A DNA stretch of 64,000 nucleotides. Source: Streptomyces paradoxus. Lineage in GTDB: Bacteria; Actinomycetota; Actinomycetes; Streptomycetales; Streptomycetaceae. A model generated the notes under the pieces. It worked only from the letters and a program-made list of their open reading frames with translations. It had not been told where the DNA came from and did not search any database. Positions 1 through 64,000 of the stretch are shown here, one piece after another (within the stretch, counting starts at the first letter, position 1; the number at the start of each line of letters is the position of its first letter). Both the position numbers and the translations under genes were made by a program. The stretch spans positions 558,001-622,000 of the forward strand of contig NZ_JACHGV010000002.1 of the NCBI RefSeq assembly GCF_014202475.1, given 5' to 3'.

Positions 1-1
1 G

Positions 2-562
2 TTGTGGTACTTCGACAGCTACCGGGCCGACATGATTTATCGGGAGGAAGGGCGCGTACCCGGCCTGCAGCAGTATCTCGCCCATCGCCGCGCCTCATTC
101 GCGTTCGACGCCGTCCTCGATCTGATGGAGATCGGTACCGGTGTGGACCTGTCCGACGAACTGCATGCTCACCCGGCCTTCGCGGACATGCGCGAGGCGG
201 TGATCTACGCGAATGCCTGCATCAACGATCTCTACTCGCTGCCCAAAGAACTCGCGCATGACTATGCGTTCAACGCCGTCACGGTGATCTGCCATCATCA
301 CCGGTGCAGCCTCCAGGAGGCGGTGGAGCGAGTGGCCGTGATGCAGGCCGGATACGTCCAGCGCATCATCGATCTCGAGCAGGTCCTGCCCGGGCGGCTG
401 ACGTGTTCCGGCCTCGCCGACGACCTCGTCGACGACGCGATGCGCTGCGTCAGGGACTTCCACGCGCTCACCGCTGGGAACGTCGCCTGGTCGAAGGAGA
501 CCGGGCGCTATGCGGAAGTAGAAGCCGAACCAACCTATCTGACGGATCTTTTCATTCCGTAG
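2..562 (+). CDS. Class I terpene synthase, C-terminal part (5' end outside window)
   Basis: C-terminal 186 residues of a bacterial class I terpene cyclase, which ionises a prenyl diphosphate (often farnesyl diphosphate) and cyclises the cation. The second metal-binding (NSE) triad is clear in INDLYSLPKE, with N75, S79 and E83 of the visible part. The C-terminal basic motif WSKETGRY supplies the conserved Arg-Tyr pair. The Asp-rich first metal motif and the start codon lie left of the window; the TTG at the left edge is just an in-frame codon. The product cannot be told from this fragment. It is convergent with the radical SAM gene to its right. Enzyme class is certain; substrate and product are unknown. 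Confidence 0.9.
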   Translation: MWYFDSYRADMIYREEGRVPGLQQYLAHRRASFAFDAVLDLMEIGTGVDLSDELHAHPAFADMREAVIYANACINDLYSLPKELAHDYAFNAVTVICHHHRCSLQEAVERVAVMQAGYVQRIIDLEQVLPGRLTCSGLADDLVDDAMRCVRDFHALTAGNVAWSKETGRYAEVEAEPTYLTDLFIP

Positions 563-1022
563 AATTCCCGACCCTCGCCCAAGCACACCAATCCGCGGCC
601 GTGCGCACCACAGATCGACGCCACGGCCGGGCGAGATCCTCCGGGAGCCACAGGTGGTGGCGGTTCCCGCTGGTACCGCCTCCCCCGACTGCGCCATGCC
701 CGGCCGAGGCTGGGCCGTCGAGCCTTGTCGACCGCATCCATCCCGGCAGGAACTACGCATCGTGCCGGACGCACCGCTCCGAGGCGTCCGCCCTGGCGCG
801 AAATTCCACGCACGCCTCTTGACCACCTATACCTACCGGTCAGTACGCTCACGCCACCCTAGAGACACCGGTGTCCTCCTGCCCCGTGCGGCCCGGCGAA
901 CCGGCCCCTCGGCATGCCCCCGCACGCCTGTACAGCCACAGCTCCCGTGACCCGGGAACCGCCCCAGCGCTGTCCTCCGTCAGAACGCGCGGACACGATC
1001 AACCATGACCCTTGCTCGACCA
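563..1022. other. Intergenic region without a supportable gene
   Basis: Between the terpene synthase stop and the terminator hairpin I find no frame with a convincing start, ribosome binding site or recognisable product. Several short open frames exist on both strands, as expected from the GC content, and none resembles a known protein. Confidence 0.6.
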
Positions 1023-1072
1023 GCCGGAAGGGGCCGCGGCACCATGAGCCGCTCACCGCGGCCCCTTCCGGC
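1023..1072. terminator. Long perfect hairpin between convergent genes
   Basis: A 17-bp perfect inverted repeat (arms 1023-1039 and 1056-1072, core AAGGGGCCGCGG) encloses a 16-nt loop. There is no T-tract, which is usual for Streptomyces terminators. It probably ends transcription from both the terpene synthase and the radical SAM gene. Confidence 0.7.
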
Positions 1073-1343
1073 ACCCAGTCCACAGCACGCCACCAGCAAC
1101 CCACGTGCGACCAGCCAGGTCGGACGCGAGCCTGGCGGGCTGCTGCTCCAGGCGTCCGGCACCGGCTTCTCTGGCGGCAAGCGCTGATTGCTCTGCGAGC
1201 GGTGAGCGGAGCGAGCCGCTTCGATCGAGTAGCGGCACTGGTGGACCAGGACGAGAAGCACCCACCGAAGCCGGCACGGCCGACACCTCGTCCTTGCTCA
1301 CCCCCGCCAGGCCTCCATCACCCGATCGAGCGCTTCGCCCACC
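1073..1343. other. Intergenic region, nothing recognised
   Basis: The stretch between the hairpin and the stop of the radical SAM gene holds no supportable gene. A short run of degenerate GAGCG repeats near 1197-1222 has no evident meaning. Confidence 0.5.
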
Positions 1344-3308
<1,965 letters not shown>

Positions 3309-3395
3309 GTCGCGCACCTTCGTGAGCTGGACTGAACTGACAGGGGTGACCATCCAGACTAACGCGATCGCGGGGCGCCTCCGAACGCCGGAAGG

Positions 3396-4901
3396 TCAGA
3401 GGTCCGTCGCACCGTCCTTGATCCCGTCCCAGAAGCCGGGCAGTTCGGCCTCCACGCGCACCGCCCGCTGCTCCTCGCGCTCGTGGAGCAGGCCGTAGGT
3501 GAAGGCGCTCTCCCCCGCCGCGTGGGCGACGGCCGACAGCTCTCGCAGGGCCTGCCGGGCCATCACGCTGTCCTGGTGTTCGCCGAGCAGGTTCTGCAGC
3601 GACTTCATGGACTTGACCATGGTCTTGGCCCGCTTGCCGAGGACGGGCCCGGCCGCCTCCGCGGCGTAGCGGGTGCGCTTGGTCTTCTTGCGGGCCTCGT
3701 GCAGCGCGACGTCCCGGTCGGTGCCGGGTTCCAGCTCCGCCGCCCGCTGGATCAGCCCGGACACCTTGCGGAAGTCCTTGCGTACGGCCTTGGCGATCGG
3801 CTTGCGGGGGGCCTTGCCGGCTGCTTTCAGCAGCGGCGGGTCGGCGATCAGCGCGTCCAGGGTGTCGAGGAGGGTCAGGTAGCGGCGGGAGTCCAGGATG
3901 CCGAGGAGCCGGCCGCGGGCCCCGTGGTGCTCGGCGCTGGACCAGGAGTGCAGGCGCTGCGCGACCGGGCCGCGGACCAGGCCGTCGGGCACGTCGTCGA
4001 GGGCCGAGGTCAGCCGGTCGGTCAGTACCTCGCGGTCCCGGTCCAGGCCCAGCTCGCCGGCGAGCCACTTCAGCTCGTCGCCGACGGGGTCGGTGACGGT
4101 CCGGTCGAGGATCTTGCCGAACGACTTGAAGGTGCTGCGCAGCCGGCGGGTCGCCACGCGCATGCTGTGCACGGAGTCCTCGGCGTCGCGGCGGACGGCG
4201 GGGTCGAGCTCGACGATGGCGTCCCGCTGGGTGCGCACGTAGGCGAGCACGTGGTCTGCGGCGGTCACCGGTTCCCGGGCGGGCGCGGCCTTGCGCCGCT
4301 TGCCCGGTGCCGTGTCGGCCAGGGCGCGGGCCAGCTTCGAGGACGACGCCGACGGCCGTACGCCCGCCTTGCGCAGCCGCTTCTCCACCTTGTCGAGCAG
4401 GGCCGGGTCTCCCCCGTCGGCGAGCTCCACCTCGACCTCGGTCCACTGCGCTTCTCCGCCGCGCCCCGTGAGCCGCTCGGCGTGCACGGTGTCCACGCTC
4501 ACCTCGGCGAGCAGCCGGCCGTCCGCGTCGAGCAGATGGCGTACGTCACGGTCGGAGCGCAGCCGGACCACCGGCAGCAGCTCGCTGTCGCGGACCCGGG
4601 AGCGGACCAGCGCGGCGAGGTCGTCGGGGAGGGTGTCGGAGAGCGGGGCCTGGATCTCGTCGCGGACGTCCGGGGCGATCGGGAACTTCAGGTGCCAGCC
4701 CGCGTCGGAACCGCCGGTGCGGCGGCGCAGGGTGACGGACGACGCTGCGAGGCGTTCGTCGCCGGTGTCGTAGTAGGTGGCGTCGAGGTGGGTCACACCC
4801 TTGTCGACCACGGCCGCGACCCCGGCGACCCCGGTCAGGTCGGGCAGTCCGCTGTCCGCCGACTCGTACTTCCGCTCGATCTCACGCTTGCTGTCCGCCA
4901 T
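3396..4901 (-). CDS. CYTH and CHAD domain-containing protein
   Basis: 501-residue two-domain protein. The CYTH (triphosphate tunnel metalloenzyme) domain begins with the ExExK signature EIERK at residues 7-11 and runs to about 200. CYTH domains hydrolyse or transfer organic or inorganic triphosphates. The CHAD domain follows (about 220-495) with the conserved helix HSMRVATRRLRS and is rich in His, Arg and Lys; CHAD domains bind polyphosphate. A role in polyphosphate or triphosphate metabolism is therefore inferred. Same strand as, and 55 bp downstream of, rodA. ATG start. Confidence 0.9.
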   Translation of the reverse strand: MADSKREIERKYESADSGLPDLTGVAGVAAVVDKGVTHLDATYYDTGDERLAASSVTLRRRTGGSDAGWHLKFPIAPDVRDEIQAPLSDTLPDDLAALVRSRVRDSELLPVVRLRSDRDVRHLLDADGRLLAEVSVDTVHAERLTGRGGEAQWTEVEVELADGGDPALLDKVEKRLRKAGVRPSASSSKLARALADTAPGKRRKAAPAREPVTAADHVLAYVRTQRDAIVELDPAVRRDAEDSVHSMRVATRRLRSTFKSFGKILDRTVTDPVGDELKWLAGELGLDRDREVLTDRLTSALDDVPDGLVRGPVAQRLHSWSSAEHHGARGRLLGILDSRRYLTLLDTLDALIADPPLLKAAGKAPRKPIAKAVRKDFRKVSGLIQRAAELEPGTDRDVALHEARKKTKRTRYAAEAAGPVLGKRAKTMVKSMKSLQNLLGEHQDSVMARQALRELSAVAHAAGESAFTYGLLHEREEQRAVRVEAELPGFWDGIKDGATDL

Positions 4902-4956
4902 GAACCGAATCTAGTCGGCCGGGGCGCGGGGCGGCAGAGGGCCACCCCGCGCGGTG

Positions 4957-6159
4957 TCAGGCCGACATCGGTCGTTGCACCCGGATCGACTGCAGCAATC
5001 CGACCGCTATCCACACGGCGAACATCGACGATCCGCCGTAGGACACGAAGGGCAGGGGCAGGCCGGTGACCGGCATGATGCCGAGTGTCATGCCGACGTT
5101 CTCGAACGTCTGGAAGGCGAACCAGGCGACGATGCCCGCGGCCACGATCGTGCCGTACAGATCCGTGGTCTCCCGGGCGATGCGGCAGGCCCGCCACAGG
5201 ACGATGCCGAGCAGCAGGATGATCAGGCCGCCGCCGAGGAAGCCCAATTCCTCGCCCGCCACGGTGAAGACGAAGTCCGTCTGCTGTTCGGGCACGAACT
5301 GGCCGGTGGTCTGCGAGCCGTGGAAGAGGCCGGAGCCGGTCAGGCCGCCCGAGCCGATGGCGATGCGGGCCTGGTTGGTGTTGTAGCCGACGCCGGCCGG
5401 GTCGAGCTCGGGGTTGGCGAAGGCGGCGAAGCGGGCGATCTGGTAGTCGTCGAGGATTCCGAGCTGCCAGACGCTGACCGCGCCGAGGGTGCCCGCGCCG
5501 AGCAGACCGAACACCCAGCGGTTGGAGGCCCCGGAGGCCAGCAGCACGCCGAGCACGATGATGACCATCACCATGACCGACCCGAGGTCGGGCATCAGCA
5601 TGACGATCAGCATGGGTACGGCGGCGAGGCCCAGCGCCTGCACGACCGTGCGGTGGTCGGGGTACTGCTTGTCCCCCGCGTCGACCCGGGCCGCCAGCAG
5701 CATCGCCATGCCCAGGATGATCGTGACCTTGACGAACTCCGAGGGCTGGAGCGAGAAGCCGCCGGGCAGCTTGATCCAGGAGTGGGCGCCGTTGATGGTG
5801 GAGCCGAGCGGGGTCAGCACCAGCAGGATCAGCAGCACCGAGAAGCCGTAGAGGACGGGCACGGCCGTGCGCAGGGCGCGGTGGCCGAGCCAGATCGTGC
5901 CGGCCATCAGGGCGAGGCCGATGCCGGTGTTCAGCAGGTGCCGGACGAGGAAGTAGTACGGGTCGCCCTGGTTGAGCTCCGTGCGGTTGCGGGTGGCCGA
6001 GTAGACGAGGAGCGTGCCGAGCAGCGACAGGGCCGTCGCCGACAGCAGGATCGGCCAGTCGAGCCGGCGCGCCACCGAGTCGCGGGCCAGCAGCCGCGTC
6101 CAGCCGGTGCGCTCGGGCCCGTAGCCGGAGACCTGGAAGCTGTTCACACCGCCGGTCAT
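4957..6159 (-). CDS. rodA: RodA-type SEDS peptidoglycan polymerase
   Basis: Integral membrane SEDS-family glycosyltransferase of about 400 residues with some ten transmembrane segments. It polymerises lipid II into glycan strands together with the class B PBP encoded just upstream. The SEDS signature GAHSWIKLPGGFSLQPSEF is intact, and the C-terminal LPFVSYGGSSMFA motif is present. The ATG at 6159 overlaps the mrdA stop as ATGA and has GGAGGTG 6 nt upstream; a GTG at 6168 lies inside that ribosome site and is less likely. In S. coelicolor the gene at this place is called sfr and belongs to the mre cluster. RodA and PBP2 should be made as a coupled pair. Confidence 0.95.
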   Translation of the reverse strand: MTGGVNSFQVSGYGPERTGWTRLLARDSVARRLDWPILLSATALSLLGTLLVYSATRNRTELNQGDPYYFLVRHLLNTGIGLALMAGTIWLGHRALRTAVPVLYGFSVLLILLVLTPLGSTINGAHSWIKLPGGFSLQPSEFVKVTIILGMAMLLAARVDAGDKQYPDHRTVVQALGLAAVPMLIVMLMPDLGSVMVMVIIVLGVLLASGASNRWVFGLLGAGTLGAVSVWQLGILDDYQIARFAAFANPELDPAGVGYNTNQARIAIGSGGLTGSGLFHGSQTTGQFVPEQQTDFVFTVAGEELGFLGGGLIILLLGIVLWRACRIARETTDLYGTIVAAGIVAWFAFQTFENVGMTLGIMPVTGLPLPFVSYGGSSMFAVWIAVGLLQSIRVQRPMSA

Positions 6160-8396
6160 GCCGGCCACCTCCGGCTTCCCCGGCGGCGCCGCCTTCGGGT
6201 GTCACGGTTCTCCGGTGTCGGCGGGGCGGCCGTGGCCGGCTGGAGCGGATCCGGGGCGTTCGGGTCCTTCTTGCCGGCCCGCTGGTCCTTGGCCGGGTCT
6301 TTGGAGACCTTCGGGGAGCTGATGGTGCCGTCCGTCTTGACCTTCGGCAGGGCCTTTTGCGGGGTCGGCAGCAGCGCCTTCTTCGCGTCGATGGCGCCGT
6401 CCTCGGAGACGCCGTACAGCGCGTTGTAGATGTTGCGGACGGCGGGGCCCGAGGCGCCGGAGCCCGTACCGCCCTGGGAGATCGTCATGACGATCGAGTA
6501 GTCCTTGGTGTACGTGGCGAACCAGGAGGTCGTCTGCTTGCCGTAGACCTCCGCCGTACCCGTCTTGGCGTGCATCGGGATCTTGTCCTGCGGCCAGCCG
6601 CCGAACCTCCAGGCGGCCGTACCGCGGGTGGCGACTCCCGCGAGGGCATCGCTTATCTCGCTGCGCGTCTTCTGGCTCATCGGGAGCTTGCCGTGCGCCT
6701 CGGGCTTGATGGGCGTGACGGTCTTGCCGTCGGCGCTGATGACGGCCTTGCCGACGGAGGGGTTGTAGAGGGTGCCGCCGTTGGAGATGGCCGAGTAGAT
6801 GGTGGCCATCTGGATGGGTGTGACGAGCGTGTCGCCCTGGCCGATGGAGTAGTTGACGGAGTCACCGGCGCGCATGCGGTTGCCTTCGAGGCAGTTCTCG
6901 TAGGCGATCTTCTCTGCGTAGCTGCCGTCGCGCTTGCCGGTGCGGCACCAGGCGTCCTTGTTGGCCTTCCAGTAGTTGAGCTTCCACTGGCGGTCGGGGA
7001 CGCGGCCGGTGACCTCGTTGGGCAGGTCGATGCCGGTTTCCTTGCCGAGGCCGAACTGGTGGGCGGTCTTGTAGAACCAGTCGTTGGCGTTCTTCTTCGG
7101 CTTGGTGCCGCCGTCGCGCTTCCACTCCTCGTGGGAGAGCCGGTAGAAGACCGTGTCGCAGGAGACCTCCAGGGCGCGGCCGAGGCTGATCGGGCCGTAT
7201 CCCTTGGACTCGAAGTTCTTGAAGACCTGGCCGCCGATCGAGTACGAGCTGGAGCACTCGTAGGGGCCGTTGAAGGAGTAGCCGGCGTTGACCGCGGCGG
7301 CCGTCGGGATGACCTTGAAGATGGAGCCGGGCGCCGACTGGCCCTGGATGGCGCGGTTGAGCAGCGGGTAGTTGGAGCTCTTGCCGGTGAGCCGGGCGTA
7401 GTCCTTGGCGGAGATGCCGCCCACCCAGGCGTTCGGGTCGTAGGTGGGGTTCGAGGCCATGGCGACGACGCGGCCGGTCTTGGCCTCCATCACCACGACG
7501 GCGCCGGAGTCGGCCTTGTAGTTGGTGCCGGTGTTGCGGTCGTGCTGCTTGCGGGCTTCCTTCATCGCCTCGTTCAGCTGGTACTCGGCGATCCGCTGGA
7601 CCCGGGAGTCGATGCTGGTGACGAGGTTGTCGCCGGGGTGGGCCGGGTCGGCCTCGGCCTGGCCGATGACCCGGCCGAGGTTGTCGACCTCGTAGCGGGT
7701 GACGCCGGCCTTGCCGCGCAGCGCCTTGTCGTACTGGCGCTCCAGGCCGGAGCGGCCGACCTGGTCGGAGCGGAGGTACGGCGAGTTGGTGTTCTGCGCC
7801 TTCTTGATCTCGTCGTCGGTGACCGGCGAGAGGTAGCCGAGGACCTGGGCGGTGTTGGCCTTGCCGGGGCTCGGGTAGCGGCGCACGGCCTCCGGCTCGG
7901 CGGTGATGCCGGGGAAGTCCTCGGCGCGCTCGCGGATCTGGAGGGCCTGCTTGGCGGTGGCCTCGTCGGTGATGGGGATGGGCTGGTAGGGCGAGCCGTT
8001 CCAGCAGGGCTGCGGCGTCTCGGCGTCGCACAGCCGGACTTTCTCCTGGACCTCCTTGGGCGTCATGCCCAGGACCTTGGCGAGCTTGACGAGGACTTCC
8101 TTGCCGTCGTCCTTCATCTTCAGCAGGTCGGTGCGCGAGGCGGAGACCACCAGCCGCGTCTCGTTGTCCGCGAGGGCCACGCCGCGGGCGTCCAGGATGG
8201 AGCCGCGGACGGCCGGCTGCACGACCTGCTGGACGTGGTTGCCCGAGGCCTCCTTGGCGTAGGCGGCGCCCTCGCGGATCTGGAGGTACCACAGGCGCCC
8301 GCCGAGGGTGAGCAGGAGGGAGAGGACGAGGACCTGGATGACGACGAGCCGGATCTGGACCCGTGAGCTCCGGCCAGTCTCGGGAATGTTGGTCAC
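6156..8396 (-). CDS. mrdA: Penicillin-binding protein 2, class B transpeptidase
   Basis: 746-residue class B PBP that cross-links peptidoglycan during elongation or spore-wall synthesis. One N-terminal membrane helix (about 15-38) anchors it. The dimerisation domain contains the RGSILDARG motif. The transpeptidase motifs are SIFK (Ser358-Lys361, acyl-serine), SCD (412-414, in the place of SxN) and KTGT (611-614). The tail is Pro/Arg-rich. GTG start with GGAGG 8 nt upstream. The stop overlaps the rodA start, so this PBP and its SEDS polymerase are translationally coupled. Confidence 0.95.
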   Translation of the reverse strand: MTNIPETGRSSRVQIRLVVIQVLVLSLLLTLGGRLWYLQIREGAAYAKEASGNHVQQVVQPAVRGSILDARGVALADNETRLVVSASRTDLLKMKDDGKEVLVKLAKVLGMTPKEVQEKVRLCDAETPQPCWNGSPYQPIPITDEATAKQALQIRERAEDFPGITAEPEAVRRYPSPGKANTAQVLGYLSPVTDDEIKKAQNTNSPYLRSDQVGRSGLERQYDKALRGKAGVTRYEVDNLGRVIGQAEADPAHPGDNLVTSIDSRVQRIAEYQLNEAMKEARKQHDRNTGTNYKADSGAVVVMEAKTGRVVAMASNPTYDPNAWVGGISAKDYARLTGKSSNYPLLNRAIQGQSAPGSIFKVIPTAAAVNAGYSFNGPYECSSSYSIGGQVFKNFESKGYGPISLGRALEVSCDTVFYRLSHEEWKRDGGTKPKKNANDWFYKTAHQFGLGKETGIDLPNEVTGRVPDRQWKLNYWKANKDAWCRTGKRDGSYAEKIAYENCLEGNRMRAGDSVNYSIGQGDTLVTPIQMATIYSAISNGGTLYNPSVGKAVISADGKTVTPIKPEAHGKLPMSQKTRSEISDALAGVATRGTAAWRFGGWPQDKIPMHAKTGTAEVYGKQTTSWFATYTKDYSIVMTISQGGTGSGASGPAVRNIYNALYGVSEDGAIDAKKALLPTPQKALPKVKTDGTISSPKVSKDPAKDQRAGKKDPNAPDPLQPATAAPPTPENRDTRRRRRRGSRRWPA

Positions 8397-8480
8397 TGCG
8401 GCTGCCTCCCCCTCTCAGTGCGCGTACGGGTGTGCGGAGCCGACGGTCTGCCGGGGCACGTGCGTGCGGTGTCGAGTGAT

Positions 8481-8507
8481 GAACGCCCGGCCCACGAGCC
8501 GGCGTTC
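8481..8507 (-). terminator. Possible hairpin between mreD and mrdA
   Basis: GAACGCC and GGC on the left pair with GCCGGCGTTC on the right, with one bulged C. It sits in the 148-bp gap between the mreD stop and the mrdA start and could attenuate read-through. No T-tract. Confidence 0.35.
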
Positions 8508-8544
8508 CTACTGGACCGACCCGTTCGGGTGAACTTCCCTGCGT

Positions 8545-9219
8545 TCACAGCCGCTTGACCCCCTTGATGCGCCCGGCGCGTGCCATCCGCGCCCGGGCGG
8601 CCTTCACGCGCAGCCCGTTGCGCTGGCTGCCGATCTTCAGGCCGGTGCCGCCGGAGAGCCAGCCGGAGGAGATGTCCGTGGTCCTGGCCGCGGCCGAGGC
8701 CGACTCGGCGAGCGGATCGTTCTCGGCGCGCCGTGCCAGGGCCATGATCCCCGGCACGACGAAGGGGGCGAGCAGCAGGTCGTACAGGGCGGCCGTGAAC
8801 AGCAGGCTGCCGAGGCCCACATGGCGGGCGGCGGTGTCCCCGACGAGGGCGCCGACCCCCGCGTACAGCAGGGTGGAGCCGACCGCGGCGGCGACCACCA
8901 CGGCCATGGGGCCGGTCGCGGACTTCAGCTGGCCCGTCTCGGGCTTCACCAGGCCCGCGAGGTAGCCGATGACGCACAGCACGAGGGCGTAGCGCCCGGC
9001 GGCGTGGTCGGCGGGCGGGGCCAAGTCGGCGAGCAGGCCCGCACCGAAACCGACGAGAGCGCCGCCCACGTGCCCGTACACCAGGGCCAGGCCGAGCACG
9101 GTCAGCAGCAGCAGATCGGGCACGGCGCCCGGCAGGTGGAGGCGGGCGAGGACGCTGACCTGGATCACCAGGGCGACGACGACCAGGGCGGAGGAGAGCA
9201 GGATCCGGTTGACGCGCAT
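8545..9219 (-). CDS. mreD: Rod shape-determining membrane protein MreD
   Basis: 224-residue hydrophobic protein with five to six predicted membrane helices in the first 165 residues and a basic, non-conserved cytoplasmic tail ending GRIKGVKRL. MreD bridges MreC and the cytoskeletal MreB in the elongation complex; in Streptomyces the Mre proteins act mainly in spore-wall assembly. ATG start 13 bp after the mreC stop, with AGGAG about 10 nt upstream, so it is co-transcribed with mreC. Confidence 0.9.
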   Translation of the reverse strand: MRVNRILLSSALVVVALVIQVSVLARLHLPGAVPDLLLLTVLGLALVYGHVGGALVGFGAGLLADLAPPADHAAGRYALVLCVIGYLAGLVKPETGQLKSATGPMAVVVAAAVGSTLLYAGVGALVGDTAARHVGLGSLLFTAALYDLLLAPFVVPGIMALARRAENDPLAESASAAARTTDISSGWLSGGTGLKIGSQRNGLRVKAARARMARAGRIKGVKRL

Positions 9220-9232
9220 GAGGTGACAGCTC

Positions 9233-10180
9233 CTACTGCTCTTGCTGGTTCTGGCCGTCCACGGGTGCCTCGGGTGACGGCGTCACGGTCACCGTCACCG
9301 TCGGCCTGGGGGTCGGCTTGGGCTTGGGCGGGAGCACCGTGTCACGCGGGTCCTTCTTCGGGGCCTCGACGACGACACCGACGATGTCGAGCTTGGTGAA
9401 GGCTGCGTACGGCGTGACGCTGAGCGTGCGGGTCAGCCCGCCGCCGGAGGGGTCCACGCGGGAGACCACGCCGACGGGGACACCGGGCACGAACGGCCGG
9501 TCGGCCTGGGAGCCGAAGGTGACCAGGCGGTCGCCCTTCTTCACCTCAGCCTTGCCGTTGAGGAGTTCGACGCGCAGCGGACGGTCGCCCTGCCCGGAGG
9601 CGAAGCCGAGCTCGTCGCCGGACTCCATCCGGGTGCCGACCGTGAAGTCGGGGTCGCTGGCCAGCAGGACCGTGGCGGTGTCGGGCCCGACGGTGGTGAC
9701 GCGGCCGACGAGCCCTTCCCCGTTCAGGACGGTCATGTCGCGCTTGATGCCGTCCTTGGCGCCGACGTCGATGGTGATGGTCCAGGAGAAGCCCTGCGCG
9801 GCTCCGATGGCGATGACCTCGGCGCCCTTGATGCCGTACTGGCCCCGGCCGGCGATCTTCAGCATCTTGTCGAGCTGCTTGAGGCGGCTGCGGCTGCGGT
9901 CGTCGCTGCCGAGGCGCGCCTTCAGGGCCGCGTTCTCCTCCTCCAGCGCGGCGAGCCGGTCGTGCCGCTCCCCGGAGTCACGGATGGCGGAGACCGCGTT
10001 GCCGACCGGGTCGACCGCGGCCGAGACGCCGCTCTCGATCGGGCCGAAGACCGTTGCCGCGCCCCGCCGGGCACCGTCGACGGGCGAGTCCTCCCCACCG
10101 CGGATGTCCACCGTGATCAACGCGAACGCGATGGCGATCAGCAGCACCAGGAGCAGCCGGCTCTCTCGTGTGTCCCTCAC
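9233..10180 (-). CDS. mreC: Rod shape-determining protein MreC
   Basis: 315-residue bitopic protein. A transmembrane helix (about residues 8-25, LLLVLLIAIAFALITVDI) is followed by a coiled coil (about 70-105, rich in Glu, Leu and Arg) and the extracellular beta-barrel domain that binds PBPs (GLVGRVTTVGPDTATVLLASDP). The C terminus is an extended Pro/Thr/Val-rich tail with a PKPKPTPRPTVTVTVTPSP pattern. GTG start. It lies 145 bp downstream of mreB, with two hairpins between, so mreB may be expressed partly on its own. Confidence 0.93.
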   Translation of the reverse strand: MRDTRESRLLLVLLIAIAFALITVDIRGGEDSPVDGARRGAATVFGPIESGVSAAVDPVGNAVSAIRDSGERHDRLAALEEENAALKARLGSDDRSRSRLKQLDKMLKIAGRGQYGIKGAEVIAIGAAQGFSWTITIDVGAKDGIKRDMTVLNGEGLVGRVTTVGPDTATVLLASDPDFTVGTRMESGDELGFASGQGDRPLRVELLNGKAEVKKGDRLVTFGSQADRPFVPGVPVGVVSRVDPSGGGLTRTLSVTPYAAFTKLDIVGVVVEAPKKDPRDTVLPPKPKPTPRPTVTVTVTPSPEAPVDGQNQQEQ

Positions 10181-10216
10181 GTGCGGCGGCCGTGCCCTTC
10201 CTCATAAGAATTCGGG

Positions 10217-10242
10217 AAGCCCCAGGGAAACCCGAGGGGCTG
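10217..10242. terminator. Hairpin in the mreB-mreC gap (T-tract on + strand)
   Basis: AGCCCC pairs with GGGGCT around an inner GGG-AAA-CCC stem. On the plus strand it is followed by GCTTTTG. A T-rich tail on the plus strand would suit plus-strand transcription, yet no plus-strand gene ends here. It could also act as an attenuator for mreC. Confidence 0.5.
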
Positions 10243-10276
10243 CTTTTGTGGGAGCTTATGCCTCTATATCAACGAT

Positions 10277-10310
10277 CCGCCGTACGAGGGGAGATCGTCC
10301 CGTACGGCGG
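10277..10310 (-). terminator. Hairpin 3' of mreB
   Basis: Perfect 10-bp arms CCGCCGTACG (10277-10286) and CGTACGGCGG (10301-10310) lie 16 bp past the mreB stop. Likely a terminator or partial terminator separating mreB from mreC. Confidence 0.6.
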
Positions 10311-10325
10311 AATCGAAGAGTTATG

Positions 10326-11357
10326 TCATCTGCGCGGCTGGGCGTCCAGCACCTGCTGCAGCGCCTCGAACTCCTCGACGCACTTTCCGGATCCGAGCGC
10401 CACGCTGTCCAGCGGGTCCTCGGCGATGTGGATCGGCATGCCGGTCTCCCGGCGCAGCCGCTCGTCGAGACCCCGCAGCAGCGCCCCGCCGCCGGTCAGA
10501 ACGATTCCTCGGTCCATGATGTCGCCGGACAGCTCCGGCGGGCACTTGTCGAGGGTCGTCTTGACGGCGTCGACGATGGCGTTGACCGGCTCCTCGATCG
10601 CCTTGCGGACTTCGGCGGCGGAGATGACCACGGTCTTCGGCAGCCCGGAGACGAGGTCCCGGCCGCGGATTTCGGTGTGCTCGTCGGAGTCGAGGTCGTA
10701 CGCCGAACCGATCGTGATCTTGATCTGCTCGGCCGTGCGCTCACCCAGCAGGAGGGAGTACTCCTTCTTGATGTGCTGGATGATCGCGTTGTCCAGTTCG
10801 TCGCCCGCGACCCGGATGGACTGGGCGGTGACGATGCCGCCGAGGGAGATGACCGCGACCTCCGTGGTCCCGCCGCCGATGTCGACCACCATGTTGCCCG
10901 TGGCCTCGTGGACCGGCAGGCCGGAGCCGATGGCCGCGGCCATGGGCTCCTCGATGATGTGCACCTGACGGGCGCCGGCCTGGGACGACGCCTCGATGAC
11001 GGCGCGGCGCTCGACGCCCGTGATGCCCGAGGGCACACAGACGACGACCCGCGGACGAGCCAGATACCGCCGCTTGTGGATCTTCAGGATGAAGTAGCGG
11101 AGCATCCGCTCGGTGATCTCGAAGTCGGCGATCACGCCGTCCTTCAGCGGACGCACGGCAACGATGTTGCCGGGCGTGCGCCCGATCATCTTCTTCGCTT
11201 CGGCGCCGACCGCGAGGATGCCACCGGTGTTGGTGTTGATCGCGACGACGGACGGCTCGTTGAGTACGATCCCGCGACCCCTGACGTACACCAGCGTGTT
11301 GGCGGTCCCGAGGTCGACAGCCATGTCACGGCCGATGAACGACATTGAGTTCCCCAT
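10326..11357 (-). CDS. mreB: Actin-like cytoskeletal protein MreB
   Basis: 343-residue actin-family ATPase that polymerises into membrane-associated filaments and positions wall synthesis. Conserved segments are the phosphate-1 loop [10 protein letters not shown] near the N terminus, [14 protein letters not shown] (phosphate 2) and the adenosine motif [12 protein letters not shown] chose ATG 11357 ([17 protein letters not shown]) because it matches the usual MreB N terminus; the frame stays open for 49 codons upstream without family similarity. First gene of the mre group, with hairpins on its 3' side. Confidence 0.95.
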
Positions 11358-11569
11358 CAGGATTCGTCTGGCCTTCCCACTAGCTTTTGAGGGCTTTTCA
11401 GGTAGGCAAAGGTGGGTGCTGTGACGTGAAGGCTTCCATCGTAGACGCGCCTTCGCGAACACTGCGGGAGGGTCTCCGCCATTGTCAGCAGATGCCGTCC
11501 GCATTCGCTTCTGGAGACGGGCGTTCGGGGACCATCGTTCCCTCGATCGCCACGCATATGCCGCAAAGC

Positions 11570-11589
11570 CCGGGGGCTACGGCCCCCGG
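11570..11589 (-). terminator. Terminator hairpin of ndk
   Basis: 8-bp GC stem CCGGGGGC/GCCCCCGG closed by a tetraloop (TACG on the plus strand), 31 bp beyond the ndk stop. Confidence 0.65.
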
Positions 11590-11620
11590 ACCTGCCGTAT
11601 GTGCTGGTGAGGTGCGGACG

Positions 11621-12034
11621 CTACGCCCGGCCGGGGAAGAAAATCTTCACCTCGCGCTCGGCGGACTCCTCGGAGTCGGAGGCGTGGATCAGGTTCTCCC
11701 GGACGATGACGCCGTAGTCGCCGCGGATGGAGCCGGGCGCCGCGGCGATCGGGTCGGTCGGGCCCGCGAGCGCGCGCACGCCCTCGATGACCCGCTCACC
11801 CTCGACGATCAGCGCCACGACCGGACCGGAGGCCATGAACTCCACCAGCGGCTCGTAGAAGGGCTTGCCCTTGTGCTCGCCGTAGTGCTGCTCCAGCGTG
11901 TCCTGGTCCAGCGTGCGCAGCTCCAGCGCGGTGATCGTCCAGCCCGCCTTGCGCTCGATGCGGCTGATGATCTCGCCGGTCAGACCACGACGGACGGCGT
12001 CGGGCTTGAGGAGGACGAGGGTGCGCTGGCTCAC
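11621..12034 (-). CDS. ndk: Nucleoside diphosphate kinase
   Basis: 137-residue NDP kinase, which transfers the gamma-phosphate of ATP to nucleoside diphosphates through a phospho-histidine. The N terminus SQRTLVLLKPDAV and the active-site segment ENLIHASDSEESAERE (His in NLIHASD) are typical, and the length fits the family. GTG start with AAGGAG 7 nt upstream. It has its own terminator hairpin and is separated from the DUF4233 gene by 65 bp. Confidence 0.96.
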   Translation of the reverse strand: MSQRTLVLLKPDAVRRGLTGEIISRIERKAGWTITALELRTLDQDTLEQHYGEHKGKPFYEPLVEFMASGPVVALIVEGERVIEGVRALAGPTDPIAAAPGSIRGDYGVIVRENLIHASDSEESAEREVKIFFPGRA

Positions 12035-12099
12035 GACGGGCTCCTTGTTCGTAAAGGTTTAGCGGTGGGACGAGGTTACCCGGCGTGTCGGGGCGCCTG

Positions 12100-12456
12100 T
12101 TACGCAGCGTCAGGTGTGGAGGAGCCCGCCTGGGCCGCGAATCTCGCCTTCGCCTCGTCCACCTTCCGGCCGTAGTGCACCGACGCCCACCACAGGGCCG
12201 CGAAGATCGCCCCCAGGAAGAACATGCTGGGGACGACGAAACCCGACGCGATGAGCGCGATCTGCAGCGCCCAGCCGAGGACGACCCCGCCCGGGCGCGT
12301 CACCAGACCGCACAGCACCAGGCACAGGAACATCGCGATGCCGCTGACCGTCCACACGGTCGCCATGGACAGGTCGGGGTCCTTCATGGCGACCAGACCG
12401 GCGAACCCGATGACGAAGAACTCGCCGATGAGGGTCGAAGAACAGAGCGTGCGCAC
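12100..12456 (-). CDS. DUF4233 membrane protein
   Basis: 118-residue protein with about four membrane helices (for example EFFVIGFAGLVAM and GIAMFLCLVLCGLV) and a charged Lys/Glu/Ala-rich C terminus. Such a protein regularly follows folC in Actinobacteria; its function is unknown. The GTG start lies 5 bp after the folC stop, so translation is probably coupled to folC. Confidence 0.85.
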   Translation of the reverse strand: MRTLCSSTLIGEFFVIGFAGLVAMKDPDLSMATVWTVSGIAMFLCLVLCGLVTRPGGVVLGWALQIALIASGFVVPSMFFLGAIFAALWWASVHYGRKVDEAKARFAAQAGSSTPDAA

Positions 12457-12461
12457 GGGAC

Positions 12462-13985
12462 TCAGCCCCTCCCCAGGAGCAGTCGGGCCTCGCCGACGGT
12501 GATGACGGAACCGGTGACGAGCACACCGCCGCCGGCGAACTCGCCCTCCTCCTCGGCCAGCGTGATGGCGGCCTCCAGCGCGTCGGGCAGCCGCGGCTCG
12601 ACCTGGACGCGCTCCTCGCCGAACACCTCCACGGCGATCCCGGCGAGCTCGTCGGCGTCCATCGCGCGGTGGCTGGAGTTCTGCGTGATGACGACCTCGG
12701 CGAACACCGGCTCGAAGGCCTCCAGCAGCCCCCGGACGTTCTTCTCGCCGCTCGCGCCGACCACGCCGATGAGGCGGCTGAACTGGAACGCCTCCCCGAT
12801 CGCCTCGGCCGCCGCACGGGCACCCGCCGGGTTGTGGGCGGCGTCCAGCACGACCGTGGGCGACCTGCGCACGACTTCCAGCCGGCCCGGCGAGGCCACG
12901 GCGGCGAAGGCCTTGCGGACCGTGTCCGGATCCAGCGCGTCGGCCCGCTGCGCGCCGACGCCGAAGAACGCCTCGACGGCGGCCAGGGCGACGGCCGCGT
13001 TGTGCGCCTGGTGCGCGCCGTGCAGCGGCAGGTACACCTCGGGGTACTCGCCGCCGAGCCCGCGCAGCGTCACCAGCTGCCCGCCGACGGCCACCTGCCG
13101 CTCGACGACACCGAACTCCAGCCCCTCCCGGGCCACGGTCGCGTCCACCTCGACGGCCTTCTTCAGCAGCACCTGCGCCGCGTCGACCGGCTGCTGCGCC
13201 ATGATGACCGTCGCACCCTGCTTGATGATGCCGGCCTTCTCCGTGGCGATCTCGGCGTGCGTGCTGCCGAGCCGGTCCGTGTGGTCGAGGTCTATGGGCG
13301 TGACGACGGCGACGTCCCCGTCGATCACGTTCGTGGCGTCCCAGGAGCCGCCCATGCCGACCTCCACGACGGCGACGTCCGCGGGGGCGTCGGCGAACGC
13401 CGCGTACGCCATGCCGGTGAGCACCTCGAAGAACGACAGCCGGTACTCCTGCGCGGCGTCGACCATCTCCACGTACGGCTTGATGTCCTGGTACGTCTCG
13501 ATGAACCGCTCGGGCGAGATGGGGGCGCCGTCGAGACTGATGCGCTCGGTGATCGACTGCACGTGGGGCGAGGTGTAGCGGCCGGTGCGCAGCTCGAAGG
13601 CGTTGAGAAGGGCCTCGATCATGCGGGCCGTGGAGGTCTTGCCGTTCGTGCCCGTGATGTGGATCGACGGGTACGACCGCTGCGGCTCCCCCAGCACGTC
13701 CATCAGCGCGGCGATACGGCTGACGGAGGGCTCCAGCTTCGTCTCGCCCCAGCGCGTGGCCAGCTCCGCCTCGACCTCGCGCAGGGCCTTGTCGACCTCG
13801 GGGTCGGCGGGGCGCGTGGGGACGTCGGCGTCAGGCGGGCCGCCCTGGGTGCGCAGGGTGCGGCTGCCGGCCTCGATGACCGCGAGGTCGGGGTCGCGGG
13901 TGGTCTCCTCCGCGATGATCTCGTCGAAGGCGTTGAGGGGGTCGGGCTGGTCGTCGGCGTTGTGGTCTGGAGGGAGCTCGCTCAC
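12462..13985 (-). CDS. folC: Folylpolyglutamate synthase / dihydrofolate synthase
   Basis: About 507 residues, Mur-ligase fold. The enzyme adds glutamate to dihydropteroate and to reduced folates. The P-loop HITGTNGKTSTARM is followed by the family segments TGRYTSPHVQSITERI, GMGGSWDATN and DLDHTDRLGSTHAEIA. An acidic N-terminal extension of about 80 residues precedes the core. I chose GTG 13985; ATG 14015 would add ten residues, and neither has a strong ribosome site. The open frame continues far upstream into the valS region, but that part is antisense to or out of frame with valS. Co-transcribed with the DUF4233 gene. Confidence 0.93.
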   Translation of the reverse strand: MSELPPDHNADDQPDPLNAFDEIIAEETTRDPDLAVIEAGSRTLRTQGGPPDADVPTRPADPEVDKALREVEAELATRWGETKLEPSVSRIAALMDVLGEPQRSYPSIHITGTNGKTSTARMIEALLNAFELRTGRYTSPHVQSITERISLDGAPISPERFIETYQDIKPYVEMVDAAQEYRLSFFEVLTGMAYAAFADAPADVAVVEVGMGGSWDATNVIDGDVAVVTPIDLDHTDRLGSTHAEIATEKAGIIKQGATVIMAQQPVDAAQVLLKKAVEVDATVAREGLEFGVVERQVAVGGQLVTLRGLGGEYPEVYLPLHGAHQAHNAAVALAAVEAFFGVGAQRADALDPDTVRKAFAAVASPGRLEVVRRSPTVVLDAAHNPAGARAAAEAIGEAFQFSRLIGVVGASGEKNVRGLLEAFEPVFAEVVITQNSSHRAMDADELAGIAVEVFGEERVQVEPRLPDALEAAITLAEEEGEFAGGGVLVTGSVITVGEARLLLGRG

Positions 13986-14066
13986 GGGGCCCAGTCTACG
14001 GAGCGGGGGTGACATCGGTCGGGGGTGGCTTGTGTCGTCGCGTGTGTGCGGGTTCGCCGTGGCTTG

Positions 14067-14099
14067 TCGCGCAGTTCCCCGCGCCCCTGAACTGCGCGA
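14067..14099. repeat. Streptomyces intergenic palindrome, copy 1
   Basis: TCGCGCAGTT and AACTGCGCGA form a 10-bp stem around CCCCGCGCCCCTG. This sequence type, with the adjoining GTGGCTTG, is one I recognise as dispersed between genes in many Streptomyces genomes. A degenerate copy lies at 21055-21087. Confidence 0.6.
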
Positions 14100-14133
14100 A
14101 GGCCCCCGGTGGCGACAAGCACCGGGGGCCTTC
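14098..14133 (-). terminator. Terminator hairpin of valS
   Basis: Perfect 13-bp arms GAAGGCCCCCGGT and ACCGGGGGCCTTC with a 10-nt loop begin 17 bp after the valS stop. It directly adjoins the repeated palindrome. Confidence 0.75.
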
Positions 14134-14149
14134 ACACCGTACGGACGGG

Positions 14150-16774
<2,625 letters not shown>

Positions 16775-16912
16775 GGGGGTCAGTTTAGAGGTGTCACGAC
16801 CCCGTCCCGAAACGCGTTTCCTTTGTAACGGTGGGAGCCCCGATGCCATGCACACGGCGGGTCTGCGCCAGGATGTCCGGAACACATAAGCATCTGGAGG
16901 GGAACCCAGAAC

Positions 16913-17875
16913 ATGAGCTACAACCAGCCGGGCCCGTACGGCGGGCAGCCCCAGCAGCCCGGTCCGTACGGCCAGCCCGGCCCGTACGGCCAGCCGCCGC
17001 AGGCGCCCCAGCCCGGCTACGGCTACCCCCAGCAGGCCCCTCCGCCCCAGCCCGGCTACGGCTACCCGCAGCAGCCCCCGCAGGGCGTCCCGCCCCAGCA
17101 GGCGCCTTACGGCCAGCAGCCCCCGTACGGCCAGCAGCCGCCCTACGGCCAGGCCCCGTACAACGTCCCCCAGCCTCCCGCCCCGGGCGGCGGCAAGAAG
17201 AAGGCCGGGCTCATCATCGGCGCGGTCGCCGTCGTGGCGGCGATCGGCGTGGGCGCGTACTTCGTGATCGGCGGGGGCGGCGGCGCGGGCGCCCTGGAGG
17301 ACGACGGGCCGCACAAGCTGGCTACGCCGGCGAAGGTGCTGAGCGAGTACAACCGCATGACGAAGGACGGGCAGACCGCCGGCGACGACTCCGCCAAGGA
17401 GCTGGAGAAGAGCGGCATCGAGAACGCCAAGTCCGTGCTGGGCTCCTACTCCACGGTGGACATGAGCAAGTACGACCCCACCGATCCGTCCTCCGCCGCC
17501 CAGATGGCAACGGCCAAGGGCGTCACGTTCGTCGGCGTCTACGGCAAGGTCTCCGACCCCGAGGCGGCCCTGGACACGCTCTTCGCCAACTTCAAGAAGT
17601 CGGCGGAGAAGGACTCCTCCAGCAGCGGCAAGAGCAAGACCGAGCTGATCGGTGAGCCCGAAGAGGCGGACCTCGACGGCGCGGTCATGAAGTGCCAGGC
17701 GGCCAAGGGCCAGGACCTGATGACCAAGAAGGAAAAAACCGACTGGTTCTGCGCGTGGGCCGACTACAGCACGATCGTCATGGTGTCGCCGGGTGAAGCC
17801 GCCGGAAGCGTCACCAAGGACACCGCCATCGACATCACCACCAAGGTCCGCCCGGAGATCCGGGTGAAGGCCTGA
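16913..17875 (+). CDS. Pro/Gln/Tyr-rich N-terminal, single-span membrane protein, function unknown
   Basis: 320 residues. The first 90 are a low-complexity run of QPGPYGQ and QPPYGQ repeats, probably disordered and cytoplasmic. A KKK stop-transfer-like cluster leads into one transmembrane helix (about 98-120) and a roughly 195-residue outer domain with two Cys (near [16 protein letters not shown]) that I do not recognise. This architecture is common in actinobacterial proteins of unknown role. ATG start with GGAGGGG about 10 nt upstream. It is the only plus-strand gene in the valS-tig block and shares a terminator with clpX. Confidence 0.85.
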
Positions 17876-17890
17876 CGACGCCGAAGGCAC

Positions 17891-17933
17891 AAAGGGAAGG
17901 GGCCCCGGTCGATGACCGGGGCCCCTTCCCTTT
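17891..17933. terminator. Bidirectional terminator, 20-bp perfect stem
   Basis: Arms 17891-17910 (AAAGGGAAGGGGCCCCGGTC) and 17914-17933 are perfect complements with a 3-nt loop. The A-rich and T-rich ends suit both directions, for the membrane protein gene and clpX. Confidence 0.85.
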
Positions 17934-17942
17934 ACGTCCGTG

Positions 17943-19229
17943 TCACGCCGTCTTCTGCTCGCCCGGCCCCCGCCCCCGCGCATCCCGCGGGATCAGCGTC
18001 GGGTTGACGTTCGACTGGACGACGTCCGCCGTGATGACGACCCGGGCCACGTCCTTGCGGGACGGGACCTCGTACATCACGCCCTGGAGGACTTCCTCCA
18101 TGATGGCGCGCAGGCCGCGCGCGCCGGTCTGGCGGAGGATGGCCTGGTCGGCGATGGCTTCGAGGGCCTCGCGCTCGAAGTCCAGCTCCACGCCGTCGAG
18201 TTCGAAGAGGCGCTGGTACTGCTTGACGAGCGCGTTGCGCGGCTCGACGAGGATCTGGAGCAGGGCCTCGCGGTCGAGGTTGTGGACCGAGGTGATGACC
18301 GGGAGACGGCCGATGAACTCGGGGATCATGCCGAACTTGACCAGGTCCTCCGGCATGACCTCCTGGAACTGGTCCTTGGACTCCATCTCGCGCTTGGAGC
18401 GGATCTGCGCGCCGAAGCCGATGCCCTTGGCACCCGCCCGGGCCTCGATGATCTTCTCCAGGCCGGCGAAGGCACCGCCCACGATGAACAGCACGTTCGT
18501 CGTGTCGATCTGGATGAACTCCTGGTGGGGGTGCTTGCGGCCGCCCTGCGGCGGGACCGAGGCCGTGGTGCCCTCCAGGATCTTCAGCAGGGCCTGCTGG
18601 ACACCTTCGCCCGAGACGTCGCGCGTGATCGAGGGGTTCTCACTCTTCCTCGCGACCTTGTCGATCTCGTCGATGTAGATGATCCCGGTCTCGGCCTTCT
18701 TGACGTCGTAGTCGGCCGCCTGGATCAGCTTGAGCAGGATGTTCTCGACGTCCTCGCCGACGTATCCGGCCTCCGTGAGTGCCGTGGCGTCGGCGATCGC
18801 GAAGGGGACGTTCAGCATGCGCGCGAGGGTCTGCGCGAGGAGGGTCTTGCCGGAGCCCGTGGGGCCGAGGAGCAGGATGTTGGACTTCGCCAACTCGATG
18901 GCGTCGTCACGGCCGTTCGCCCCGCCGTTCTCGCCGGCCTGGACGCGCTTGTAGTGGTTGTACACCGCTACGGACAGGGCCTTCTTGGCGGCCTCCTGGC
19001 CGACCACGTAGCCCTCGAGGAACTCGTAGATCTCGCGGGGCTTCGGGAGTTCCTCCCAGCGGACCTCGCTGGTCTCGGCCAGCTCCTCCTCGATGATCTC
19101 GTTGCAGAGGTCGATGCACTCGTCGCAGATGTACACACCGGGCCCTGCGATGAGCTTCTTGACCTGCTTCTGGCTCTTGCCGCAGAACGAGCACTTGAGC
19201 AGATCGCCGCCGTCACCGATGCGTGCCAC
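17943..19229 (-). CDS. clpX: ClpX, ATPase subunit of the Clp protease
   Basis: 428-residue AAA+ unfoldase that feeds substrates to ClpP. The N-terminal zinc-binding domain has C13, C16, C35 and C38 (CSFC and CDEC). Walker A is GPTGSGKT (122-129), Walker B IIYIDEID (183-190), and sensor and IGF-loop regions are intact. GTG 19229 gives the canonical VARIGDGGD start, with AAGGGGAAG upstream; the frame is open for 51 more codons that are not ClpX-like. It follows clpP1-clpP2 but is separated from them by a large hairpin and has its own 5' palindrome. Confidence 0.96.
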
Positions 19230-19258
19230 GGTGTGCTTCCCCTTCGCCTGGGAGACTC

Positions 19259-19276
19259 CTGGACGTCGACGTCCAG
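19259..19276. promoter_or_regulatory. 18-bp perfect palindrome upstream of clpX
   Basis: CTGGACGTCGACGTCCAG is fully self-complementary and lies 30-47 bp upstream of the clpX start. It could be an operator or an RNA hairpin in the leader. No known regulator motif recognised. Confidence 0.45.
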
Positions 19277-19334
19277 CGGACTCCTGGTGCTGCCTTATGT
19301 CCGACGGTACCTTGCCGGGCCCCCCGTTCGGGCC

Positions 19335-19386
19335 CCCCTTGGCGCGGTTCGCTTTGACGTGAACCGAGCCAAACCGTGCCAAGGGG
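19335..19386 (-). terminator. Nested hairpin 3' of clpP2
   Basis: Outer arms CCCCTTGGC (19335-19343) and GCCAAGGGG (19378-19386) enclose inner arms CGGTTC (19345-19350) and GAACCG (19361-19366). It starts 25 bp past the clpP2 stop and probably ends the clpP operon. Confidence 0.6.
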
Positions 19387-19410
19387 CGGCAGACGATACA
19401 GACTCTCGCC

Positions 19411-20118
19411 TCAGCGCAGGCTCGAGTTGTCCATCTTCCGGGTGGTGATGATCTGGTCGATCAGGCCGTAGCTCAGCGCGTCCTCGGCCGTGAGGATCTT
19501 GTCGCGCTCGATGTCCTCGCGGATCTTCTCGACCGGCGTGGTGGAGTGCTTGGCCAGCATCTCCTCCAGCTGCGAGCGCATCCGCAGGATCTCGTTCGCG
19601 GCGATCTCCAGGTCGGAGACCTGACCGCGGCCGGTCTCGCTGTACGGCTGGTGGATCAGCACACGGGCGTTCGGCAGCGCCATCCGCTTGCCGGGCGTAC
19701 CGGCGGCCAGCAGGACGGCGGCGGCGGAGGCGGCCTGGCCCATGCAGACCGTCTGGATGTCCGGCTTCACGTACTGCATCGTGTCGTAGATCGCCGTGAG
19801 CGCCGTGAAGGAGCCGCCGGGGCTGTTGATGTAGACCGAGATGTCACGGTCGGGGTCCATCGACTCCAGGCACAGCAGCTGCGCCATGACGTCGTTGGCG
19901 GAGGCGTCGTCGATCTGGACGCCGAGGAAGATCACGCGCTCCTCGAAGAGCTTCGCGTACGGGTCGTACTCGCGGATGCCCTGGGAGGTGCGCTCGACGA
20001 AGCGGGGGATGACGTAGCGGGACTCGGCCTGCGGGCCGGTGTAGCGACCCTGCGAGGCGCTCATGTCCTGCACGGCGTGCATACGGTCGTAGATCCCGCT
20101 GCCGGGGAACTGGTTCAC
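19411..20118 (-). CDS. clpP2: ClpP protease subunit (ClpP2)
   Basis: 235-residue serine peptidase subunit. Catalytic Ser131 lies in GQAASAAAV and His156 in HQPYS; the Asp is in the [16 protein letters not shown] segment. It has the INSPGGS substrate-binding strand and a longer, acidic N terminus than ClpP1. GTG 20118 with AGGAG 5 nt upstream is the clear start. In actinobacteria two different ClpP rings assemble into one tetradecamer, so it should act with the upstream clpP1 product and with ClpX or ClpC. Confidence 0.96.
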
Positions 20119-20196
20119 GGTGTCTCCTGAAAAGGGCTGAGGCGGTCGGCTGGGGCTGTCTGGGGTCGCTGGGGCCCGGGAGGGCTCCGCGGGCCT

Positions 20197-20219
20197 CACG
20201 GGGCGCCACAGGCCCCGTG
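20197..20219 (-). terminator. Small hairpin between clpP1 and clpP2
   Basis: CACGGGGC and GCCCCGTG form an 8-bp stem with a 7-nt loop 9 bp after the clpP1 stop. It may be an attenuator or an RNA stability element rather than a full terminator. Confidence 0.35.
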
Positions 20220-20227
20220 GGGACCGC

Positions 20228-20845
20228 TCAGGCCCCGGTGCCGCCGCCGCCCGGCATACCGGCGGCCGTGGGGATGACGTCGTCGATGAGGCCGTACTCC
20301 TTGGCCTCGAAGGCGTCGAACCAGCGGTCGCGGTCCGAGTCGCGGGTGATCTGCTCGACCGACTGCCCCGTGTGCTGGGACGTGAGCTCGGCCATGCGCT
20401 TCTTGGTGTGCAGCAGCCGCTCGGCGTGGATCTTGATGTCCGAGGCCGAACCGGCGAGGCCCGCGGAGGGCTGGTGGATCAGGATCTCGGCATTCGGCAG
20501 CGCGAAGCGCTTGCCGGGGGTGCCGGCGCTGAGCAGGAACTGACCCATCGAGGCCGCGAGGCCCATGGCGATGGTGACCACGTCGTTCTTGATGAACTGC
20601 ATGGTGTCGTAGATCGCCATGCCGGCCGTGATGGAACCGCCGGGGCTGTTGATGTACAGGTAGATGTCCTTGTCCGGGTCGGCGGCAAGGAGCAGCAGCT
20701 GCGCGGTGATCTTGTTGGCGATGTCGTCGTCGACCGGCTGGCCGAGGAAGATGATCCGCTCGTTGAGCAGCCGGTTGTAGACCTGGTCGCCGAGGCCGCC
20801 ACCGATAGAGGGCTCGCCGGCGGCTGAGGGCATCAGATTCGTCAC
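20228..20845 (-). CDS. clpP1: ClpP protease subunit (ClpP1)
   Basis: 205 residues. The catalytic triad is Ser99 (GLAASMG), His124 (IHQPSAG) and Asp173 (SDRDRWFDA). INSPGGS and the [12 protein letters not shown] handle region are conserved. The GTG at 20845 ([12 protein letters not shown]) matches the usual Streptomyces ClpP1 N terminus; an ATG four codons later is an alternative. First gene of the clpP1-clpP2 operon, with a candidate ClgR box about 140 bp upstream. Confidence 0.96.
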
Positions 20846-20985
20846 GTATCCACCTGCTCGTCTTACGACGGCGCCGGGCCGTCTCACGTTTCCCTAGGGG
20901 CTAGGAGCCGTTCGGGGACTCCACTGCCCTCGTATTCATGGACCCTAACGCGCGGGTCCCTTCGGGGAATCCCGGAGATGGGAGT

Positions 20986-20999
20986 GTTCGCCGGGGGCG
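20986..20999. promoter_or_regulatory. Candidate ClgR operator upstream of clpP1
   Basis: GTTCGC-N5-GCG matches the motif reported for ClgR, the activator of clp genes in Streptomyces and Corynebacterium. It lies about 140 bp before the clpP1 start. The match is exact, but the motif is short and GC-rich. Confidence 0.5.
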
Positions 21000-21054
21000 T
21001 AGCGCTGCGCATCAGGCCCGGGGGTGGTTTCGGGCCGTGGGGGGCTTCGGGCTT

Positions 21055-21087
21055 CGTCGTGGTTGGTCGCGCGTTCCCCGCGCCCCA
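21055..21087. repeat. Streptomyces intergenic element, degenerate copy 2
   Basis: Shares GTCGCGC-GTTCCCCGCGCCCC and the flanking CGTGGTTG with the element at 14057-14090, but has lost one nucleotide in GCAGTT and the palindromic partner arm. Confidence 0.45.
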
Positions 21088-21116
21088 GGGGTGCGCTACC
21101 CCCCCCCGGGCGGCAA

Positions 21117-21146
21117 GAAGGCCCTGGGGCGTACCCCAGGGCCTTC
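21117..21146 (-). terminator. Terminator hairpin of tig
   Basis: Perfect 13-bp arms GAAGGCCCTGGGG and CCCCAGGGCCTTC around a 4-nt loop, 25 bp past the tig stop. Confidence 0.8.
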
Positions 21147-21170
21147 TCACTGACTCACCGCGACCGGGGC

Positions 21171-22550
21171 TCAGCCCTCGGTCTTCTCCTCGGCGGAGGC
21201 CTCCGTGGCCTCGGCCTCGGAGGACTCGGTCTCGTCCTCTTCGTCGTCGAGGTCGATGACCTCGCCGTTGGTGTCCTTGACCGTGGCCTTCTCGACCACG
21301 ACGGCCAGGGCCTTGCCGCGGGCGACCTCGCCGACCAGGAGCGGAACCTGGCCGCCCTCGACGACCGCCTGGGCGAACTGGTCCGGGGACATGCCGGAGG
21401 AGGCCGCGCGGCGCATGAGGTGCTCGGTGAGCTCCTCCTGGTTGACGTTCAGCTTCTCCTGCTTGACCAGCTCGTCGAGCACGAACTGGGTCTTGATGCC
21501 CTTGACCGCGGCTTCCTTGGTCTCGGCGTCGAACTCCTCCTCGCTCTTGCCCTGGATCTCCAGGTACTTCGCGAGGTCGAGGCCCATCTGGCCGAGCTGG
21601 TGGTGCTCGAGGTTGTGCTTGCGGGTGTTGATCTCGTCCTCGAGCAGCTTCTCGGGGACCGGGACCTCGACCAGGTCGAGCAGCTTCTCCAGGACGCGCT
21701 CCTGGGCCTGCGTGGCCTGGTCGTACTGCTTCATGTTCTCGAGGCGCTTGCGGCTGTCCGCGCGCAGCTCCTCGATGGTGTCGAACTCGGAGGCGAGCTG
21801 CGCGAACTCGTCGTCCAGCTCGGGCAGTTCACGCTTGGCGACCTGGGTGACCTTGACGGTGACCTCGGCCTCCTTGCCGGCGGCGGAGCCGCCCTTGAGC
21901 TCGGAGGTGAAGGTGGCCTCGCCACCGGCCTCCAGGCCCTTCACGGCGTCGTCGATGCCTTCCAGCAGCTCACCGGAGCCGATGGTGTAGGAGACGCCGT
22001 CGGCGACGCCGTCCTCGAGGACCTCGCCGTCGACCTTGGCCTGCAGGTCGATCGTCACGACGTCGCCGTCCTCGGCGGCACGCTCGACCGGGGCGGTGGA
22101 GGCGAAGCGCTCGCGCAGCTCCTCTACGGCCTTGTCGACGTCCTCGTCGGTGACCTCGACCGCGTCGACCTCGACCTCGATGCCGGAGAAGTCCGGGATC
22201 TCGATGGACGGGCGGATGTCGACCTCGGCGGTGAAGTTCAGCGTCTCGCCGTCCTTCAGCTCCGTGATGTCGACCTCGGGCTGGCCCAGCACGCTGAGCT
22301 CGGCCTCGTTGACGGCGTCGGTGTAGAACTTCGGAAGCGCGTCGTTGACCGCCTCCTCCAGAACCGCACCGCGGCCGAACCGCTGGTCGATGACCCGGGC
22401 CGGGACCTTGCCCTTGCGGAAGCCCTTCACCGTGACCTGCTGGTTGATCTTCTTGTACGCCGCGTCGAGGCTGTCCTTGAGCTCCTCGAAGGGCACCTCG
22501 ACAGTGAGCCGAACCCGAGTCGGGTTCAGGGTCTCCACGGCGCTCTTCAC
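21171..22550 (-). CDS. tig: Trigger factor, ribosome-associated chaperone
   Basis: 459 residues. The N-terminal ribosome-binding domain has the signature GFRKGKVP (43-50). A central FKBP-type prolyl isomerase domain (about 150-240) and a helical C-terminal arm domain follow, with a very acidic tail (repeated Asp and Glu, [15 protein letters not shown]). It binds nascent chains at the tunnel exit. GTG start with AAGGAG 8 nt upstream. Single-gene unit with a probable promoter at 22662-22690 and a terminator at 21117-21146. Confidence 0.96.
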
Positions 22551-22661
22551 GGTTCGGTCTCCTTGTGGCTGACTTCTTGGTTTCTGCCGGGGCCAGAACG
22601 GCCCGGCGGATTTCGCCGCCCGGAGACTTCAGACGCTGAGACACACGGGCGTGCAGCTTGC

Positions 22662-22690
22662 ATAGTAACGGCAGCGACTACACCGCCCAA
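22662..22690 (-). promoter_or_regulatory. Candidate tig promoter
   Basis: On the minus strand TTGGGC (22690-22685) and TACTAT (22667-22662) are separated by 17 bp, resembling a vegetative (HrdB-type) promoter about 110 bp upstream of tig. It lies directly downstream of the tandem dyads. Confidence 0.5.
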
Positions 22691-22693
22691 AAG

Positions 22694-22735
22694 GCGATCA
22701 CGCGAGTGATCCGATGGGCGATCACGCGAGTGATC
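22694..22735. repeat. Tandem identical 18-nt dyads between tRNA-Pro and tig
   Basis: GCGATCACGCGAGTGATC occurs twice (22694-22711 and 22718-22735), 24 bp apart. Each copy is an inverted repeat GATCAC-N4-GTGATC. Read on the minus strand they are two hairpins, the second followed by CGCCTTTTG, so they could terminate tRNA-Pro. Their place just upstream of the tig -35 also suits paired operators. Confidence 0.75.
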
Positions 22736-22742
22736 GGGTGGC

Positions 22743-22819
22743 TGGTCGGGGTGGCGGGATTTGAACCCACGGCCTTCCGCTCCCAAAGCGGACGCGCTAC
22801 CAAGCTGCGCCACACCCCG
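22743..22819 (-). tRNA. tRNA-Pro (anticodon UGG)
   Basis: 77 nt including an encoded CCA. Acceptor stem CGGGGTG/CACCCCG, D arm GGCGCAGCTTGGTAGCGC, anticodon stem TCCGC/GCGGA with loop TTTGGGA (anticodon TGG), and T arm GTGGGTTCAAATCCCGC. A -10-like TACCCT lies at 22840-22835, about 15 nt upstream. Confidence 0.95.
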
Positions 22820-22913
22820 TCTGGTGCGACACGTAGGGTACATGCCGTCGGGCGGTGCGGCGGCCGGATTTCCACAGGGCCCGGGCCGCGTCGGCTCCGG
22901 CGGGAATGCGGTG

Positions 22914-22942
22914 TGCGACGACAGGGGCCGACCCGCTACGAT
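22914..22942 (+). promoter_or_regulatory. Candidate promoter of tRNA-Gly
   Basis: TGCGAC (22914-22919), 17 bp, TACGAT (22937-22942), about 41 bp before the mature tRNA 5' end. Confidence 0.55.
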
Positions 22943-22983
22943 GCCTTCAGTGCCGCGGTCACCCGACCTGCGGCGCGTGCTGT

Positions 22984-23057
22984 GCGGGCGTAGCTCAATG
23001 GTAGAGCCCTAGTCTTCCAAACTAGCTACGCGGGTTCGATTCCCGTCGCCCGCTCCA
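22984..23057 (+). tRNA. tRNA-Gly (anticodon UCC)
   Basis: 74 nt including an encoded CCA. Acceptor GCGGGCG/CGCCCGC, anticodon stem CTAGT/ACTAG with loop CTTCCAA (anticodon TCC), and T arm CGGGTTCGATTCCCG. Short D loop AATGGTA. Confidence 0.95.
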
Positions 23058-23062
23058 TATGG

Positions 23063-23106
23063 CTCAGGGCCAGGCCGGAGGATTCATTCCTCTGCCTGGC
23101 CCTGAG
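23063..23106. terminator. Terminator after tRNA-Gly
   Basis: 13-bp perfect arms CTCAGGGCCAGGC and GCCTGGCCCTGAG, extended by an inner GAGGA/TCCTC stem, then TGTTTCCC on the plus strand. It also lies just past the stop of the convergent kinase gene and probably serves both. Confidence 0.8.
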
Positions 23107-23126
23107 TGTTTCCCGAGGTGGGCCCG

Positions 23127-25523
23127 TCACTGTCCGAGGGTCCGGACGTCCAGGGTGTAGACGGAGCGATCGCCGTACGGGACGTACAGGGCGTCCCCGG
23201 CCAGGGTGAGGGGGGCGCCGGAGGCGTTGTCGGCCTCGCCGCTGTCGTCCCGGCCGTCGCGGGTGCCTTCGATCTTGCCGGTGGTGACGTTCAGGGCGGC
23301 CACCCGGCCACTGGGGGACGCGAAGTAGACGTGCGTGGCGGAGGCGGCCGGCGGGCCCTGCTGTTCCACGGTGGAATTGCTGTCCCAGCGGGTCCGGCCC
23401 GTGCGGGGCGAGACCGCGCTGACGCCGCCGCTGCCCCGGGTGAAGTAGACGGTTCCGCGCAGGAGGTACGCGCCGGAGGCCTCGGACTGCCTGCCGGCGA
23501 CCCGCACGGCGGTGAGCTCGCGCGAGGAGGTGTCGAGCAGGGTCAGGCCCTTGCCGGGCGAGTCCGCGTCCGCCAGCACCAGGCTGCCGCCGTCCCGGCC
23601 GAGCAGGTCCTGGGCGCCCTTCGTCTCGACCGTCCAGCGGGGCTTGCCGTCGGCCGTGCCGATCTCGGACACGGTGGTCCTGGCGGTGTCCTGCTGCCAC
23701 CTGCCGGTGGTGCAGATCTGGTAGGCCCGGCCGGTCACGGCGCGCAGCAGGCAGTTCTCCGCACCCTGGGGCTCGGGGCGCTTCCAGCGGACCTCGCCCG
23801 TGCCGGCGTCGAGCAGGGCGTACTGCTCTCCCTGAGCGCCGTAGGACGTGATGACGCCTTCGGGGACGGCGACCGCGCCGCCCTGTTCGCCGTCGGGGGC
23901 GGTAGCCGTCTGGCCGTCGGCCGTCTCGGTCCGCCACAGCACCTTGCCGGTGCCGGCGGCCAGGGCGGAGACCGTATAGGTGAACAGCGGCCCGGCTCCG
24001 TCCGCCATCTGCCTCTCGTCCACCTGGTAGGCGAAGACGCGGGCGTCGCCCGTGCCGATGATCGAGCCCTCGTCGCTGGACAGGCTCTCCGGCCCGGTGG
24101 GGTCCACCAGGCGGGTCCAGGTGTTGCGGCCGCCGGCCAGGTCGAAGCGGGTCGCCATGACCTGGGCGCCGGCGCAGACCAGGGACGTGTCCACCACCGC
24201 GCAGTTCCGGAAGGAGTCGCGGCCCATGCCGCGATCGATGCCCTTGGGGACCTTCGCCCTGGTGGCCCAGGGTTTCCAGCCCTCGGGGAGGTCGGCCGCC
24301 CTGGGCTTGGAGGAGGGCGGGCGGTCGTTGTCGCGGATCAGGGTGACGGTGGTCGTGACGATCGCGGCGAATGCGACGGCCACGGCGGCCGCGACCAGCA
24401 GCAGCCCGTGTCTGCGGCGGGTGCGGGTGCGCCCCGCCCCGGGCGCGGGTGCGCCGGCCGGGTCGCGGGGCGCGGCGTCGCCGAACCGCCGTTCCGTCGG
24501 GGTTCTGCCGGGCCCGGGGCGCCGCGCCTCGTGGCGCTCGGCGTCGTCCGGTCCGCCGTCCGCCTCGTCGGGCAGCGGGTGGGACGTTTCGTCCCGCTCG
24601 GCGCGGGCCGCGTCGGGCCATGCCGTGCCGGCCGGCTCGGTCGGCCGGGCGCCCGGCCACGGACGTACGGGGCGCGGTGCGGCGATGCCGGGCACCAGGA
24701 CCGGGCCGGGGGCGCCGCCCTCGCGGAGCAGCGTGAACAGTTCGTCCGCTGCGGGGCGGTCCTTCGGCTTCTTCTCCAGGCAGAGGCGGATGAAGGGGAG
24801 CAGTTCGCCGGGTACGCCGGTGAGTTCCGGTTCGCCTTCGACGACCCGCAGGGCCGTCTCGTACGGGCTCGGGCTGTCGAACGGTCCGCGGCGGGTGGCG
24901 GCGTAGGCGAGGACCGAGCCGAGGGAGAACATGTCGGCGGCCGGGCCGACGTCCTGCGGGGAGGCCAACTGCTCCGGGGACATGAAGGGCGGGGTGCCCA
25001 TGACGCGGCCGGTCTGGGTGAGGACGTCGGAGGCGGCGAACTCGGCGGCGCGGGAGATGCCGAAGTCGATGACGCGCGGGCCGTCCTCGGCGAGCATCAC
25101 GTTGGCCGGCTTCAGGTCGCGGTGGACGACTCCGGCGCGGTGGATGTCACGCAGGGCCTCGGCGAGGCCGGCGGCCAGGCCGCGCAGGCGGGGCAGCGGG
25201 AGCGGGCCGTGCTCGCGGACGTGGGTGCCGAGGTCCGCGCCCGGGATGTAGAGCGTGGCCATCCAGGGGTGCGGGGCGTCGGCGTCTGCGTCCACGACGG
25301 GGGCGGTGAAGGCGCCGCTGACCCGGCGGGCGGCGGCCACCTCGCGGCGGAAGCGGGTGCGGAACTCGTTGTCGTCGGCGTACTGGCTGTGCACGACCTT
25401 GATGGCGAGGCGCCGGCCGGAGGCCGAGCGGGCCAGGTAGACCACACCCATGCCGCCGGAACCGAGGCGGTCCTCGATGCGGTAGCCGCCCACCTCCGCC
25501 GGGTCGGAATCGCGCAGCGCCAT
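23127..25523 (-). CDS. Membrane Ser/Thr protein kinase with PQQ-like extracellular domain
   Basis: 798 residues. The Hanks-type kinase domain (about 12-270) has GSGGMG (21-26), Lys42 in AIKVV, HRDLKPAN (134-141), DFG (153-155) and the activation segment MGTPPFMSPEQ. A Pro/Arg-rich linker leads to one transmembrane helix (about 373-396). The outer 400 residues contain repeated W/Y-rich blades (AGTGKVLWRTE, AGTGEVRWKRPE, PRTGRTRWD, VTTGKIEGTRD) of a PQQ-type beta-propeller. AfsK of S. coelicolor has a comparable domain order, but identity with it cannot be claimed. The propeller probably senses an extracellular ligand. ATG start. Confidence 0.92.
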   Translation of the reverse strand: MALRDSDPAEVGGYRIEDRLGSGGMGVVYLARSASGRRLAIKVVHSQYADDNEFRTRFRREVAAARRVSGAFTAPVVDADADAPHPWMATLYIPGADLGTHVREHGPLPLPRLRGLAAGLAEALRDIHRAGVVHRDLKPANVMLAEDGPRVIDFGISRAAEFAASDVLTQTGRVMGTPPFMSPEQLASPQDVGPAADMFSLGSVLAYAATRRGPFDSPSPYETALRVVEGEPELTGVPGELLPFIRLCLEKKPKDRPAADELFTLLREGGAPGPVLVPGIAAPRPVRPWPGARPTEPAGTAWPDAARAERDETSHPLPDEADGGPDDAERHEARRPGPGRTPTERRFGDAAPRDPAGAPAPGAGRTRTRRRHGLLLVAAAVAVAFAAIVTTTVTLIRDNDRPPSSKPRAADLPEGWKPWATRAKVPKGIDRGMGRDSFRNCAVVDTSLVCAGAQVMATRFDLAGGRNTWTRLVDPTGPESLSSDEGSIIGTGDARVFAYQVDERQMADGAGPLFTYTVSALAAGTGKVLWRTETADGQTATAPDGEQGGAVAVPEGVITSYGAQGEQYALLDAGTGEVRWKRPEPQGAENCLLRAVTGRAYQICTTGRWQQDTARTTVSEIGTADGKPRWTVETKGAQDLLGRDGGSLVLADADSPGKGLTLLDTSSRELTAVRVAGRQSEASGAYLLRGTVYFTRGSGGVSAVSPRTGRTRWDSNSTVEQQGPPAASATHVYFASPSGRVAALNVTTGKIEGTRDGRDDSGEADNASGAPLTLAGDALYVPYGDRSVYTLDVRTLGQ

Positions 25524-25636
25524 CCCCGTACGTTCCCCCCGTCACGCACCGTCCTGTGGTCGGGGCGAGCGTAACCGCCCCTGCGCCGGGCCCTGAGCGC
25601 GGGGCGCGGGGCGCGGGAGGAGATGCCGGCGTCCGG

Positions 25637-25831
25637 TCAGAAACTGATGGAGTTGATGGTCTCCGCTATCGAGTTGAGGAACCGGTTGATGGACGGGGCC
25701 ATGCCGGTCGAGGCGAGGAAGAAGCCGAAGAGGATCGCCACGATCGCCGGCCCCGCCTTGATGGATCCCCCTCTCAGCAACACCACAAGGATGATCGCCA
25801 ACAGCAGCACCACAGACAGTGAAATGGCCAC
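25637..25831 (-). CDS. Small conserved two-span membrane protein, function unknown
   Basis: 64 residues, GTG start (VAISLSVVLLL). Two hydrophobic helices (about 3-19 and 27-44) are separated by the basic loop RGGSIKAGP and followed by an amphipathic tail (PSINRFLNSIAETINSISF). The protein-like pattern, even codon bias and lack of frame competition support a real gene. Similar small proteins occur in other streptomycetes, to my recollection, without a known role. It stands 113 bp upstream of the kinase gene on the same strand and could be expressed with it. Confidence 0.7.
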   Translation of the reverse strand: MAISLSVVLLLAIILVVLLRGGSIKAGPAIVAILFGFFLASTGMAPSINRFLNSIAETINSISF

Positions 25832-26456
25832 AACTGATCACACCCTCGGTCGGTCCGCTCTCCCGGCCCGGGGACGCGACCCCGCGCACCCCCGCCAGAA
25901 CCATCGTGCCACCAACACGGCCGGGCTATGCGGCCGGTGACGCATCGACCACACACGTGTCGCACCCGGCCGCGCGGCACGTTTGTGTTCAGGGTCTCAA
26001 CACCGAGGAGTCGCACGGCAATTCGACGAGCCATCCGCACAGGGAATTCGACCGCATCGTTTCCATCTCCACACAACGCGTTCGCAGCTAATTCGAATTG
26101 CTGCCACATGCCCATCAACCACCCCGTGAGGCAGGGTCCGAAGAGGGCTGAAGCGGACATTCCGCTGGAGTCGCCTGCTGGTCTTATGCACCGCTTAGTC
26201 CGGAAGTATCACGACAAGCAGGGCCCAGGTGGTGCACACAATCCGCCAACGGATGATGTGTCGGCCATCACGCCGACAGTGACGTCAACTACCCGTAATC
26301 CGGGGGTACCCGCAGCGAATAGCCAGGAATCACGTCCGGCGTTTTACGAATAGCTGCAGGGAACGCTAGGGTGCCTCAGATGTTCCACGCTGCCTCGTCC
26401 CCCGAACGCGCAGCGAGGTCCCGGATCGTCTCCCCGAGCTCCTGGTGGGAGGGTCT
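25832..26456. other. 625-bp intergenic region of lower GC with candidate promoter
   Basis: No supportable gene. The stretch from about 26000 to 26360 is visibly AT-richer than its surroundings, with several AATTCG motifs (for example CTAATTCGAATTGC near 26089). At its right end TTACGA (26344-26349), 17 bp, TAGGGT (26367-26372) could be the promoter of the acyltransferase gene. A 141-codon plus-strand frame (25928-26353) has no protein-like composition. Confidence 0.5.
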
Positions 26457-27641
26457 GTGACGAACTCGCTGCGACCGAACGGCGACCGCAGGGCGCCACT
26501 TCCCCCGGCACAGTCGCCGGCCGACGGAGTGCCGAGCCCGCGCTCGCCGCTGAGCACGCAGAAGAAGCAGAACGGCAAGCAGCGCGACGCGTTCTTCGAC
26601 AACGCGAAGTACCTCGCGATCGTGCTGGTGGCCATGGGCCACGCCTGGGAGCCGCTCAAGAGCGACAGCCGGATACTGGAGGCGGCGTACCAGGTCGTCT
26701 ACGCGTTCCACATGCCTGCGTTCATCCTCATCTCCGGGTACTTCTCGCGCAGTTTCGACATGCGGCCCGACCGGCTGAAGCGCCTGATCACCGGCGTGGC
26801 CGTGCCGTACATCATCTTCGAGACGGCCTATCCGCTCTTCAAGCGGGTCATCGACAACGACCCGCACCAGGAGATCAGCCTCCTCGACCCCTGGTACCTG
26901 ACCTGGTTCCTGGTCGCGCTGTTCATCTGGCGTCTGACCACCCCCATCTGGAACCTGGTGCGCTGGCCGCTGCCGCTCGCGCTGGGGCTCGCCATGCTGG
27001 CGACCGTCACGCCGGAGATCGGTGACGACCTGGATCTGCAGCGCGTCCTGCAGTTCCTCCCGTTCTTCGTGCTGGGCCTCGTCATGAAGCCCGAGCACTT
27101 CCACATGGTGCGCCGCCGTTCCGTGCGGATCGCCTCGGTGCCGGTGTTCGCCGTCGCGCTGGCCTTCAGCTGGTGGGCGGTGCCGCGCATGAACACCGCG
27201 TGGTTCTACCACCGTGACGCCGCACAGGAGCTGGGTGCGCCCTGGTGGACCGGCCCGGTCATGGTGCTCGCGATGTTCGGCTGCTCCCTGGTGCTGACCG
27301 CCTGCTTCTTCGCCTGGGTGCCGCGCCGCCACATGTGGTTCACGGCCCTCGGCGCCGGCACGCTCTACGGCTACCTGCTGCACGGCTTCCTGGTGAAGGC
27401 CGGCGACTACCAGGGCTGGTTCGAGGCGTCCTGGCTGCACCGGCCGGCCGGTGAGATCCTCGTCACCGTCCTCGCGGCCGCCGTCGTGACCGCGCTGTGC
27501 ACCAAGCCGGTGCAGCGCGGGTTCCGGTTCGCGATGGAGCCGAAGATGGAGTGGGCCTTCAAGAAGGACGCCGCCCAACTCGCCCGCGAACGCCAGAGCG
27601 GCGAACGGCGCGAGCGTGAGCGCGAGAAGGTCAACGCCTGA
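26457..27641 (+). CDS. Acyltransferase-3 family membrane protein
   Basis: About 394 residues. After a disordered Pro/Ser-rich leader of about 45 residues, roughly ten membrane helices follow. The N-terminal motif FFDNAKYLAIVLVAMGHAWEP holds the conserved His of the acyltransferase-3 fold, and HMPAFILISGYFSR is the second family motif. Such enzymes move acyl groups, often acetyl, onto sugars or other exported molecules across the membrane; this one resembles fucose 4-O-acetylase-like proteins. The charged C terminus (ERQSGERREREREK) is cytoplasmic. GTG 26457 follows GGGAGGG; GTG 26445 is an in-frame alternative. Substrate unknown. Confidence 0.88.
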   Translation: MTNSLRPNGDRRAPLPPAQSPADGVPSPRSPLSTQKKQNGKQRDAFFDNAKYLAIVLVAMGHAWEPLKSDSRILEAAYQVVYAFHMPAFILISGYFSRSFDMRPDRLKRLITGVAVPYIIFETAYPLFKRVIDNDPHQEISLLDPWYLTWFLVALFIWRLTTPIWNLVRWPLPLALGLAMLATVTPEIGDDLDLQRVLQFLPFFVLGLVMKPEHFHMVRRRSVRIASVPVFAVALAFSWWAVPRMNTAWFYHRDAAQELGAPWWTGPVMVLAMFGCSLVLTACFFAWVPRRHMWFTALGAGTLYGYLLHGFLVKAGDYQGWFEASWLHRPAGEILVTVLAAAVVTALCTKPVQRGFRFAMEPKMEWAFKKDAAQLARERQSGERREREREKVNA

Positions 27642-27656
27642 CCCGCACAGCGGAGT

Positions 27657-28112
27657 TCATCCCACGAGACCGAGAAGTGCGCGCATCCGTGCGTACTTCT
27701 CGGTCAGTCGTTCACGGGTCGCCTCGTCGAGGACCGCGAGGCGGGCCGGGTCCGCGTTGTGCGCCAGGTCCGACTCCTTCACCAGCAGCGCCCCGGGCGT
27801 GGCGAGGATCCGCGCGGCGTACGCCTCCGGCGGCTCCCCCGCCCGTTTGGTGACCGCGAGGACGATGTCCTTCGTACGGCTGCTCAGCGCGGCCTCCCGC
27901 AGCCACCGTGCGGAGAGGACGTCGTCCTCGACGGCGTCGTGCAGCCAGGCCGCCGCGATCTGTTCCTCGTCGCCGCCCCGCGCCCGTACGCCCTCCGCCA
28001 CCGCCCGGAGGTGTTCGGTGTAGGGCCGTCCCGCCTTGTCTCTCTGGCCGGTGTGCGCGGCGCGGGCGGTGGCCTCGACCTGGGCCAGGGTCATGCGCGA
28101 TGTCTCGGTCAC
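27657..28112 (-). CDS. RelA/SpoT-like HD domain hydrolase (small alarmone hydrolase type)
   Basis: 151 residues, a stand-alone HD metal-dependent hydrolase. The order of motifs is that of the (p)ppGpp hydrolase domain of RelA/SpoT and MESH1: AHTGQRDKAGRPYTEHL near the start, AAAWLHDAVEDDV (HDxxED) in the middle, and LLVKESDLAHNADPARL (KxxDLxxN) later. No synthetase domain is present. A (p)ppGpp or other nucleotide 3'-pyrophosphohydrolase activity is therefore inferred. The GTG start overlaps the stop of the FtsX-like permease as GTGA, so it is coupled to the ABC transporter. It is convergent with the acyltransferase gene with 15 bp between stops. Confidence 0.85.
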   Translation of the reverse strand: MTETSRMTLAQVEATARAAHTGQRDKAGRPYTEHLRAVAEGVRARGGDEEQIAAAWLHDAVEDDVLSARWLREAALSSRTKDIVLAVTKRAGEPPEAYAARILATPGALLVKESDLAHNADPARLAVLDEATRERLTEKYARMRALLGLVG

Positions 28113-30532
28113 CGCTCCAGTGTCTCCCCGCGCAGCGCCGCCCGGGCCGGCAGGGTGACCGCGGCCAGGCCGAGGACGAGGATCGCGGCGGCGAACGAGC
28201 CGTACACGAGCGGGGGTATGTACGGCCCCCGGCCCGTCAGGCCCCTCATCATCGGCACCAGCGTGGCCAGGGCGATCGCCGTTCCCAGCGCGATGCCCGC
28301 GACGGCGACCAGGAGCGCTTCCCAGCGGACCATGCGCAGCACCTGGCGGCGGGTGGAACCGAGCAGGCGGAGCGTGCCGAGTTCGCCGCGGCGGTCCAGG
28401 ACCGTCATCACCAGGGTGTTGACGGCGGCGACGGCCGCGAAGCCGCCGAGGACGGCCGCCATGATCGTGTTGGCCCAGGCGTTGAGCTCGCGGTCGAGGG
28501 ACTGGGCCGCGGTGTGGTCGGCGCGGTCCAGGACCCGGCCGAGCGGGGCGAGCGCCTTCGCCGTGCCGCCCTTGACCCACAGTTCGGTGTCGAAGGCCGA
28601 ACTGACGTGGCGGGCCAGGTCGGTCCGGCCGAGGGTGACCTCGGACAGGCCCAGGCCGCGGCCGTACGTCGCCACCACCAGCGGGGTGGCCCTGGTGCCG
28701 TCGGGCAGGTGGATGCGGACGCGCTCGCCGACCCGGGCGTTCGCGTTCTCGGCGACGGACGCGTCGAGGGCGATCTCCCCCGGCTTCAGCGACAGCCGTC
28801 CCTTCTCGACGTCCAGGTCCTGTACGGCGGCCAGGTCGCGCGCCGATCCCGTGACGCCCTGCGCGGAGACCGGGGTCAGGACGCCCGAGGCACGGACGAG
28901 GACGGACGTCTTCAGCAGGCCGACGGCCGCGGCGACTCCCGGGGTGTGCCCGGCCCGTCGCACGGAGTCCGGGGGCAGGGCGCCCCCGTCGGCCGTGACG
29001 ATGTGGTCGGCGACGATGCCCGCCCGCTGCTGCTCCGCGGTGACCCGCTCCTCGCTGGTGTGCAGGAAGACCAGGACGGAGGAGAACGCCATGGCCAGCA
29101 CGATCGGGGTGATCGCGGAGGCCAGACGCCGGGCGTTGGTGCGGGAGTTGGCGGCGGCCAGGGCGGCGGGGGCTCCCGCACCCCGCAGCGGGAGTCCGAA
29201 CAGGGACGCGCAGGCTCGGGCGATCAGCGGGCCCAGCAGGGCGACGGCCAGCATGAACAGCATGACGACGCCGAGGGCGGCGTTGGCCGCGTCCTCGCCC
29301 GACTCCGAGGCGGCCAGGCCCGCGCACACGAAGCCGCCGGCCGCCGCCGCCACGCCGAGCGGTGTGCGGATCCAGCCCGGGCGCAGCCGCTCCACGGACG
29401 CCTCGCTCAGTGCCTGGCCCGGCTTGATGCGGGAACTGCGGTGCGCGGCGGTGTATCCGGCGAGCAGGGCGGTGACCAGGACGGCCCCGGTCGTGACGGT
29501 GAGGGGGATCCAGGAGACGGCGAGCTGGACGGGTTCCGGGACGGCGCCCTTGTCCTTCAGCTGCCCGAACCACCAGGCGGCCAGGGCGATTCCGGGCAGG
29601 CAGCCGAGCGCGCCCGCGACCGGCGCGACGAGCAGCGCCTCGGTGGCGATGGTGCGGCGGATCTGGCGCGGGGTGGTGCCGACGGCGCGCAGCAGGGCGA
29701 ACTCGCGGGCCCGGCGGCCGACCGCGAGGGCGACGGTGCCGGCGGCGGTGAAGACGGCGACCATGGTGGCGACGCCGCCGAAGGAGCCGCCGATTCCGAT
29801 GAGGACCTCGCGGGCTTCGGCGAGGGCCGGGTTCTCCACGGTGCCCCGCTCGTCGCCGGTGTGGATCTCGGCCCGGCCGCCCAGGGCGCGGGTGAGGCGG
29901 GCGTCGAGGGCCGCGGCACCGACTCCGGGGTCGGGAAGGACGGCGATGGCGTCGACGCGGTGGGGATGGCCGGAGACCCGGACGGCTTCGGCGTCGCTGA
30001 ACCAGACCGTGTCCCGGGCGGCTGCGGTGCCGGCGACGCGGTAGGTGCGGGGGCCGTCCGGGAGGGTGAGGGTGACGGTGTCACCGGCCGGGGCGTGCCG
30101 GTCGTGGGCGACGACGACCTCGCCGGGGCCGGGGGCGCGGCCGGTGGTGAGGCGTTCACCGGTGAAGGCGGTGGAGCCCCAGCCGTGGGCGGTGAGCCTG
30201 CCCCCGGGCGTGAGTACCGGGAAGGTGACGTCGGGGATCGCCGCGCGCACTCCGGGGACGGCGGCGGCCTTCGCGACCAGGGAGTCGTCGAGGCGGGCCC
30301 GGTCGGGCACCGCGTCGCTCTCGTCCGGCTTTCCGGCCCGCTGCTCGGCGGCGGCCACGGCGGGGACACGCGCGTAGCGCTCGGGTGGGACCGTGGCGCG
30401 CACGCCCGTCTCCAGCAGGATGCCGCAGGCCGACACGATCGTGGCGGCCAGCACGAGGGCGACGAAGGTGCCCACGAACGCCGCGGGACGGAACCGGAGG
30501 GCCGCCCGGGCGAGGCCGTTGGGGGCGAGCAT
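28109..30532 (-). CDS. FtsX-like ABC transporter permease
   Basis: 807 residues with the duplicated FtsX/MacB layout. One N-terminal helix (AFVGTFVALVLAATIVSACGIL) is followed by a large extracellular domain, three helices around 255-370, two further helices (about 400-450), a second N-terminal-like helix (ARRLASAITPIVLAMAFSSVLVF), a second outer domain and three C-terminal helices. Type VII ABC permeases of this sort are mechanotransmitters or exporters rather than importers. The ATG overlaps the ATPase stop (TGATG), so both subunits are made together. The substrate is unknown; the pair resembles antibiotic- or lipoprotein-linked systems. Confidence 0.9.
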   Translation of the reverse strand: MLAPNGLARAALRFRPAAFVGTFVALVLAATIVSACGILLETGVRATVPPERYARVPAVAAAEQRAGKPDESDAVPDRARLDDSLVAKAAAVPGVRAAIPDVTFPVLTPGGRLTAHGWGSTAFTGERLTTGRAPGPGEVVVAHDRHAPAGDTVTLTLPDGPRTYRVAGTAAARDTVWFSDAEAVRVSGHPHRVDAIAVLPDPGVGAAALDARLTRALGGRAEIHTGDERGTVENPALAEAREVLIGIGGSFGGVATMVAVFTAAGTVALAVGRRAREFALLRAVGTTPRQIRRTIATEALLVAPVAGALGCLPGIALAAWWFGQLKDKGAVPEPVQLAVSWIPLTVTTGAVLVTALLAGYTAAHRSSRIKPGQALSEASVERLRPGWIRTPLGVAAAAGGFVCAGLAASESGEDAANAALGVVMLFMLAVALLGPLIARACASLFGLPLRGAGAPAALAAANSRTNARRLASAITPIVLAMAFSSVLVFLHTSEERVTAEQQRAGIVADHIVTADGGALPPDSVRRAGHTPGVAAAVGLLKTSVLVRASGVLTPVSAQGVTGSARDLAAVQDLDVEKGRLSLKPGEIALDASVAENANARVGERVRIHLPDGTRATPLVVATYGRGLGLSEVTLGRTDLARHVSSAFDTELWVKGGTAKALAPLGRVLDRADHTAAQSLDRELNAWANTIMAAVLGGFAAVAAVNTLVMTVLDRRGELGTLRLLGSTRRQVLRMVRWEALLVAVAGIALGTAIALATLVPMMRGLTGRGPYIPPLVYGSFAAAILVLGLAAVTLPARAALRGETLER

Positions 30533-31320
30533 CAGGCGGCCGCCCCGGTGTGGGCGCGCGGGACGGCCAGGGACGTCATCCGGGCGGCGATGCGGTCGGC
30601 GTGGGCGCGGCCCGGGTCGTGACCGGTGGCGGCGCCGCGGTCCAGGTGGTCGACGATCTCGCCGTCCGACAGGAACAGGACGCGGTCGGCCCAGGCCGCG
30701 GCGGCCGGGTCGTGGGTGACCATGACGACCGTGGCGCCGTGGGTGTCGACGGCCCCGCGCAGGAGGGTGAGGATCTCCGTGGCGGTGGTGGTGTCCAGGG
30801 CGCCCGTCGGCTCGTCCGCGAAGACGACGTCGGGGCGTGTGACCAGGGCGCGGGCGATGGCCACCCGCTGCTGCTGGCCGCCGGAGAGCTGGCCCGGGCG
30901 GCGGCGGGCCTTGTCCCCGAGGCCGACCTGGTGCAGCACCTCGGCCGCGCGGCGGCGGTCGGGACGGTGCCCGGCCAGACGCATCGGGAGGACGACGTTC
31001 TGCTCGACCGTGAGCGAGGGCAGCAGGTTGAAGGCCTGGAAGACGAAACCGATGCGGGTGCGGCGCAGGGCCGTGAGCTTGTTCTCCTTCATCCCGGTGA
31101 TCTCCGTGCCGCCCAGGCGGACCGTGCCCGCCGTGGGGCGGTCGAGGCCGGCCGCGCACTGGAGGAACGTGGACTTGCCGGACCCCGAAGGGCCCATCAC
31201 CGCGGTGTAGCTGCCGTGCCGGAGAGAGAGGTCGACGCCGCGCAGGGCGTGCACGGCGGTGCGGCCGCGGCCGTAACGCTTGCGGATGCCGTGCAGTTCC
31301 ACGGCCCAGTCGCCTGACAT
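30532..31320 (-). CDS. ABC transporter ATP-binding protein, LolD/MacB type
   Basis: 262 residues. Walker A GPSGSGKS (about 43-50), Q-loop FVFQAFNLLPSLT, signature LSGGQQQR, Walker B VVFADEPTG and H-loop MVTHD are all intact. The DEPTGALD and FQAFNLLP sequences are typical of the MacB/LolD/FtsE class that pairs with FtsX-like permeases. ATG start with GAAGGA 6 nt upstream. First gene of a three-gene operon: ATPase, permease, RelA/SpoT-like hydrolase. Confidence 0.93.
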   Translation of the reverse strand: MSGDWAVELHGIRKRYGRGRTAVHALRGVDLSLRHGSYTAVMGPSGSGKSTFLQCAAGLDRPTAGTVRLGGTEITGMKENKLTALRRTRIGFVFQAFNLLPSLTVEQNVVLPMRLAGHRPDRRRAAEVLHQVGLGDKARRRPGQLSGGQQQRVAIARALVTRPDVVFADEPTGALDTTTATEILTLLRGAVDTHGATVVMVTHDPAAAAWADRVLFLSDGEIVDHLDRGAATGHDPGRAHADRIAARMTSLAVPRAHTGAAA

Positions 31321-31440
31321 GTGTGTCCTTCCGGATCCGAGTCGTCCGCACCGGTGCGCCGGTGTGTCTCGAACGTACGGAACCGGAGGGTGGCCGGACC
31401 ATGAGGAGGACCGCCCGGCCGGCCTGGGGAAAACCCCACC

Positions 31441-32619
31441 TCAGCGGGGAGCGGCGGCCGTCGGTCCCTCGCGGCAGATCAGCAGCAGGGCCCGGTCGTC
31501 GTTGACGTCCTTGGCGACCGCCTCGATGAGATGCCAGGCGGCACCGTGGAAGCCGCCGGCCACGTAGCGGTCGGCCTCGCCGGTGAGGCGGTCGATGCCC
31601 TCGACGATGTCGCGGTCGGCGGTCTCCACCAGGCCGTCCGTGAACAGCATCAGCACGTCGCCCGGCCGCATCGAACCCTTCACCGGGTCGAACTGGGCGC
31701 CGTCGTACACCCCGAGGAGCGGGCCCTCGGCCGCCTTCTCCTCCCAGCGGCCGGTGCCGGCGCTGAGCTGGAGGCCCGGCGGGTGGCCGGCGGAGTAGAG
31801 CTCGTAGTCGCCGGAGTCCAGGTCGAGGACCAGGTGGATGGAGGTCGCGAAGCCCTCGTCCCAGTCCTGGCGCAGGAGGTAGCCGTTGGCGGCCGGGAGG
31901 AAGGCGTGCGGCGGGAGGGAGCCGAGCAGGCCGCCGAACGCGCCGGACAGCAGCAGGGCGCGGGAGCCCGCGTCCATGCCCTTGCCGGAGACGTCGGTGA
32001 GGACGACTTCGAGCGTGCGGCCGCCGTTGGTACGGGCCGCCACCACGAAGTCGCCCGAGAACGACTGGCCGCCCGCCGGGCGCAGGGCCATCTCCCGGTG
32101 CCAGCCGCCCGGCAGGTCGGGCAGCTTGCTCTGCACCCGGATGCGTTCACGCAGGTCGAAGAGCATGGTGCCGCCGCGCCGCCAGGGCACACCGACCCGG
32201 CTGCGGAACTGGGCGAGGAGCAGCCCGAAGAAGCCGCAGGCCGCGACCACGAGGACGACGCCCGGGGTGACCCGCGACGGGCCCTCCGTGTACGGGCCTA
32301 GTTGTACCGACTCCACGATCAGCGCGGTGGCCGCGGCCGCGTACAGGCCGAGCAGGCTCGCCGGGCGCAGCAGCAGTCCGCCCACGACGACGGGCAGGAC
32401 CAGGGCGGCCGGTGAGAACCACACCGAGTTCGCCAGGGTGGCCGCCGCGATCACGGGAACCATCAGGAGCAGGCCGGCCAGGGCGATCCAGTCCGAGCCG
32501 TTGCCGCGGAAGTAGTCCACGGCCGCTCGGCGCACGCCGACGCGGACCCGGTGCCACTGCTTCTTCAACCGGGCCGTGAACGTCTCGGCTTCCGCGCGCC
32601 GCTCTCGTCCTGATGCCAT
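31441..32619 (-). CDS. Membrane-anchored PP2C/SpoIIE-family protein phosphatase
   Basis: 392 residues. An N-terminal basic region is followed by about four membrane helices (about 44-145) and a cytoplasmic SpoIIE-type PP2C domain (about 160-385). Metal-binding Asp motifs are SFSGDFVVAAR, VLTDVSGKGMDAG and DVLMLFTDGLVE, with the closing VNDDRALLLI. Such phosphatases often dephosphorylate anti-sigma-factor antagonists. No sensor PAS or GAF domain is present, so the membrane part may be the sensor. ATG start without a strong ribosome site. Separate from the ABC operon by 120 bp on the same strand. Confidence 0.9.
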   Translation of the reverse strand: MASGRERRAEAETFTARLKKQWHRVRVGVRRAAVDYFRGNGSDWIALAGLLLMVPVIAAATLANSVWFSPAALVLPVVVGGLLLRPASLLGLYAAAATALIVESVQLGPYTEGPSRVTPGVVLVVAACGFFGLLLAQFRSRVGVPWRRGGTMLFDLRERIRVQSKLPDLPGGWHREMALRPAGGQSFSGDFVVAARTNGGRTLEVVLTDVSGKGMDAGSRALLLSGAFGGLLGSLPPHAFLPAANGYLLRQDWDEGFATSIHLVLDLDSGDYELYSAGHPPGLQLSAGTGRWEEKAAEGPLLGVYDGAQFDPVKGSMRPGDVLMLFTDGLVETADRDIVEGIDRLTGEADRYVAGGFHGAAWHLIEAVAKDVNDDRALLLICREGPTAAAPR

Positions 32620-32781
32620 TAGTTCGGGACCCTATCCATCGGACCAGCCTCTTGGCACGGGAGGTCCTACTTGTCCCCCGTCCGAGGGCCGACTTCACAG
32701 TGAACTTCACAGCGCGCCGCTGTGCCGCCCCCCGGGGGAAATTGGCTCGCTGGTCCCGCATTGCCCTGGTAGGCATGGCTC

Positions 32782-34041
32782 ATGGCTACTGACGCGAACG
32801 GCCTTTCGCCCGGTCTGCGGGTCCTTCGGCGGGACGATTGGGACAAGTGGTACGACACCCTGATCCGGGGCTTCGGAGGGGTGCCGGAGTCCGCCGAGGA
32901 ACGGGAGTTGTGGAACTCGCTGACCGAGGCCGACCGTTCACTCGCCGTCTGGGACGGGGACGAGTGCGTGGGGACGGCCGGGGCGTTCAGCTTCCGGCTC
33001 ACGGTGCCCGGGGGCGCCTCGGTTCCGGCCGCTGGCGTCACCATGGTCAGCGTGGCCGCCACCCATCGCCGGCGCGGGGTGCTGACCTCGATGATGCGGC
33101 GGCAGCTGGACGACGTCCGGGCCTCGGGTGAGCCGCTGGCCGTGCTGACGGCTTCCGAACCGGCGATCTACGGCCGGTTCGGATACGGCGCCGCCACCTT
33201 CCAGTTGACCGCAGAGATCGACACGACCCGGGTGGGGCTCACGTCCCTGCCCGTGGGCACGGACGACGTGCGCGTGCGTTACGCCGTTCCCGCCGACGCG
33301 CTCGATGTCTGTGAGGCGGTGTACGCCCGGGTGGTCCCTTCGCGGCCCGGGATGCTGGCTCGGCAGCCAGGCTGGGAGCGGCTCGAGGTGCTCGATCCGG
33401 AGAGCGACCGGGGAGGAGCGTCTCCACTGCAGTGCGTCCTGGCCGAGCGGGACGGCGAGACGGTCGGGTACGCGCGATACCGCGTCAAACCGGACTGGGA
33501 GGCCGCCGGGCCCAACGGCTCGGTGATCCTGGAGAACTCGGCCGCGCTGGACCCAGCGGCGGACGCGGCGCTGTGGCGGTTCCTGTTCGGCATCGACCTG
33601 ACGTCGTCGCTGGTGCTGCGGGGGCGGGGCCGACCGGTGGACGACGCGTGGCGGCACTGGGTGTCCGACATCCGGCGATGCCGGCCGCGCGTGCTGGATG
33701 CGCTGTACCTGCGGCCGGTGCATCTGGGGGCCGCGCTGGAGGCGCGGACGTATCAGGCGCCGGTGGACGTGGTGCTCGAAGTGGAGGACGCGTTCTGCCC
33801 CTGGAACTCCGGGCGTTGGCGGCTCAGCGGGGATGCGAAGGGGGCGTCCTGCGAGCGTACGGCGGATGCGGCCGATCTCGCGCTGTCCGTACGGGAGTTG
33901 GGAGCCGCGTACCTCGGGGGTGTGTCGCTGGCCTCGCTGGGGACGGCGGGGCGTGTCCGGGAGGTGCGGCGGGGGGCGCTGGCGGAGGCCTCACTGGGGT
34001 TCGGGACCGGCGTGGCCCCGTGGTTGCCGCACGGCTTCTGA
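32782..34041 (+). CDS. Eis-like GNAT N-acetyltransferase
   Basis: 419 residues, far longer than a single GNAT domain and equal in layout to mycobacterial Eis: two tandem GNAT folds and a C-terminal sterol-carrier-like region. The acetyl-CoA site is VTMVSVAATHRRRGVLTSMM (86-105). Tyr130 in IYGRFGYG corresponds to the general acid Tyr of Eis, and the chain ends in Phe419, whose carboxylate acts as base in Eis. Eis proteins acetylate lysines and aminoglycosides at several positions and form hexamers. Native substrate unknown. Convergent with the glycosylase gene with 13 bp between stops. Confidence 0.88.
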   Translation: MATDANGLSPGLRVLRRDDWDKWYDTLIRGFGGVPESAEERELWNSLTEADRSLAVWDGDECVGTAGAFSFRLTVPGGASVPAAGVTMVSVAATHRRRGVLTSMMRRQLDDVRASGEPLAVLTASEPAIYGRFGYGAATFQLTAEIDTTRVGLTSLPVGTDDVRVRYAVPADALDVCEAVYARVVPSRPGMLARQPGWERLEVLDPESDRGGASPLQCVLAERDGETVGYARYRVKPDWEAAGPNGSVILENSAALDPAADAALWRFLFGIDLTSSLVLRGRGRPVDDAWRHWVSDIRRCRPRVLDALYLRPVHLGAALEARTYQAPVDVVLEVEDAFCPWNSGRWRLSGDAKGASCERTADAADLALSVRELGAAYLGGVSLASLGTAGRVREVRRGALAEASLGFGTGVAPWLPHGF

Positions 34042-34054
34042 GGTCGGGGGTTCC

Positions 34055-34864
34055 TCAGGGGCGCTGGCAGGTCGGGCACCAGAAGAGGTTGCGGGCGGCG
34101 AGGTCGGCGGTGCGGATCTCGCCGCCGCAGATGTGGCAGGGCAGGTTGGCCCTGCGGTAGACGTACACCTCGCCGCCGTGGTCGTCCACGCGGGGCGGGC
34201 GGCCCATCGCCTCCGGGGTGTGCTCCGGGCGGACGGTGTCGATGCGGTTGTTGCGGACGCCCTCGCGCATGAGGCCGACGAGGTCGGTCCAGATCGCGTG
34301 CCACTCGGTGGGGGTGATGTCCTTGCCGGCGCGGTACGGGTCGACGCGGTGCCGGAAGAGGACCTCCGCGCGGTAGACGTTCCCCACGCCGGCGATGACC
34401 TTCTGGTCCATGAGGAGGGCGGCGATCGTCGTACGGCTGCGGGTGATGCGGCGGTACGCGGTGTCCGGGTCGGCGTCGTCGCGGAGCGGGTCCGGGCCCA
34501 GGCGGTCGTGTATCGCCTGCTTGTCCGGGGGCGTGATGAGGGCGCAGGTGGTGGGGCCCCGGAGGTCCACGTAGGTGGTGTCGTCCGCCAGGCGGAGGCG
34601 CACGGTGTCGGTGGGGGGCGGTTCGGGGGCCGGGCCGAAGGTGACCTTGCCGAAGAGGCCGAGGTGGATGTGGATCCAGTCGGTGTCGCGGAAGCCGAGG
34701 AAGAGGTGTTTGCCGTGGGCTTCCGTGTGGGTGAGTTCCGTGCCGGTGAGGAGGGTGGCGGCGGGGGTGAACTTGCCCTGGGGGCTGGTGGTACGGGGCT
34801 TGGTGCCGAGGAAGGCGGTGGCGTAGTCCTGGGCCAGGCGGTGGATGGTGTGGCCTTCCGGCAC
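34055..34864 (-). CDS. Fpg/Nei family DNA glycosylase
   Basis: 269-residue bifunctional base-excision enzyme that removes oxidised bases and cuts the abasic site. The N terminus reads PEGHTIHRL after the initiator residue, giving the catalytic Pro-Glu pair. HLGLFGKV, the helix-two-turn-helix GVGNVYRAEVLF and a C-terminal zinc finger (C243, C246, C263, C266) are present. PEGHTIHR, rather than PELPEVE, points to the Nei (endonuclease VIII) branch. GTG start with AGGGAG 4 nt upstream. Confidence 0.92.
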   Translation of the reverse strand: MPEGHTIHRLAQDYATAFLGTKPRTTSPQGKFTPAATLLTGTELTHTEAHGKHLFLGFRDTDWIHIHLGLFGKVTFGPAPEPPPTDTVRLRLADDTTYVDLRGPTTCALITPPDKQAIHDRLGPDPLRDDADPDTAYRRITRSRTTIAALLMDQKVIAGVGNVYRAEVLFRHRVDPYRAGKDITPTEWHAIWTDLVGLMREGVRNNRIDTVRPEHTPEAMGRPPRVDDHGGEVYVYRRANLPCHICGGEIRTADLAARNLFWCPTCQRP

Positions 34865-35139
34865 GGGGTCTCCCTGTGATCGTTGCGGTTGCCCTCCGGG
34901 CCGCCGCCCGGTCGAAGCGCCTGGTGGCTCCGCCCCGGGCGGACCTCGCCCACCCGCCTGCCCGACACGGTTGGCCGAGAGGCCAGATCGAAACGCCGCG
35001 GGGCTCCGGCGGGGACTTCGTCCCCTGCTAGCCCTCTCGGGGGCTCCGCCCCTGGGCACCCCCGCGGAAAGCCGGCCCCGCCCTCAGCAGGGCTCCGGCC
35101 TTGCCGGGACTGAACTCCCGCCCCCACCCGATCGCAAAA
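34865..35139. other. Intergenic region, GC-rich repeats
   Basis: No supportable gene. It contains GGCTCCGCCCC twice (near 34917 and 35041) and a related GGGGCTCCGGCGGGG, a kind of GC-rich filler common between streptomycete genes. It must also carry the glycosylase promoter, which I cannot pinpoint. Confidence 0.5.
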
Positions 35140-35167
35140 CCCGGGCACCGGTGACACCGGGCCCGGG
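35140..35167 (-). terminator. Intrinsic terminator of rpiB
   Basis: CCCGGGC and GCCCGGG pair around an inner CCGGTG/CACCGG stem. On the minus strand the hairpin is followed by TTTTGCG. It lies 23 bp after the rpiB stop. Confidence 0.8.
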
Positions 35168-35189
35168 AGGTCGCGGACTCAGGGTCGGG

Positions 35190-35675
35190 CTACTGCTGCG
35201 GGTGGTGCGGGGGAATCGGGGGCAGGTCGCCGGTCGTCTCGTAGGCGGACAGCATGTCGATCCGGCGGATGTGACGTTCGTCACCGGAGAACGGCGTTCC
35301 GAGGAACGTCTCCACGAACTTCGTCGCCTCGTCCTGCGAGTGCATGCGCGCGCCCACCGCGACGACGTTCGCGTTGTTGTGCTGACGGCCCAGGGACGCC
35401 GTCTCCTCGCTCCAGGCGAGGGCCGCACGGACGCCCTTGACCTTGTTCGCGGCGATCTGCTCGCCGTTGCCCGAGCCGCCGATGACGACGCCGAGGGCGT
35501 CGGGGTCCGCGGCCGTGCGCTCCGCCGCGCGGAGACAGAAGGGCGGGTAGTCGTCCTGGGCGTCGTAGATGTGCGGGCCGCAGTCGACGGGGTCGTGACC
35601 CGCCTCCTTCAGCCACTCGACGAGGTGGTTCTTGAGTTCGTAGCCCGCATGGTCCGAGCCGAGGTACACGCGCAT
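35190..35675 (-). CDS. rpiB: Ribose-5-phosphate isomerase B
   Basis: 161 residues, RpiB/LacA/LacB fold; interconverts ribose 5-phosphate and ribulose 5-phosphate in the pentose phosphate pathway. The phosphate-binding start GSDHAGYELK, the loop GGSGNGEQIAANKVKG and HNNANVVAVGARM are characteristic. The second-turn Ser or Cys nucleophile position carries Ser in GGSGNG, as in mycobacterial-type enzymes. ATG start. Single gene with its own terminator. Confidence 0.94.
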   Translation of the reverse strand: MRVYLGSDHAGYELKNHLVEWLKEAGHDPVDCGPHIYDAQDDYPPFCLRAAERTAADPDALGVVIGGSGNGEQIAANKVKGVRAALAWSEETASLGRQHNNANVVAVGARMHSQDEATKFVETFLGTPFSGDERHIRRIDMLSAYETTGDLPPIPPHHPQQ

Positions 35676-35954
35676 GGGACGAGTGTGACACGGGTGTTTC
35701 GGGGAAGGCGCGCGGGGTGGCGCTCATGAAAACCCTGGGCGAATGTGAGCCGCATTACGGAAGCTCAGGAAAACCTCAAGTAACAATCTGGATTCAGAGG
35801 TTCTCCTAGCCGTTCGCCTCCGATTCACTGGACCGGCTCGTACACCGCTCGTACGAGTCCCCCGTACACCGGCGTGCCGCGAAACACCCCGTTCGTGCGG
35901 CTCGCACGGTTCCGTGCGGAAGTACAGCTCCCCGGCGCAAAGGAAATCCGTTCC

Positions 35955-37445
35955 ATGACCTCGCAGCCGACTCTGAACAAGACCGGAAACGACCCCGGAG
36001 GCCCCGGAGAACCCGGAGCCGAGGGCTCCGGGCTGCAGGCCGGGCTCAAGAACCGGCATCTTTCGATGATCGCCATCGGCGGTGTCATCGGCGCTGGGCT
36101 CTTCGTGGGCTCCAGCTCCGGTATCGCCACCGCCGGGCCCGGCATCCTCCTGTCGTACGCACTCGTCGGCACGCTCGTGGTGCTGGTGATGCGGATGCTC
36201 GGTGAGATGTCGGCCGCCAACCCGACCTCGGGTTCCTTCTCCGCCCACGCCGACCGGGCCCTCGGGTCCTGGGCCGGTTTCTCCATCGGCTGGCTGTACT
36301 GGTTCTTCTGGGTCGTCGTGCTGGCCGTCGAGGCGACCGCCGGCGCCGTGATCCTGGAAGGGTGGATCCCGGCCGTGCCCCAGTGGGGCTGGGCTCTGAT
36401 CGTGATGGTGGTGCTGACCGCCACCAACCTGGTCTCCGTCGGCTCCTACGGCGAGTTCGAGTTCTGGTTCGCGGGCATCAAGGTCGTCGCCATCGCCGCG
36501 TTCATCGTCATCGGCGGACTCGCCGTGTTCGGGCTGCTGCCCGGTGTGGACAGTGAGCAGGCCGGGCTGAGCAACCTCACCGAGCACGGCGGCTTCCTGC
36601 CCAACGGGGCCGGCGCCATCCTCACCGGTGTGCTGCTCGTCGTCTTCTCCTTCATGGGCAGTGAGATCGCCACCCTGGCCGCCGGTGAGTCCGAGAACCC
36701 GCAGCAGGCCGTCACCAAGGCCACCAACAGCATCATCTGGCGTGTCGCCGTCTTCTACCTCGGCTCGATCGCCGTCGTCGTGTCCCTGCTTCCGTGGGAC
36801 AGCAAGGCCATCAGCAAGGACGGCTCCTACGTCGCCGCGCTCGACTCCCTCGGCATCGCGCACGCCGGTCAGATCATGAACTTCATCGTGCTGACCTCGG
36901 TGCTGTCGTGTCTGAACTCGGGTCTCTACACCGCCTCTCGCATGGCCTTCTCCCTCGGCCAGCGCGGTGACGCGCCGAAGGCCTTCGCCCGCACGACGTC
37001 CAACGGCGTGCCGCGCACGGCGATCCTCGCCTCCGTCGCCTTCGGCTTCGTCGCGGTGTTCTTCAACTACAAGTTCCCGGACTCCGTCTTCCTGTTCCTG
37101 GTGAACTCCAGTGGCGCGGTCGCCCTGTTCGTGTGGCTGGTGATCTGCTTCTCCCAGCTGCGCATGCGGAAGATCATCAAGGCCGAGGCGCCCGAGAAGC
37201 TCGTGGTGAAGATGTGGCTGTACCCGTACCTGACCTGGGCGACTGCCGGACTGATCGTGTTCATCCTCGGCTACATGCTCACCGACACCGAGCACGACGG
37301 GCGCCAGACCATCCTGCTGTCGCTGCTCGTCGCCGCCGTGGTGCTCGTCATCGCCTTCGTGAAGAAGGGGGTGCGCGGGGGACGGCCGGCCGCCGATGCC
37401 CCGCAGGCTCAGGGCGAGGAGCGCAGCGAGGTGTCGGCCGGCTGA
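35955..37445 (+). CDS. APC-family amino acid permease (GABA permease-like)
   Basis: About 496 residues, twelve membrane helices, cytoplasmic N terminus. The first helix motif MIAIGGVIGAGLFVGSSSGIATAGPG is the APC substrate-site signature, and MRMLGEMSAANPTSGSFSAHADRALG follows. It belongs with the GabP/AnsP type that imports amino acids by proton symport; the substrate is not determinable. ATG 35955 (MTSQPTLNK) follows AAAGGAAA; the frame is open upstream without similarity. A close paralogue lies at 47946-49331. Confidence 0.9.
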   Translation: MTSQPTLNKTGNDPGGPGEPGAEGSGLQAGLKNRHLSMIAIGGVIGAGLFVGSSSGIATAGPGILLSYALVGTLVVLVMRMLGEMSAANPTSGSFSAHADRALGSWAGFSIGWLYWFFWVVVLAVEATAGAVILEGWIPAVPQWGWALIVMVVLTATNLVSVGSYGEFEFWFAGIKVVAIAAFIVIGGLAVFGLLPGVDSEQAGLSNLTEHGGFLPNGAGAILTGVLLVVFSFMGSEIATLAAGESENPQQAVTKATNSIIWRVAVFYLGSIAVVVSLLPWDSKAISKDGSYVAALDSLGIAHAGQIMNFIVLTSVLSCLNSGLYTASRMAFSLGQRGDAPKAFARTTSNGVPRTAILASVAFGFVAVFFNYKFPDSVFLFLVNSSGAVALFVWLVICFSQLRMRKIIKAEAPEKLVVKMWLYPYLTWATAGLIVFILGYMLTDTEHDGRQTILLSLLVAAVVLVIAFVKKGVRGGRPAADAPQAQGEERSEVSAG

Positions 37446-37475
37446 TCCTCCGGCCGCCGCCTCTCCGTTCGCGGT

Positions 37476-37521
37476 GAAAGGGGCCTGTGGTGCGTGCTGT
37501 CGCGCGCCGCAGGCCCCTTTC
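37476..37521. terminator. Bidirectional terminator between permease and kinase genes
   Basis: 12-bp perfect arms GAAAGGGGCCTG and CAGGCCCCTTTC, extended inward by wobble pairs, with T-rich ends in both directions. Confidence 0.8.
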
Positions 37522-37537
37522 GTCTGCCCACGGCCGT

Positions 37538-39466
37538 CTACAGCACCGTGAAACTGTCCCTGACCTTCTCGTAGGTGGCGAGTGCCTCCTGCTCGATCCC
37601 GGCGTCGTACCACGTGTTGACCTGGTACGACTTGCCGGTCACGTTGAAGCCGAGCAGACGGGCGTGCCAGTGGACGCCCTTCAGCGTGAACGTGTACTCC
37701 CAGACCACCGCCGGGTGGCCGCGGAACGTCGTCTCCTCCAGGCGGATCTTGCGGTAGTCCTGGCCCTGGTGGGCGTTGCGCTCCGAGGTCTGCCAGGTCT
37801 CCAGCAGGTCACCGCGGGCCAGGGAGGACTTGCCGACCAGTTCCTGGGCGCCGTCCGGGGAGGTGTAGTGCACCTCCGCGCCCGTCTTCACGTCCCGCCG
37901 CCAGCCGTCCGGCGTCGCCCAGGCGAACCCGCCGGCCTCCCGGTGTGTGCCGGGCGGCAGGGTCTGCGGCCTGGTGGTGCCCTCGACGGTGGGCGAGGGG
38001 GTGGTGGTGCCGCCGGTGGTGACCGGCGCGGACGCCGAGGATCCGGCGCGGGGAGTGCCGCCGTCACCCGGTGAGCCTGATGACGTCGCCAGCAGGATGG
38101 CGACGACGGTGCCGGCGGTGGCGAGGGTGGCTGCCGCGGCCGTGAGCACGGTACGGCGGCGGCCCGGGCGGGGACGTGGGCCTGGTGCGGCCGGGACGGC
38201 CGGCCCGGGGAGCTCGCCCGGCGGCATCGGCGTGGGCGCGGGGTGGGGGCGGTGCTCGGTCTCCGCCTGGGCGCGGGTGAGGGAGACGGGACCCCGGGGC
38301 TGTGCGGACGCTTCCGCGGGTGTGGTGTGTGCGGGGTGGGGGTGCGGGCCCGGGACGGGGGCGGGTTGGCGGGGGTCCTGGGGCGCCGGGAGGCAGGCGG
38401 GGGTCGGTGATTCCTGCGGGGGTGCGGGCGCAGGTGCCCGCGACTGCTGGTCCAGGGCCGGTTGTGGCCCTCCGAGGGTGGTTTCCAGGTGTGGGGCGGG
38501 CTGCGGCGGCAGACCCGGCGCGGACCCCTCCGCCCCGGACTGCGGCTCCGGCTCCGGCTCCCGTACCCGTTCCGGCTCCGCCTCCCCCGGTCCCACCCCG
38601 ACCGCCACCGTCGGTGTCGGGACCGGGAACGCCACCGGTCGCAGCGCCGTCTCCAGCGCCTCCAGGTCCGGGCGGGCCGACGGCTCCTTGGCCAGCAGGG
38701 ACGTCAGGATGTCCCGCAACGGGCCTGCTGCGGCGGGGAGTTCCGGTTCCTCGTACAGGACCGCGTGCAGGGTCGCCAGCGTGGTGTCGCGGGAGAACGG
38801 GGAGCGGCCGCCCAGGGCCGCGCAGAGGGTCGCGCCCAGGGACCAGATGTCGGACGGCGGGCCCTGGGGGCGGCCGGAGATGCGCTCGGGGGCCATGTAG
38901 TCGGGCGAACCCACCAGCATGCCTACCATCGTGAGCGCCTTGGCGTCCTGGATGGCGGCGATCCCGAAGTCCGTGAGGACGACGCGCCCGCCACGGCCGG
39001 AACCGGTGCCGTTGCCGCGTCCGGATCCGGCCACCCCGTCCGCGGGTTCCACGAGTACGTTGCCGGGCTTGATGTCGCGGTGCAGTACGCCCCGTTCGTG
39101 CACCTGCCGCAGCGCCGCGACCAGACCCAGTCCGATGCGGGCCGTCTCGCCGGGGCTCAGCGGGCCCGTCTCCGCGAGGATCCGTTCGAGGGAGCGGCCC
39201 GCGACCAACTCCATGACGATCCAGAGGCGTTCACCCTCGTCGACCACGTCGTAGACCCGTACGACGTTGGGGTGGTCGATCCGGGCCGTGGCCCTGGCCT
39301 CGCGCAGGGTGCGTTCGCGGCGGGTCCCGCTGTCCTCCGCGTCGAGACCGTCGATTCGCATTTCCTTGACGGCGACCGGCCGGTCGAGTATTTCGTCGGC
39401 GGCTCGCCACACCCGCCCCATTCCCCCCTGGCCGATACTTTCGACCAACCGATAGCGTCCCGTCAC
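37538..39466 (-). CDS. Membrane Ser/Thr protein kinase with unrecognised extracellular domain
   Basis: About 642 residues. Kinase domain about 1-275: GQGGMG (12-17), Lys34 in VAVKEM, HRDIKPGN (129-136), DFG (166-168) and VGSPDYMAPER. Between HRD and DFG there is a Gly/Ser/Arg-rich insertion (about 142-161), roughly 15 residues more than usual. A 160-residue Pro-rich linker precedes one transmembrane helix (about 440-460). The outer C-terminal 130 residues (FAWATPDGWRRD to the end) are not PASTA repeats and I do not recognise them. The GTG at 39466 follows AGGGA; an upstream GTG at 39532 is possible. Divergent from the LPKTG gene. Confidence 0.88.
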   Translation of the reverse strand: MTGRYRLVESIGQGGMGRVWRAADEILDRPVAVKEMRIDGLDAEDSGTRRERTLREARATARIDHPNVVRVYDVVDEGERLWIVMELVAGRSLERILAETGPLSPGETARIGLGLVAALRQVHERGVLHRDIKPGNVLVEPADGVAGSGRGNGTGSGRGGRVVLTDFGIAAIQDAKALTMVGMLVGSPDYMAPERISGRPQGPPSDIWSLGATLCAALGGRSPFSRDTTLATLHAVLYEEPELPAAAGPLRDILTSLLAKEPSARPDLEALETALRPVAFPVPTPTVAVGVGPGEAEPERVREPEPEPQSGAEGSAPGLPPQPAPHLETTLGGPQPALDQQSRAPAPAPPQESPTPACLPAPQDPRQPAPVPGPHPHPAHTTPAEASAQPRGPVSLTRAQAETEHRPHPAPTPMPPGELPGPAVPAAPGPRPRPGRRRTVLTAAAATLATAGTVVAILLATSSGSPGDGGTPRAGSSASAPVTTGGTTTPSPTVEGTTRPQTLPPGTHREAGGFAWATPDGWRRDVKTGAEVHYTSPDGAQELVGKSSLARGDLLETWQTSERNAHQGQDYRKIRLEETTFRGHPAVVWEYTFTLKGVHWHARLLGFNVTGKSYQVNTWYDAGIEQEALATYEKVRDSFTVL

Positions 39467-39662
39467 CAATATCCCTGGAACACCGCCGCTGTTCGCATTT
39501 CCCGGCAATCCGCTGCACCCCCTCCACGACACCGCGACCGACTCCAGTGAAACACAACGGTCACACTTCGTGCCGCACCAGGATAGTGCGGTGAAATCTT
39601 GTGGTACCTCTTTCAGTGCTGCGAATTCAGGCGCAGCCCTGGGGGACGCAAGGGGGACGAAC

Positions 39663-40388
39663 ATGAGTTCTCGTCGTTCGACAGCGGTCGCGGGATCGCT
39701 GGTCATGGCATCTTTTTCGGCGGTGTTGATCCTTTCCGGCACAGCCGGGGCGGAGGACGAAGGGCCGCCGAGCGGCAAGGGGGGAAAGGCGGTTGACGAG
39801 GCACCGGCGGGCGTGAAGCTCACCACGCTGCTGCCCGGGAAGATCTCGGTCGACAACGACTCGGAAAAGACGGCGATTACCGCCACGGTGAAGAACGAGG
39901 GGAGCAAGGACAGCGGGAAGATCAGGCTGTTGGTCGTCGGATTCGACGGCCTTGCCGTCAAGGGCGTCGAGGGATGTTCGGCGATACCCGAGAACGGACT
40001 TCCGGAGGGTTCGAACAGCGGATTCGCATGCCCGATCGACAATCTCGCGGCCGGTGAGTCGAAGTCGTACGCCGTCGATGCGACGTTCGACCTCGGCAAG
40101 ACCGGGAAGATCTGCCTGCCCGTGCAGACGGGCGACGGGAAGAAGACCTTCTGGCAGCAGGGCCCGGTGCCGTTCGGCACGAGCAACCCGTCGCCGAACG
40201 CCCCGGCCACGCCCCTGCTGCTCGGTACCGACAACGAGCCGGCGGGCCCGGGCGGCAAGGAGCTGCCGAAGACCGGTCCGGCCCGTGACCTGCTGCCGCT
40301 GGGCGCGGCGGGGGCGTCGCTGCTCGCGGCGGGCGTGGCCGGAATGTGGTGGTCGCAGCGGCGTCGGCCGGGGGTTCAGGAGGGCTGA
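39663..40388 (+). CDS. LPXTG-type cell-wall-anchored surface protein
   Basis: 241 residues. A signal peptide (about 1-30, ending SGTAGA) leads an Ig-like domain (about 45-155) with two Cys (VEGCSAIP and GFACPID) that may form a disulfide. The C-terminal sorting signal is LPKTG (201-205), a hydrophobic helix and SQRRRPG, so a sortase should link it to peptidoglycan. No sortase gene is in the window. ATG start with AAGGGGGA 6 nt upstream. It is divergent from the membrane kinase gene, which suggests shared regulation, and ends in a 20-bp hairpin. Confidence 0.88.
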   Translation: MSSRRSTAVAGSLVMASFSAVLILSGTAGAEDEGPPSGKGGKAVDEAPAGVKLTTLLPGKISVDNDSEKTAITATVKNEGSKDSGKIRLLVVGFDGLAVKGVEGCSAIPENGLPEGSNSGFACPIDNLAAGESKSYAVDATFDLGKTGKICLPVQTGDGKKTFWQQGPVPFGTSNPSPNAPATPLLLGTDNEPAGPGGKELPKTGPARDLLPLGAAGASLLAAGVAGMWWSQRRRPGVQEG

Positions 40389-40415
40389 ACCAGCCGCTGT
40401 CGCGCCGTGCGGAAC

Positions 40416-40462
40416 GCGGAGAGGCCCGCCGGGGGGTCATCGCCCCCGGCGGGCCTCTCCGC
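40416..40462. terminator. Bidirectional terminator, 20-bp perfect stem
   Basis: Arms 40416-40435 (GCGGAGAGGCCCGCCGGGGG) and 40443-40462 are perfect complements with a 7-nt loop. It separates the convergent LPKTG gene and bioY. Confidence 0.85.
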
Positions 40463-40475
40463 AACGCCTGTGGTG

Positions 40476-41057
40476 TCAGCGCTTGTTCGCGAACTTCCAG
40501 GCCGTCGGCAGGGCGCCCATCGCCAGCGCCGCCTTCAGCGCGTCGCCGATGAGGAACGGCGTGAGGCCGGCCGCGATCGCGGCGGTGGCGGACATGCCGG
40601 TGGCGAGGGCCAGGTAGGGCACGCCGATGGCGTAGATGATCGCCTCGCCCACCAGCATCGTGCCGGCCATGCGCAGCACCGAGCGGTCGGCGCCGCGGCG
40701 GGCCAGGGCACCGACCACGGTGGTGGCAAGGATCATGCCGAGGATGTAGCCGAAGGAGGGCGCGACACCGGAGGAGGCGCCGGCGAACCACGGCACACCG
40801 GCGATGCCCGCGAGGGCGTACAGCGCGAGCGCGAGGAAGCCGCGGCCGGCGCCGAGGGACGTGCCGACGAGCAGCGCGGCGAAGGTCTGGCCCGTCACCG
40901 GCACCGGGGAGCCAGGCACGGGCACGGAGATCTGGGCGGCGAGGCCGGTGAGCGCGGCGCCGCCGAGCACGAGGGCCGCGTCCCGGACTCGGGAGGAGGG
41001 GAGCAGGTCGGCGAGGACCTGCCCGGCGCGGGCGGGTGTTGCGGCAGCGGTGCTCAT
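40476..41057 (-). CDS. bioY: Biotin transporter BioY
   Basis: 193-residue S component of an ECF-type biotin importer with about six membrane helices. The segment GSPVPVTGQTFAALLVGTSLGAGRG is the BioY signature, followed by GIAGVPWFAGASSGV and FGYILGMI. No BioM/BioN energising subunits are adjacent, so it either works alone or uses a shared ECF module. ATG 41057 with CGGAG 5 nt upstream. The remaining frame upstream is not BioY-like. Confidence 0.93.
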   Translation of the reverse strand: MSTAAATPARAGQVLADLLPSSRVRDAALVLGGAALTGLAAQISVPVPGSPVPVTGQTFAALLVGTSLGAGRGFLALALYALAGIAGVPWFAGASSGVAPSFGYILGMILATTVVGALARRGADRSVLRMAGTMLVGEAIIYAIGVPYLALATGMSATAAIAAGLTPFLIGDALKAALAMGALPTAWKFANKR

Positions 41058-41347
41058 GGGGACTCCGCGAGGGTGAGGGCCGGTGGGACATCGTGACGCT
41101 ATCCCAGCGTGCCCGGCCCGATCACCGTCAGCCGTCCACAAAGGCGTGGACCGGCCGTTGGTCGGCTTCGTACAAAGGGTGCGGGTTACAGCCAGTGCCG
41201 CGTGATGCCGGTCACGGTGATGGGGTGCCATGCGCCACGAGAACGGGACAGCACGCGTCTGTAGGTTTCCCCCAAAGACGGATTCCAAGGCTCTGTGCCG
41301 CCGTCTCGCCCGTCGGTCGCCGTCTGGGCAGCCCCGGGCCGTTTTGC
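41058..41347. other. Intergenic region between bioY and the leader peptide
   Basis: No supportable gene. It must contain the bioY promoter on the minus strand and the -35 region of the leader promoter on the plus strand. I see no biotin-repressor-like palindrome. Confidence 0.4.
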
Positions 41348-41353
41348 TAGCGT
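41348..41353 (+). promoter_or_regulatory. -10 element placing the start site at the leader ORF
   Basis: TAGCGT ends 7 nt before the ATG at 41361. Transcription would then begin at or next to that ATG, giving a leaderless mRNA. The -35 region (about 41325, TCTGGG) is weak. Confidence 0.45.
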
Positions 41354-41360
41354 CGCGAAC

Positions 41361-41447
41361 ATGGTTGCCCAGGCCCGGTACTTCTCGTCGCGTCGCTATG
41401 TCGACCTGCGACGCCAGGGCACGGCCACCTGTCGCCGCCCGGTGTGA
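41361..41447 (+). CDS. Putative leader peptide with single Cys, upstream of ROK gene
   Basis: 28 codons, too short for routine gene calling. The peptide contains FSSRRYVDLRRQGTATC and ends CRRPV. The core S-R-R-x-V-D-L-R-R-x with a later Cys matches what I recall as 'putative leader peptide' in front of sulfur-metabolism genes in Streptomyces, where Cys codons report cysteinyl-tRNA supply. Cys is residue 24. There is no ribosome binding site, but a -10 element sits at leaderless distance. It lies 70 bp before the ROK gene and 1.5 kb before the organosulfur operon. Confidence 0.65.
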   Translation: MVAQARYFSSRRYVDLRRQGTATCRRPV

Positions 41448-41517
41448 GGCGGGGCGGAGGGATCCGGCTCGCCGAACGAGACGGCGCAGTGTCGGACCGG
41501 CCTCCAGGAAGATTCCC

Positions 41518-42717
41518 ATGCCCCCTACCGCGGCTCCCCTTCTGACGTCCCCCATCCCCCGTGTCGCCGACAGCGACCGGCGCCGCACCAGCGCGAGCGT
41601 CGTCCTGCGGTCCGTGCTGGAGCACGGGCCGGTCGCGCGCAGCACCATCGCCCGGCTGACCGGCCTGTCGCCCGCGTCGGTCACCGACTACTGCGCCCGG
41701 TTCGCCGAGTTGGGCCTCATCCGGGAGTCCGCCGTGCTGCGGCGGTCCAAGGGTGTGGGGCGGCCGCACCTGCCGGTCGACCTGGACGACTCCCGGTTCG
41801 TGGTGGGCGGGGTGCACGTGGCGGTGCCGTACACCACGGTCGCGCTGCTGGACCTGCGCGGGCGGGTACTGGCCCACAGCGAGGTGAAGCACGAGGGGCC
41901 CGAGCCCGGGCAGGTGCTGGCCCGGGCCGCCGACGCGCTGGCGGCGCTGCTCGCCGGGGTCCCCGGCAGCAGGGCGCTGGGGGTCGGGTTCGCGGCGGGC
42001 GGCTGGGTGGACCGGGACTCGGGCACCGTCGTGGAGCATCCGCTGCTGGGCTGGCGCGAGGTGGCGGTGCGGGAGGTGCTCGGGGCGCGCACCGGGCTGC
42101 CGGTCCATGTGGACGGGCACGCGCGGGCGTTGGTGAACGCGGAGCGGCTGTTCGGGCGGGTGCGGGGCAGCCGCAGTGTGCTGCACCTGTTCGCGGGCAA
42201 TGTCGTCGACGCGGCGTTCGCCACCCATGACGAGGTGCACCACGGGCCGCGCTCCCAGGCGGGGGCGATCGCCCATCTGCCGGTGCCGGGCGGCACGGAG
42301 ACCTGCGACTGCGGCCGGGTGGGCTGCCTCCAGGCCGAGCTGAGCGAGCGGACGCTGTGCCGGCGGGCCCGTGCGGCGGGGGTCGTCGACGGGGTGAACC
42401 CGATGCACGTGGTCGATGCCGCGGCGGGCGGCGACCCGGTGGCCGTGCGGCTGCTGCGGGAGCGGTCGCGGCGGGTGGGGCGGGCGGTCGGGCTGCTGCT
42501 CGATGTGCTCAATCCCGAGCGGGTGGTCGTGACGGAGATCGGGGTCATGCACCGTGCGGACTGTCTGGCCGCGCTGCGGGAAGAGGTCGGAGCGGATCGT
42601 GCCGCGACCGTCTCGCCGATCAGTTTCCCGGATTCCGTCCTTGCCGTGGCGGGTGGTTCGGTGGCGCTCGACGTCCTCTATCGGGATCCGCTGGCCGCGT
42701 CACCTGACGCTATTTAA
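41518..42717 (+). CDS. ROK-family transcriptional regulator
   Basis: 399 residues. The N-terminal winged helix-turn-helix (about 20-85; GPVARSTIARLTGLSPASVTDYCARFAELGLI) is followed by a ROK sugar-kinase-like domain. The zinc motif is CDCGRVGC, with the His in GAIAHLPV. The ATP/sugar-site segments are degenerate (GVGFAAGGWVD rather than DxGxT), so it is a regulator rather than a kinase. ATG 41518 follows AGGAAG. It is on the same strand as, and 231 bp upstream of, the organosulfur operon and may control it. ROK regulators normally respond to sugars, so the effector is open. Confidence 0.9.
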   Translation: MPPTAAPLLTSPIPRVADSDRRRTSASVVLRSVLEHGPVARSTIARLTGLSPASVTDYCARFAELGLIRESAVLRRSKGVGRPHLPVDLDDSRFVVGGVHVAVPYTTVALLDLRGRVLAHSEVKHEGPEPGQVLARAADALAALLAGVPGSRALGVGFAAGGWVDRDSGTVVEHPLLGWREVAVREVLGARTGLPVHVDGHARALVNAERLFGRVRGSRSVLHLFAGNVVDAAFATHDEVHHGPRSQAGAIAHLPVPGGTETCDCGRVGCLQAELSERTLCRRARAAGVVDGVNPMHVVDAAAGGDPVAVRLLRERSRRVGRAVGLLLDVLNPERVVVTEIGVMHRADCLAALREEVGADRAATVSPISFPDSVLAVAGGSVALDVLYRDPLAASPDAI

Positions 42718-42734
42718 TTCAGAAACTCGGAATG

Positions 42735-42764
42735 TTGACAGGACGGGCCGCTGACCAGGAACAT
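42735..42764 (+). promoter_or_regulatory. Promoter of the organosulfur operon
   Basis: Consensus -35 TTGACA (42735-42740), 18 bp, then GAACAT (42759-42764; A2 and T6 as in TANNNT). The predicted start site, 42771 or 42772, coincides with the ATG of the Cys-rich leader frame. Confidence 0.6.
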
Positions 42765-42771
42765 CCTGTTC

Positions 42772-42810
42772 ATGAACCCGCTCACGAGCTGTCGCACTCT
42801 CTGTTGCTGA
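42772..42810 (+). CDS. Cys-rich leader peptide (12 residues, ends Cys-Cys-stop)
   Basis: The frame encodes MNPLTSCRTLCC. Three of twelve codons are Cys, two immediately before the stop. It has no ribosome site but starts at the predicted transcription start, so it is probably leaderless. Poly-Cys leaderless uORFs in mycobacteria are known to act as cysteine-responsive attenuators of sulfur genes. Here it precedes an organosulfur uptake and desulfonation operon and is followed 15 nt later by a terminator-like hairpin, which fits the same logic. Codon content and position are direct observations; the regulatory role is inferred. Confidence 0.65.
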   Translation: MNPLTSCRTLCC

Positions 42811-42825
42811 CCCGTTGACGCGCCC

Positions 42826-42853
42826 AGGCGCCCGTTCACGGAGCGCCTTCTTC
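42826..42853 (+). terminator. Attenuator-like hairpin with T-rich tail
   Basis: AGGCGC (42826-42831) pairs with GCGCCT (42843-42848), with an inner CCG/CGG stem and a TTCA loop, followed by TCTTCTTCC. An alternative upstream stem GCGC-CCAG-GCGC (42820-42831) uses the same left arm, so the two folds exclude each other. Confidence 0.6.
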
Positions 42854-42865
42854 TTCCCCGTGTGA

Positions 42866-42879
42866 AATTCACGTGAATT
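42866..42879. promoter_or_regulatory. 14-bp palindrome in the operon leader
   Basis: AATTCACGTGAATT is perfectly self-complementary and AT-rich in a GC-rich setting, 69 bp before the binding-protein start. Likely operator, perhaps for the adjacent ROK regulator. Confidence 0.5.
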
Positions 42880-42948
42880 CCCCTGCCCGGCTTTTCCTGT
42901 CCGGAATTCCGCGTGCGGTGCCGCCTTCCATACCCAGGGAGTCCTCCC

Positions 42949-44007
42949 ATGCCCTCTCCTCACCTGCCCGGTCTCGACCGGCGTCTTTTCCTCACCTCAC
43001 TGCTCGGCGTGACGGCCGCGGCGGCCGGACTGAGCGGCTGCGCGGACAGCAGCGCCGCGGCCGGCGAGACGGCGTCCGACGCTCCCCTGGCCTCCAAGGT
43101 CCCGGCGGGGACGAGCCTGAAGATCTCCTCGTACCAGAACGCGCAGCAACTCCAGTTCCAGCTGGCCGGGTTCGACGATCTGCCGTTCAAGGTGTCCAAC
43201 TGGCTGAACATCGGCGCGGGCCCCGATGTCATCAACGCCTTCCGCGCGAAGTCCCTGGACGTCGCCAACAACGCCGGGATTCCGCCGATCCAGGCGCACT
43301 ACCAGGGTTTCGACGCGAAGATCGTCGCGATCAACATCACCCGCAAGCCGAACTACCTCTTCGCCACCAAGCCCGGCAGCGACATCCGTTCGGTCGCCGG
43401 GTTCAAGGGCAGGCGGCTCGCCTTCTCCCAGGGCCAGGCGCAGGGCGTCGTCCTGCTGCGGGCGCTGAAGAAGGCCGGGCTGGCGTACGACGACGTGGAG
43501 CTGGTGCCGCTGACCAGCAACCAGTTCCTCACCGCCCTGCAGTCCGGGCAGGTGGACATCGCCCCGCTCGCCAATACCCAGGCGCCCGCTTATCTGACGC
43601 AGTACAAGTCCGCCCGCACCATCACCACGGACGTGGTGGACCTGCTGAACCTGTTGTGGGCGCCGGTGTCGGTGCTGAACGACCGGGCGAAGGCCGCCGC
43701 CGTCGCCGCCTACGTGCCGTACTGGGCGAAGAGCCAGGTGTGGACGTACGAGCACCCCGACGAGTGGAACGAGCGGTTCTACGTCGGGACGCAGAACCTG
43801 ACCCTCGCCCAGGCGAAGGCGGTCACCGCACTGGCCAACAAGCCGCTGTTCCCGCCCCGCTGGGACGAGGCGATCCGCTGGGAGCAGGAGACCGCCGATC
43901 TGCTCGCGGCGGGCGGCTTCGTGAAGAAGTTCGACGTCTCCGAGCTCTTCGACCACCGCTTCGAGCCGCTGGCGGCGAAGGCCGTGCCCGCGGAGTACCG
44001 GAGGTGA
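42949..44007 (+). CDS. ABC transporter substrate-binding lipoprotein, sulfonate (SsuA) type
   Basis: 352 residues. The N terminus DRRLFLTSLLGVTAAAAGLSGC carries a twin-arginine motif and a lipobox with Cys31, so it is probably a Tat-exported lipoprotein. The mature part follows the SsuA/TauA/ThiY pattern (NWLNIGAGPDVINAFRAKSLDVANNAG, then LTSNQFLTALQSGQVDIAPLANTQAPAYL). With the permease, ATPase, flavin monooxygenase and TauD homologue it should bind an alkyl- or arylsulfonate, sulfate ester or similar organosulfur compound. ATG with AGGGAG 7 nt upstream. Confidence 0.9.
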   Translation: MPSPHLPGLDRRLFLTSLLGVTAAAAGLSGCADSSAAAGETASDAPLASKVPAGTSLKISSYQNAQQLQFQLAGFDDLPFKVSNWLNIGAGPDVINAFRAKSLDVANNAGIPPIQAHYQGFDAKIVAINITRKPNYLFATKPGSDIRSVAGFKGRRLAFSQGQAQGVVLLRALKKAGLAYDDVELVPLTSNQFLTALQSGQVDIAPLANTQAPAYLTQYKSARTITTDVVDLLNLLWAPVSVLNDRAKAAAVAAYVPYWAKSQVWTYEHPDEWNERFYVGTQNLTLAQAKAVTALANKPLFPPRWDEAIRWEQETADLLAAGGFVKKFDVSELFDHRFEPLAAKAVPAEYRR

Positions 44008-44012
44008 CCGCC

Positions 44013-44867
44013 GTGACCACGACGACGCACACGACCGCGACGGCCCCCGCGGCGCTCGCCCCGGTGGAGGGGACGCACCAGGTGCGCCGGCGCCGGCGGC
44101 TGGCCCCCGGCAAGCGGCTGCCCGCCACCCGGCTCGTCGGGCCCGCCGTCGTCCTCGCCCTGTGGAGCGTCGCCTCCGCGGCCGGGCTGCTCGATGCGGG
44201 CGCGATCCCGGCCCCCTGGACCGTGCTGGAGACGGGCAGCCGGCTGTGGAGCGCGGGCACGCTGCCGAACGACATCCTGACCTCGCTGCAGCGCGCGGCC
44301 ACCGGCTTCTCGATCGGTCTGACCGTGGGGATCCTGCTGGCGCTGGCGTCCGGGCTGACCCGGACCGGGGAGGCGCTGATCGACGGGACGGTCAACCTCA
44401 ACCGGGCCATCCCCACCCTGGGTCTGATCCCGCTGTTCATCCTGTGGCTGGGCATCGGCGAGACCTTCAAGATCGCCATCATCGCGATCGTCGTCTACAT
44501 CCCGATCTACCTCAACACACACGCCGCGCTGTCCGGCATCGACAGCCGTTTCGTCGAACTGGCCGAAGTGCAGGGGCTGTCCAAGCTCCAGTTCATCCGG
44601 CAGGTCGTCATCCCCGGCGCGCTGCCCGGCTTCTTCGTGGGACTGCGGCTCGGTGTGACCGGGTCCTGGCTGGGTCTGGTGGTGCTGGAGCAGATCAACG
44701 CCACCAGCGGCCTCGGCTACATGATGTTCCAGGCGCAGAACTACGGCCAGACGGACGTCATCCTCGTCGGCCTGGTCGTCTACGGCGTCTTCGGCCTCAT
44801 CTCCGACAGCGCGGTCCGTATCGTCGAACGGAGGGTGCTGTCATGGCGCCGCACACTGAGCAGCTGA
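44013..44867 (+). CDS. ABC transporter permease, SsuC/TauC type
   Basis: About 284 residues with a disordered Thr/Ala N terminus, a basic KKR-like stretch (RRRRRLAPGKRLPATR) and six membrane helices. The cytoplasmic EAA loop reads VELAEVQGLSKLQFIRQVVIPGALPGFFVGLRL, as in SsuC. The GTG at 44013 has GGAGGTGA 8 nt upstream; GTG 44004 would overlap the preceding stop as GTGA and is the alternative. Second subunit of the importer. Confidence 0.92.
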   Translation: MTTTTHTTATAPAALAPVEGTHQVRRRRRLAPGKRLPATRLVGPAVVLALWSVASAAGLLDAGAIPAPWTVLETGSRLWSAGTLPNDILTSLQRAATGFSIGLTVGILLALASGLTRTGEALIDGTVNLNRAIPTLGLIPLFILWLGIGETFKIAIIAIVVYIPIYLNTHAALSGIDSRFVELAEVQGLSKLQFIRQVVIPGALPGFFVGLRLGVTGSWLGLVVLEQINATSGLGYMMFQAQNYGQTDVILVGLVVYGVFGLISDSAVRIVERRVLSWRRTLSS

Positions 44868-45577
44868 CCCGTCCCGCCGTCCGGCTGCGCGGCCTGACCC
44901 GGTCGTTCGAGGGGCGCACGGTCCTCGACGGCATCGACCTCGATCTGCCCGCCGGGCAGCTGACGGCCCTGCTCGGGCACAGCGGCTCCGGTAAGAGCAC
45001 CCTGCTGCGGGCGATCGCCGGACTCGACCACGGCGTCGCGGGAAGCGGGCAGCTCACCGCGCCCGAGCGGGTGTCGGTGGTCTTCCAGGACTCCCGGCTG
45101 CTGCCCTGGCGGCGGGTCCTCGACAACGTGCTGCTCGGCGCGGAGGGCAAGGACGCCGGGCGCAAGGGCCGTGAAGCCCTGGAAGAGGTGGGGCTGAAGG
45201 GCCGCGAGCGAGCGTGGCCGGGCCAGCTGTCCGGCGGCGAGGCCCAGCGCGCCGCCCTGGCCCGGTCGCTCGTAACGGAGCCGGAACTGCTGCTGGCCGA
45301 CGAGCCGTTCGGGGCGCTGGACGCGCTGACCCGGATCCGGATGCACGGCCTGCTGCGGGAGCTGTGGGAGCGCCACCGGCCCTCGGTGCTGCTGGTCACC
45401 CACGACGTGGACGAGGCGATCGTGCTCGCCGACCGGGTGCTCGTCCTGGAGAAGGGCCGCATCGGCCTCGACCTCACCATCGACCGCGCGCACCCGCGGT
45501 CGTACCGCGACCCCCTGCTCGGCGAATACCGGGAGCGGCTGCTGGCCGCGCTCGGTGTCACGGAGGACCACCGATGA
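44843..45577 (+). CDS. ABC transporter ATPase, SsuB/TauB type
   Basis: 244 residues. Walker A GHSGSGKS, Q-loop VVFQDSRLLPWRRVLDNV (typical of SsuB/TauB), signature LSGGEAQR, Walker B LLLADEPFGALD and H-loop VTHDVDEAI are intact. It overlaps the permease gene by 25 bp and its stop overlaps the next start as ATGA. GGAGGG lies 8 nt before the ATG. Energises uptake of the organosulfur substrate. Confidence 0.94.
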   Translation: MAPHTEQLTRPAVRLRGLTRSFEGRTVLDGIDLDLPAGQLTALLGHSGSGKSTLLRAIAGLDHGVAGSGQLTAPERVSVVFQDSRLLPWRRVLDNVLLGAEGKDAGRKGREALEEVGLKGRERAWPGQLSGGEAQRAALARSLVTEPELLLADEPFGALDALTRIRMHGLLRELWERHRPSVLLVTHDVDEAIVLADRVLVLEKGRIGLDLTIDRAHPRSYRDPLLGEYRERLLAALGVTEDHR

Positions 45578-46917
45578 CCCGCAGACAGCTGCACCTCAAC
45601 GCGTTCCTGATGAACACCGGCCACCACGAGGCGTCGTGGCGACTGCCGGAGAGCGACCCGTACGCGAGTGTCGACCTGGCCCACTACGTACGGCTCGCCC
45701 GGATCGCCGAGCGGGGCACCTTCGACTCGCTGTTCCTCGCCGACGGCCCGCAGCTGTGGAGCAGTGTGGGCCAGCGGCCCGCCGGGGCGCTGGAGCCGAT
45801 CACGCTGCTGACGGCGCTGGCGACGGCGACGGAGCACATCGGCCTGATCGCCACGGCCTCCACCTCGTACAACTCGCCGTACAACCTGGCCCGCAAGTTC
45901 GCCACGCTGGACCACATCAGCGGCGGCCGGGCGGGCTGGAACATCGTCACGACCGCCGGTGCCGAGGCCGCCCGGAACTTCGGTCTGGACGCCGAGCCGG
46001 CGCACGCCGAACGGTACGCGCGGGCCGCCGAGTTCCTCGACGTGGCGCTGAAGCTGTGGGACAGCTGGGAGGACGACACGATCGTCGCCGACAAGGCGGC
46101 GGGCGTGTGGGGCGACGACGCGAAGATCCACCCGCCCCGGCACCGGGGCCGCTACTTCAGCGTTGAAGGCGCGCTCAACGTGCCCCGCTCGCCCCAGGGT
46201 TATCCGCTCCTCGTGCAGGCCGGTTCCTCCGAGGACGGCAAGCGATTCGCCGCACGGTACGCGGAGGCGGTGTTCACCGCCCAGCAGACCGTCGAGGACG
46301 CGCGGGCCTTCTACACCGACCTCAAGTCCCGGACGGTCGCGGCGGGCCGGGACGCCGACCACATCAAGGTGCTGCCGGGCATCGTCCCGGTGATCGGCTC
46401 CACGGAGGCCGAGGCGCGGGCGCACGAGCGGGTCCTGGAGGAGCACATCGTGCACACGCACGGAGTGAACCACCTGGAGCGGCTGCTGCACCTGGACCCG
46501 GGCACCCTGGAGCTGGACGGCCCGCTGCCGGCCGATCTGCCGCCGGAGAGCGCCATCGAGGGCGCCAAGAGCCGCTACACGCTGATCGTCGAGCTGGCCC
46601 GGCGCGAGCGGCTCACCGTGCGGCAGCTCATCGGGCGGCTGGGCGGAGGCCGCGGGCACCTCACCTTCGCCGGAACGCCCGAGCAGGTCGCCGACACGAT
46701 CCAGCTCTGGTTCGAGTCGGGCGCGGCCGACGGCTTCAACATCATGCCCGCCCTGCTGCCGTCCGGCCTGGAGGCCTTCGTCGACCACGTCGTCCCGATC
46801 CTGCGCGCCCGCGGCCTGCTCCGCACCGAGTACGGCAGTCCCCGCCGCACCCTGCGGGAGCGGTACGGCCTGCCGCGCCCCGCCAACCAGCACGTCATCG
46901 CCCCCGCACTCGTCTGA
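45574..46917 (+). CDS. FMN-dependent monooxygenase, NtaA/DszA/SnaA family
   Basis: 447 residues, bacterial luciferase-like TIM barrel. The N terminus QLHLNAFLMNTGHHEASWR and the segments ASTSYNSPYNLARKFATLDHISGGRAGWNIVTT and HRGRYFSVEGALNVPRSPQGYPLLVQAGSS are diagnostic of the nitrilotriacetate/dibenzothiophene-sulfone monooxygenase group. These need reduced FMN from a separate reductase, which is not in the window. In this setting a C-S bond-cleaving role on an organosulfur compound is likely. ATGA overlap with the ATPase stop couples it to the importer. Confidence 0.92.
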   Translation: MTRRQLHLNAFLMNTGHHEASWRLPESDPYASVDLAHYVRLARIAERGTFDSLFLADGPQLWSSVGQRPAGALEPITLLTALATATEHIGLIATASTSYNSPYNLARKFATLDHISGGRAGWNIVTTAGAEAARNFGLDAEPAHAERYARAAEFLDVALKLWDSWEDDTIVADKAAGVWGDDAKIHPPRHRGRYFSVEGALNVPRSPQGYPLLVQAGSSEDGKRFAARYAEAVFTAQQTVEDARAFYTDLKSRTVAAGRDADHIKVLPGIVPVIGSTEAEARAHERVLEEHIVHTHGVNHLERLLHLDPGTLELDGPLPADLPPESAIEGAKSRYTLIVELARRERLTVRQLIGRLGGGRGHLTFAGTPEQVADTIQLWFESGAADGFNIMPALLPSGLEAFVDHVVPILRARGLLRTEYGSPRRTLRERYGLPRPANQHVIAPALV

Positions 46918-46930
46918 GAGGAACTCCGCC

Positions 46931-47824
46931 ATGAGCATTCAGATCCACAAGGTCACCGCGAACATCGGCGCCCGCGTCGAGGGCGTCGACATCACCCGGC
47001 CCCTCGACGAGGAGACCTCCACCGCCCTGCGTGAGGCGCTCAACGCCCACAAGGCCCTGGTCTTCGACGCGGAGGGCCTGGACGACGCGGGCCAGCAGGC
47101 CTTCGTCCGCCACTTCGGCGACATCACCACCGCCCATCCGACGGTGTCGGCCGTCGACGGCGCCCCGAACGTGCTGCCCGTCGACAGCGAGGGCGGCCGG
47201 GCCGCCAACCACTGGCACACCGACGTCACCTTCGTCCTCAACCCGCCGCAGGCCACCAGCCTGCGCAGCATCACCGTCCCGCCCTACGGCGGCGAGACGC
47301 TGATCGCCAGCTCGGCCGCCGCCTACCGCAACCTGCCCGAGTCGCTGCGCGGCCTCGCCGACACGCTGTGGGCCGAGCACACCAACGACTACGACTACGC
47401 CGTCCCGGAGGAGGACGTCGACGAGGAGCAGTCCGCCCGGCGCGCCCAGTTCACCTCGATCAAGTACCGCACGGTCCACCCGGTGGTCCGCGTCCACCCG
47501 CTCACCGGGGAGCGAGGCCTGTTCATCGGCGGCTTCGCCCAGCGGATCGTGGGCCTGTCCGCCGGCGAGTCCCGCAAGATCCTCGACCTGCTCCAGGCGT
47601 ACGTCACCCGGCCGGAGAACGTCCTGCGCCACCGTTGGTCGCCGAACCAGCTCGTCCTGTTCGACAACCGCATCACCCAGCACTACGCCGTCGACAACTA
47701 CGACGGCCTGCCCCGCCGCCTGCACCGGGTGACGGTGGCCGGGGACATCCCCGTGGGCATCGAGGGCAAGGAGAGCTACGTCATCGAGGGCGACGCCTCG
47801 CACTACACGCCGGTCGCCGCGTAG
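46931..47824 (+). CDS. TauD/TfdA-family Fe(II)/2-oxoglutarate dioxygenase
   Basis: 297 residues. Iron ligands are His96 and Asp98 in HWHTDVTF and His251 in ITQHYAVDNY; the 2-oxoglutarate Arg is in PRRLHRVTV (about 262-266). TauD-type enzymes hydroxylate taurine, alkylsulfonates or alkyl sulfates so that sulfite or sulfate is released. Together with the upstream FMN monooxygenase it gives the operon two desulfurising enzymes of different chemistry. ATG start with AGAGGAAC upstream. Last gene of the operon, followed by a strong terminator. Confidence 0.93.
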   Translation: MSIQIHKVTANIGARVEGVDITRPLDEETSTALREALNAHKALVFDAEGLDDAGQQAFVRHFGDITTAHPTVSAVDGAPNVLPVDSEGGRAANHWHTDVTFVLNPPQATSLRSITVPPYGGETLIASSAAAYRNLPESLRGLADTLWAEHTNDYDYAVPEEDVDEEQSARRAQFTSIKYRTVHPVVRVHPLTGERGLFIGGFAQRIVGLSAGESRKILDLLQAYVTRPENVLRHRWSPNQLVLFDNRITQHYAVDNYDGLPRRLHRVTVAGDIPVGIEGKESYVIEGDASHYTPVAA

Positions 47825-47856
47825 TCACACTGAGCTACGTGACTGTCCGCATGCTG

Positions 47857-47888
47857 GGATGCCTCTCCGTCACGACGGAGAGGCATCC
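47857..47888 (+). terminator. Intrinsic terminator of the organosulfur operon
   Basis: 14-bp perfect arms GGATGCCTCTCCGT and ACGGAGAGGCATCC around CACG, with GTTTTTG 12 nt later. A smaller AGTCAC/GTGACT inverted repeat lies just upstream. Confidence 0.85.
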
Positions 47889-47945
47889 GAGACTGGCGGC
47901 GTTTTTGCCCTCGTACGCCCCTCACGCATTGGACGAGCCGCGCCC

Positions 47946-49331
47946 ATGCCCAGCAGCACCACCCAGACGCCGACCGGCACGGACGGCGTCTCCCTCTCCC
48001 ACGGCCTGAAGCAGCGCCACCTGTCGATGATCGCGCTCGGCGGGGTGATCGGAGCCGGTCTGTTCGTCGGCTCCGGTGCCGGTATCGCCGCCGCCGGTCC
48101 GTCGATCGTGGTCGCCTACGCCCTCTCCGGTGTCCTCGTGATGCTGGTGATGCGGATGCTCGGCGAGATGTCGGCCGCGTATCCGTCGTCGGGGTCGTTC
48201 TCGGCGCACGCCGAGCGGGCGATCGGCCCCTGGGCCGGATTCACCGCCGGCTGGTCCTTCTGGGTGCTGCTCTGCACGGCCGTCGGCCTGGAGGGCATCG
48301 GCGCCGCGAAGATCGTCAGCGGCTGGCTGCCGGGTACGCCGGAGTGGGCGTGGGTGGCGCTGTTCATGGTCGTCTTCTGCGCCACGAACCTCGCGGCCGT
48401 GAAGAACTTCGGCGAGTTCGAGTTCTGGTTCGCGGCGCTGAAGGTCGGCGCGATCACCCTGTTCCTGGTGCTGGGTGTCCTGGCGATCCTCGGGATCCTG
48501 CCCGGCACGGACTCGCCGGGCGCGAGTCACCTCACGGACTTCCTGCCGAACGGCAGCGAGGGCCTGGTCATCGGCCTGCTCGCCTCGGTCTTCGCCTACG
48601 GCGGCCTGGAGACGGTCACCATCGCGGCGGCCGAGTCGGAGAACCCCGTCCAGGGCGTCGCGAGCGCGGTCCGCACGGCGATGTGGCGCATCGCGCTGTT
48701 CTACATCGGCTCGATGGCCGTCATCGTCACGCTCGTCCCCTGGGACTCCAAGGAGGTCGTCGAGAAGGGCCCGTACGTCGCCGCCCTCGACGAGCTCGGC
48801 ATCCCGGGCGCCGGCCAGCTGATGAACGTGGTCGTGCTGGTCGCCCTGCTGTCGGCGATGAACGCCAACATCTACGGCGCCTCGCGCATCGCGTACTCGC
48901 TGGTGGAGCGCGGCCAGGGCCCGAAGGGTCTTGGCCGGGTCTCGGGCGGGGTGCCGCGGATCGCCGTGCTGGCGTCCTCGGTCTTCGGCTTCCTGTGCGT
49001 GCTGCTGAGCTACTGGCGGCCCGACGACGTCTTCGCCTGGCTGCTGAACATGATCGGCGCGGTGATCCTGGCCGTCTGGATCTTCATCGCCGTCTCGCAA
49101 CTGCGGCTGCGCCGCCGCCTGGAGCGTGAGTCCCCGGAGAAGCTGGCCGTGCGTATGTGGGCGTTCCCCTGGCTGACCTGGGTCGCCCTGGCCGGCATGG
49201 CCGCGGTCTTCGTCCTGATGGCCCGCGAGCCGGACACGCGGGTGCAGCTGTACTCGACGGGCGGGATGATCCTGGTCCTGGCGGCGGTCGGGTACGCCTG
49301 GCAGCGGACGCGGGCCAGGGCCGAGGACTGA
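47946..49331 (+). CDS. APC-family amino acid permease, paralogue of the gene at 35955
   Basis: 461 residues with twelve membrane helices. It shares long near-identical blocks with the first permease: LKQRHLSMIALGGVIGAGLF and MRMLGEMSAAYPSSGSFSAH near the start, and VPWDSKEV later. The substrate is unknown. It is not obviously part of the sulfur operon, since a terminator lies between. ATG 47946; the ribosome site is weak. Its TGA directly abuts the TCA (stop) of the opposing STAND gene, leaving no intergenic base. Confidence 0.9.
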   Translation: MPSSTTQTPTGTDGVSLSHGLKQRHLSMIALGGVIGAGLFVGSGAGIAAAGPSIVVAYALSGVLVMLVMRMLGEMSAAYPSSGSFSAHAERAIGPWAGFTAGWSFWVLLCTAVGLEGIGAAKIVSGWLPGTPEWAWVALFMVVFCATNLAAVKNFGEFEFWFAALKVGAITLFLVLGVLAILGILPGTDSPGASHLTDFLPNGSEGLVIGLLASVFAYGGLETVTIAAAESENPVQGVASAVRTAMWRIALFYIGSMAVIVTLVPWDSKEVVEKGPYVAALDELGIPGAGQLMNVVVLVALLSAMNANIYGASRIAYSLVERGQGPKGLGRVSGGVPRIAVLASSVFGFLCVLLSYWRPDDVFAWLLNMIGAVILAVWIFIAVSQLRLRRRLERESPEKLAVRMWAFPWLTWVALAGMAAVFVLMAREPDTRVQLYSTGGMILVLAAVGYAWQRTRARAED

Positions 49332-51524
49332 TCAGCCCCGGGCCTCGGCCTGCCAGGTGGCGACCCAGGCCCGGTCATGGGCGGCGAACGGGTGCTCCTC
49401 TCCGAGCACCCGTGCCCGGTGTTCGGACAGCTCCTTCATCATCCTGATGGCCTCGTCGGTCCTGCCCAGGGCATGGGTGATCCGGGCGGTGAGGGAGGTG
49501 GCCGACAGGGTGAGGGGATGGTCCGGGCCCTGGAGCCGGAGCCGGTCGGCCAGCACCTGGCGGGCCATGGGTTCGGCCTCCTCGTGGCGGCCGAACTCGA
49601 ACAGGCCGCCGGCGTAGTCGTGCCGGGCCAGCACCGTCGTGGGATGGTCCGGGCCCAGGGCACGCTCGCAGGCCCCGACGAGCGCCGGCCCCTCCTCCGC
49701 GAGCTCCCGCTCCTTGCCGAGCTGGGGCAGGATCTCGATCAGCCCGCACCAGATGAACAACGCCTCCGGGCTGTCCTCCCCCAGCGTCCGCCGGTAGCCG
49801 TCCAGCGCCCGCCTGCCCCAGCTCTCGGCCTCCTCGTCCCGGTCGAGCAGATCGAGCGACTGGGACAGCGCTGCGCAACTGTGCAGCGTGTCCACGTCGT
49901 CGGCCCCGAGCAGAGCCTCCCGGCGTTCCAGCACCCGACGGTGCAGCTCCTCCGATTCGGCGAACCGCCCCATCCGGAACAACGCCGTGCCCTGGAGGTG
50001 CTCGGCCTCCAGGACCAGCCGGTGCTCGGCGCCCAGGACGCCCCGGGCCGCTGCGACGACCGTGGGCGCGAGCACCAGTGCCGCCGCGTAGTCCCCCGAC
50101 TCGTAGACCTGCCGCAGGACCCGGACCCCGAGGGCCGCGGTCCGTTCGTCAGCGGCCGCCGTGAGCAGCCTCGTCACGTGCGGTGCCAGCAGCGCGAGCC
50201 GGCTCCGCGTCGCGGGGGAGTCGGAGCCCTCGCCGGGCAGGGCGGCCTCCAGGAGTGAGGCCGCGGCCCGTGCCACGATCGCCCGCCGGTCCTCGGGCAC
50301 TCCCCCGGCGACGCTGTCGAGCAGCACCCCGTGGGCCCGTACGCAGCGCACCCCGTCCACGGTGACCAGTTCGGCCAGCGAGTGGTCGATCAGCCCCTTC
50401 AGCGCCGGCTCCAACTGCTCGGGGCGAAGGGCGGGTTCGAGCCCGTCGGGGGTCACCTCTCCCCGCGCCACCGGCACCAGCACGCTCAAGGGCACCGGAT
50501 CCGCGGCCAGGAACGACAGCAACCGCAGCAGTGTCGTCGCCTCGGGAAGCCCCTGCCCCGCCAGGGCGTCCAGCGACAGCTGCCAGGTGCGGCCCACCAG
50601 TTGGCGTGACTGGCTGCCGCCGTGCCCGGCCGCTCCCCTGTCGACGATCACCGTCGACTCCTCGCCGAGCTTGCGGTCGTACTCGTCCATGGACCACGAC
50701 TCCAGGAGTTGGTGGGAAAGATGGGAGCCGGCGAGCGTGAGGGCGAGCGGCAGACGGCCCAGGCGCTCGGCGACCTTCCGTGCCGATGCCAGGTCGCCCG
50801 CGTCCGGCGCGAGATCGCACAGCACCTGGGCCGCCTCCTCCAACGGCAGGACGCCCAGGGGGTGCCGGTGGACGCCCGGTCTCCGCCACAGCGGCGACGT
50901 GGCGTGGCGGGTCGTGACCAGAACCGTGCCGCGACCGCTGGCCCGGAGCCAGGCACCGCCTTCCAGAACCGTCGGGTCGTCGGCGTTGTCGAGGACGAGG
51001 AGCCACGGGGCGCCGGAGTGGTCGAGGTAGTGCCAGACGAGGTCGGCGGCAGCGCGCCGGCCCGCTGCCGCGGCGGCGAGCTCATCCGCCCCCGCACCCC
51101 GGTCCCCGGCGACCGCCAGCATCCCGGCGCGCAGGGACATCAGCTCGGACGCGTTGACCCAGAAGCCGACGCGCCCGTGTGCGCGCACCGCCTCGGTGAA
51201 CAGCCAGTAGGCCAGCGCGGTCTTGCCGCAGCCGCCCATGCCGTGCACGACGTGCACCTCACCGCCGGGTCCGGCGACGGCCGCGCCGAGCCTCTCGCGG
51301 AGTTGCTCACGGTCGCGCAGGATGCCCGGCGCCCGGCCGACCAGCGGCATCCGTACGGAGTCGGGAGCGGTCGGCCCGGCACCCGCCAGGGCCGCGGCCT
51401 CCCGCCCGAACAGCGGGCCGCCCGCACCGGCCCCGTAGTGATGGTGGTGTTCCTCGATGTACTGGTCGCCGGAGGTCTGGAAGATCCGCCCCTGTCCCGA
51501 GGCCCGGGCGCCGAGTTCGCTCAT
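49332..51524 (-). CDS. STAND-type NTPase with tetratricopeptide-like C terminus
   Basis: 730 residues. The N terminus holds GQGRIFQTSGDQYIEEHHHHYG. An NB-ARC-like NTPase follows: GMGGCGKT (95-102, Walker A), LLVLDNADD (Walker B) and VLVTTRHATSPLW (sensor region). A winged-helix region leads to helical repeats (about 490-720) such as RRVLERREALLGADDVDTLHS and CERALGPDHPTTVLARHDY, typical of TPR_10/12 repeats. STAND proteins are ligand-triggered switches used in signalling and immunity. No effector domain is fused; the ATG overlaps the stop of the upstream small gene (ATGA), so that protein may be its partner. Confidence 0.85.
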   Translation of the reverse strand: MSELGARASGQGRIFQTSGDQYIEEHHHHYGAGAGGPLFGREAAALAGAGPTAPDSVRMPLVGRAPGILRDREQLRERLGAAVAGPGGEVHVVHGMGGCGKTALAYWLFTEAVRAHGRVGFWVNASELMSLRAGMLAVAGDRGAGADELAAAAAGRRAAADLVWHYLDHSGAPWLLVLDNADDPTVLEGGAWLRASGRGTVLVTTRHATSPLWRRPGVHRHPLGVLPLEEAAQVLCDLAPDAGDLASARKVAERLGRLPLALTLAGSHLSHQLLESWSMDEYDRKLGEESTVIVDRGAAGHGGSQSRQLVGRTWQLSLDALAGQGLPEATTLLRLLSFLAADPVPLSVLVPVARGEVTPDGLEPALRPEQLEPALKGLIDHSLAELVTVDGVRCVRAHGVLLDSVAGGVPEDRRAIVARAAASLLEAALPGEGSDSPATRSRLALLAPHVTRLLTAAADERTAALGVRVLRQVYESGDYAAALVLAPTVVAAARGVLGAEHRLVLEAEHLQGTALFRMGRFAESEELHRRVLERREALLGADDVDTLHSCAALSQSLDLLDRDEEAESWGRRALDGYRRTLGEDSPEALFIWCGLIEILPQLGKERELAEEGPALVGACERALGPDHPTTVLARHDYAGGLFEFGRHEEAEPMARQVLADRLRLQGPDHPLTLSATSLTARITHALGRTDEAIRMMKELSEHRARVLGEEHPFAAHDRAWVATWQAEARG

Positions 51525-51940
51525 CGCTCGGTGATGTGCTGGTCGCGTCCGGCCTGGTAGACCCGGCCGCTGCCGGAGACCTCGGCGCGCAGCCGGACGT
51601 CCACCACGGACTGTGCCTCCGGGGGCTGGGGGTTCAATTCCGCGAGGATCCTGCGCAGTTCGTCGGCCACCTCGGGCCGGGCGACCAGGAGCCGGCGGAC
51701 CCTCGCCTGCCACTCGGCGGTGAGTTCGGACTCGGTGTCGGCGTCGCCGGTTCGCCGGGCGAGCAGGAGGTCCTCGCGGGTGGCCTCCAGTTCGCCGTCG
51801 ACGGCCTCCGCGCGGTCGGGCTGGAAGCGCTGCCAGAGGGAGACGAGGCCCTCACGGGCCGACTCCCAGGTCTGGCCGACCATCAGCGTCACCATCGTCG
51901 TTCCCGCGGTTCTGGCGAGTTCGGCGATCTCGGGCCCCAT
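51521..51940 (-). CDS. Small partner protein of the STAND NTPase, function unknown
   Basis: 139 residues, mostly helical. The first 20 residues (IAELARTAGTTMVTLMVGQT) could be a hydrophobic helix. A charged coiled-coil-like middle (about 45-100) precedes a C-terminal GSGRVYQAGRDQHITER. That tail matches the N terminus of the downstream STAND protein (GQGRIFQTSGDQYI): a shared G-x-G-R-[VI]-[YF]-Q-x3-D-Q-x-I motif. I know the motif type from streptomycete STAND loci but not its role. Translationally coupled to the STAND gene. Confidence 0.75.
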   Translation of the reverse strand: MGPEIAELARTAGTTMVTLMVGQTWESAREGLVSLWQRFQPDRAEAVDGELEATREDLLLARRTGDADTESELTAEWQARVRRLLVARPEVADELRRILAELNPQPPEAQSVVDVRLRAEVSGSGRVYQAGRDQHITER

Positions 51941-52050
51941 GGCCGCCCCCTTTCCCTACGAGGACCGATAGTAGGTCGCGCTCCGCCGGGCGCGCACCGC
52001 CGTTCCGCGCGTCCGCCCCGCTCGGCCCTCTTCTTGCTGTTAGCGTGTAT

Positions 52051-52067
52051 CTGCAAGCTTGTTGCAA
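52051..52067 (+). promoter_or_regulatory. sodF: Nur box (nickel-responsive operator) upstream of sodF
   Basis: TGCAA (52052-52056), five bases, TTGCAA (52062-52067): an exact match to the Nur consensus TGCAA-N5-TTGCA known from S. coelicolor, where Nur with nickel represses sodF. It lies 25 bp before the sodF start. A TAGCGT at 52041-52046 may be the -10 element, so the box would cover the transcription start. Confidence 0.8.
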
Positions 52068-52091
52068 TAAGGTCCGGAGGGGATCCCGCCC

Positions 52092-52742
52092 ATGCCCGTC
52101 TACACGTTGCCTGAACTGCCCTACGACTACTCCGCGCTCGCCCCCGTGATCAGCCCCGAGATCATCGAGCTGCATCACGACAAGCACCACGCCGCCTATG
52201 TGAAGGGCGCCAACGACACGCTGGAGCAGCTTGCCGAGGCGCGGGACAAGGAGACGTGGGGGTCGATCAACGGGCTGGAGAAGAACCTGGCCTTCCATCT
52301 CTCCGGGCACATCCTGCACAGCATCTACTGGCAGAACATGACCGGTCCGAAGGACGGCGGCGGTGGCGAGCCGCTGGCGCAGGACGGGGTGGGTGAGCTC
52401 GCGGACGCGATCACCGAGTCCTTCGGGTCCTTCGCGAACTTCAAGGCGCAGCTGTCCAAGGCCTCCGCGACCACGCAGGGCTCCGGCTGGGGCGTGCTCG
52501 CGTACGAGCCGCTGAGCGGGCGGCTGATCGTGGAGCAGGTCTACGACCACCAGGGCAACGTCGGCCAGGGCGCCACCCCGATCCTCGTCTTCGACGCCTG
52601 GGAGCACGCCTTCTACCTCCAGTACCGCAACCAGAAGGTCGACTTCATCGAGGCGATGTGGCAGGTCGTCAACTGGCAGGACGTGGCCCGCCGTTACCAG
52701 GCGGCCAAGTCCCGCGCGGATGTGCTGCTGCTGGCGCCCTGA
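52092..52742 (+). CDS. sodF: Iron/manganese-family superoxide dismutase (SodF type)
   Basis: 216 residues. Converts superoxide to oxygen and hydrogen peroxide. Metal ligands are His28 (ELHHDKHH), His76 (ILHSIYW), Asp168 and His172 ([13 protein letters not shown]). The N terminus [14 protein letters not shown] is typical. The exact Nur box upstream predicts repression by nickel, reciprocal to a nickel SOD elsewhere in the genome, as in S. coelicolor. ATG with GGAGGGG 8 nt upstream. Single gene with a strong terminator. Confidence 0.95.
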
Positions 52743-52805
52743 GTCCGTGAAGCGTCCTGCCTCGTGATCGTCTTCTCACCCTTCACGACCGGCAGGCGGA
52801 AAGAA

Positions 52806-52842
52806 GGAAACCCCCGCGAGGACATGACTCGCGGGGGTTTCC
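52806..52842. terminator. Bidirectional terminator, 15-bp perfect stem
   Basis: GGAAACCCCCGCGAG and CTCGCGGGGGTTTCC with a 7-nt loop, between the convergent sodF and methyltransferase genes. Confidence 0.85.
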
Positions 52843-52853
52843 CGTGGTGCGCG

Positions 52854-53630
52854 CTACGGCTTGCGGCCCACGCCGCCGTGCTGGCCGATCGGCTCGGCCT
52901 GCGCGCCCGGCTCGGGGCGCCACAGCGGCACCGAGACCACGCCCGGCTCCACCAGCTCCAGGCCCTCGAAGAACGCCTCGATCTGCTCGACCGGCCGCAG
53001 GAAGTACGGGACCGCGCCGGTCTCGTTGTAGGCGTCCTGCGCCTGCTCGTAGGCCGGGTCCGTGCCGCGGGAGCCCTCGTTGAGGGAGAGGTGGCTGCCG
53101 GACGGCAGTGGAGCCATGAGGCGGCGGACCAGGTCACGGGCCTGCTCGTAGTCGGCCACGTGCCCCAGGATGCCGCTGAGGATCAGGGCCGTGGGCCGGG
53201 TGAGGTCGAGGGTCTTCCCCGCGGCCTCGATGATCCGCTCGGGCTCGTGGAGGTTGATGGGCTCGTACGCCGTGGCGCCCTCGGGGGTGGAGGTGAGCAG
53301 GGCGCGGGCGTGGGCGAGGACCAGCGGGTCGTTGTCGACGTAGACGATCCGCGCCTCGGGGGCGAGGCGCTGGGCGACCTCGTGGGTGTTGTCGACGGTC
53401 GGCAGGCCGGTGCCGACGTCGAGGAACTGCCGTACGCCGGCCTCCTGGACGAGGTAGCGGATGCTGCGGCCGAGGAAGGCGCGGCTGCTGCGGGCGATGG
53501 TGACGATGCCGGGGAAGACGGCGGTGTACGCGTCACCGGCCGCCTCGTCCACCGGGTAGTTGTCCTTGCCGCCCAGCCAGTAGTTCCAGATCCGGGCCGA
53601 GTGCGGCACCGACGTGTCGATCTGCGTCAT
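52854..53630 (-). CDS. DUF574-type SAM-dependent methyltransferase
   Basis: 258 residues of the large streptomycete DUF574 (Methyltransf_19) family. The N terminus DTSVPHSARIWNYWLGGKDNYPVD is the family hallmark. The SAM site is FLDVGTGLPT (motif I) followed by ARIVYVDNDPLVLAHARALL. Members occur in dozens of copies per genome and their substrates are unknown. ATG start 12 bp after the stop of the histidine phosphatase gene, so it may be the last gene of the minus-strand FGGY operon. Confidence 0.92.
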   Translation of the reverse strand: MTQIDTSVPHSARIWNYWLGGKDNYPVDEAAGDAYTAVFPGIVTIARSSRAFLGRSIRYLVQEAGVRQFLDVGTGLPTVDNTHEVAQRLAPEARIVYVDNDPLVLAHARALLTSTPEGATAYEPINLHEPERIIEAAGKTLDLTRPTALILSGILGHVADYEQARDLVRRLMAPLPSGSHLSLNEGSRGTDPAYEQAQDAYNETGAVPYFLRPVEQIEAFFEGLELVEPGVVSVPLWRPEPGAQAEPIGQHGGVGRKP

Positions 53631-53642
53631 GTGCCCATAGTG

Positions 53643-54266
53643 CTACGGCACATCGGCCTCGCACGGCACATTGAGTGAGAGGAGTGCGGCGGAACCGTCG
53701 GGGTTCACGCGCAGTTCGCTGATGGCCGCGTTCCGCAACCGCGGGAGCACTCTGCGGTACTCGCTCACCGGGATCGACAGCAACGTGCACAGCACCAGCC
53801 GCAGCAGGGTGTTGTGGGCGACGACCAGGACGCGTTCGCCGGGGTGGGCGGCGGCGATGCCCCTGAGGGCGCGCACGCCGCGGGCCGCCGCCGCACGCGG
53901 GTCCTCGGCGCCCGGGAAGGAGTGCTCCACCGGGTCGGCCCGGTAGGCCGCGGCCCACTCCGGGTCCTCGGCCTCGAACTCGGCGAGCGTCCGGCCCTCC
54001 AGCACACCGAAGTCGCATTCGCGCAGGTGGGGTTCGCTCTGGGCGGTGAGGCCGAGGGCGCGGCAGGCGGGCTCGGCGGTGGCGACGGCGCGGGACAGCG
54101 GGGACGTCCAGATCGCGTCGACGGGATGGGCGGCTGCCCACCGGCCGAGGGCCTCGGCCTGGACGCGGCCGGTGTCGGTGAGGTCGATGTCGCTGATGCC
54201 GGCGTAGCGGTTCTCGGCGTGCCAGACGGTCTGTCCGTGGCGGACCAGCAGAAGGGTCGTACTCAT
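53643..54266 (-). CDS. Histidine phosphatase (phosphoglycerate mutase-like)
   Basis: 207 residues. The catalytic LLVRHGQT holds His10, with the family features WTSPLSRAVATAEPA, LRECDFGVLEG and LVVAHNTLLR (second His). The sequence is of the phosphatase rather than mutase branch. ATG overlaps the stop of the FGGY kinase as ATGA. A kinase and a phosphatase made as a coupled pair suggests control of a sugar-phosphate pool or removal of a misphosphorylated sugar. Confidence 0.92.
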   Translation of the reverse strand: MSTTLLLVRHGQTVWHAENRYAGISDIDLTDTGRVQAEALGRWAAAHPVDAIWTSPLSRAVATAEPACRALGLTAQSEPHLRECDFGVLEGRTLAEFEAEDPEWAAAYRADPVEHSFPGAEDPRAAAARGVRALRGIAAAHPGERVLVVAHNTLLRLVLCTLLSIPVSEYRRVLPRLRNAAISELRVNPDGSAALLSLNVPCEADVP

Positions 54267-55747
54267 GACGCGGAAGTATCCCGGCTCAGGCGGCTGTGTG
54301 CGTGCGCGGCGACCGGGCCGGGCAGCCAGCCGCGGTCCCGCAGGGCGTCGACCAGACGCGCGTACGGCTCGGCGAAGACCGCGGTGCGGCCGGGGCGGGG
54401 GTCGACGACGGTCCGGACGCGCACCATGCGTTCGGCGACGTCCGCGAGGGCCCCGGCCTCCGACGCCCCGTAGACGGCCAGTGCCGCCATGCCCAGGGCC
54501 GGTTCGGTCTGCCGGGGGACCCGGGCCGGGCGGCCCAGGATGTCGGCGCGCAGCTGGTTCCAGTACGGGCTGCGGGCACCGCCGCCCGTGAAGGTGAGGG
54601 GGCCGTCGAGGGGTGCGCCGAGATGGTGCAGGTAGTCCAGGCACAGCCGCTCGGCGTAGCCGACTCCCTGGAGGAGCGCCGCCCACAGGTCGGCGTCCTC
54701 CACGGGGTCGCCCAGGACGAACGGGGTCGCCTCCGGTGCCCGGAAGGGGAACCGCTCCCCCGGCGAGACGAGGGGGTAGGCGACCGCGTTGGACGGCTCG
54801 TACGCCCTGGCCGGTGCGTCCATCCCGGACGGGTCGGCCCCCGGGAAGTGCGCCGCGAGCGCCCCGGCCCCGACGCTCGACGCCCCGCCGGGCAGCCAGG
54901 TGCCGTCCGGGGCACGGTGGTTGTAGACCACTCCGTCGGGGTCGTGGACCGGGTCGCGGGCGGCGCCCTTCAGCACGAGCGTGGTGCCGAGCACGGAGTT
55001 CCAGGAGCCGGGCCGCAGTGCGCCCGACGCGATCTGGGCCGCGCAGCCGTCGGTCATCCCGGCGAGCACCGGTGTGCCGGCGGGGATGCCGGTGGCGTCG
55101 GCGGCGGCCGGGCAGACCTCGCCGAGGCGCGTCCCCGGGCGGACCACCCCCGGCAACAGACCGTCGGGCAGGCCCAGCCGGGCCAGGGCGGCCTCCGGCC
55201 AGCGGTCGCCCGCCAGGTCGTAGCCCGTCTTCAGGGCATGGCTGGAATCGGCGAGCGGCGGCTCGCCCGTGAGCCGGCCGACGACCAGGTCGGGCTGGTG
55301 CGTCAGGCGCAGCGAGGTGCCGCCGTACTCCCCCAGCAGCCACAGCGCCTTCGGCAGCGCCCAGGTGTCCTGGACCGCGAGCCCCGCCTCCCGCGCCCGC
55401 GCGGCCTGCGCCTTCGCCCGCCCGTCGTCGTACATCAGCGCGGGGCTGACCGGGCGGCCCGAGCCGTCCGTGAGCAGGACCGTGCCGGACGTGCCGCACA
55501 CCGCGAGTCCGCCGACCGGCAGACCGGGCGGCGCGGAGCCGAGGGCCGCCCGCGACGCCTCGCACAGCGCCGCCCACCACCGCAGCGGGTCCTGCTCGTG
55601 CCGCACCCCGTCCCGCCGCCCCGTGAGCGGGGCCGAGCCGCTGCCGAGGACCGTGCCGTCGGCGGTGACGAGCAGCACGCGGACGCTCTGCGTGCCCAGG
55701 TCGACGCCCAGCCAGCCCGCACCCTCGCCCGCACCGTCGTTCACCAT
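54263..55747 (-). CDS. FGGY-family carbohydrate kinase
   Basis: 494 residues, two actin-like domains. Phosphate-binding GVDLGTQSVRVLLV opens the protein; GMTDGCAAQIASG carries the catalytic Asp, and FTGGGARSPYWNQL is the C-terminal FGGY signature. It resembles xylulo-, glycerol- or gluconokinases; the exact sugar cannot be told. ATG 55747 with GGGAGG 6 nt upstream; the frame is open 34 codons further without similarity. Divergent from the ABC importer operon, so probably controlled by the same DeoR regulator. Confidence 0.92.
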   Translation of the reverse strand: MVNDGAGEGAGWLGVDLGTQSVRVLLVTADGTVLGSGSAPLTGRRDGVRHEQDPLRWWAALCEASRAALGSAPPGLPVGGLAVCGTSGTVLLTDGSGRPVSPALMYDDGRAKAQAARAREAGLAVQDTWALPKALWLLGEYGGTSLRLTHQPDLVVGRLTGEPPLADSSHALKTGYDLAGDRWPEAALARLGLPDGLLPGVVRPGTRLGEVCPAAADATGIPAGTPVLAGMTDGCAAQIASGALRPGSWNSVLGTTLVLKGAARDPVHDPDGVVYNHRAPDGTWLPGGASSVGAGALAAHFPGADPSGMDAPARAYEPSNAVAYPLVSPGERFPFRAPEATPFVLGDPVEDADLWAALLQGVGYAERLCLDYLHHLGAPLDGPLTFTGGGARSPYWNQLRADILGRPARVPRQTEPALGMAALAVYGASEAGALADVAERMVRVRTVVDPRPGRTAVFAEPYARLVDALRDRGWLPGPVAAHAHSRLSRDTSAS

Positions 55748-55823
55748 CCGGAACCTCCCACGCCGTCGCAGCCGGATCTGTGAACTTCTCACTGTGCCCC
55801 GATATTTTCCCGTGCGCGAGGGA

Positions 55824-55881
55824 TTGACGCCCAACTTCAGCCGTTCCACCCTCTGTTAACGAGTCGACTCGACGTGTTAAC
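55824..55881 (+). promoter_or_regulatory. Promoter and repeated TGTTAAC operator of the sugar ABC operon
   Basis: TTGACG (55824-55829), 17 bp, CACCCT (55847-55852) is a plausible promoter. TGTTAAC occurs at 55854-55860 and 55875-55881, exactly 21 bp apart (two helical turns), flanking a 10-bp palindrome GAGTCGACTC (55861-55870). The site covers the predicted start and suits a repressor, probably the operon's DeoR protein. Confidence 0.6.
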
Positions 55882-55903
55882 CAGGCTCCACGCGGAGGTA
55901 CGG

Positions 55904-57325
55904 ATGGACACGCACGTGCACGACCGCCGGCGCTTCCTCGCCCTCGCCGCCGGGGCGGCCGCCGCCCCGCTCCTCACGGCCTGCGGCGCCGGTTTCGGCG
56001 GGAACGACGACAAGAGCGACGGCTCCGCCGCGGACGACGTCACCGGTTCCTTCGACTGGAAGCGGGAGAAGGGCACCACCGTCAAGGCGCTCCTCAACAA
56101 GCACCCGTACACGGACGCCCTCATCGCCGACCTGAAGTCCTTCACCGCGAAGACCGGCATCAAGGTCGAGTACGACGTCTTCCCCGAGGACAACTACTTC
56201 GACAAGCTCACCGTGGACCTGTCCAGCGGACGGGCCTCCTACGACGTCTTCATGCTCGGCGCGTACATGGTGTGGCAGTACGGGCCGCCGGGCTGGCTGG
56301 AGGACCTCGGGCCCTGGATGCGCAACTCCTCCGCCACGGGCGCCGAATGGGACCAGGCGGACTTCTTCCCGAACCTGCTCCAGGCCGACCAGTGGTCCCT
56401 GAAGGCGGGCGCGCCGCTCGGCCAGGGCGGGCAGTACGCGCTGCCGTGGGGCTGGGAGACCAACGTCGTCGCCTACAACACCGAGGTGTTCCGCAAGCTC
56501 GGCGTGAAACCGGCGGAGACGTTCGACGAGCTGACCGAACTCGCCGCGACCATCAAGCGGAAGGCGCCGGGCGCGGGCTTCGACGGCATGTACGGGATCG
56601 CCGTACGCGGGTCGCGGAGCTGGGCCACCATCCACCCGGGCTTCATGACCATGTACGCCCGTAACGGGCTGAAGGACTTCACGGTCGACGGCGGGAAGCT
56701 CACCCCCGCCATGAACAGCCCGGAGGCCGTCGCCTTCACCGAGGACTGGGCCCGGATGGTCAAGCGGGGCGGACCGCCGTCCTGGACGTCGTACACCTGG
56801 TACCAGTGCTCCAGCGACCTGGGAGCGAAGAAAGCCGGGATGCTGTTCGACGCCGACACGGCCGCCTACTTCCAGGCGGTGAAGGGCGCCAGCCCCGCCT
56901 CCGGGAAGATCGCCTTCCACCCGGGGCCGAAGGGGCCTGGCGGGTCGCTCGCCACCAACATGTGGATCTGGTCGCTCGGGATGAACGCCAAGAGCAAGAA
57001 GAAGAGCGCCAGTTGGCTGTTCCTGCAATGGGCGACGGGCAAGGAGCACCTGCGCAAGAGCGCGATCACGCACAACCACATCGACCCGGTGCGCAAGTCC
57101 GTCGCCGACGACGCCTCGTACAAGGACAAGATGCGGCATCTGCCGGGCTTCCTGGAGACCTTCGAGACGGTCGTCGACCAGACGAAGATCCAGTTCACCC
57201 CGCAGGCGCAGTTCTTCGACGCGACGACCAGCTGGGCGGCGGCCCTCCAGGAGATCTACGGCGGCCAGGGCGCCAAGTCCGTCCTGGACGGGCTGGCGGA
57301 CGACCTCGCCGGCAAGGTGGGCTAG
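55904..57325 (+). CDS. Carbohydrate ABC transporter substrate-binding lipoprotein
   Basis: 473 residues, family 1 (MalE-like) extracellular solute-binding protein. DRRRFLALAAGAAAAPLLTAC is a twin-arginine signal with a lipobox Cys near residue 27. Later segments (KSFTAKTGIKVEYDVFPEDNYFDKLTVDLSSG, LPWGWETNVVAYNTEVFRKLG) are typical of sugar or polyol binders. ATG 55904 with GGAGG 5 nt upstream. First gene of the operon, 3 bp before the first permease. Confidence 0.93.
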   Translation: MDTHVHDRRRFLALAAGAAAAPLLTACGAGFGGNDDKSDGSAADDVTGSFDWKREKGTTVKALLNKHPYTDALIADLKSFTAKTGIKVEYDVFPEDNYFDKLTVDLSSGRASYDVFMLGAYMVWQYGPPGWLEDLGPWMRNSSATGAEWDQADFFPNLLQADQWSLKAGAPLGQGGQYALPWGWETNVVAYNTEVFRKLGVKPAETFDELTELAATIKRKAPGAGFDGMYGIAVRGSRSWATIHPGFMTMYARNGLKDFTVDGGKLTPAMNSPEAVAFTEDWARMVKRGGPPSWTSYTWYQCSSDLGAKKAGMLFDADTAAYFQAVKGASPASGKIAFHPGPKGPGGSLATNMWIWSLGMNAKSKKKSASWLFLQWATGKEHLRKSAITHNHIDPVRKSVADDASYKDKMRHLPGFLETFETVVDQTKIQFTPQAQFFDATTSWAAALQEIYGGQGAKSVLDGLADDLAGKVG

Positions 57326-57328
57326 CCG

Positions 57329-58213
57329 ATGGGGTGGCGGCTCGCCCTGCGCCCGTACCTCCTGATCGTCCCGGCACTGCTGCTGACCTGCGGGATCCTC
57401 TACCCGTTCGGGCTCGGCCTGTACTACACGCTGTTCGACTTCTCGGCGAGCAAACCGCAGCCGGACATGGTGCGGTTCGAGAACTACACCACCGTCTTCA
57501 CCCAGGAGGCGTTCTGGAACTCGGCGTGGGTGACGGTGCTGTACGCGGTCGGGGCGGCGCTCGCCGAGACCGTGCTCGGCGTGGCCGTCGCCCTGCTGCT
57601 GCACCGCTCGTCCCTGCTGGGCCGGGTGCTGGAGAAGATCCTGATCCTGCCGCTGATGATCGCCCCGGTGATCGCGGCGATCATCTGGAAGCTGATGCTC
57701 CAGCCGTCGGTCGGGGTGGTCAACCACCTGCTCAAGCCCTTCGGGCTGGGCGGGGTGCAGTGGACCGACACCCCGACGGGCGCGCTGCTGTCGTCGATCG
57801 CCGTGGACGTCTGGGTGTACACCCCGTTCGTGGCGATCCTCGCCCTCGCCGGTCTGCGGTCGCTGCCCACCTCCCCGTTCGAGGCGGCGGCCGTGGACGG
57901 CGCGGGATGGTGGTACACCTTCCGCCGGCTGACCCTGCCGATGCTGTGGCCGTACGTCCTGGTCGCGGTGATCTTCCGCTTCATGGACTCGCTGAAGGTG
58001 TTCGACATCATCTACGCCCTGACGGAAGGGGGGCCGGGCGACTCGACCGTCGTCCTGCAGATCCGGGCCTACCTGGAAGCCATCCGCTTCCAGCGGTACT
58101 CCTTCGGGATCAGCTACACGATCGTGCTGTGGGCCGTGGTGTACCTGGCCGCGATGGTGCTGGTGAAGCATCTGGGGAAGATCCAGCGGAAGGCCGCGGA
58201 GGTCACCGCATGA
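57329..58213 (+). CDS. Sugar ABC transporter permease, MalF type
   Basis: 294 residues, six membrane helices. The EAA loop EAAAVDGAGWWYTFRRLTLPMLWPYVLV interacts with the ATPase. N-terminal RPYLLIVPALLLTCGILYPFGLGLYYTLFD is typical of MalF/UgpA proteins. Its stop overlaps the next start as ATGA. Confidence 0.94.
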   Translation: MGWRLALRPYLLIVPALLLTCGILYPFGLGLYYTLFDFSASKPQPDMVRFENYTTVFTQEAFWNSAWVTVLYAVGAALAETVLGVAVALLLHRSSLLGRVLEKILILPLMIAPVIAAIIWKLMLQPSVGVVNHLLKPFGLGGVQWTDTPTGALLSSIAVDVWVYTPFVAILALAGLRSLPTSPFEAAAVDGAGWWYTFRRLTLPMLWPYVLVAVIFRFMDSLKVFDIIYALTEGGPGDSTVVLQIRAYLEAIRFQRYSFGISYTIVLWAVVYLAAMVLVKHLGKIQRKAAEVTA

Positions 58214-59034
58214 GGAAACGCGTCCTGGGGTGGCTGTGCGACACCGCCCTGATCCTCTACTTCGTCTTCGCGCTGTTCCCCATCGCCTGGATGGTGATCC
58301 TGTCGCTGAAACCGGCCGACCAGCTCTTCTCCACCTACTTCTCCTTCTCCCCCACGCTCGACGGCTACCGGACGGTCCTCGGCGACAGCGAGGGCATCCC
58401 GTTCGTGCGGTTCTTCGTCAACAGCCTGGTGGTGTCGGTGGGCGCGGTCGTGCTGTCGCTGGTGGTCGGACTGCCGGCCGCCTACGCCTCGGCGCGGTGG
58501 CGGTTCAAGGGCTCCGAGAACCTGATGTTCACGCTGCTGTCGTTCCGCTTCGCACCCGAACTGACCGTCATCATCCCGCTGTTCGTGCTGTACCAGAAGC
58601 TCGGATTGTTCGACACGTACGTCGGCATGGTGTGGGTGCTGCAACTGGTGACGCTGCCGCTGATCGTGTGGATCATGCGGTCCTACTTCGCCGACCTCAC
58701 ACCCGAGCTGGAGCAGGCCGCCCTGCTGGACGGCTACACCCGCAAGCAGGCGTTCTTCAAGGTCGCCCTGCCGCTGGTCAAGCCCGGCATCGCGGCCGTG
58801 TCGCTGCTGGCGTTCATCTTCGCCTGGAACAACTTCGTCTTCCCGCTGATCCTCACCTCCAACGAGGCCCAGACGGTGACCGTGGGCGCGTTGTCGTTCC
58901 TCGGCGGGGACCGGCCCAAGTACAACCTCACGGCCGCCGCCGCGCTGGTGTCCGTCGTACCGCCGCTGCTGCTGGCGCTGACGATCCAGCGGTACCTGGT
59001 GCGGGGCCTGTCGTTCGGGGCGGTGAAGTCATGA
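58210..59034 (+). CDS. Sugar ABC transporter permease, MalG type
   Basis: 274 residues, six membrane helices. EQAALLDGYTRKQAFFKVALPLVKPGIAA is the EAA loop. The N terminus has the usual FALFPIAWMVILSLKP. ATGA overlaps on both sides couple it to the first permease and the ATPase. Confidence 0.94.
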   Translation: MRKRVLGWLCDTALILYFVFALFPIAWMVILSLKPADQLFSTYFSFSPTLDGYRTVLGDSEGIPFVRFFVNSLVVSVGAVVLSLVVGLPAAYASARWRFKGSENLMFTLLSFRFAPELTVIIPLFVLYQKLGLFDTYVGMVWVLQLVTLPLIVWIMRSYFADLTPELEQAALLDGYTRKQAFFKVALPLVKPGIAAVSLLAFIFAWNNFVFPLILTSNEAQTVTVGALSFLGGDRPKYNLTAAAALVSVVPPLLLALTIQRYLVRGLSFGAVKS

Positions 59035-60122
59035 TCCGGCTGAGCGGGATACGCAAGGCGTACGGGAAGACCCTCGCCCTCGACGAGCTCGAACTGGAGG
59101 TGCGGGAGGGCGAGTTCTTCTGTCTGCTCGGACCGTCCGGCGCGGGCAAGACCACCACCCTGAAGACCGTCGCCGGGCTCGAACAGCCCGACTCCGGCAC
59201 GGTCGTACTCGACGGCGAGGACATGCGGGGGGTCGAACCGTACGACCGGGGCGTGGCGATGTGCTTCGAGAGCTACGCCCTCTATCCGCACCGCTCGGCC
59301 TACGACAACCTGGCCTCGCCGCTGCGCTCGCCCCGGCACCGGCTGCCCGCCGCCGAGGCCCGGCAGCGGATCGGCGCGATCGCCGAACTGCTGGGCATCT
59401 CGGGGCTGCTGGACCGGCCCGTCGGGCAACTGTCCAACGGGCAGCGGCAGCGCGTCGCCCTCGGCCGGGTCCTGGTCCGGCCCGCCCGGGCCTTCCTGCT
59501 CGACGAGCCGCTCTCCCACCTCGACGCCAAGCTCCGCCAGCAGATGCGGGCCGAGCTGAAGGCGATCGGGGCCGTGCAGCACACCACCACCCTCTACGTC
59601 ACCCACGACTCGGTCGAGGCACTGGCGCTCGGCGACCGGATCGGGGTCATCCGGGAGGGCCGGATCGTGCAGACGGGGACGCGGGAGGAGATCTGGTACG
59701 AGCCGTACGACACGGAGGTCGCGCGGGCCTTCGGCCGGCCCCGGATCAATCTGCTGCCGGGGGTGGTGACGGAGAGCGGTGTGCGCTCGGACGGCGGTGT
59801 GGAACTGCCGGTCCGTGCCCAGGCCGCACCGGGCACGGAGGTACTGGTGGGCCTGCGCCCCCGGGACATCGCCCTGCACGGCGGCGAGGGCCACGAGCTG
59901 ACCGGGACGGTGTACGTCACCGAGGTCCTCGGCCGGTCCGTCGAGGTCACCGTCCGGCTCGGGACCGGGGAGCAGCGGGTGTCGCTGGTGGCCCCCCGGG
60001 CGGACGCGGCGCGCCTGTGTCCGGACGATCCGGTACGGCTCGACGTCCGGCCTGAGAACCTGCTGCTGTTCGAGGCCGACCGGCCGGAGCGACCGGGACG
60101 ACGGATAGAGACGCAGTCATGA
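59031..60122 (+). CDS. Sugar ABC transporter ATPase 1 (UgpC/MalK type, Q-loop Glu)
   Basis: 363 residues. Walker A GPSGAGKT (34-41), signature LSNGQ (134-138), Walker B FLLDEP (155-160), H-loop His192 and a C-terminal TOBE domain (about 240-355). Odd points: the Q-loop reads CFESYALYPH with Glu80 where MalK has Gln, and the signature has Asn in place of the first Gly. A second, different ATPase is encoded two genes on with the same Q-loop change, so the importer may use a heterodimer. ATGA overlaps on both sides. Confidence 0.92.
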   Translation: MIRLSGIRKAYGKTLALDELELEVREGEFFCLLGPSGAGKTTTLKTVAGLEQPDSGTVVLDGEDMRGVEPYDRGVAMCFESYALYPHRSAYDNLASPLRSPRHRLPAAEARQRIGAIAELLGISGLLDRPVGQLSNGQRQRVALGRVLVRPARAFLLDEPLSHLDAKLRQQMRAELKAIGAVQHTTTLYVTHDSVEALALGDRIGVIREGRIVQTGTREEIWYEPYDTEVARAFGRPRINLLPGVVTESGVRSDGGVELPVRAQAAPGTEVLVGLRPRDIALHGGEGHELTGTVYVTEVLGRSVEVTVRLGTGEQRVSLVAPRADAARLCPDDPVRLDVRPENLLLFEADRPERPGRRIETQS

Positions 60123-60952
60123 GCAGCAACAGCAGTGGTGGACAGCAGGGGCCCGCGGCGCGGCAGGCCGCCATGGCCGAGCAGGTGCTGGCGGACGGCT
60201 CGGCGACGGCGGCGGAGCTCGCCGAGCGGTTCGGGGTGAGCCTGATGACCATCCACCGGGACCTCGACGAGCTCGAGCGGCAGGGCATCGTACGGAAGTT
60301 CCGGGGTGGGGTGACCGCACAGCCGTCGGGGGTCTTCGAGTCGAACGTGCAGTACCGGCTGAAGACCATGCGGGCCGAGAAGGCCGCCGTCGCGGAGCAC
60401 GCACTGCGGTTCGTGGAACCCGGGATGGCGGTCCTGCTGGACGACTCGACGTCCACGCTGGAGATAGCCAGGCGGCTGCGCACGGCCGAGATCACACCGC
60501 TGACGGTCGTCACCAACTTCCTGGAGGCGATCAACCTCCTGTCCGGCCAGCGGGGCATCCACCTGATGGCGCTCGGCGGCGACTACGACCCGCTGCACTC
60601 CTCGTTCCTGGGCGTGTCGTGCGTGGAGGCGGTCGAACAGCTCCGGGTGGACGTGTGCTTCGCGTCGACGTCGGCCGTGCACGGGGGTTACGCCTACCAC
60701 CAGGAGCAGCACATCGTGTCGGTGAAGCGGGCGATGCTCGACGCGGCGGCACGGAACGTCCTGCTGATCGACCACACCAAGCTCGGCCGGGTCGCCCTGC
60801 ACCGGGTCGTCCCGCTGTCCCGCTTCGACACGCTCCTCGTGGACGACGGGGCGACGCCGGAGGCACTGCGGGATCTGGACGAGCACAAGGTCCGTTACGA
60901 GGTTTGCGCGATGAAGGGCGGCCATGACGGGAACGGGACTGGAGCTACGTGA
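60119..60952 (+). CDS. DeoR-family transcriptional regulator
   Basis: 277 residues. N-terminal winged helix (about 15-62; ATAAELAERFGVSLMTIHRDLDELERQGIVRKFRGG) and a C-terminal sugar-phosphate-binding DeoRC domain (VLLDDSTSTLEIARRL, VVTNFLEAINLL, LIDHTKLGRVAL). Such repressors are released by a phosphorylated sugar, probably the product of one of the two FGGY kinases. The candidate operator is the TGTTAAC repeat at 55854-55881. It lies between the two ATPase genes and overlaps both. Confidence 0.93.
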   Translation: MSSNSSGGQQGPAARQAAMAEQVLADGSATAAELAERFGVSLMTIHRDLDELERQGIVRKFRGGVTAQPSGVFESNVQYRLKTMRAEKAAVAEHALRFVEPGMAVLLDDSTSTLEIARRLRTAEITPLTVVTNFLEAINLLSGQRGIHLMALGGDYDPLHSSFLGVSCVEAVEQLRVDVCFASTSAVHGGYAYHQEQHIVSVKRAMLDAAARNVLLIDHTKLGRVALHRVVPLSRFDTLLVDDGATPEALRDLDEHKVRYEVCAMKGGHDGNGTGAT

Positions 60953-62009
60953 GCTGCGCAAGACCTACCGGTCGCGCGGACGGCCGTCCGTGGACGCCGT
61001 ACGCGGCATCGACCTGAGCCTCGGGTCCGGGGAACTGCTCGGGCTCCTCGGCCCCTCCGGCTGCGGCAAGTCGACCACCTTACGGATGATCGCCGGTCTG
61101 GAGTCCGTCACCGGCGGGGACATCCTGGTCGGTGGGGCGTCGGTCGTCGAACGGCCCGCTCAGCAGCGGAACATCGGGGTCGCGTTCGAGAACTACGCGC
61201 TGTATCCGCCGCTGTCGGTCGCGGAGAACCTGGCGTTCGGGCTGAAGGCCCGCAGGAGGGCCGCCCGGGGCGATGTCGAGCGCAAGGTGAAGGAGATCGC
61301 CGAGCGGGTCGGCCTGACCGGACTTCTCGACGCCCGCCCGGCCGGCCTCTCCAGCGGCCAGAAGCAGCGCGTCTCCCTGGCCCGGGCCCTGATCCGCGAA
61401 CCCGACGTGCTGCTCCTCGACGAGCCGCTCTCCCACCTGGACGCGGCCCAGCGTGACTCCACCCGCCGGGAACTCAAGCGCATCCAGAAGGACCTGGGCC
61501 ACACCACGATCCTGGTCACCCACGACCAGGAGGAGGCCCTCTCCCTGGCCGACCGGATCGCCGTGATGAAGGACGGCGTCATCCAGCAGCTCGGCACCCC
61601 CTACGAGATCTACGACAGCCCGGCCAACGTGTTCGTCGCGGACTTCGTCGGCGAGCCCGCGATCACCCTGCTGCCCGGCATCTCCGGCGGCGACGGCCAC
61701 GCCCGCCTCTCCGACTCGGTGCGGATCGCCCTGCCCGTGCCGGTGGACCGGGGGCGGGAGGTGGTGGTCGGGATCCGCCCCGAGGACGTCCGGCTCACCG
61801 CCGAAGGCGGCCTGCCCGCCCGGGTCGTCGCCCATGAACCGCTCCTGGAGTCGGGCCTGGCGACCCTCGCCCTGGACGGGGTCGAGCGGCATCTGGTCGT
61901 CCTCACCGACCCCGAGGTGCGGCTCGCCCACGACGACCGGGTCCGGGTCGCCGCCGACCCCCGGCACACCCATGTCTTCGACGCCGAGACAGGAGAGGCC
62001 CTGCGATGA
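60924..62009 (+). CDS. Sugar ABC transporter ATPase 2 (UgpC/MalK type, Q-loop Glu)
   Basis: 361 residues. Walker A GPSGCGKS (43-50), Q-loop AFENYALYPP with Glu89 in place of Gln, signature LSSGQ (142-146), Walker B LLLDEPLSHLDA, H-loop VTHD and a TOBE domain. Its start overlaps the regulator gene by 29 bp, which implies tight coupling. The same Q-loop substitution in both ATPases of one operon suggests a paired, possibly heterodimeric, ATPase set. Confidence 0.92.
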   Translation: MTGTGLELRELRKTYRSRGRPSVDAVRGIDLSLGSGELLGLLGPSGCGKSTTLRMIAGLESVTGGDILVGGASVVERPAQQRNIGVAFENYALYPPLSVAENLAFGLKARRRAARGDVERKVKEIAERVGLTGLLDARPAGLSSGQKQRVSLARALIREPDVLLLDEPLSHLDAAQRDSTRRELKRIQKDLGHTTILVTHDQEEALSLADRIAVMKDGVIQQLGTPYEIYDSPANVFVADFVGEPAITLLPGISGGDGHARLSDSVRIALPVPVDRGREVVVGIRPEDVRLTAEGGLPARVVAHEPLLESGLATLALDGVERHLVVLTDPEVRLAHDDRVRVAADPRHTHVFDAETGEALR

Positions 62010-63037
62010 GTGACGGAAACAGCGTGCGTGTCGTGGCCGCCGGTGACCACTTCGTCCTGCCGTCGCTGATCACGCGGGCGGTGGAGCACGAGGTGGAGCG
62101 GGCCGACGTCAGGGAAGTGCGGCTCGGCTGGCCGCTGGAGCCGTTCGGGCCGGTCGCCGAGGTGCAGGAGGCCAGTGACGCCGAGGACGAGATGATCGAG
62201 GCGCTGGCCGGGGCGCAGGTGCTGGTCACGCAGATGGGCCCGGTCACCGAGAAGGTCCTCGCCGCCTGCCCGGACCTGAGGCTGGTCGTGGTCTGCCGGG
62301 GCGGGCCGGTCAACGTCAACCTGGACGCCGCGAAGAACCGTGACGTGCGGGTGTGCTTCGCGCCGGGCCGCAACGCCGCCGCCACCGCCGAGTTCACCGT
62401 CGGCATGATGCTGTCGGCCCTGCGCCGCATCCCCCAGGCCCACGCCCCGCTGGCCGGGCGGGGCAGCTGGGAGGGGGCGACGTACTACACGTACGAGCGC
62501 AGCGGACTGGAGCTGGAGGACCTGCCCGTCGGCCTGGTCGGGTACGGGGCCGTCGGCAGCCGGGTCGCCCGCGTGCTGTGCGCCTTCGGGGCACGGGTGA
62601 TGGTCTACGACCCGTATGTGCACGGCGAGATCCACGGCCTGCGCGTGACCTCGCTCGACGACCTCCTGCGCCGCTCTCAGGTGATCACCCTGCACGCCCG
62701 GCTCACGCCCGAGACGCGGGGGCTGATCGGCGCCCGGGAGCTGGGGCTGCTGCCGTCCGGTGCGGTGGTGGTGAACGTGGCCCGGGGGCCGCTGCTGGAC
62801 GAGGGGGCGCTGTGCGACGCGCTGGAGAGCGGCCGGGTGTCGGCGGCGGCGCTGGACACCTACGAGCGGGAGCCGCTGCCCGCGGAGTCCCGGCTGCCGG
62901 GGCTGGCCGACCGCGTGGTCCTCACCCCCCACTTGGGCGGGGCGTCGCGCGCGGTCGCGGAGAAGGCCGCCCGGATCGCCGCCGAAGAGGTGGGCCGCTG
63001 GGTGCGCGGGGAGCCGCTCGCGCACTGCCTGACCTGA
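62006..63037 (+). CDS. D-isomer-specific 2-hydroxyacid dehydrogenase
   Basis: 343 residues. The nucleotide site GLVGYGAVGSRVARVL (GYGAVG 179-184) is followed by a VYDP Asp (about 202) that selects NAD. Catalytic residues are Arg260 (NVARGP), the Glu of YEREP (about 289) and His309 (LTPHLGG). It reduces a 2-oxoacid or oxidises a D-2-hydroxyacid; with the FGGY kinase it could act on a sugar acid. ATGA overlap with ATPase 2; 19 bp before the next kinase. Confidence 0.93.
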   Translation: MSDGNSVRVVAAGDHFVLPSLITRAVEHEVERADVREVRLGWPLEPFGPVAEVQEASDAEDEMIEALAGAQVLVTQMGPVTEKVLAACPDLRLVVVCRGGPVNVNLDAAKNRDVRVCFAPGRNAAATAEFTVGMMLSALRRIPQAHAPLAGRGSWEGATYYTYERSGLELEDLPVGLVGYGAVGSRVARVLCAFGARVMVYDPYVHGEIHGLRVTSLDDLLRRSQVITLHARLTPETRGLIGARELGLLPSGAVVVNVARGPLLDEGALCDALESGRVSAAALDTYEREPLPAESRLPGLADRVVLTPHLGGASRAVAEKAARIAAEEVGRWVRGEPLAHCLT

Positions 63038-63056
63038 GGACCGGGAGGAGAGCCGC

Positions 63057-64000
63057 ATGTACGTGGGGATCGATGTGGGCACGTCCATGGTCAAGGCGGC
63101 GGCCTTCGACTCCGCGGGCCGCCAACTGGCCGTGGAATCCCGCCCGGTGGGGCTGACGCTGCGGGGCGGGGTCGTCGAGCAGGACATGGAGGAGGTGTAC
63201 GGGGAGGTCGTCGCGGTCCTCGAAGCGCTGACCTCCGCCGTGGCGGAGCCCGTCGAGCTGGCCGGGCTCACGGGGCAGGGCGACGGGGTGTGGCTGGTCG
63301 ACGGCGAGGGCCGGCCGGTGCGTCCCGCCGCCTCCTGGATGGACGGGCGGGCGCACGAACTGGTCGACCGGTGGCTGGCGGACGGCACCTTCGAGACGGT
63401 GTTCCGGCGAACGGGCGGTGCGATGTTCCCGGGCTCCCCGGGCCCGCTGCTGGCGTGGCTGGACCGTCACGAACCGAAGGCGCTGGATGCCGCGAAGGCC
63501 GCCCTGTACTGCAAGGACATGGTGTTCCAACGGCTGACGGGCGCCGGGTTGACGACGGATGTGTCGGACGCGTCGATGCCGTTCCTGGACCCGCGGACCC
63601 GGACCTACGACAACCGGGTCGTCGAACTGCTGGGACTGGCGCACCGCAGGGGCCTGCTGGCCCCGGTCAGCGACCCGGTCGCCACAGCCGGGGCGCGCGG
63701 TGAGGGCCTGCCGCCCGGGACACGGATCGCGAACGGGCCCTACGACCTGCCGGCCTGCGCGCTGGGCGCCGGGGTGACGTCGCCGGGGGACGGTCTGCTG
63801 ATCGTCGGCACCTGTCTGGCCAGTCTGGTCGCCACGACGGAACTCGACCTGACCGGCGAACCGGCCGGTCTGTACATCTCCACCGACCGGCCCGGGCACT
63901 GGCTGCGCGCCATGCCCGCCATGGTCGGCACGGCCGCGCTGGACTGGGTGCTGTCGACGACGGGGGTGCGGCACGACGAGGTGGACGGTCTGCTGGCCGG
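63057..64000 (+). CDS. FGGY-family carbohydrate kinase (3' end outside window)
   Basis: The first 314 codons of a second FGGY kinase. YVGIDVGTSMVKAAAFD is the phosphate-binding start, and LTGQGDGVWLVDGEGRPVRPAASWMDGRA follows the family pattern with the catalytic Asp region. Sequence identity to the divergent FGGY kinase at 54263 is low, so the locus probably phosphorylates two substrates or two steps. ATG with GGGAGGAG 6 nt upstream. The gene is open at the window's right edge. Confidence 0.92.
   Translation, partial: MYVGIDVGTSMVKAAAFDSAGRQLAVESRPVGLTLRGGVVEQDMEEVYGEVVAVLEALTSAVAEPVELAGLTGQGDGVWLVDGEGRPVRPAASWMDGRAHELVDRWLADGTFETVFRRTGGAMFPGSPGPLLAWLDRHEPKALDAAKAALYCKDMVFQRLTGAGLTTDVSDASMPFLDPRTRTYDNRVVELLGLAHRRGLLAPVSDPVATAGARGEGLPPGTRIANGPYDLPACALGAGVTSPGDGLLIVGTCLASLVATTELDLTGEPAGLYISTDRPGHWLRAMPAMVGTAALDWVLSTTGVRHDEVDGLLA

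Follow-up and report, generated by a model that had tools for sequence, protein, structure and literature searches.

Polycysteine leaderless open reading frames (ORFs) of mycobacteria, curated as NF042933 (leader_Ms5788A) and NF042936 (leader_Ms4527A; Shell et al., 2015, PMC4633059), are the comparison system for the leader described here. Candidate Cys leaders before actinobacterial cys/cbs operons were described earlier in Mycobacterium, Propionibacterium and Bifidobacterium (Seliverstov et al., 2005, PMC1262725, in the part of that text available to us); the polypyrimidine stretches that follow the mycobacterial ones were suggested there as Rho sites, a prediction that was itself called weak. 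In Streptomyces lividans, according to the accessible portion of PMC8079986, leaderless transcripts account for 17% of primary starts. The leader before metNIQ, assigned to methionine in Table 4 of that paper, ends in ARCMCRRMCAF and, given its three Cys, may in fact be a cysteine leader.

Our analysis concerns a window of 64,000 nucleotides of Streptomyces paradoxus (contig NZ_JACHGV010000002.1, positions 558,001 to 622,000 of the forward strand), this being the whole stretch analysed; coordinates below are counted from its first letter. A previous reading, made from the letters alone and hereafter called the sequence-only reading, had proposed a cysteine attenuator before an organosulfur operon as a design not known from such Streptomyces operons. 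This novelty was overstated: NCBI curates NF042933, NF042934 and NF042936, and seven NF042934 leaders lie in this same genome. In the literature searched, whose coverage did not extend to the main mycobacterial paper, we found no description of the short leader form or of its NtaA/TauD-type operon, nor of a paired leader on a ROK gene.

The leader ORF (42772-42810, + strand) encodes MNPLTSCRTLCC, a putatively leaderless peptide of 12 aa that runs from an ATG at 42772 to a TGA at 42808-42810, in agreement with the 12-codon frame with Cys-Cys before its stop that had been read earlier. Its first Cys codon (42790-42792, +) is UGU, and two further Cys codons, UGU UGC, stand in tandem directly 5' of the stop (42802-42807, +). 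Among the 41 unique leaders of the family, the first position is TGT in 38 and TGC in two, the aligned place being without Cys in one long form; the second is UGU in all 41 and the third UGC in 39. A pattern search for further copies in the same genome returned this single copy only.

The -35 element, TTGACA (42735-42740, +), is identical in 94/94 unique promoters; the hexamer was required by the promoter script, and no leader-bearing locus was dropped for lacking it. The -10 element, GAACAT (42759-42764, +), follows after an 18-nt spacer and is separated from the ATG by 7 nt. Its A2 and T6 are found in all 94 unique promoters, and mean identity between the two elements is 0.68. The promoter had been called consensus-like, which is correct for the -35 element and not for a match to TATAAT. 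A TATAAT-based sigma-70 consensus scan of the window detected no promoter at the leader because the -10 is of another type. GAACAT fits the Streptomyces -10, which in the available text on S. lividans reads TAnnnT, with A at position 2 and T at 6, and lies 4-9 nt from the start (PMC8079986). The invariant spacing makes the A of the ATG at 42772 the likely transcription start.

Comparison with relatives confirmed that this is a real, conserved Cys leader. Loci were chosen by the downstream binding protein alone, as the best 80 of 109 confirmed, and all come from Streptomyces except one labelled Actinobacteria bacterium. The leader is present at 79 of these 80 loci and ends in Cys-Cys-TGA in 79/79, which excludes chance. 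The 79 leaders fall into the 41 distinct sequences and encode peptides of 8-27 aa, a range that ignores an extra in-frame ATG within the -10 region of eight loci. Nevertheless, the start of TTGACA lies 37 nt from the ATG in 110 of 111 loci, a set that includes 31 loci found by DNA similarity and whose sole exception (L093) has no leader. If translation begins at the very 5' end of a leaderless transcript, the promoter-ATG distance should be constant even where peptide length varies, as is the case here. The conserved core reads SCRTLCC, and in 21 unique cores the last nine bases (Cys-Cys-stop) are invariant except for one wobble base.

At the scale of the genus, the binding protein was detected at E <= 1e-80 in 126 of 392 Streptomyces genomes, with 75-100% identity in 99 of them and 50-58% in 27. 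Conservation of the Cys codons in orthologous loci, which the sequence-only reading had named as a check, was borne out: 93 of the 99 orthologous operons keep both the CC leader and its promoter. In three others the leader ends in CR with promoter-like sequence still in place, a substitution that counts against the Cys-sensing reading developed below, and in the last three the leader promoter is gone and the ROK gene is gone from its place. The leader pattern occurs in 86/392 genomes, 84 of which fall among the 99; in each of these 84 it lies on the contig and strand of the binding protein, 82-306 nt before its match. The remaining 15 operons include nine CC leaders, namely eight long forms such as MSSARVQVPLTKCRVVDLMRVARTRCC and the form MSCRSFRTLCC. 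Upstream of the distant binding-protein homologues (50-58% identity), no CC-ending or VDL-type leader was found in any of the 23 regions examined (of 27). A loose ORF filter also passed MASTASPRRPGGAGWRAVSPCSTG at L154, an unrelated short ORF, and unrelated ORFs in L123 and L129.

Several loci suggest how the leader has been remodelled. Sequence comparison shows that removal of nine in-frame codons from the long form ...TRCRVIDLMRVGRTLCC of L135 yields the short ...CRTLCC form; the window leader may thus have arisen from the long one by internal shortening. In two genomes (G077 and G286; loci L138 and L139), four genes have been deleted and the leader now stands before the TauD-like dioxygenase gene; the leader pattern is present there although no binding protein is found at E <= 1e-80. 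Losses are seen on the other side as well. At L093, most of the ROK gene is missing, as is the leader promoter, and the old CC leader has decayed. The ROK gene and the CC-leader promoter are likewise lost at L133, L129 and L123, where the sequence behind the ROK leader retains, respectively, a promoterless MSCRTLCC, a promoterless MSCRTLCR and an unreadable leader remnant. At all four loci the ROK leader is now the one that precedes the operon. Short tandem duplications surround the leader stop in L022 and L030 (TGTTGCTGAC) and in L125 (TTGACACG).

Downstream, the five organosulfur genes listed by the sequence-only reading were recovered, all on the + strand. The first structural gene encodes an SsuA-like ABC substrate-binding protein (42949-44007; PF09084; TIGR01728 at 108 bits, under the cut-off of 163.5). 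It is followed by genes for an SsuC-like ABC permease (44010-44867, start approximate), an SsuB-like ABC ATPase (44861-45577), an NtaA/DmoA-family FMN-dependent monooxygenase (45577-46917; TIGR03860 at 555.9 bits, over the cut-off of 279.7) and a TauD-family dioxygenase (46931-47824; PF02668, E 9e-61). An amino-acid permease gene (47859-49331) lies on the same strand 34 nt past the dioxygenase gene, is also found in L138 and L139, and may belong to the operon. Further along, a sodF sRNA was recognized at 52752-52843 (RF02790, 91.2 bits).

Upstream of the leader lies a gene for a ROK-family transcriptional regulator (41518-42717, +; PF00480, E 9e-30), which is present at 79 of the 80 loci (best 80 of 109). 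A second leader ORF, MVAQARYFSSRRYVDLRRQGTATCRRPV (41361-41447, +), precedes it, with TAGCGT 7 nt before its ATG and 70 nt between its stop and the ROK gene. The Cys leader reported earlier is accompanied by this one, which had gone unmentioned. Similar ROK leaders occur in 73 of the 75 loci that have a ROK N-terminus, the exceptions being L063 and L085, and in relatives their ATG lies 6-7 nt from a TAnnnT box. Against NF042934, the ROK leader of the window scores 20.3 bits, under the cut-off of 27, and that of one relative 29.2. This Cys-containing leader probably gates the ROK regulator, in which case a single cysteine signal may act on regulator and operon alike.

Directly before the -35 element, at 42717-42733 (no strand assigned), lies an interrupted palindrome, ATTCnGAnnnTCnGAAT (ATTCAGAAACTCGGAAT). 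This is the sole exact match in the genome, with four further places at one mismatch; it is matched by 81/94 unique promoters, with identity of at least 0.90 at 16 of 17 positions. It may be an operator for a regulator encoded nearby, the ROK protein being the simplest candidate. Where the ROK gene ends (42697-42710), a short hairpin, GCGTCACCTGACGC then TATTTAATTC, was listed as terminator-like and could separate that gene from the operon.

The RNA beyond the leader stop has more variable properties. The hairpin with a T-rich tail described earlier is present at 42826-42848 (+), followed by UCUUCUUCCCC, as judged by folding, and similar hairpins occur in a minority of relatives. The fold of 42811-42860 reaches -15.5 kcal/mol (z -1.74), 10/200 shuffles being equally good, and a terminator scan returned a site with a shorter stem (42833-42845) inside this hairpin. 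By a re-implementation of the rule of the scan tool, 18/93 unique post-leader sequences contain a terminator-like hairpin against a shuffle mean of 7.2, and 42/93 against 16.5 when four Ts are allowed, although kinship among the sequences causes such shuffle comparisons, like the Fisher tests below, to overstate significance. Since the relatives qualify in these proportions, with short stems and a U tail that is not conserved, an intrinsic terminator is not universal in the family. The proposal of a cysteine attenuator is supported as regards the conserved leaderless-type CC ORF before organosulfur genes and, for its terminator, only in part.

A mutually exclusive stem had also been proposed. 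It can be read from the window sequence as GCGC/GCGC, 4 bp, a weak pairing; when pairs were counted in 75 sequences for three antiterminator registers, none paired throughout, and candidate pairs failed in many of the sequences. Although single sequences had made it look convincing, an antiterminator/terminator switch built of three conserved segments was accordingly rejected, as no register holds family-wide. A second hairpin, CACGUGAAUUCC with GGAAUUC.GCGUG (42870-42915, +), emerged from folding and alignment; its stability is no better than that of shuffles (z -0.01) and it shows few two-sided changes.

In composition, the stretch 42811-42935 (+) is G-poor and 65% pyrimidine, and is a candidate Rho entry region. 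The family mean after the leader is 69% (97 unique sequences), whereas 193 control upstream regions from relatives average 53%, about 1% of them reaching 64.5%; 20 control regions of the window itself average 52%, with a maximum of 66% in one region. N-containing sequences were skipped in the family count, as in the ribosome-binding-site folding and the terminator shuffles. The 80 nt after NF042934 leaders of the same genome are at least 64% pyrimidine in five of seven cases and 57-59% in two, and the region after the ROK leader is purine-rich (38% pyrimidine).

We consider it reasonably probable that the ORF is a cysteinyl-tRNA-sensing leader ahead of a sulfonate operon. RNA polymerase would start at the A of the ATG at 42772, and a ribosome would load at the 5' end and translate the 12 codons. 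With ample Cys-tRNA it would reach the stop and leave, and most transcripts would end in the following pyrimidine-rich stretch, termination being aided by the hairpin 42826-42848 or by Rho. With scarce Cys-tRNA the ribosome would halt at the UGU Cys codons that shortly precede the stop, cover the start of the pyrimidine stretch and alter folding, so that the polymerase would read into the sulfonate genes. Ribosome halting and a response to Cys appear likely as parts of this scheme. Whether its output would be premature transcription termination rather than translational control is an evenly balanced matter. The pyrimidine bias, the excess of hairpins over shuffles and the failure of a halted ribosome, in silico, to free the ribosome-binding site of the first gene lead us to favour, with about even confidence, a premature end of transcription within the pyrimidine-rich leader, whether intrinsic or dependent on Rho.

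The main rival is translational control, because it has been reported for Cys leaders of M. smegmatis (PMC13236596, available to us in part). A halted ribosome would then keep the mRNA from folding into a form that hides the ribosome-binding site of the first structural gene, that for the binding protein. The GGAG of this gene is indeed predicted to be mostly paired, with a mean unpaired probability of 0.15 in 96 sequences. However, the leader ORF supplies on average only 0.04 of this pairing, and a halted-ribosome footprint placed in silico shifts GGAG accessibility by more than 0.1 in only 2/96 sequences. Masking of this site by the leader was rejected as a candidate structure, the free and footprint folds of the 96 sequences being almost identical, equilibrium folding at such lengths being a weak test of masking. 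We retain it among the rivals because of the mycobacterial precedent, as a rather unlikely explanation.

It is improbable, in our view, that the short ORF is incidental and that a promoter with an operator (e.g. for the ROK protein) and an RNA hairpin that happens to contain the Cys codons have been conserved instead. The motif before the -35 element comes close to the promoter in conservation, and a stem, GUCGCA/UGC.UGAC, can be drawn inside the ORF with five of its six pairs present in 75/75 sequences and one in 73/75; in the portion of PMC8632094 available to us, the Rhodobacterales cysS attenuator likewise has its Cys codons in a stem. Yet in the 75 sequences the in-ORF stem varies on one side only, which is no proof of structure, and in the window it is no more stable than shuffles (z 0.34). 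L136 shows a two-sided change in one pair and breaks in others, and in the long form of L135, which still ends in RTLCC, the stem is broken. Moreover, however much the leaders differ in length, they preserve the spacing to the ATG, the frame and the stop. That the peptide has a function of its own, in trans or as a small product binding, for example, metals or thiols, would suit its three Cys and conserved SCRTLCC core, but is very improbable given that 8-residue forms exist, that length and N-terminus vary, and that two Cys positions are constant in codon as well as in residue.

The preferred reading, a cysteinyl-tRNA-sensing leader, can be placed among the curated leader families, of which NF042933, NF042934 and NF042936 were matched in this analysis. 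The window leader gave no match above any NCBIfam cut-off tested, and at 12 residues its peptide is too short for a profile scan with a minimum of 20. It was absent from the five places returned by an NF042933 search of its genome and from the 13 places (seven above the cut-off of 27) returned by NF042934. Of four long-form orthologues scanned with NF042933, one scored 20.9 bits (E 2e-4) and another 14.6 (E 0.019), both below the cut-off of 45, and the remaining two, in inner-start versions, showed no match.

Most of the seven leaders of this genome that exceed the NF042934 cut-off stand before sulfur genes, some named from Pfam and others by reading the translation. Recognized through Pfam were a cysteine-synthase-type PLP enzyme, a cysteine dioxygenase (accompanied by a rhodanese-like protein), an FMN reductase and a rhodanese-type sulfurtransferase, whose leader scores 43.6 bits against NF042933 (cut-off 45). 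Named by reading were a cation symporter and a sulfite/nitrite reductase, each behind a leader of its own, an SsuD-like monooxygenase that accompanies the FMN reductase, and an SsuC-like/SsuB-like pair. Six of the seven leaders have nAnnnT 6-7 nt before the start. NF042934 exceeds its cut-off in 45/60 genomes of the class, and 14 control genomes gave no match at E <= 0.01.

Comparison of these leaders revealed a codon rule. The predicted genes of the window use 104 UGC and 14 UGU codons, against 7 UGC and 12 UGU in nine leaders of this genome, whose counts were entered by hand (Fisher p 4e-6, with the overstatement due to kinship mentioned above). In ROK leaders, the last Cys codon is UGU in 69/70 distinct sequences. 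A class-wide NF042934 search gave 104 rows above cut-off, seven of them in the S. paradoxus genome, and each of the remaining 97 was read. The last position of the profile is a Cys, though not always the last Cys of the peptide; its codon is UGU in 7/7 leaders of this genome and in 95/96 Cys rows outside it (L113-L119, L172-L269; 28/28, 40/40 and 27/29 in successive batches of class-wide rows). The exceptions are L263, with UGC, and L257, without Cys at that position.

Because NF042934 models protein, it is not expected to select for codons. Around the first 29 class-wide leaders, the genes contain 149 UGC and 25 UGU (p 6e-20 for the first 28 leaders, likewise inflated by kinship). Within the NF042934 matches, the other Cys codons are mostly UGC (27 against 5 UGU in 27 leaders, then 20 against 1 and 13 against 2), and the third base of Val, Asp, Arg and Ala/Ser codons varies. 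The base after the codon at the last profile position is C or T in 27/27, 38/40 and 28/29 cases. Within this sample the observation itself is well supported, and two readings of its mechanism can be offered. A single tRNA presumably reads both Cys codons. On the simplest reading of these sequences, the Cys codon at the last profile position would be the sensor and its wobble decoding would matter; alternatively, UGUY could have a role at the nucleotide level. Our tentative proposal, which we rate somewhat below an even chance, is that actinobacterial Cys leaders share a UGU(+pyrimidine) sensor whose slow wobble decoding would halt the ribosome at a mild shortage of Cys-tRNA, and that here the pairing with the ROK leader would let one tRNA-charging signal gate both the regulator and its presumed target operon.

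We found no statement of the UGU rule in the literature searched, which left the main mycobacterial paper outside its coverage, and the rule may be stated there. The phrase UGU codon turned up in one paper, on the Rhodobacterales cysS motif (PMC8632094, seen in part). The rule reduces the sensing of Cys-tRNA by short leaders to a single synonymous-codon question, and can be used to annotate leaders whose length is insufficient for profile models.

The window leader can be compared with several known systems. The S. lividans leader attenuators show that leaderless leader peptides occur in a streptomycete too; eight are listed in the accessible part of that study, none of them assigned to cysteine (PMC8079986). 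The Rhodobacterales cysS attenuator uORFC-8-2 shares with our leader tandem Cys codons, a stem containing them and a second downstream stem, but belongs to another phylum and has a conserved U run; in the available text UGC is dominant there, so that the UGU rule is not general to Cys leaders (PMC8632094). With the leaders of Seliverstov et al. (2005, PMC1262725), whose set in the portion available to us has no Streptomyces Cys leader, it has in common Cys codons near the stop, the lack of a conserved terminator and pyrimidine-rich stretches. Like the NF042934 leaders, it precedes sulfur genes and carries a UGU Cys codon; unlike them, it is without the VDLxR motif, which the ROK leader has. 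As in the mycobacterial polycysteine leaders, the ORF would lie at the 5' end of the operon mRNA, with a terminal Cys cluster and sulfur genes downstream, whereas the window form has 12 aa (8 in some relatives) and serves a different operon. The leader probably sets when Streptomyces uses sulfonates; the sensing of cysteine by ribosomes, which has been studied in mycobacteria, would thereby extend to the scavenging of organosulfur compounds in this genus.
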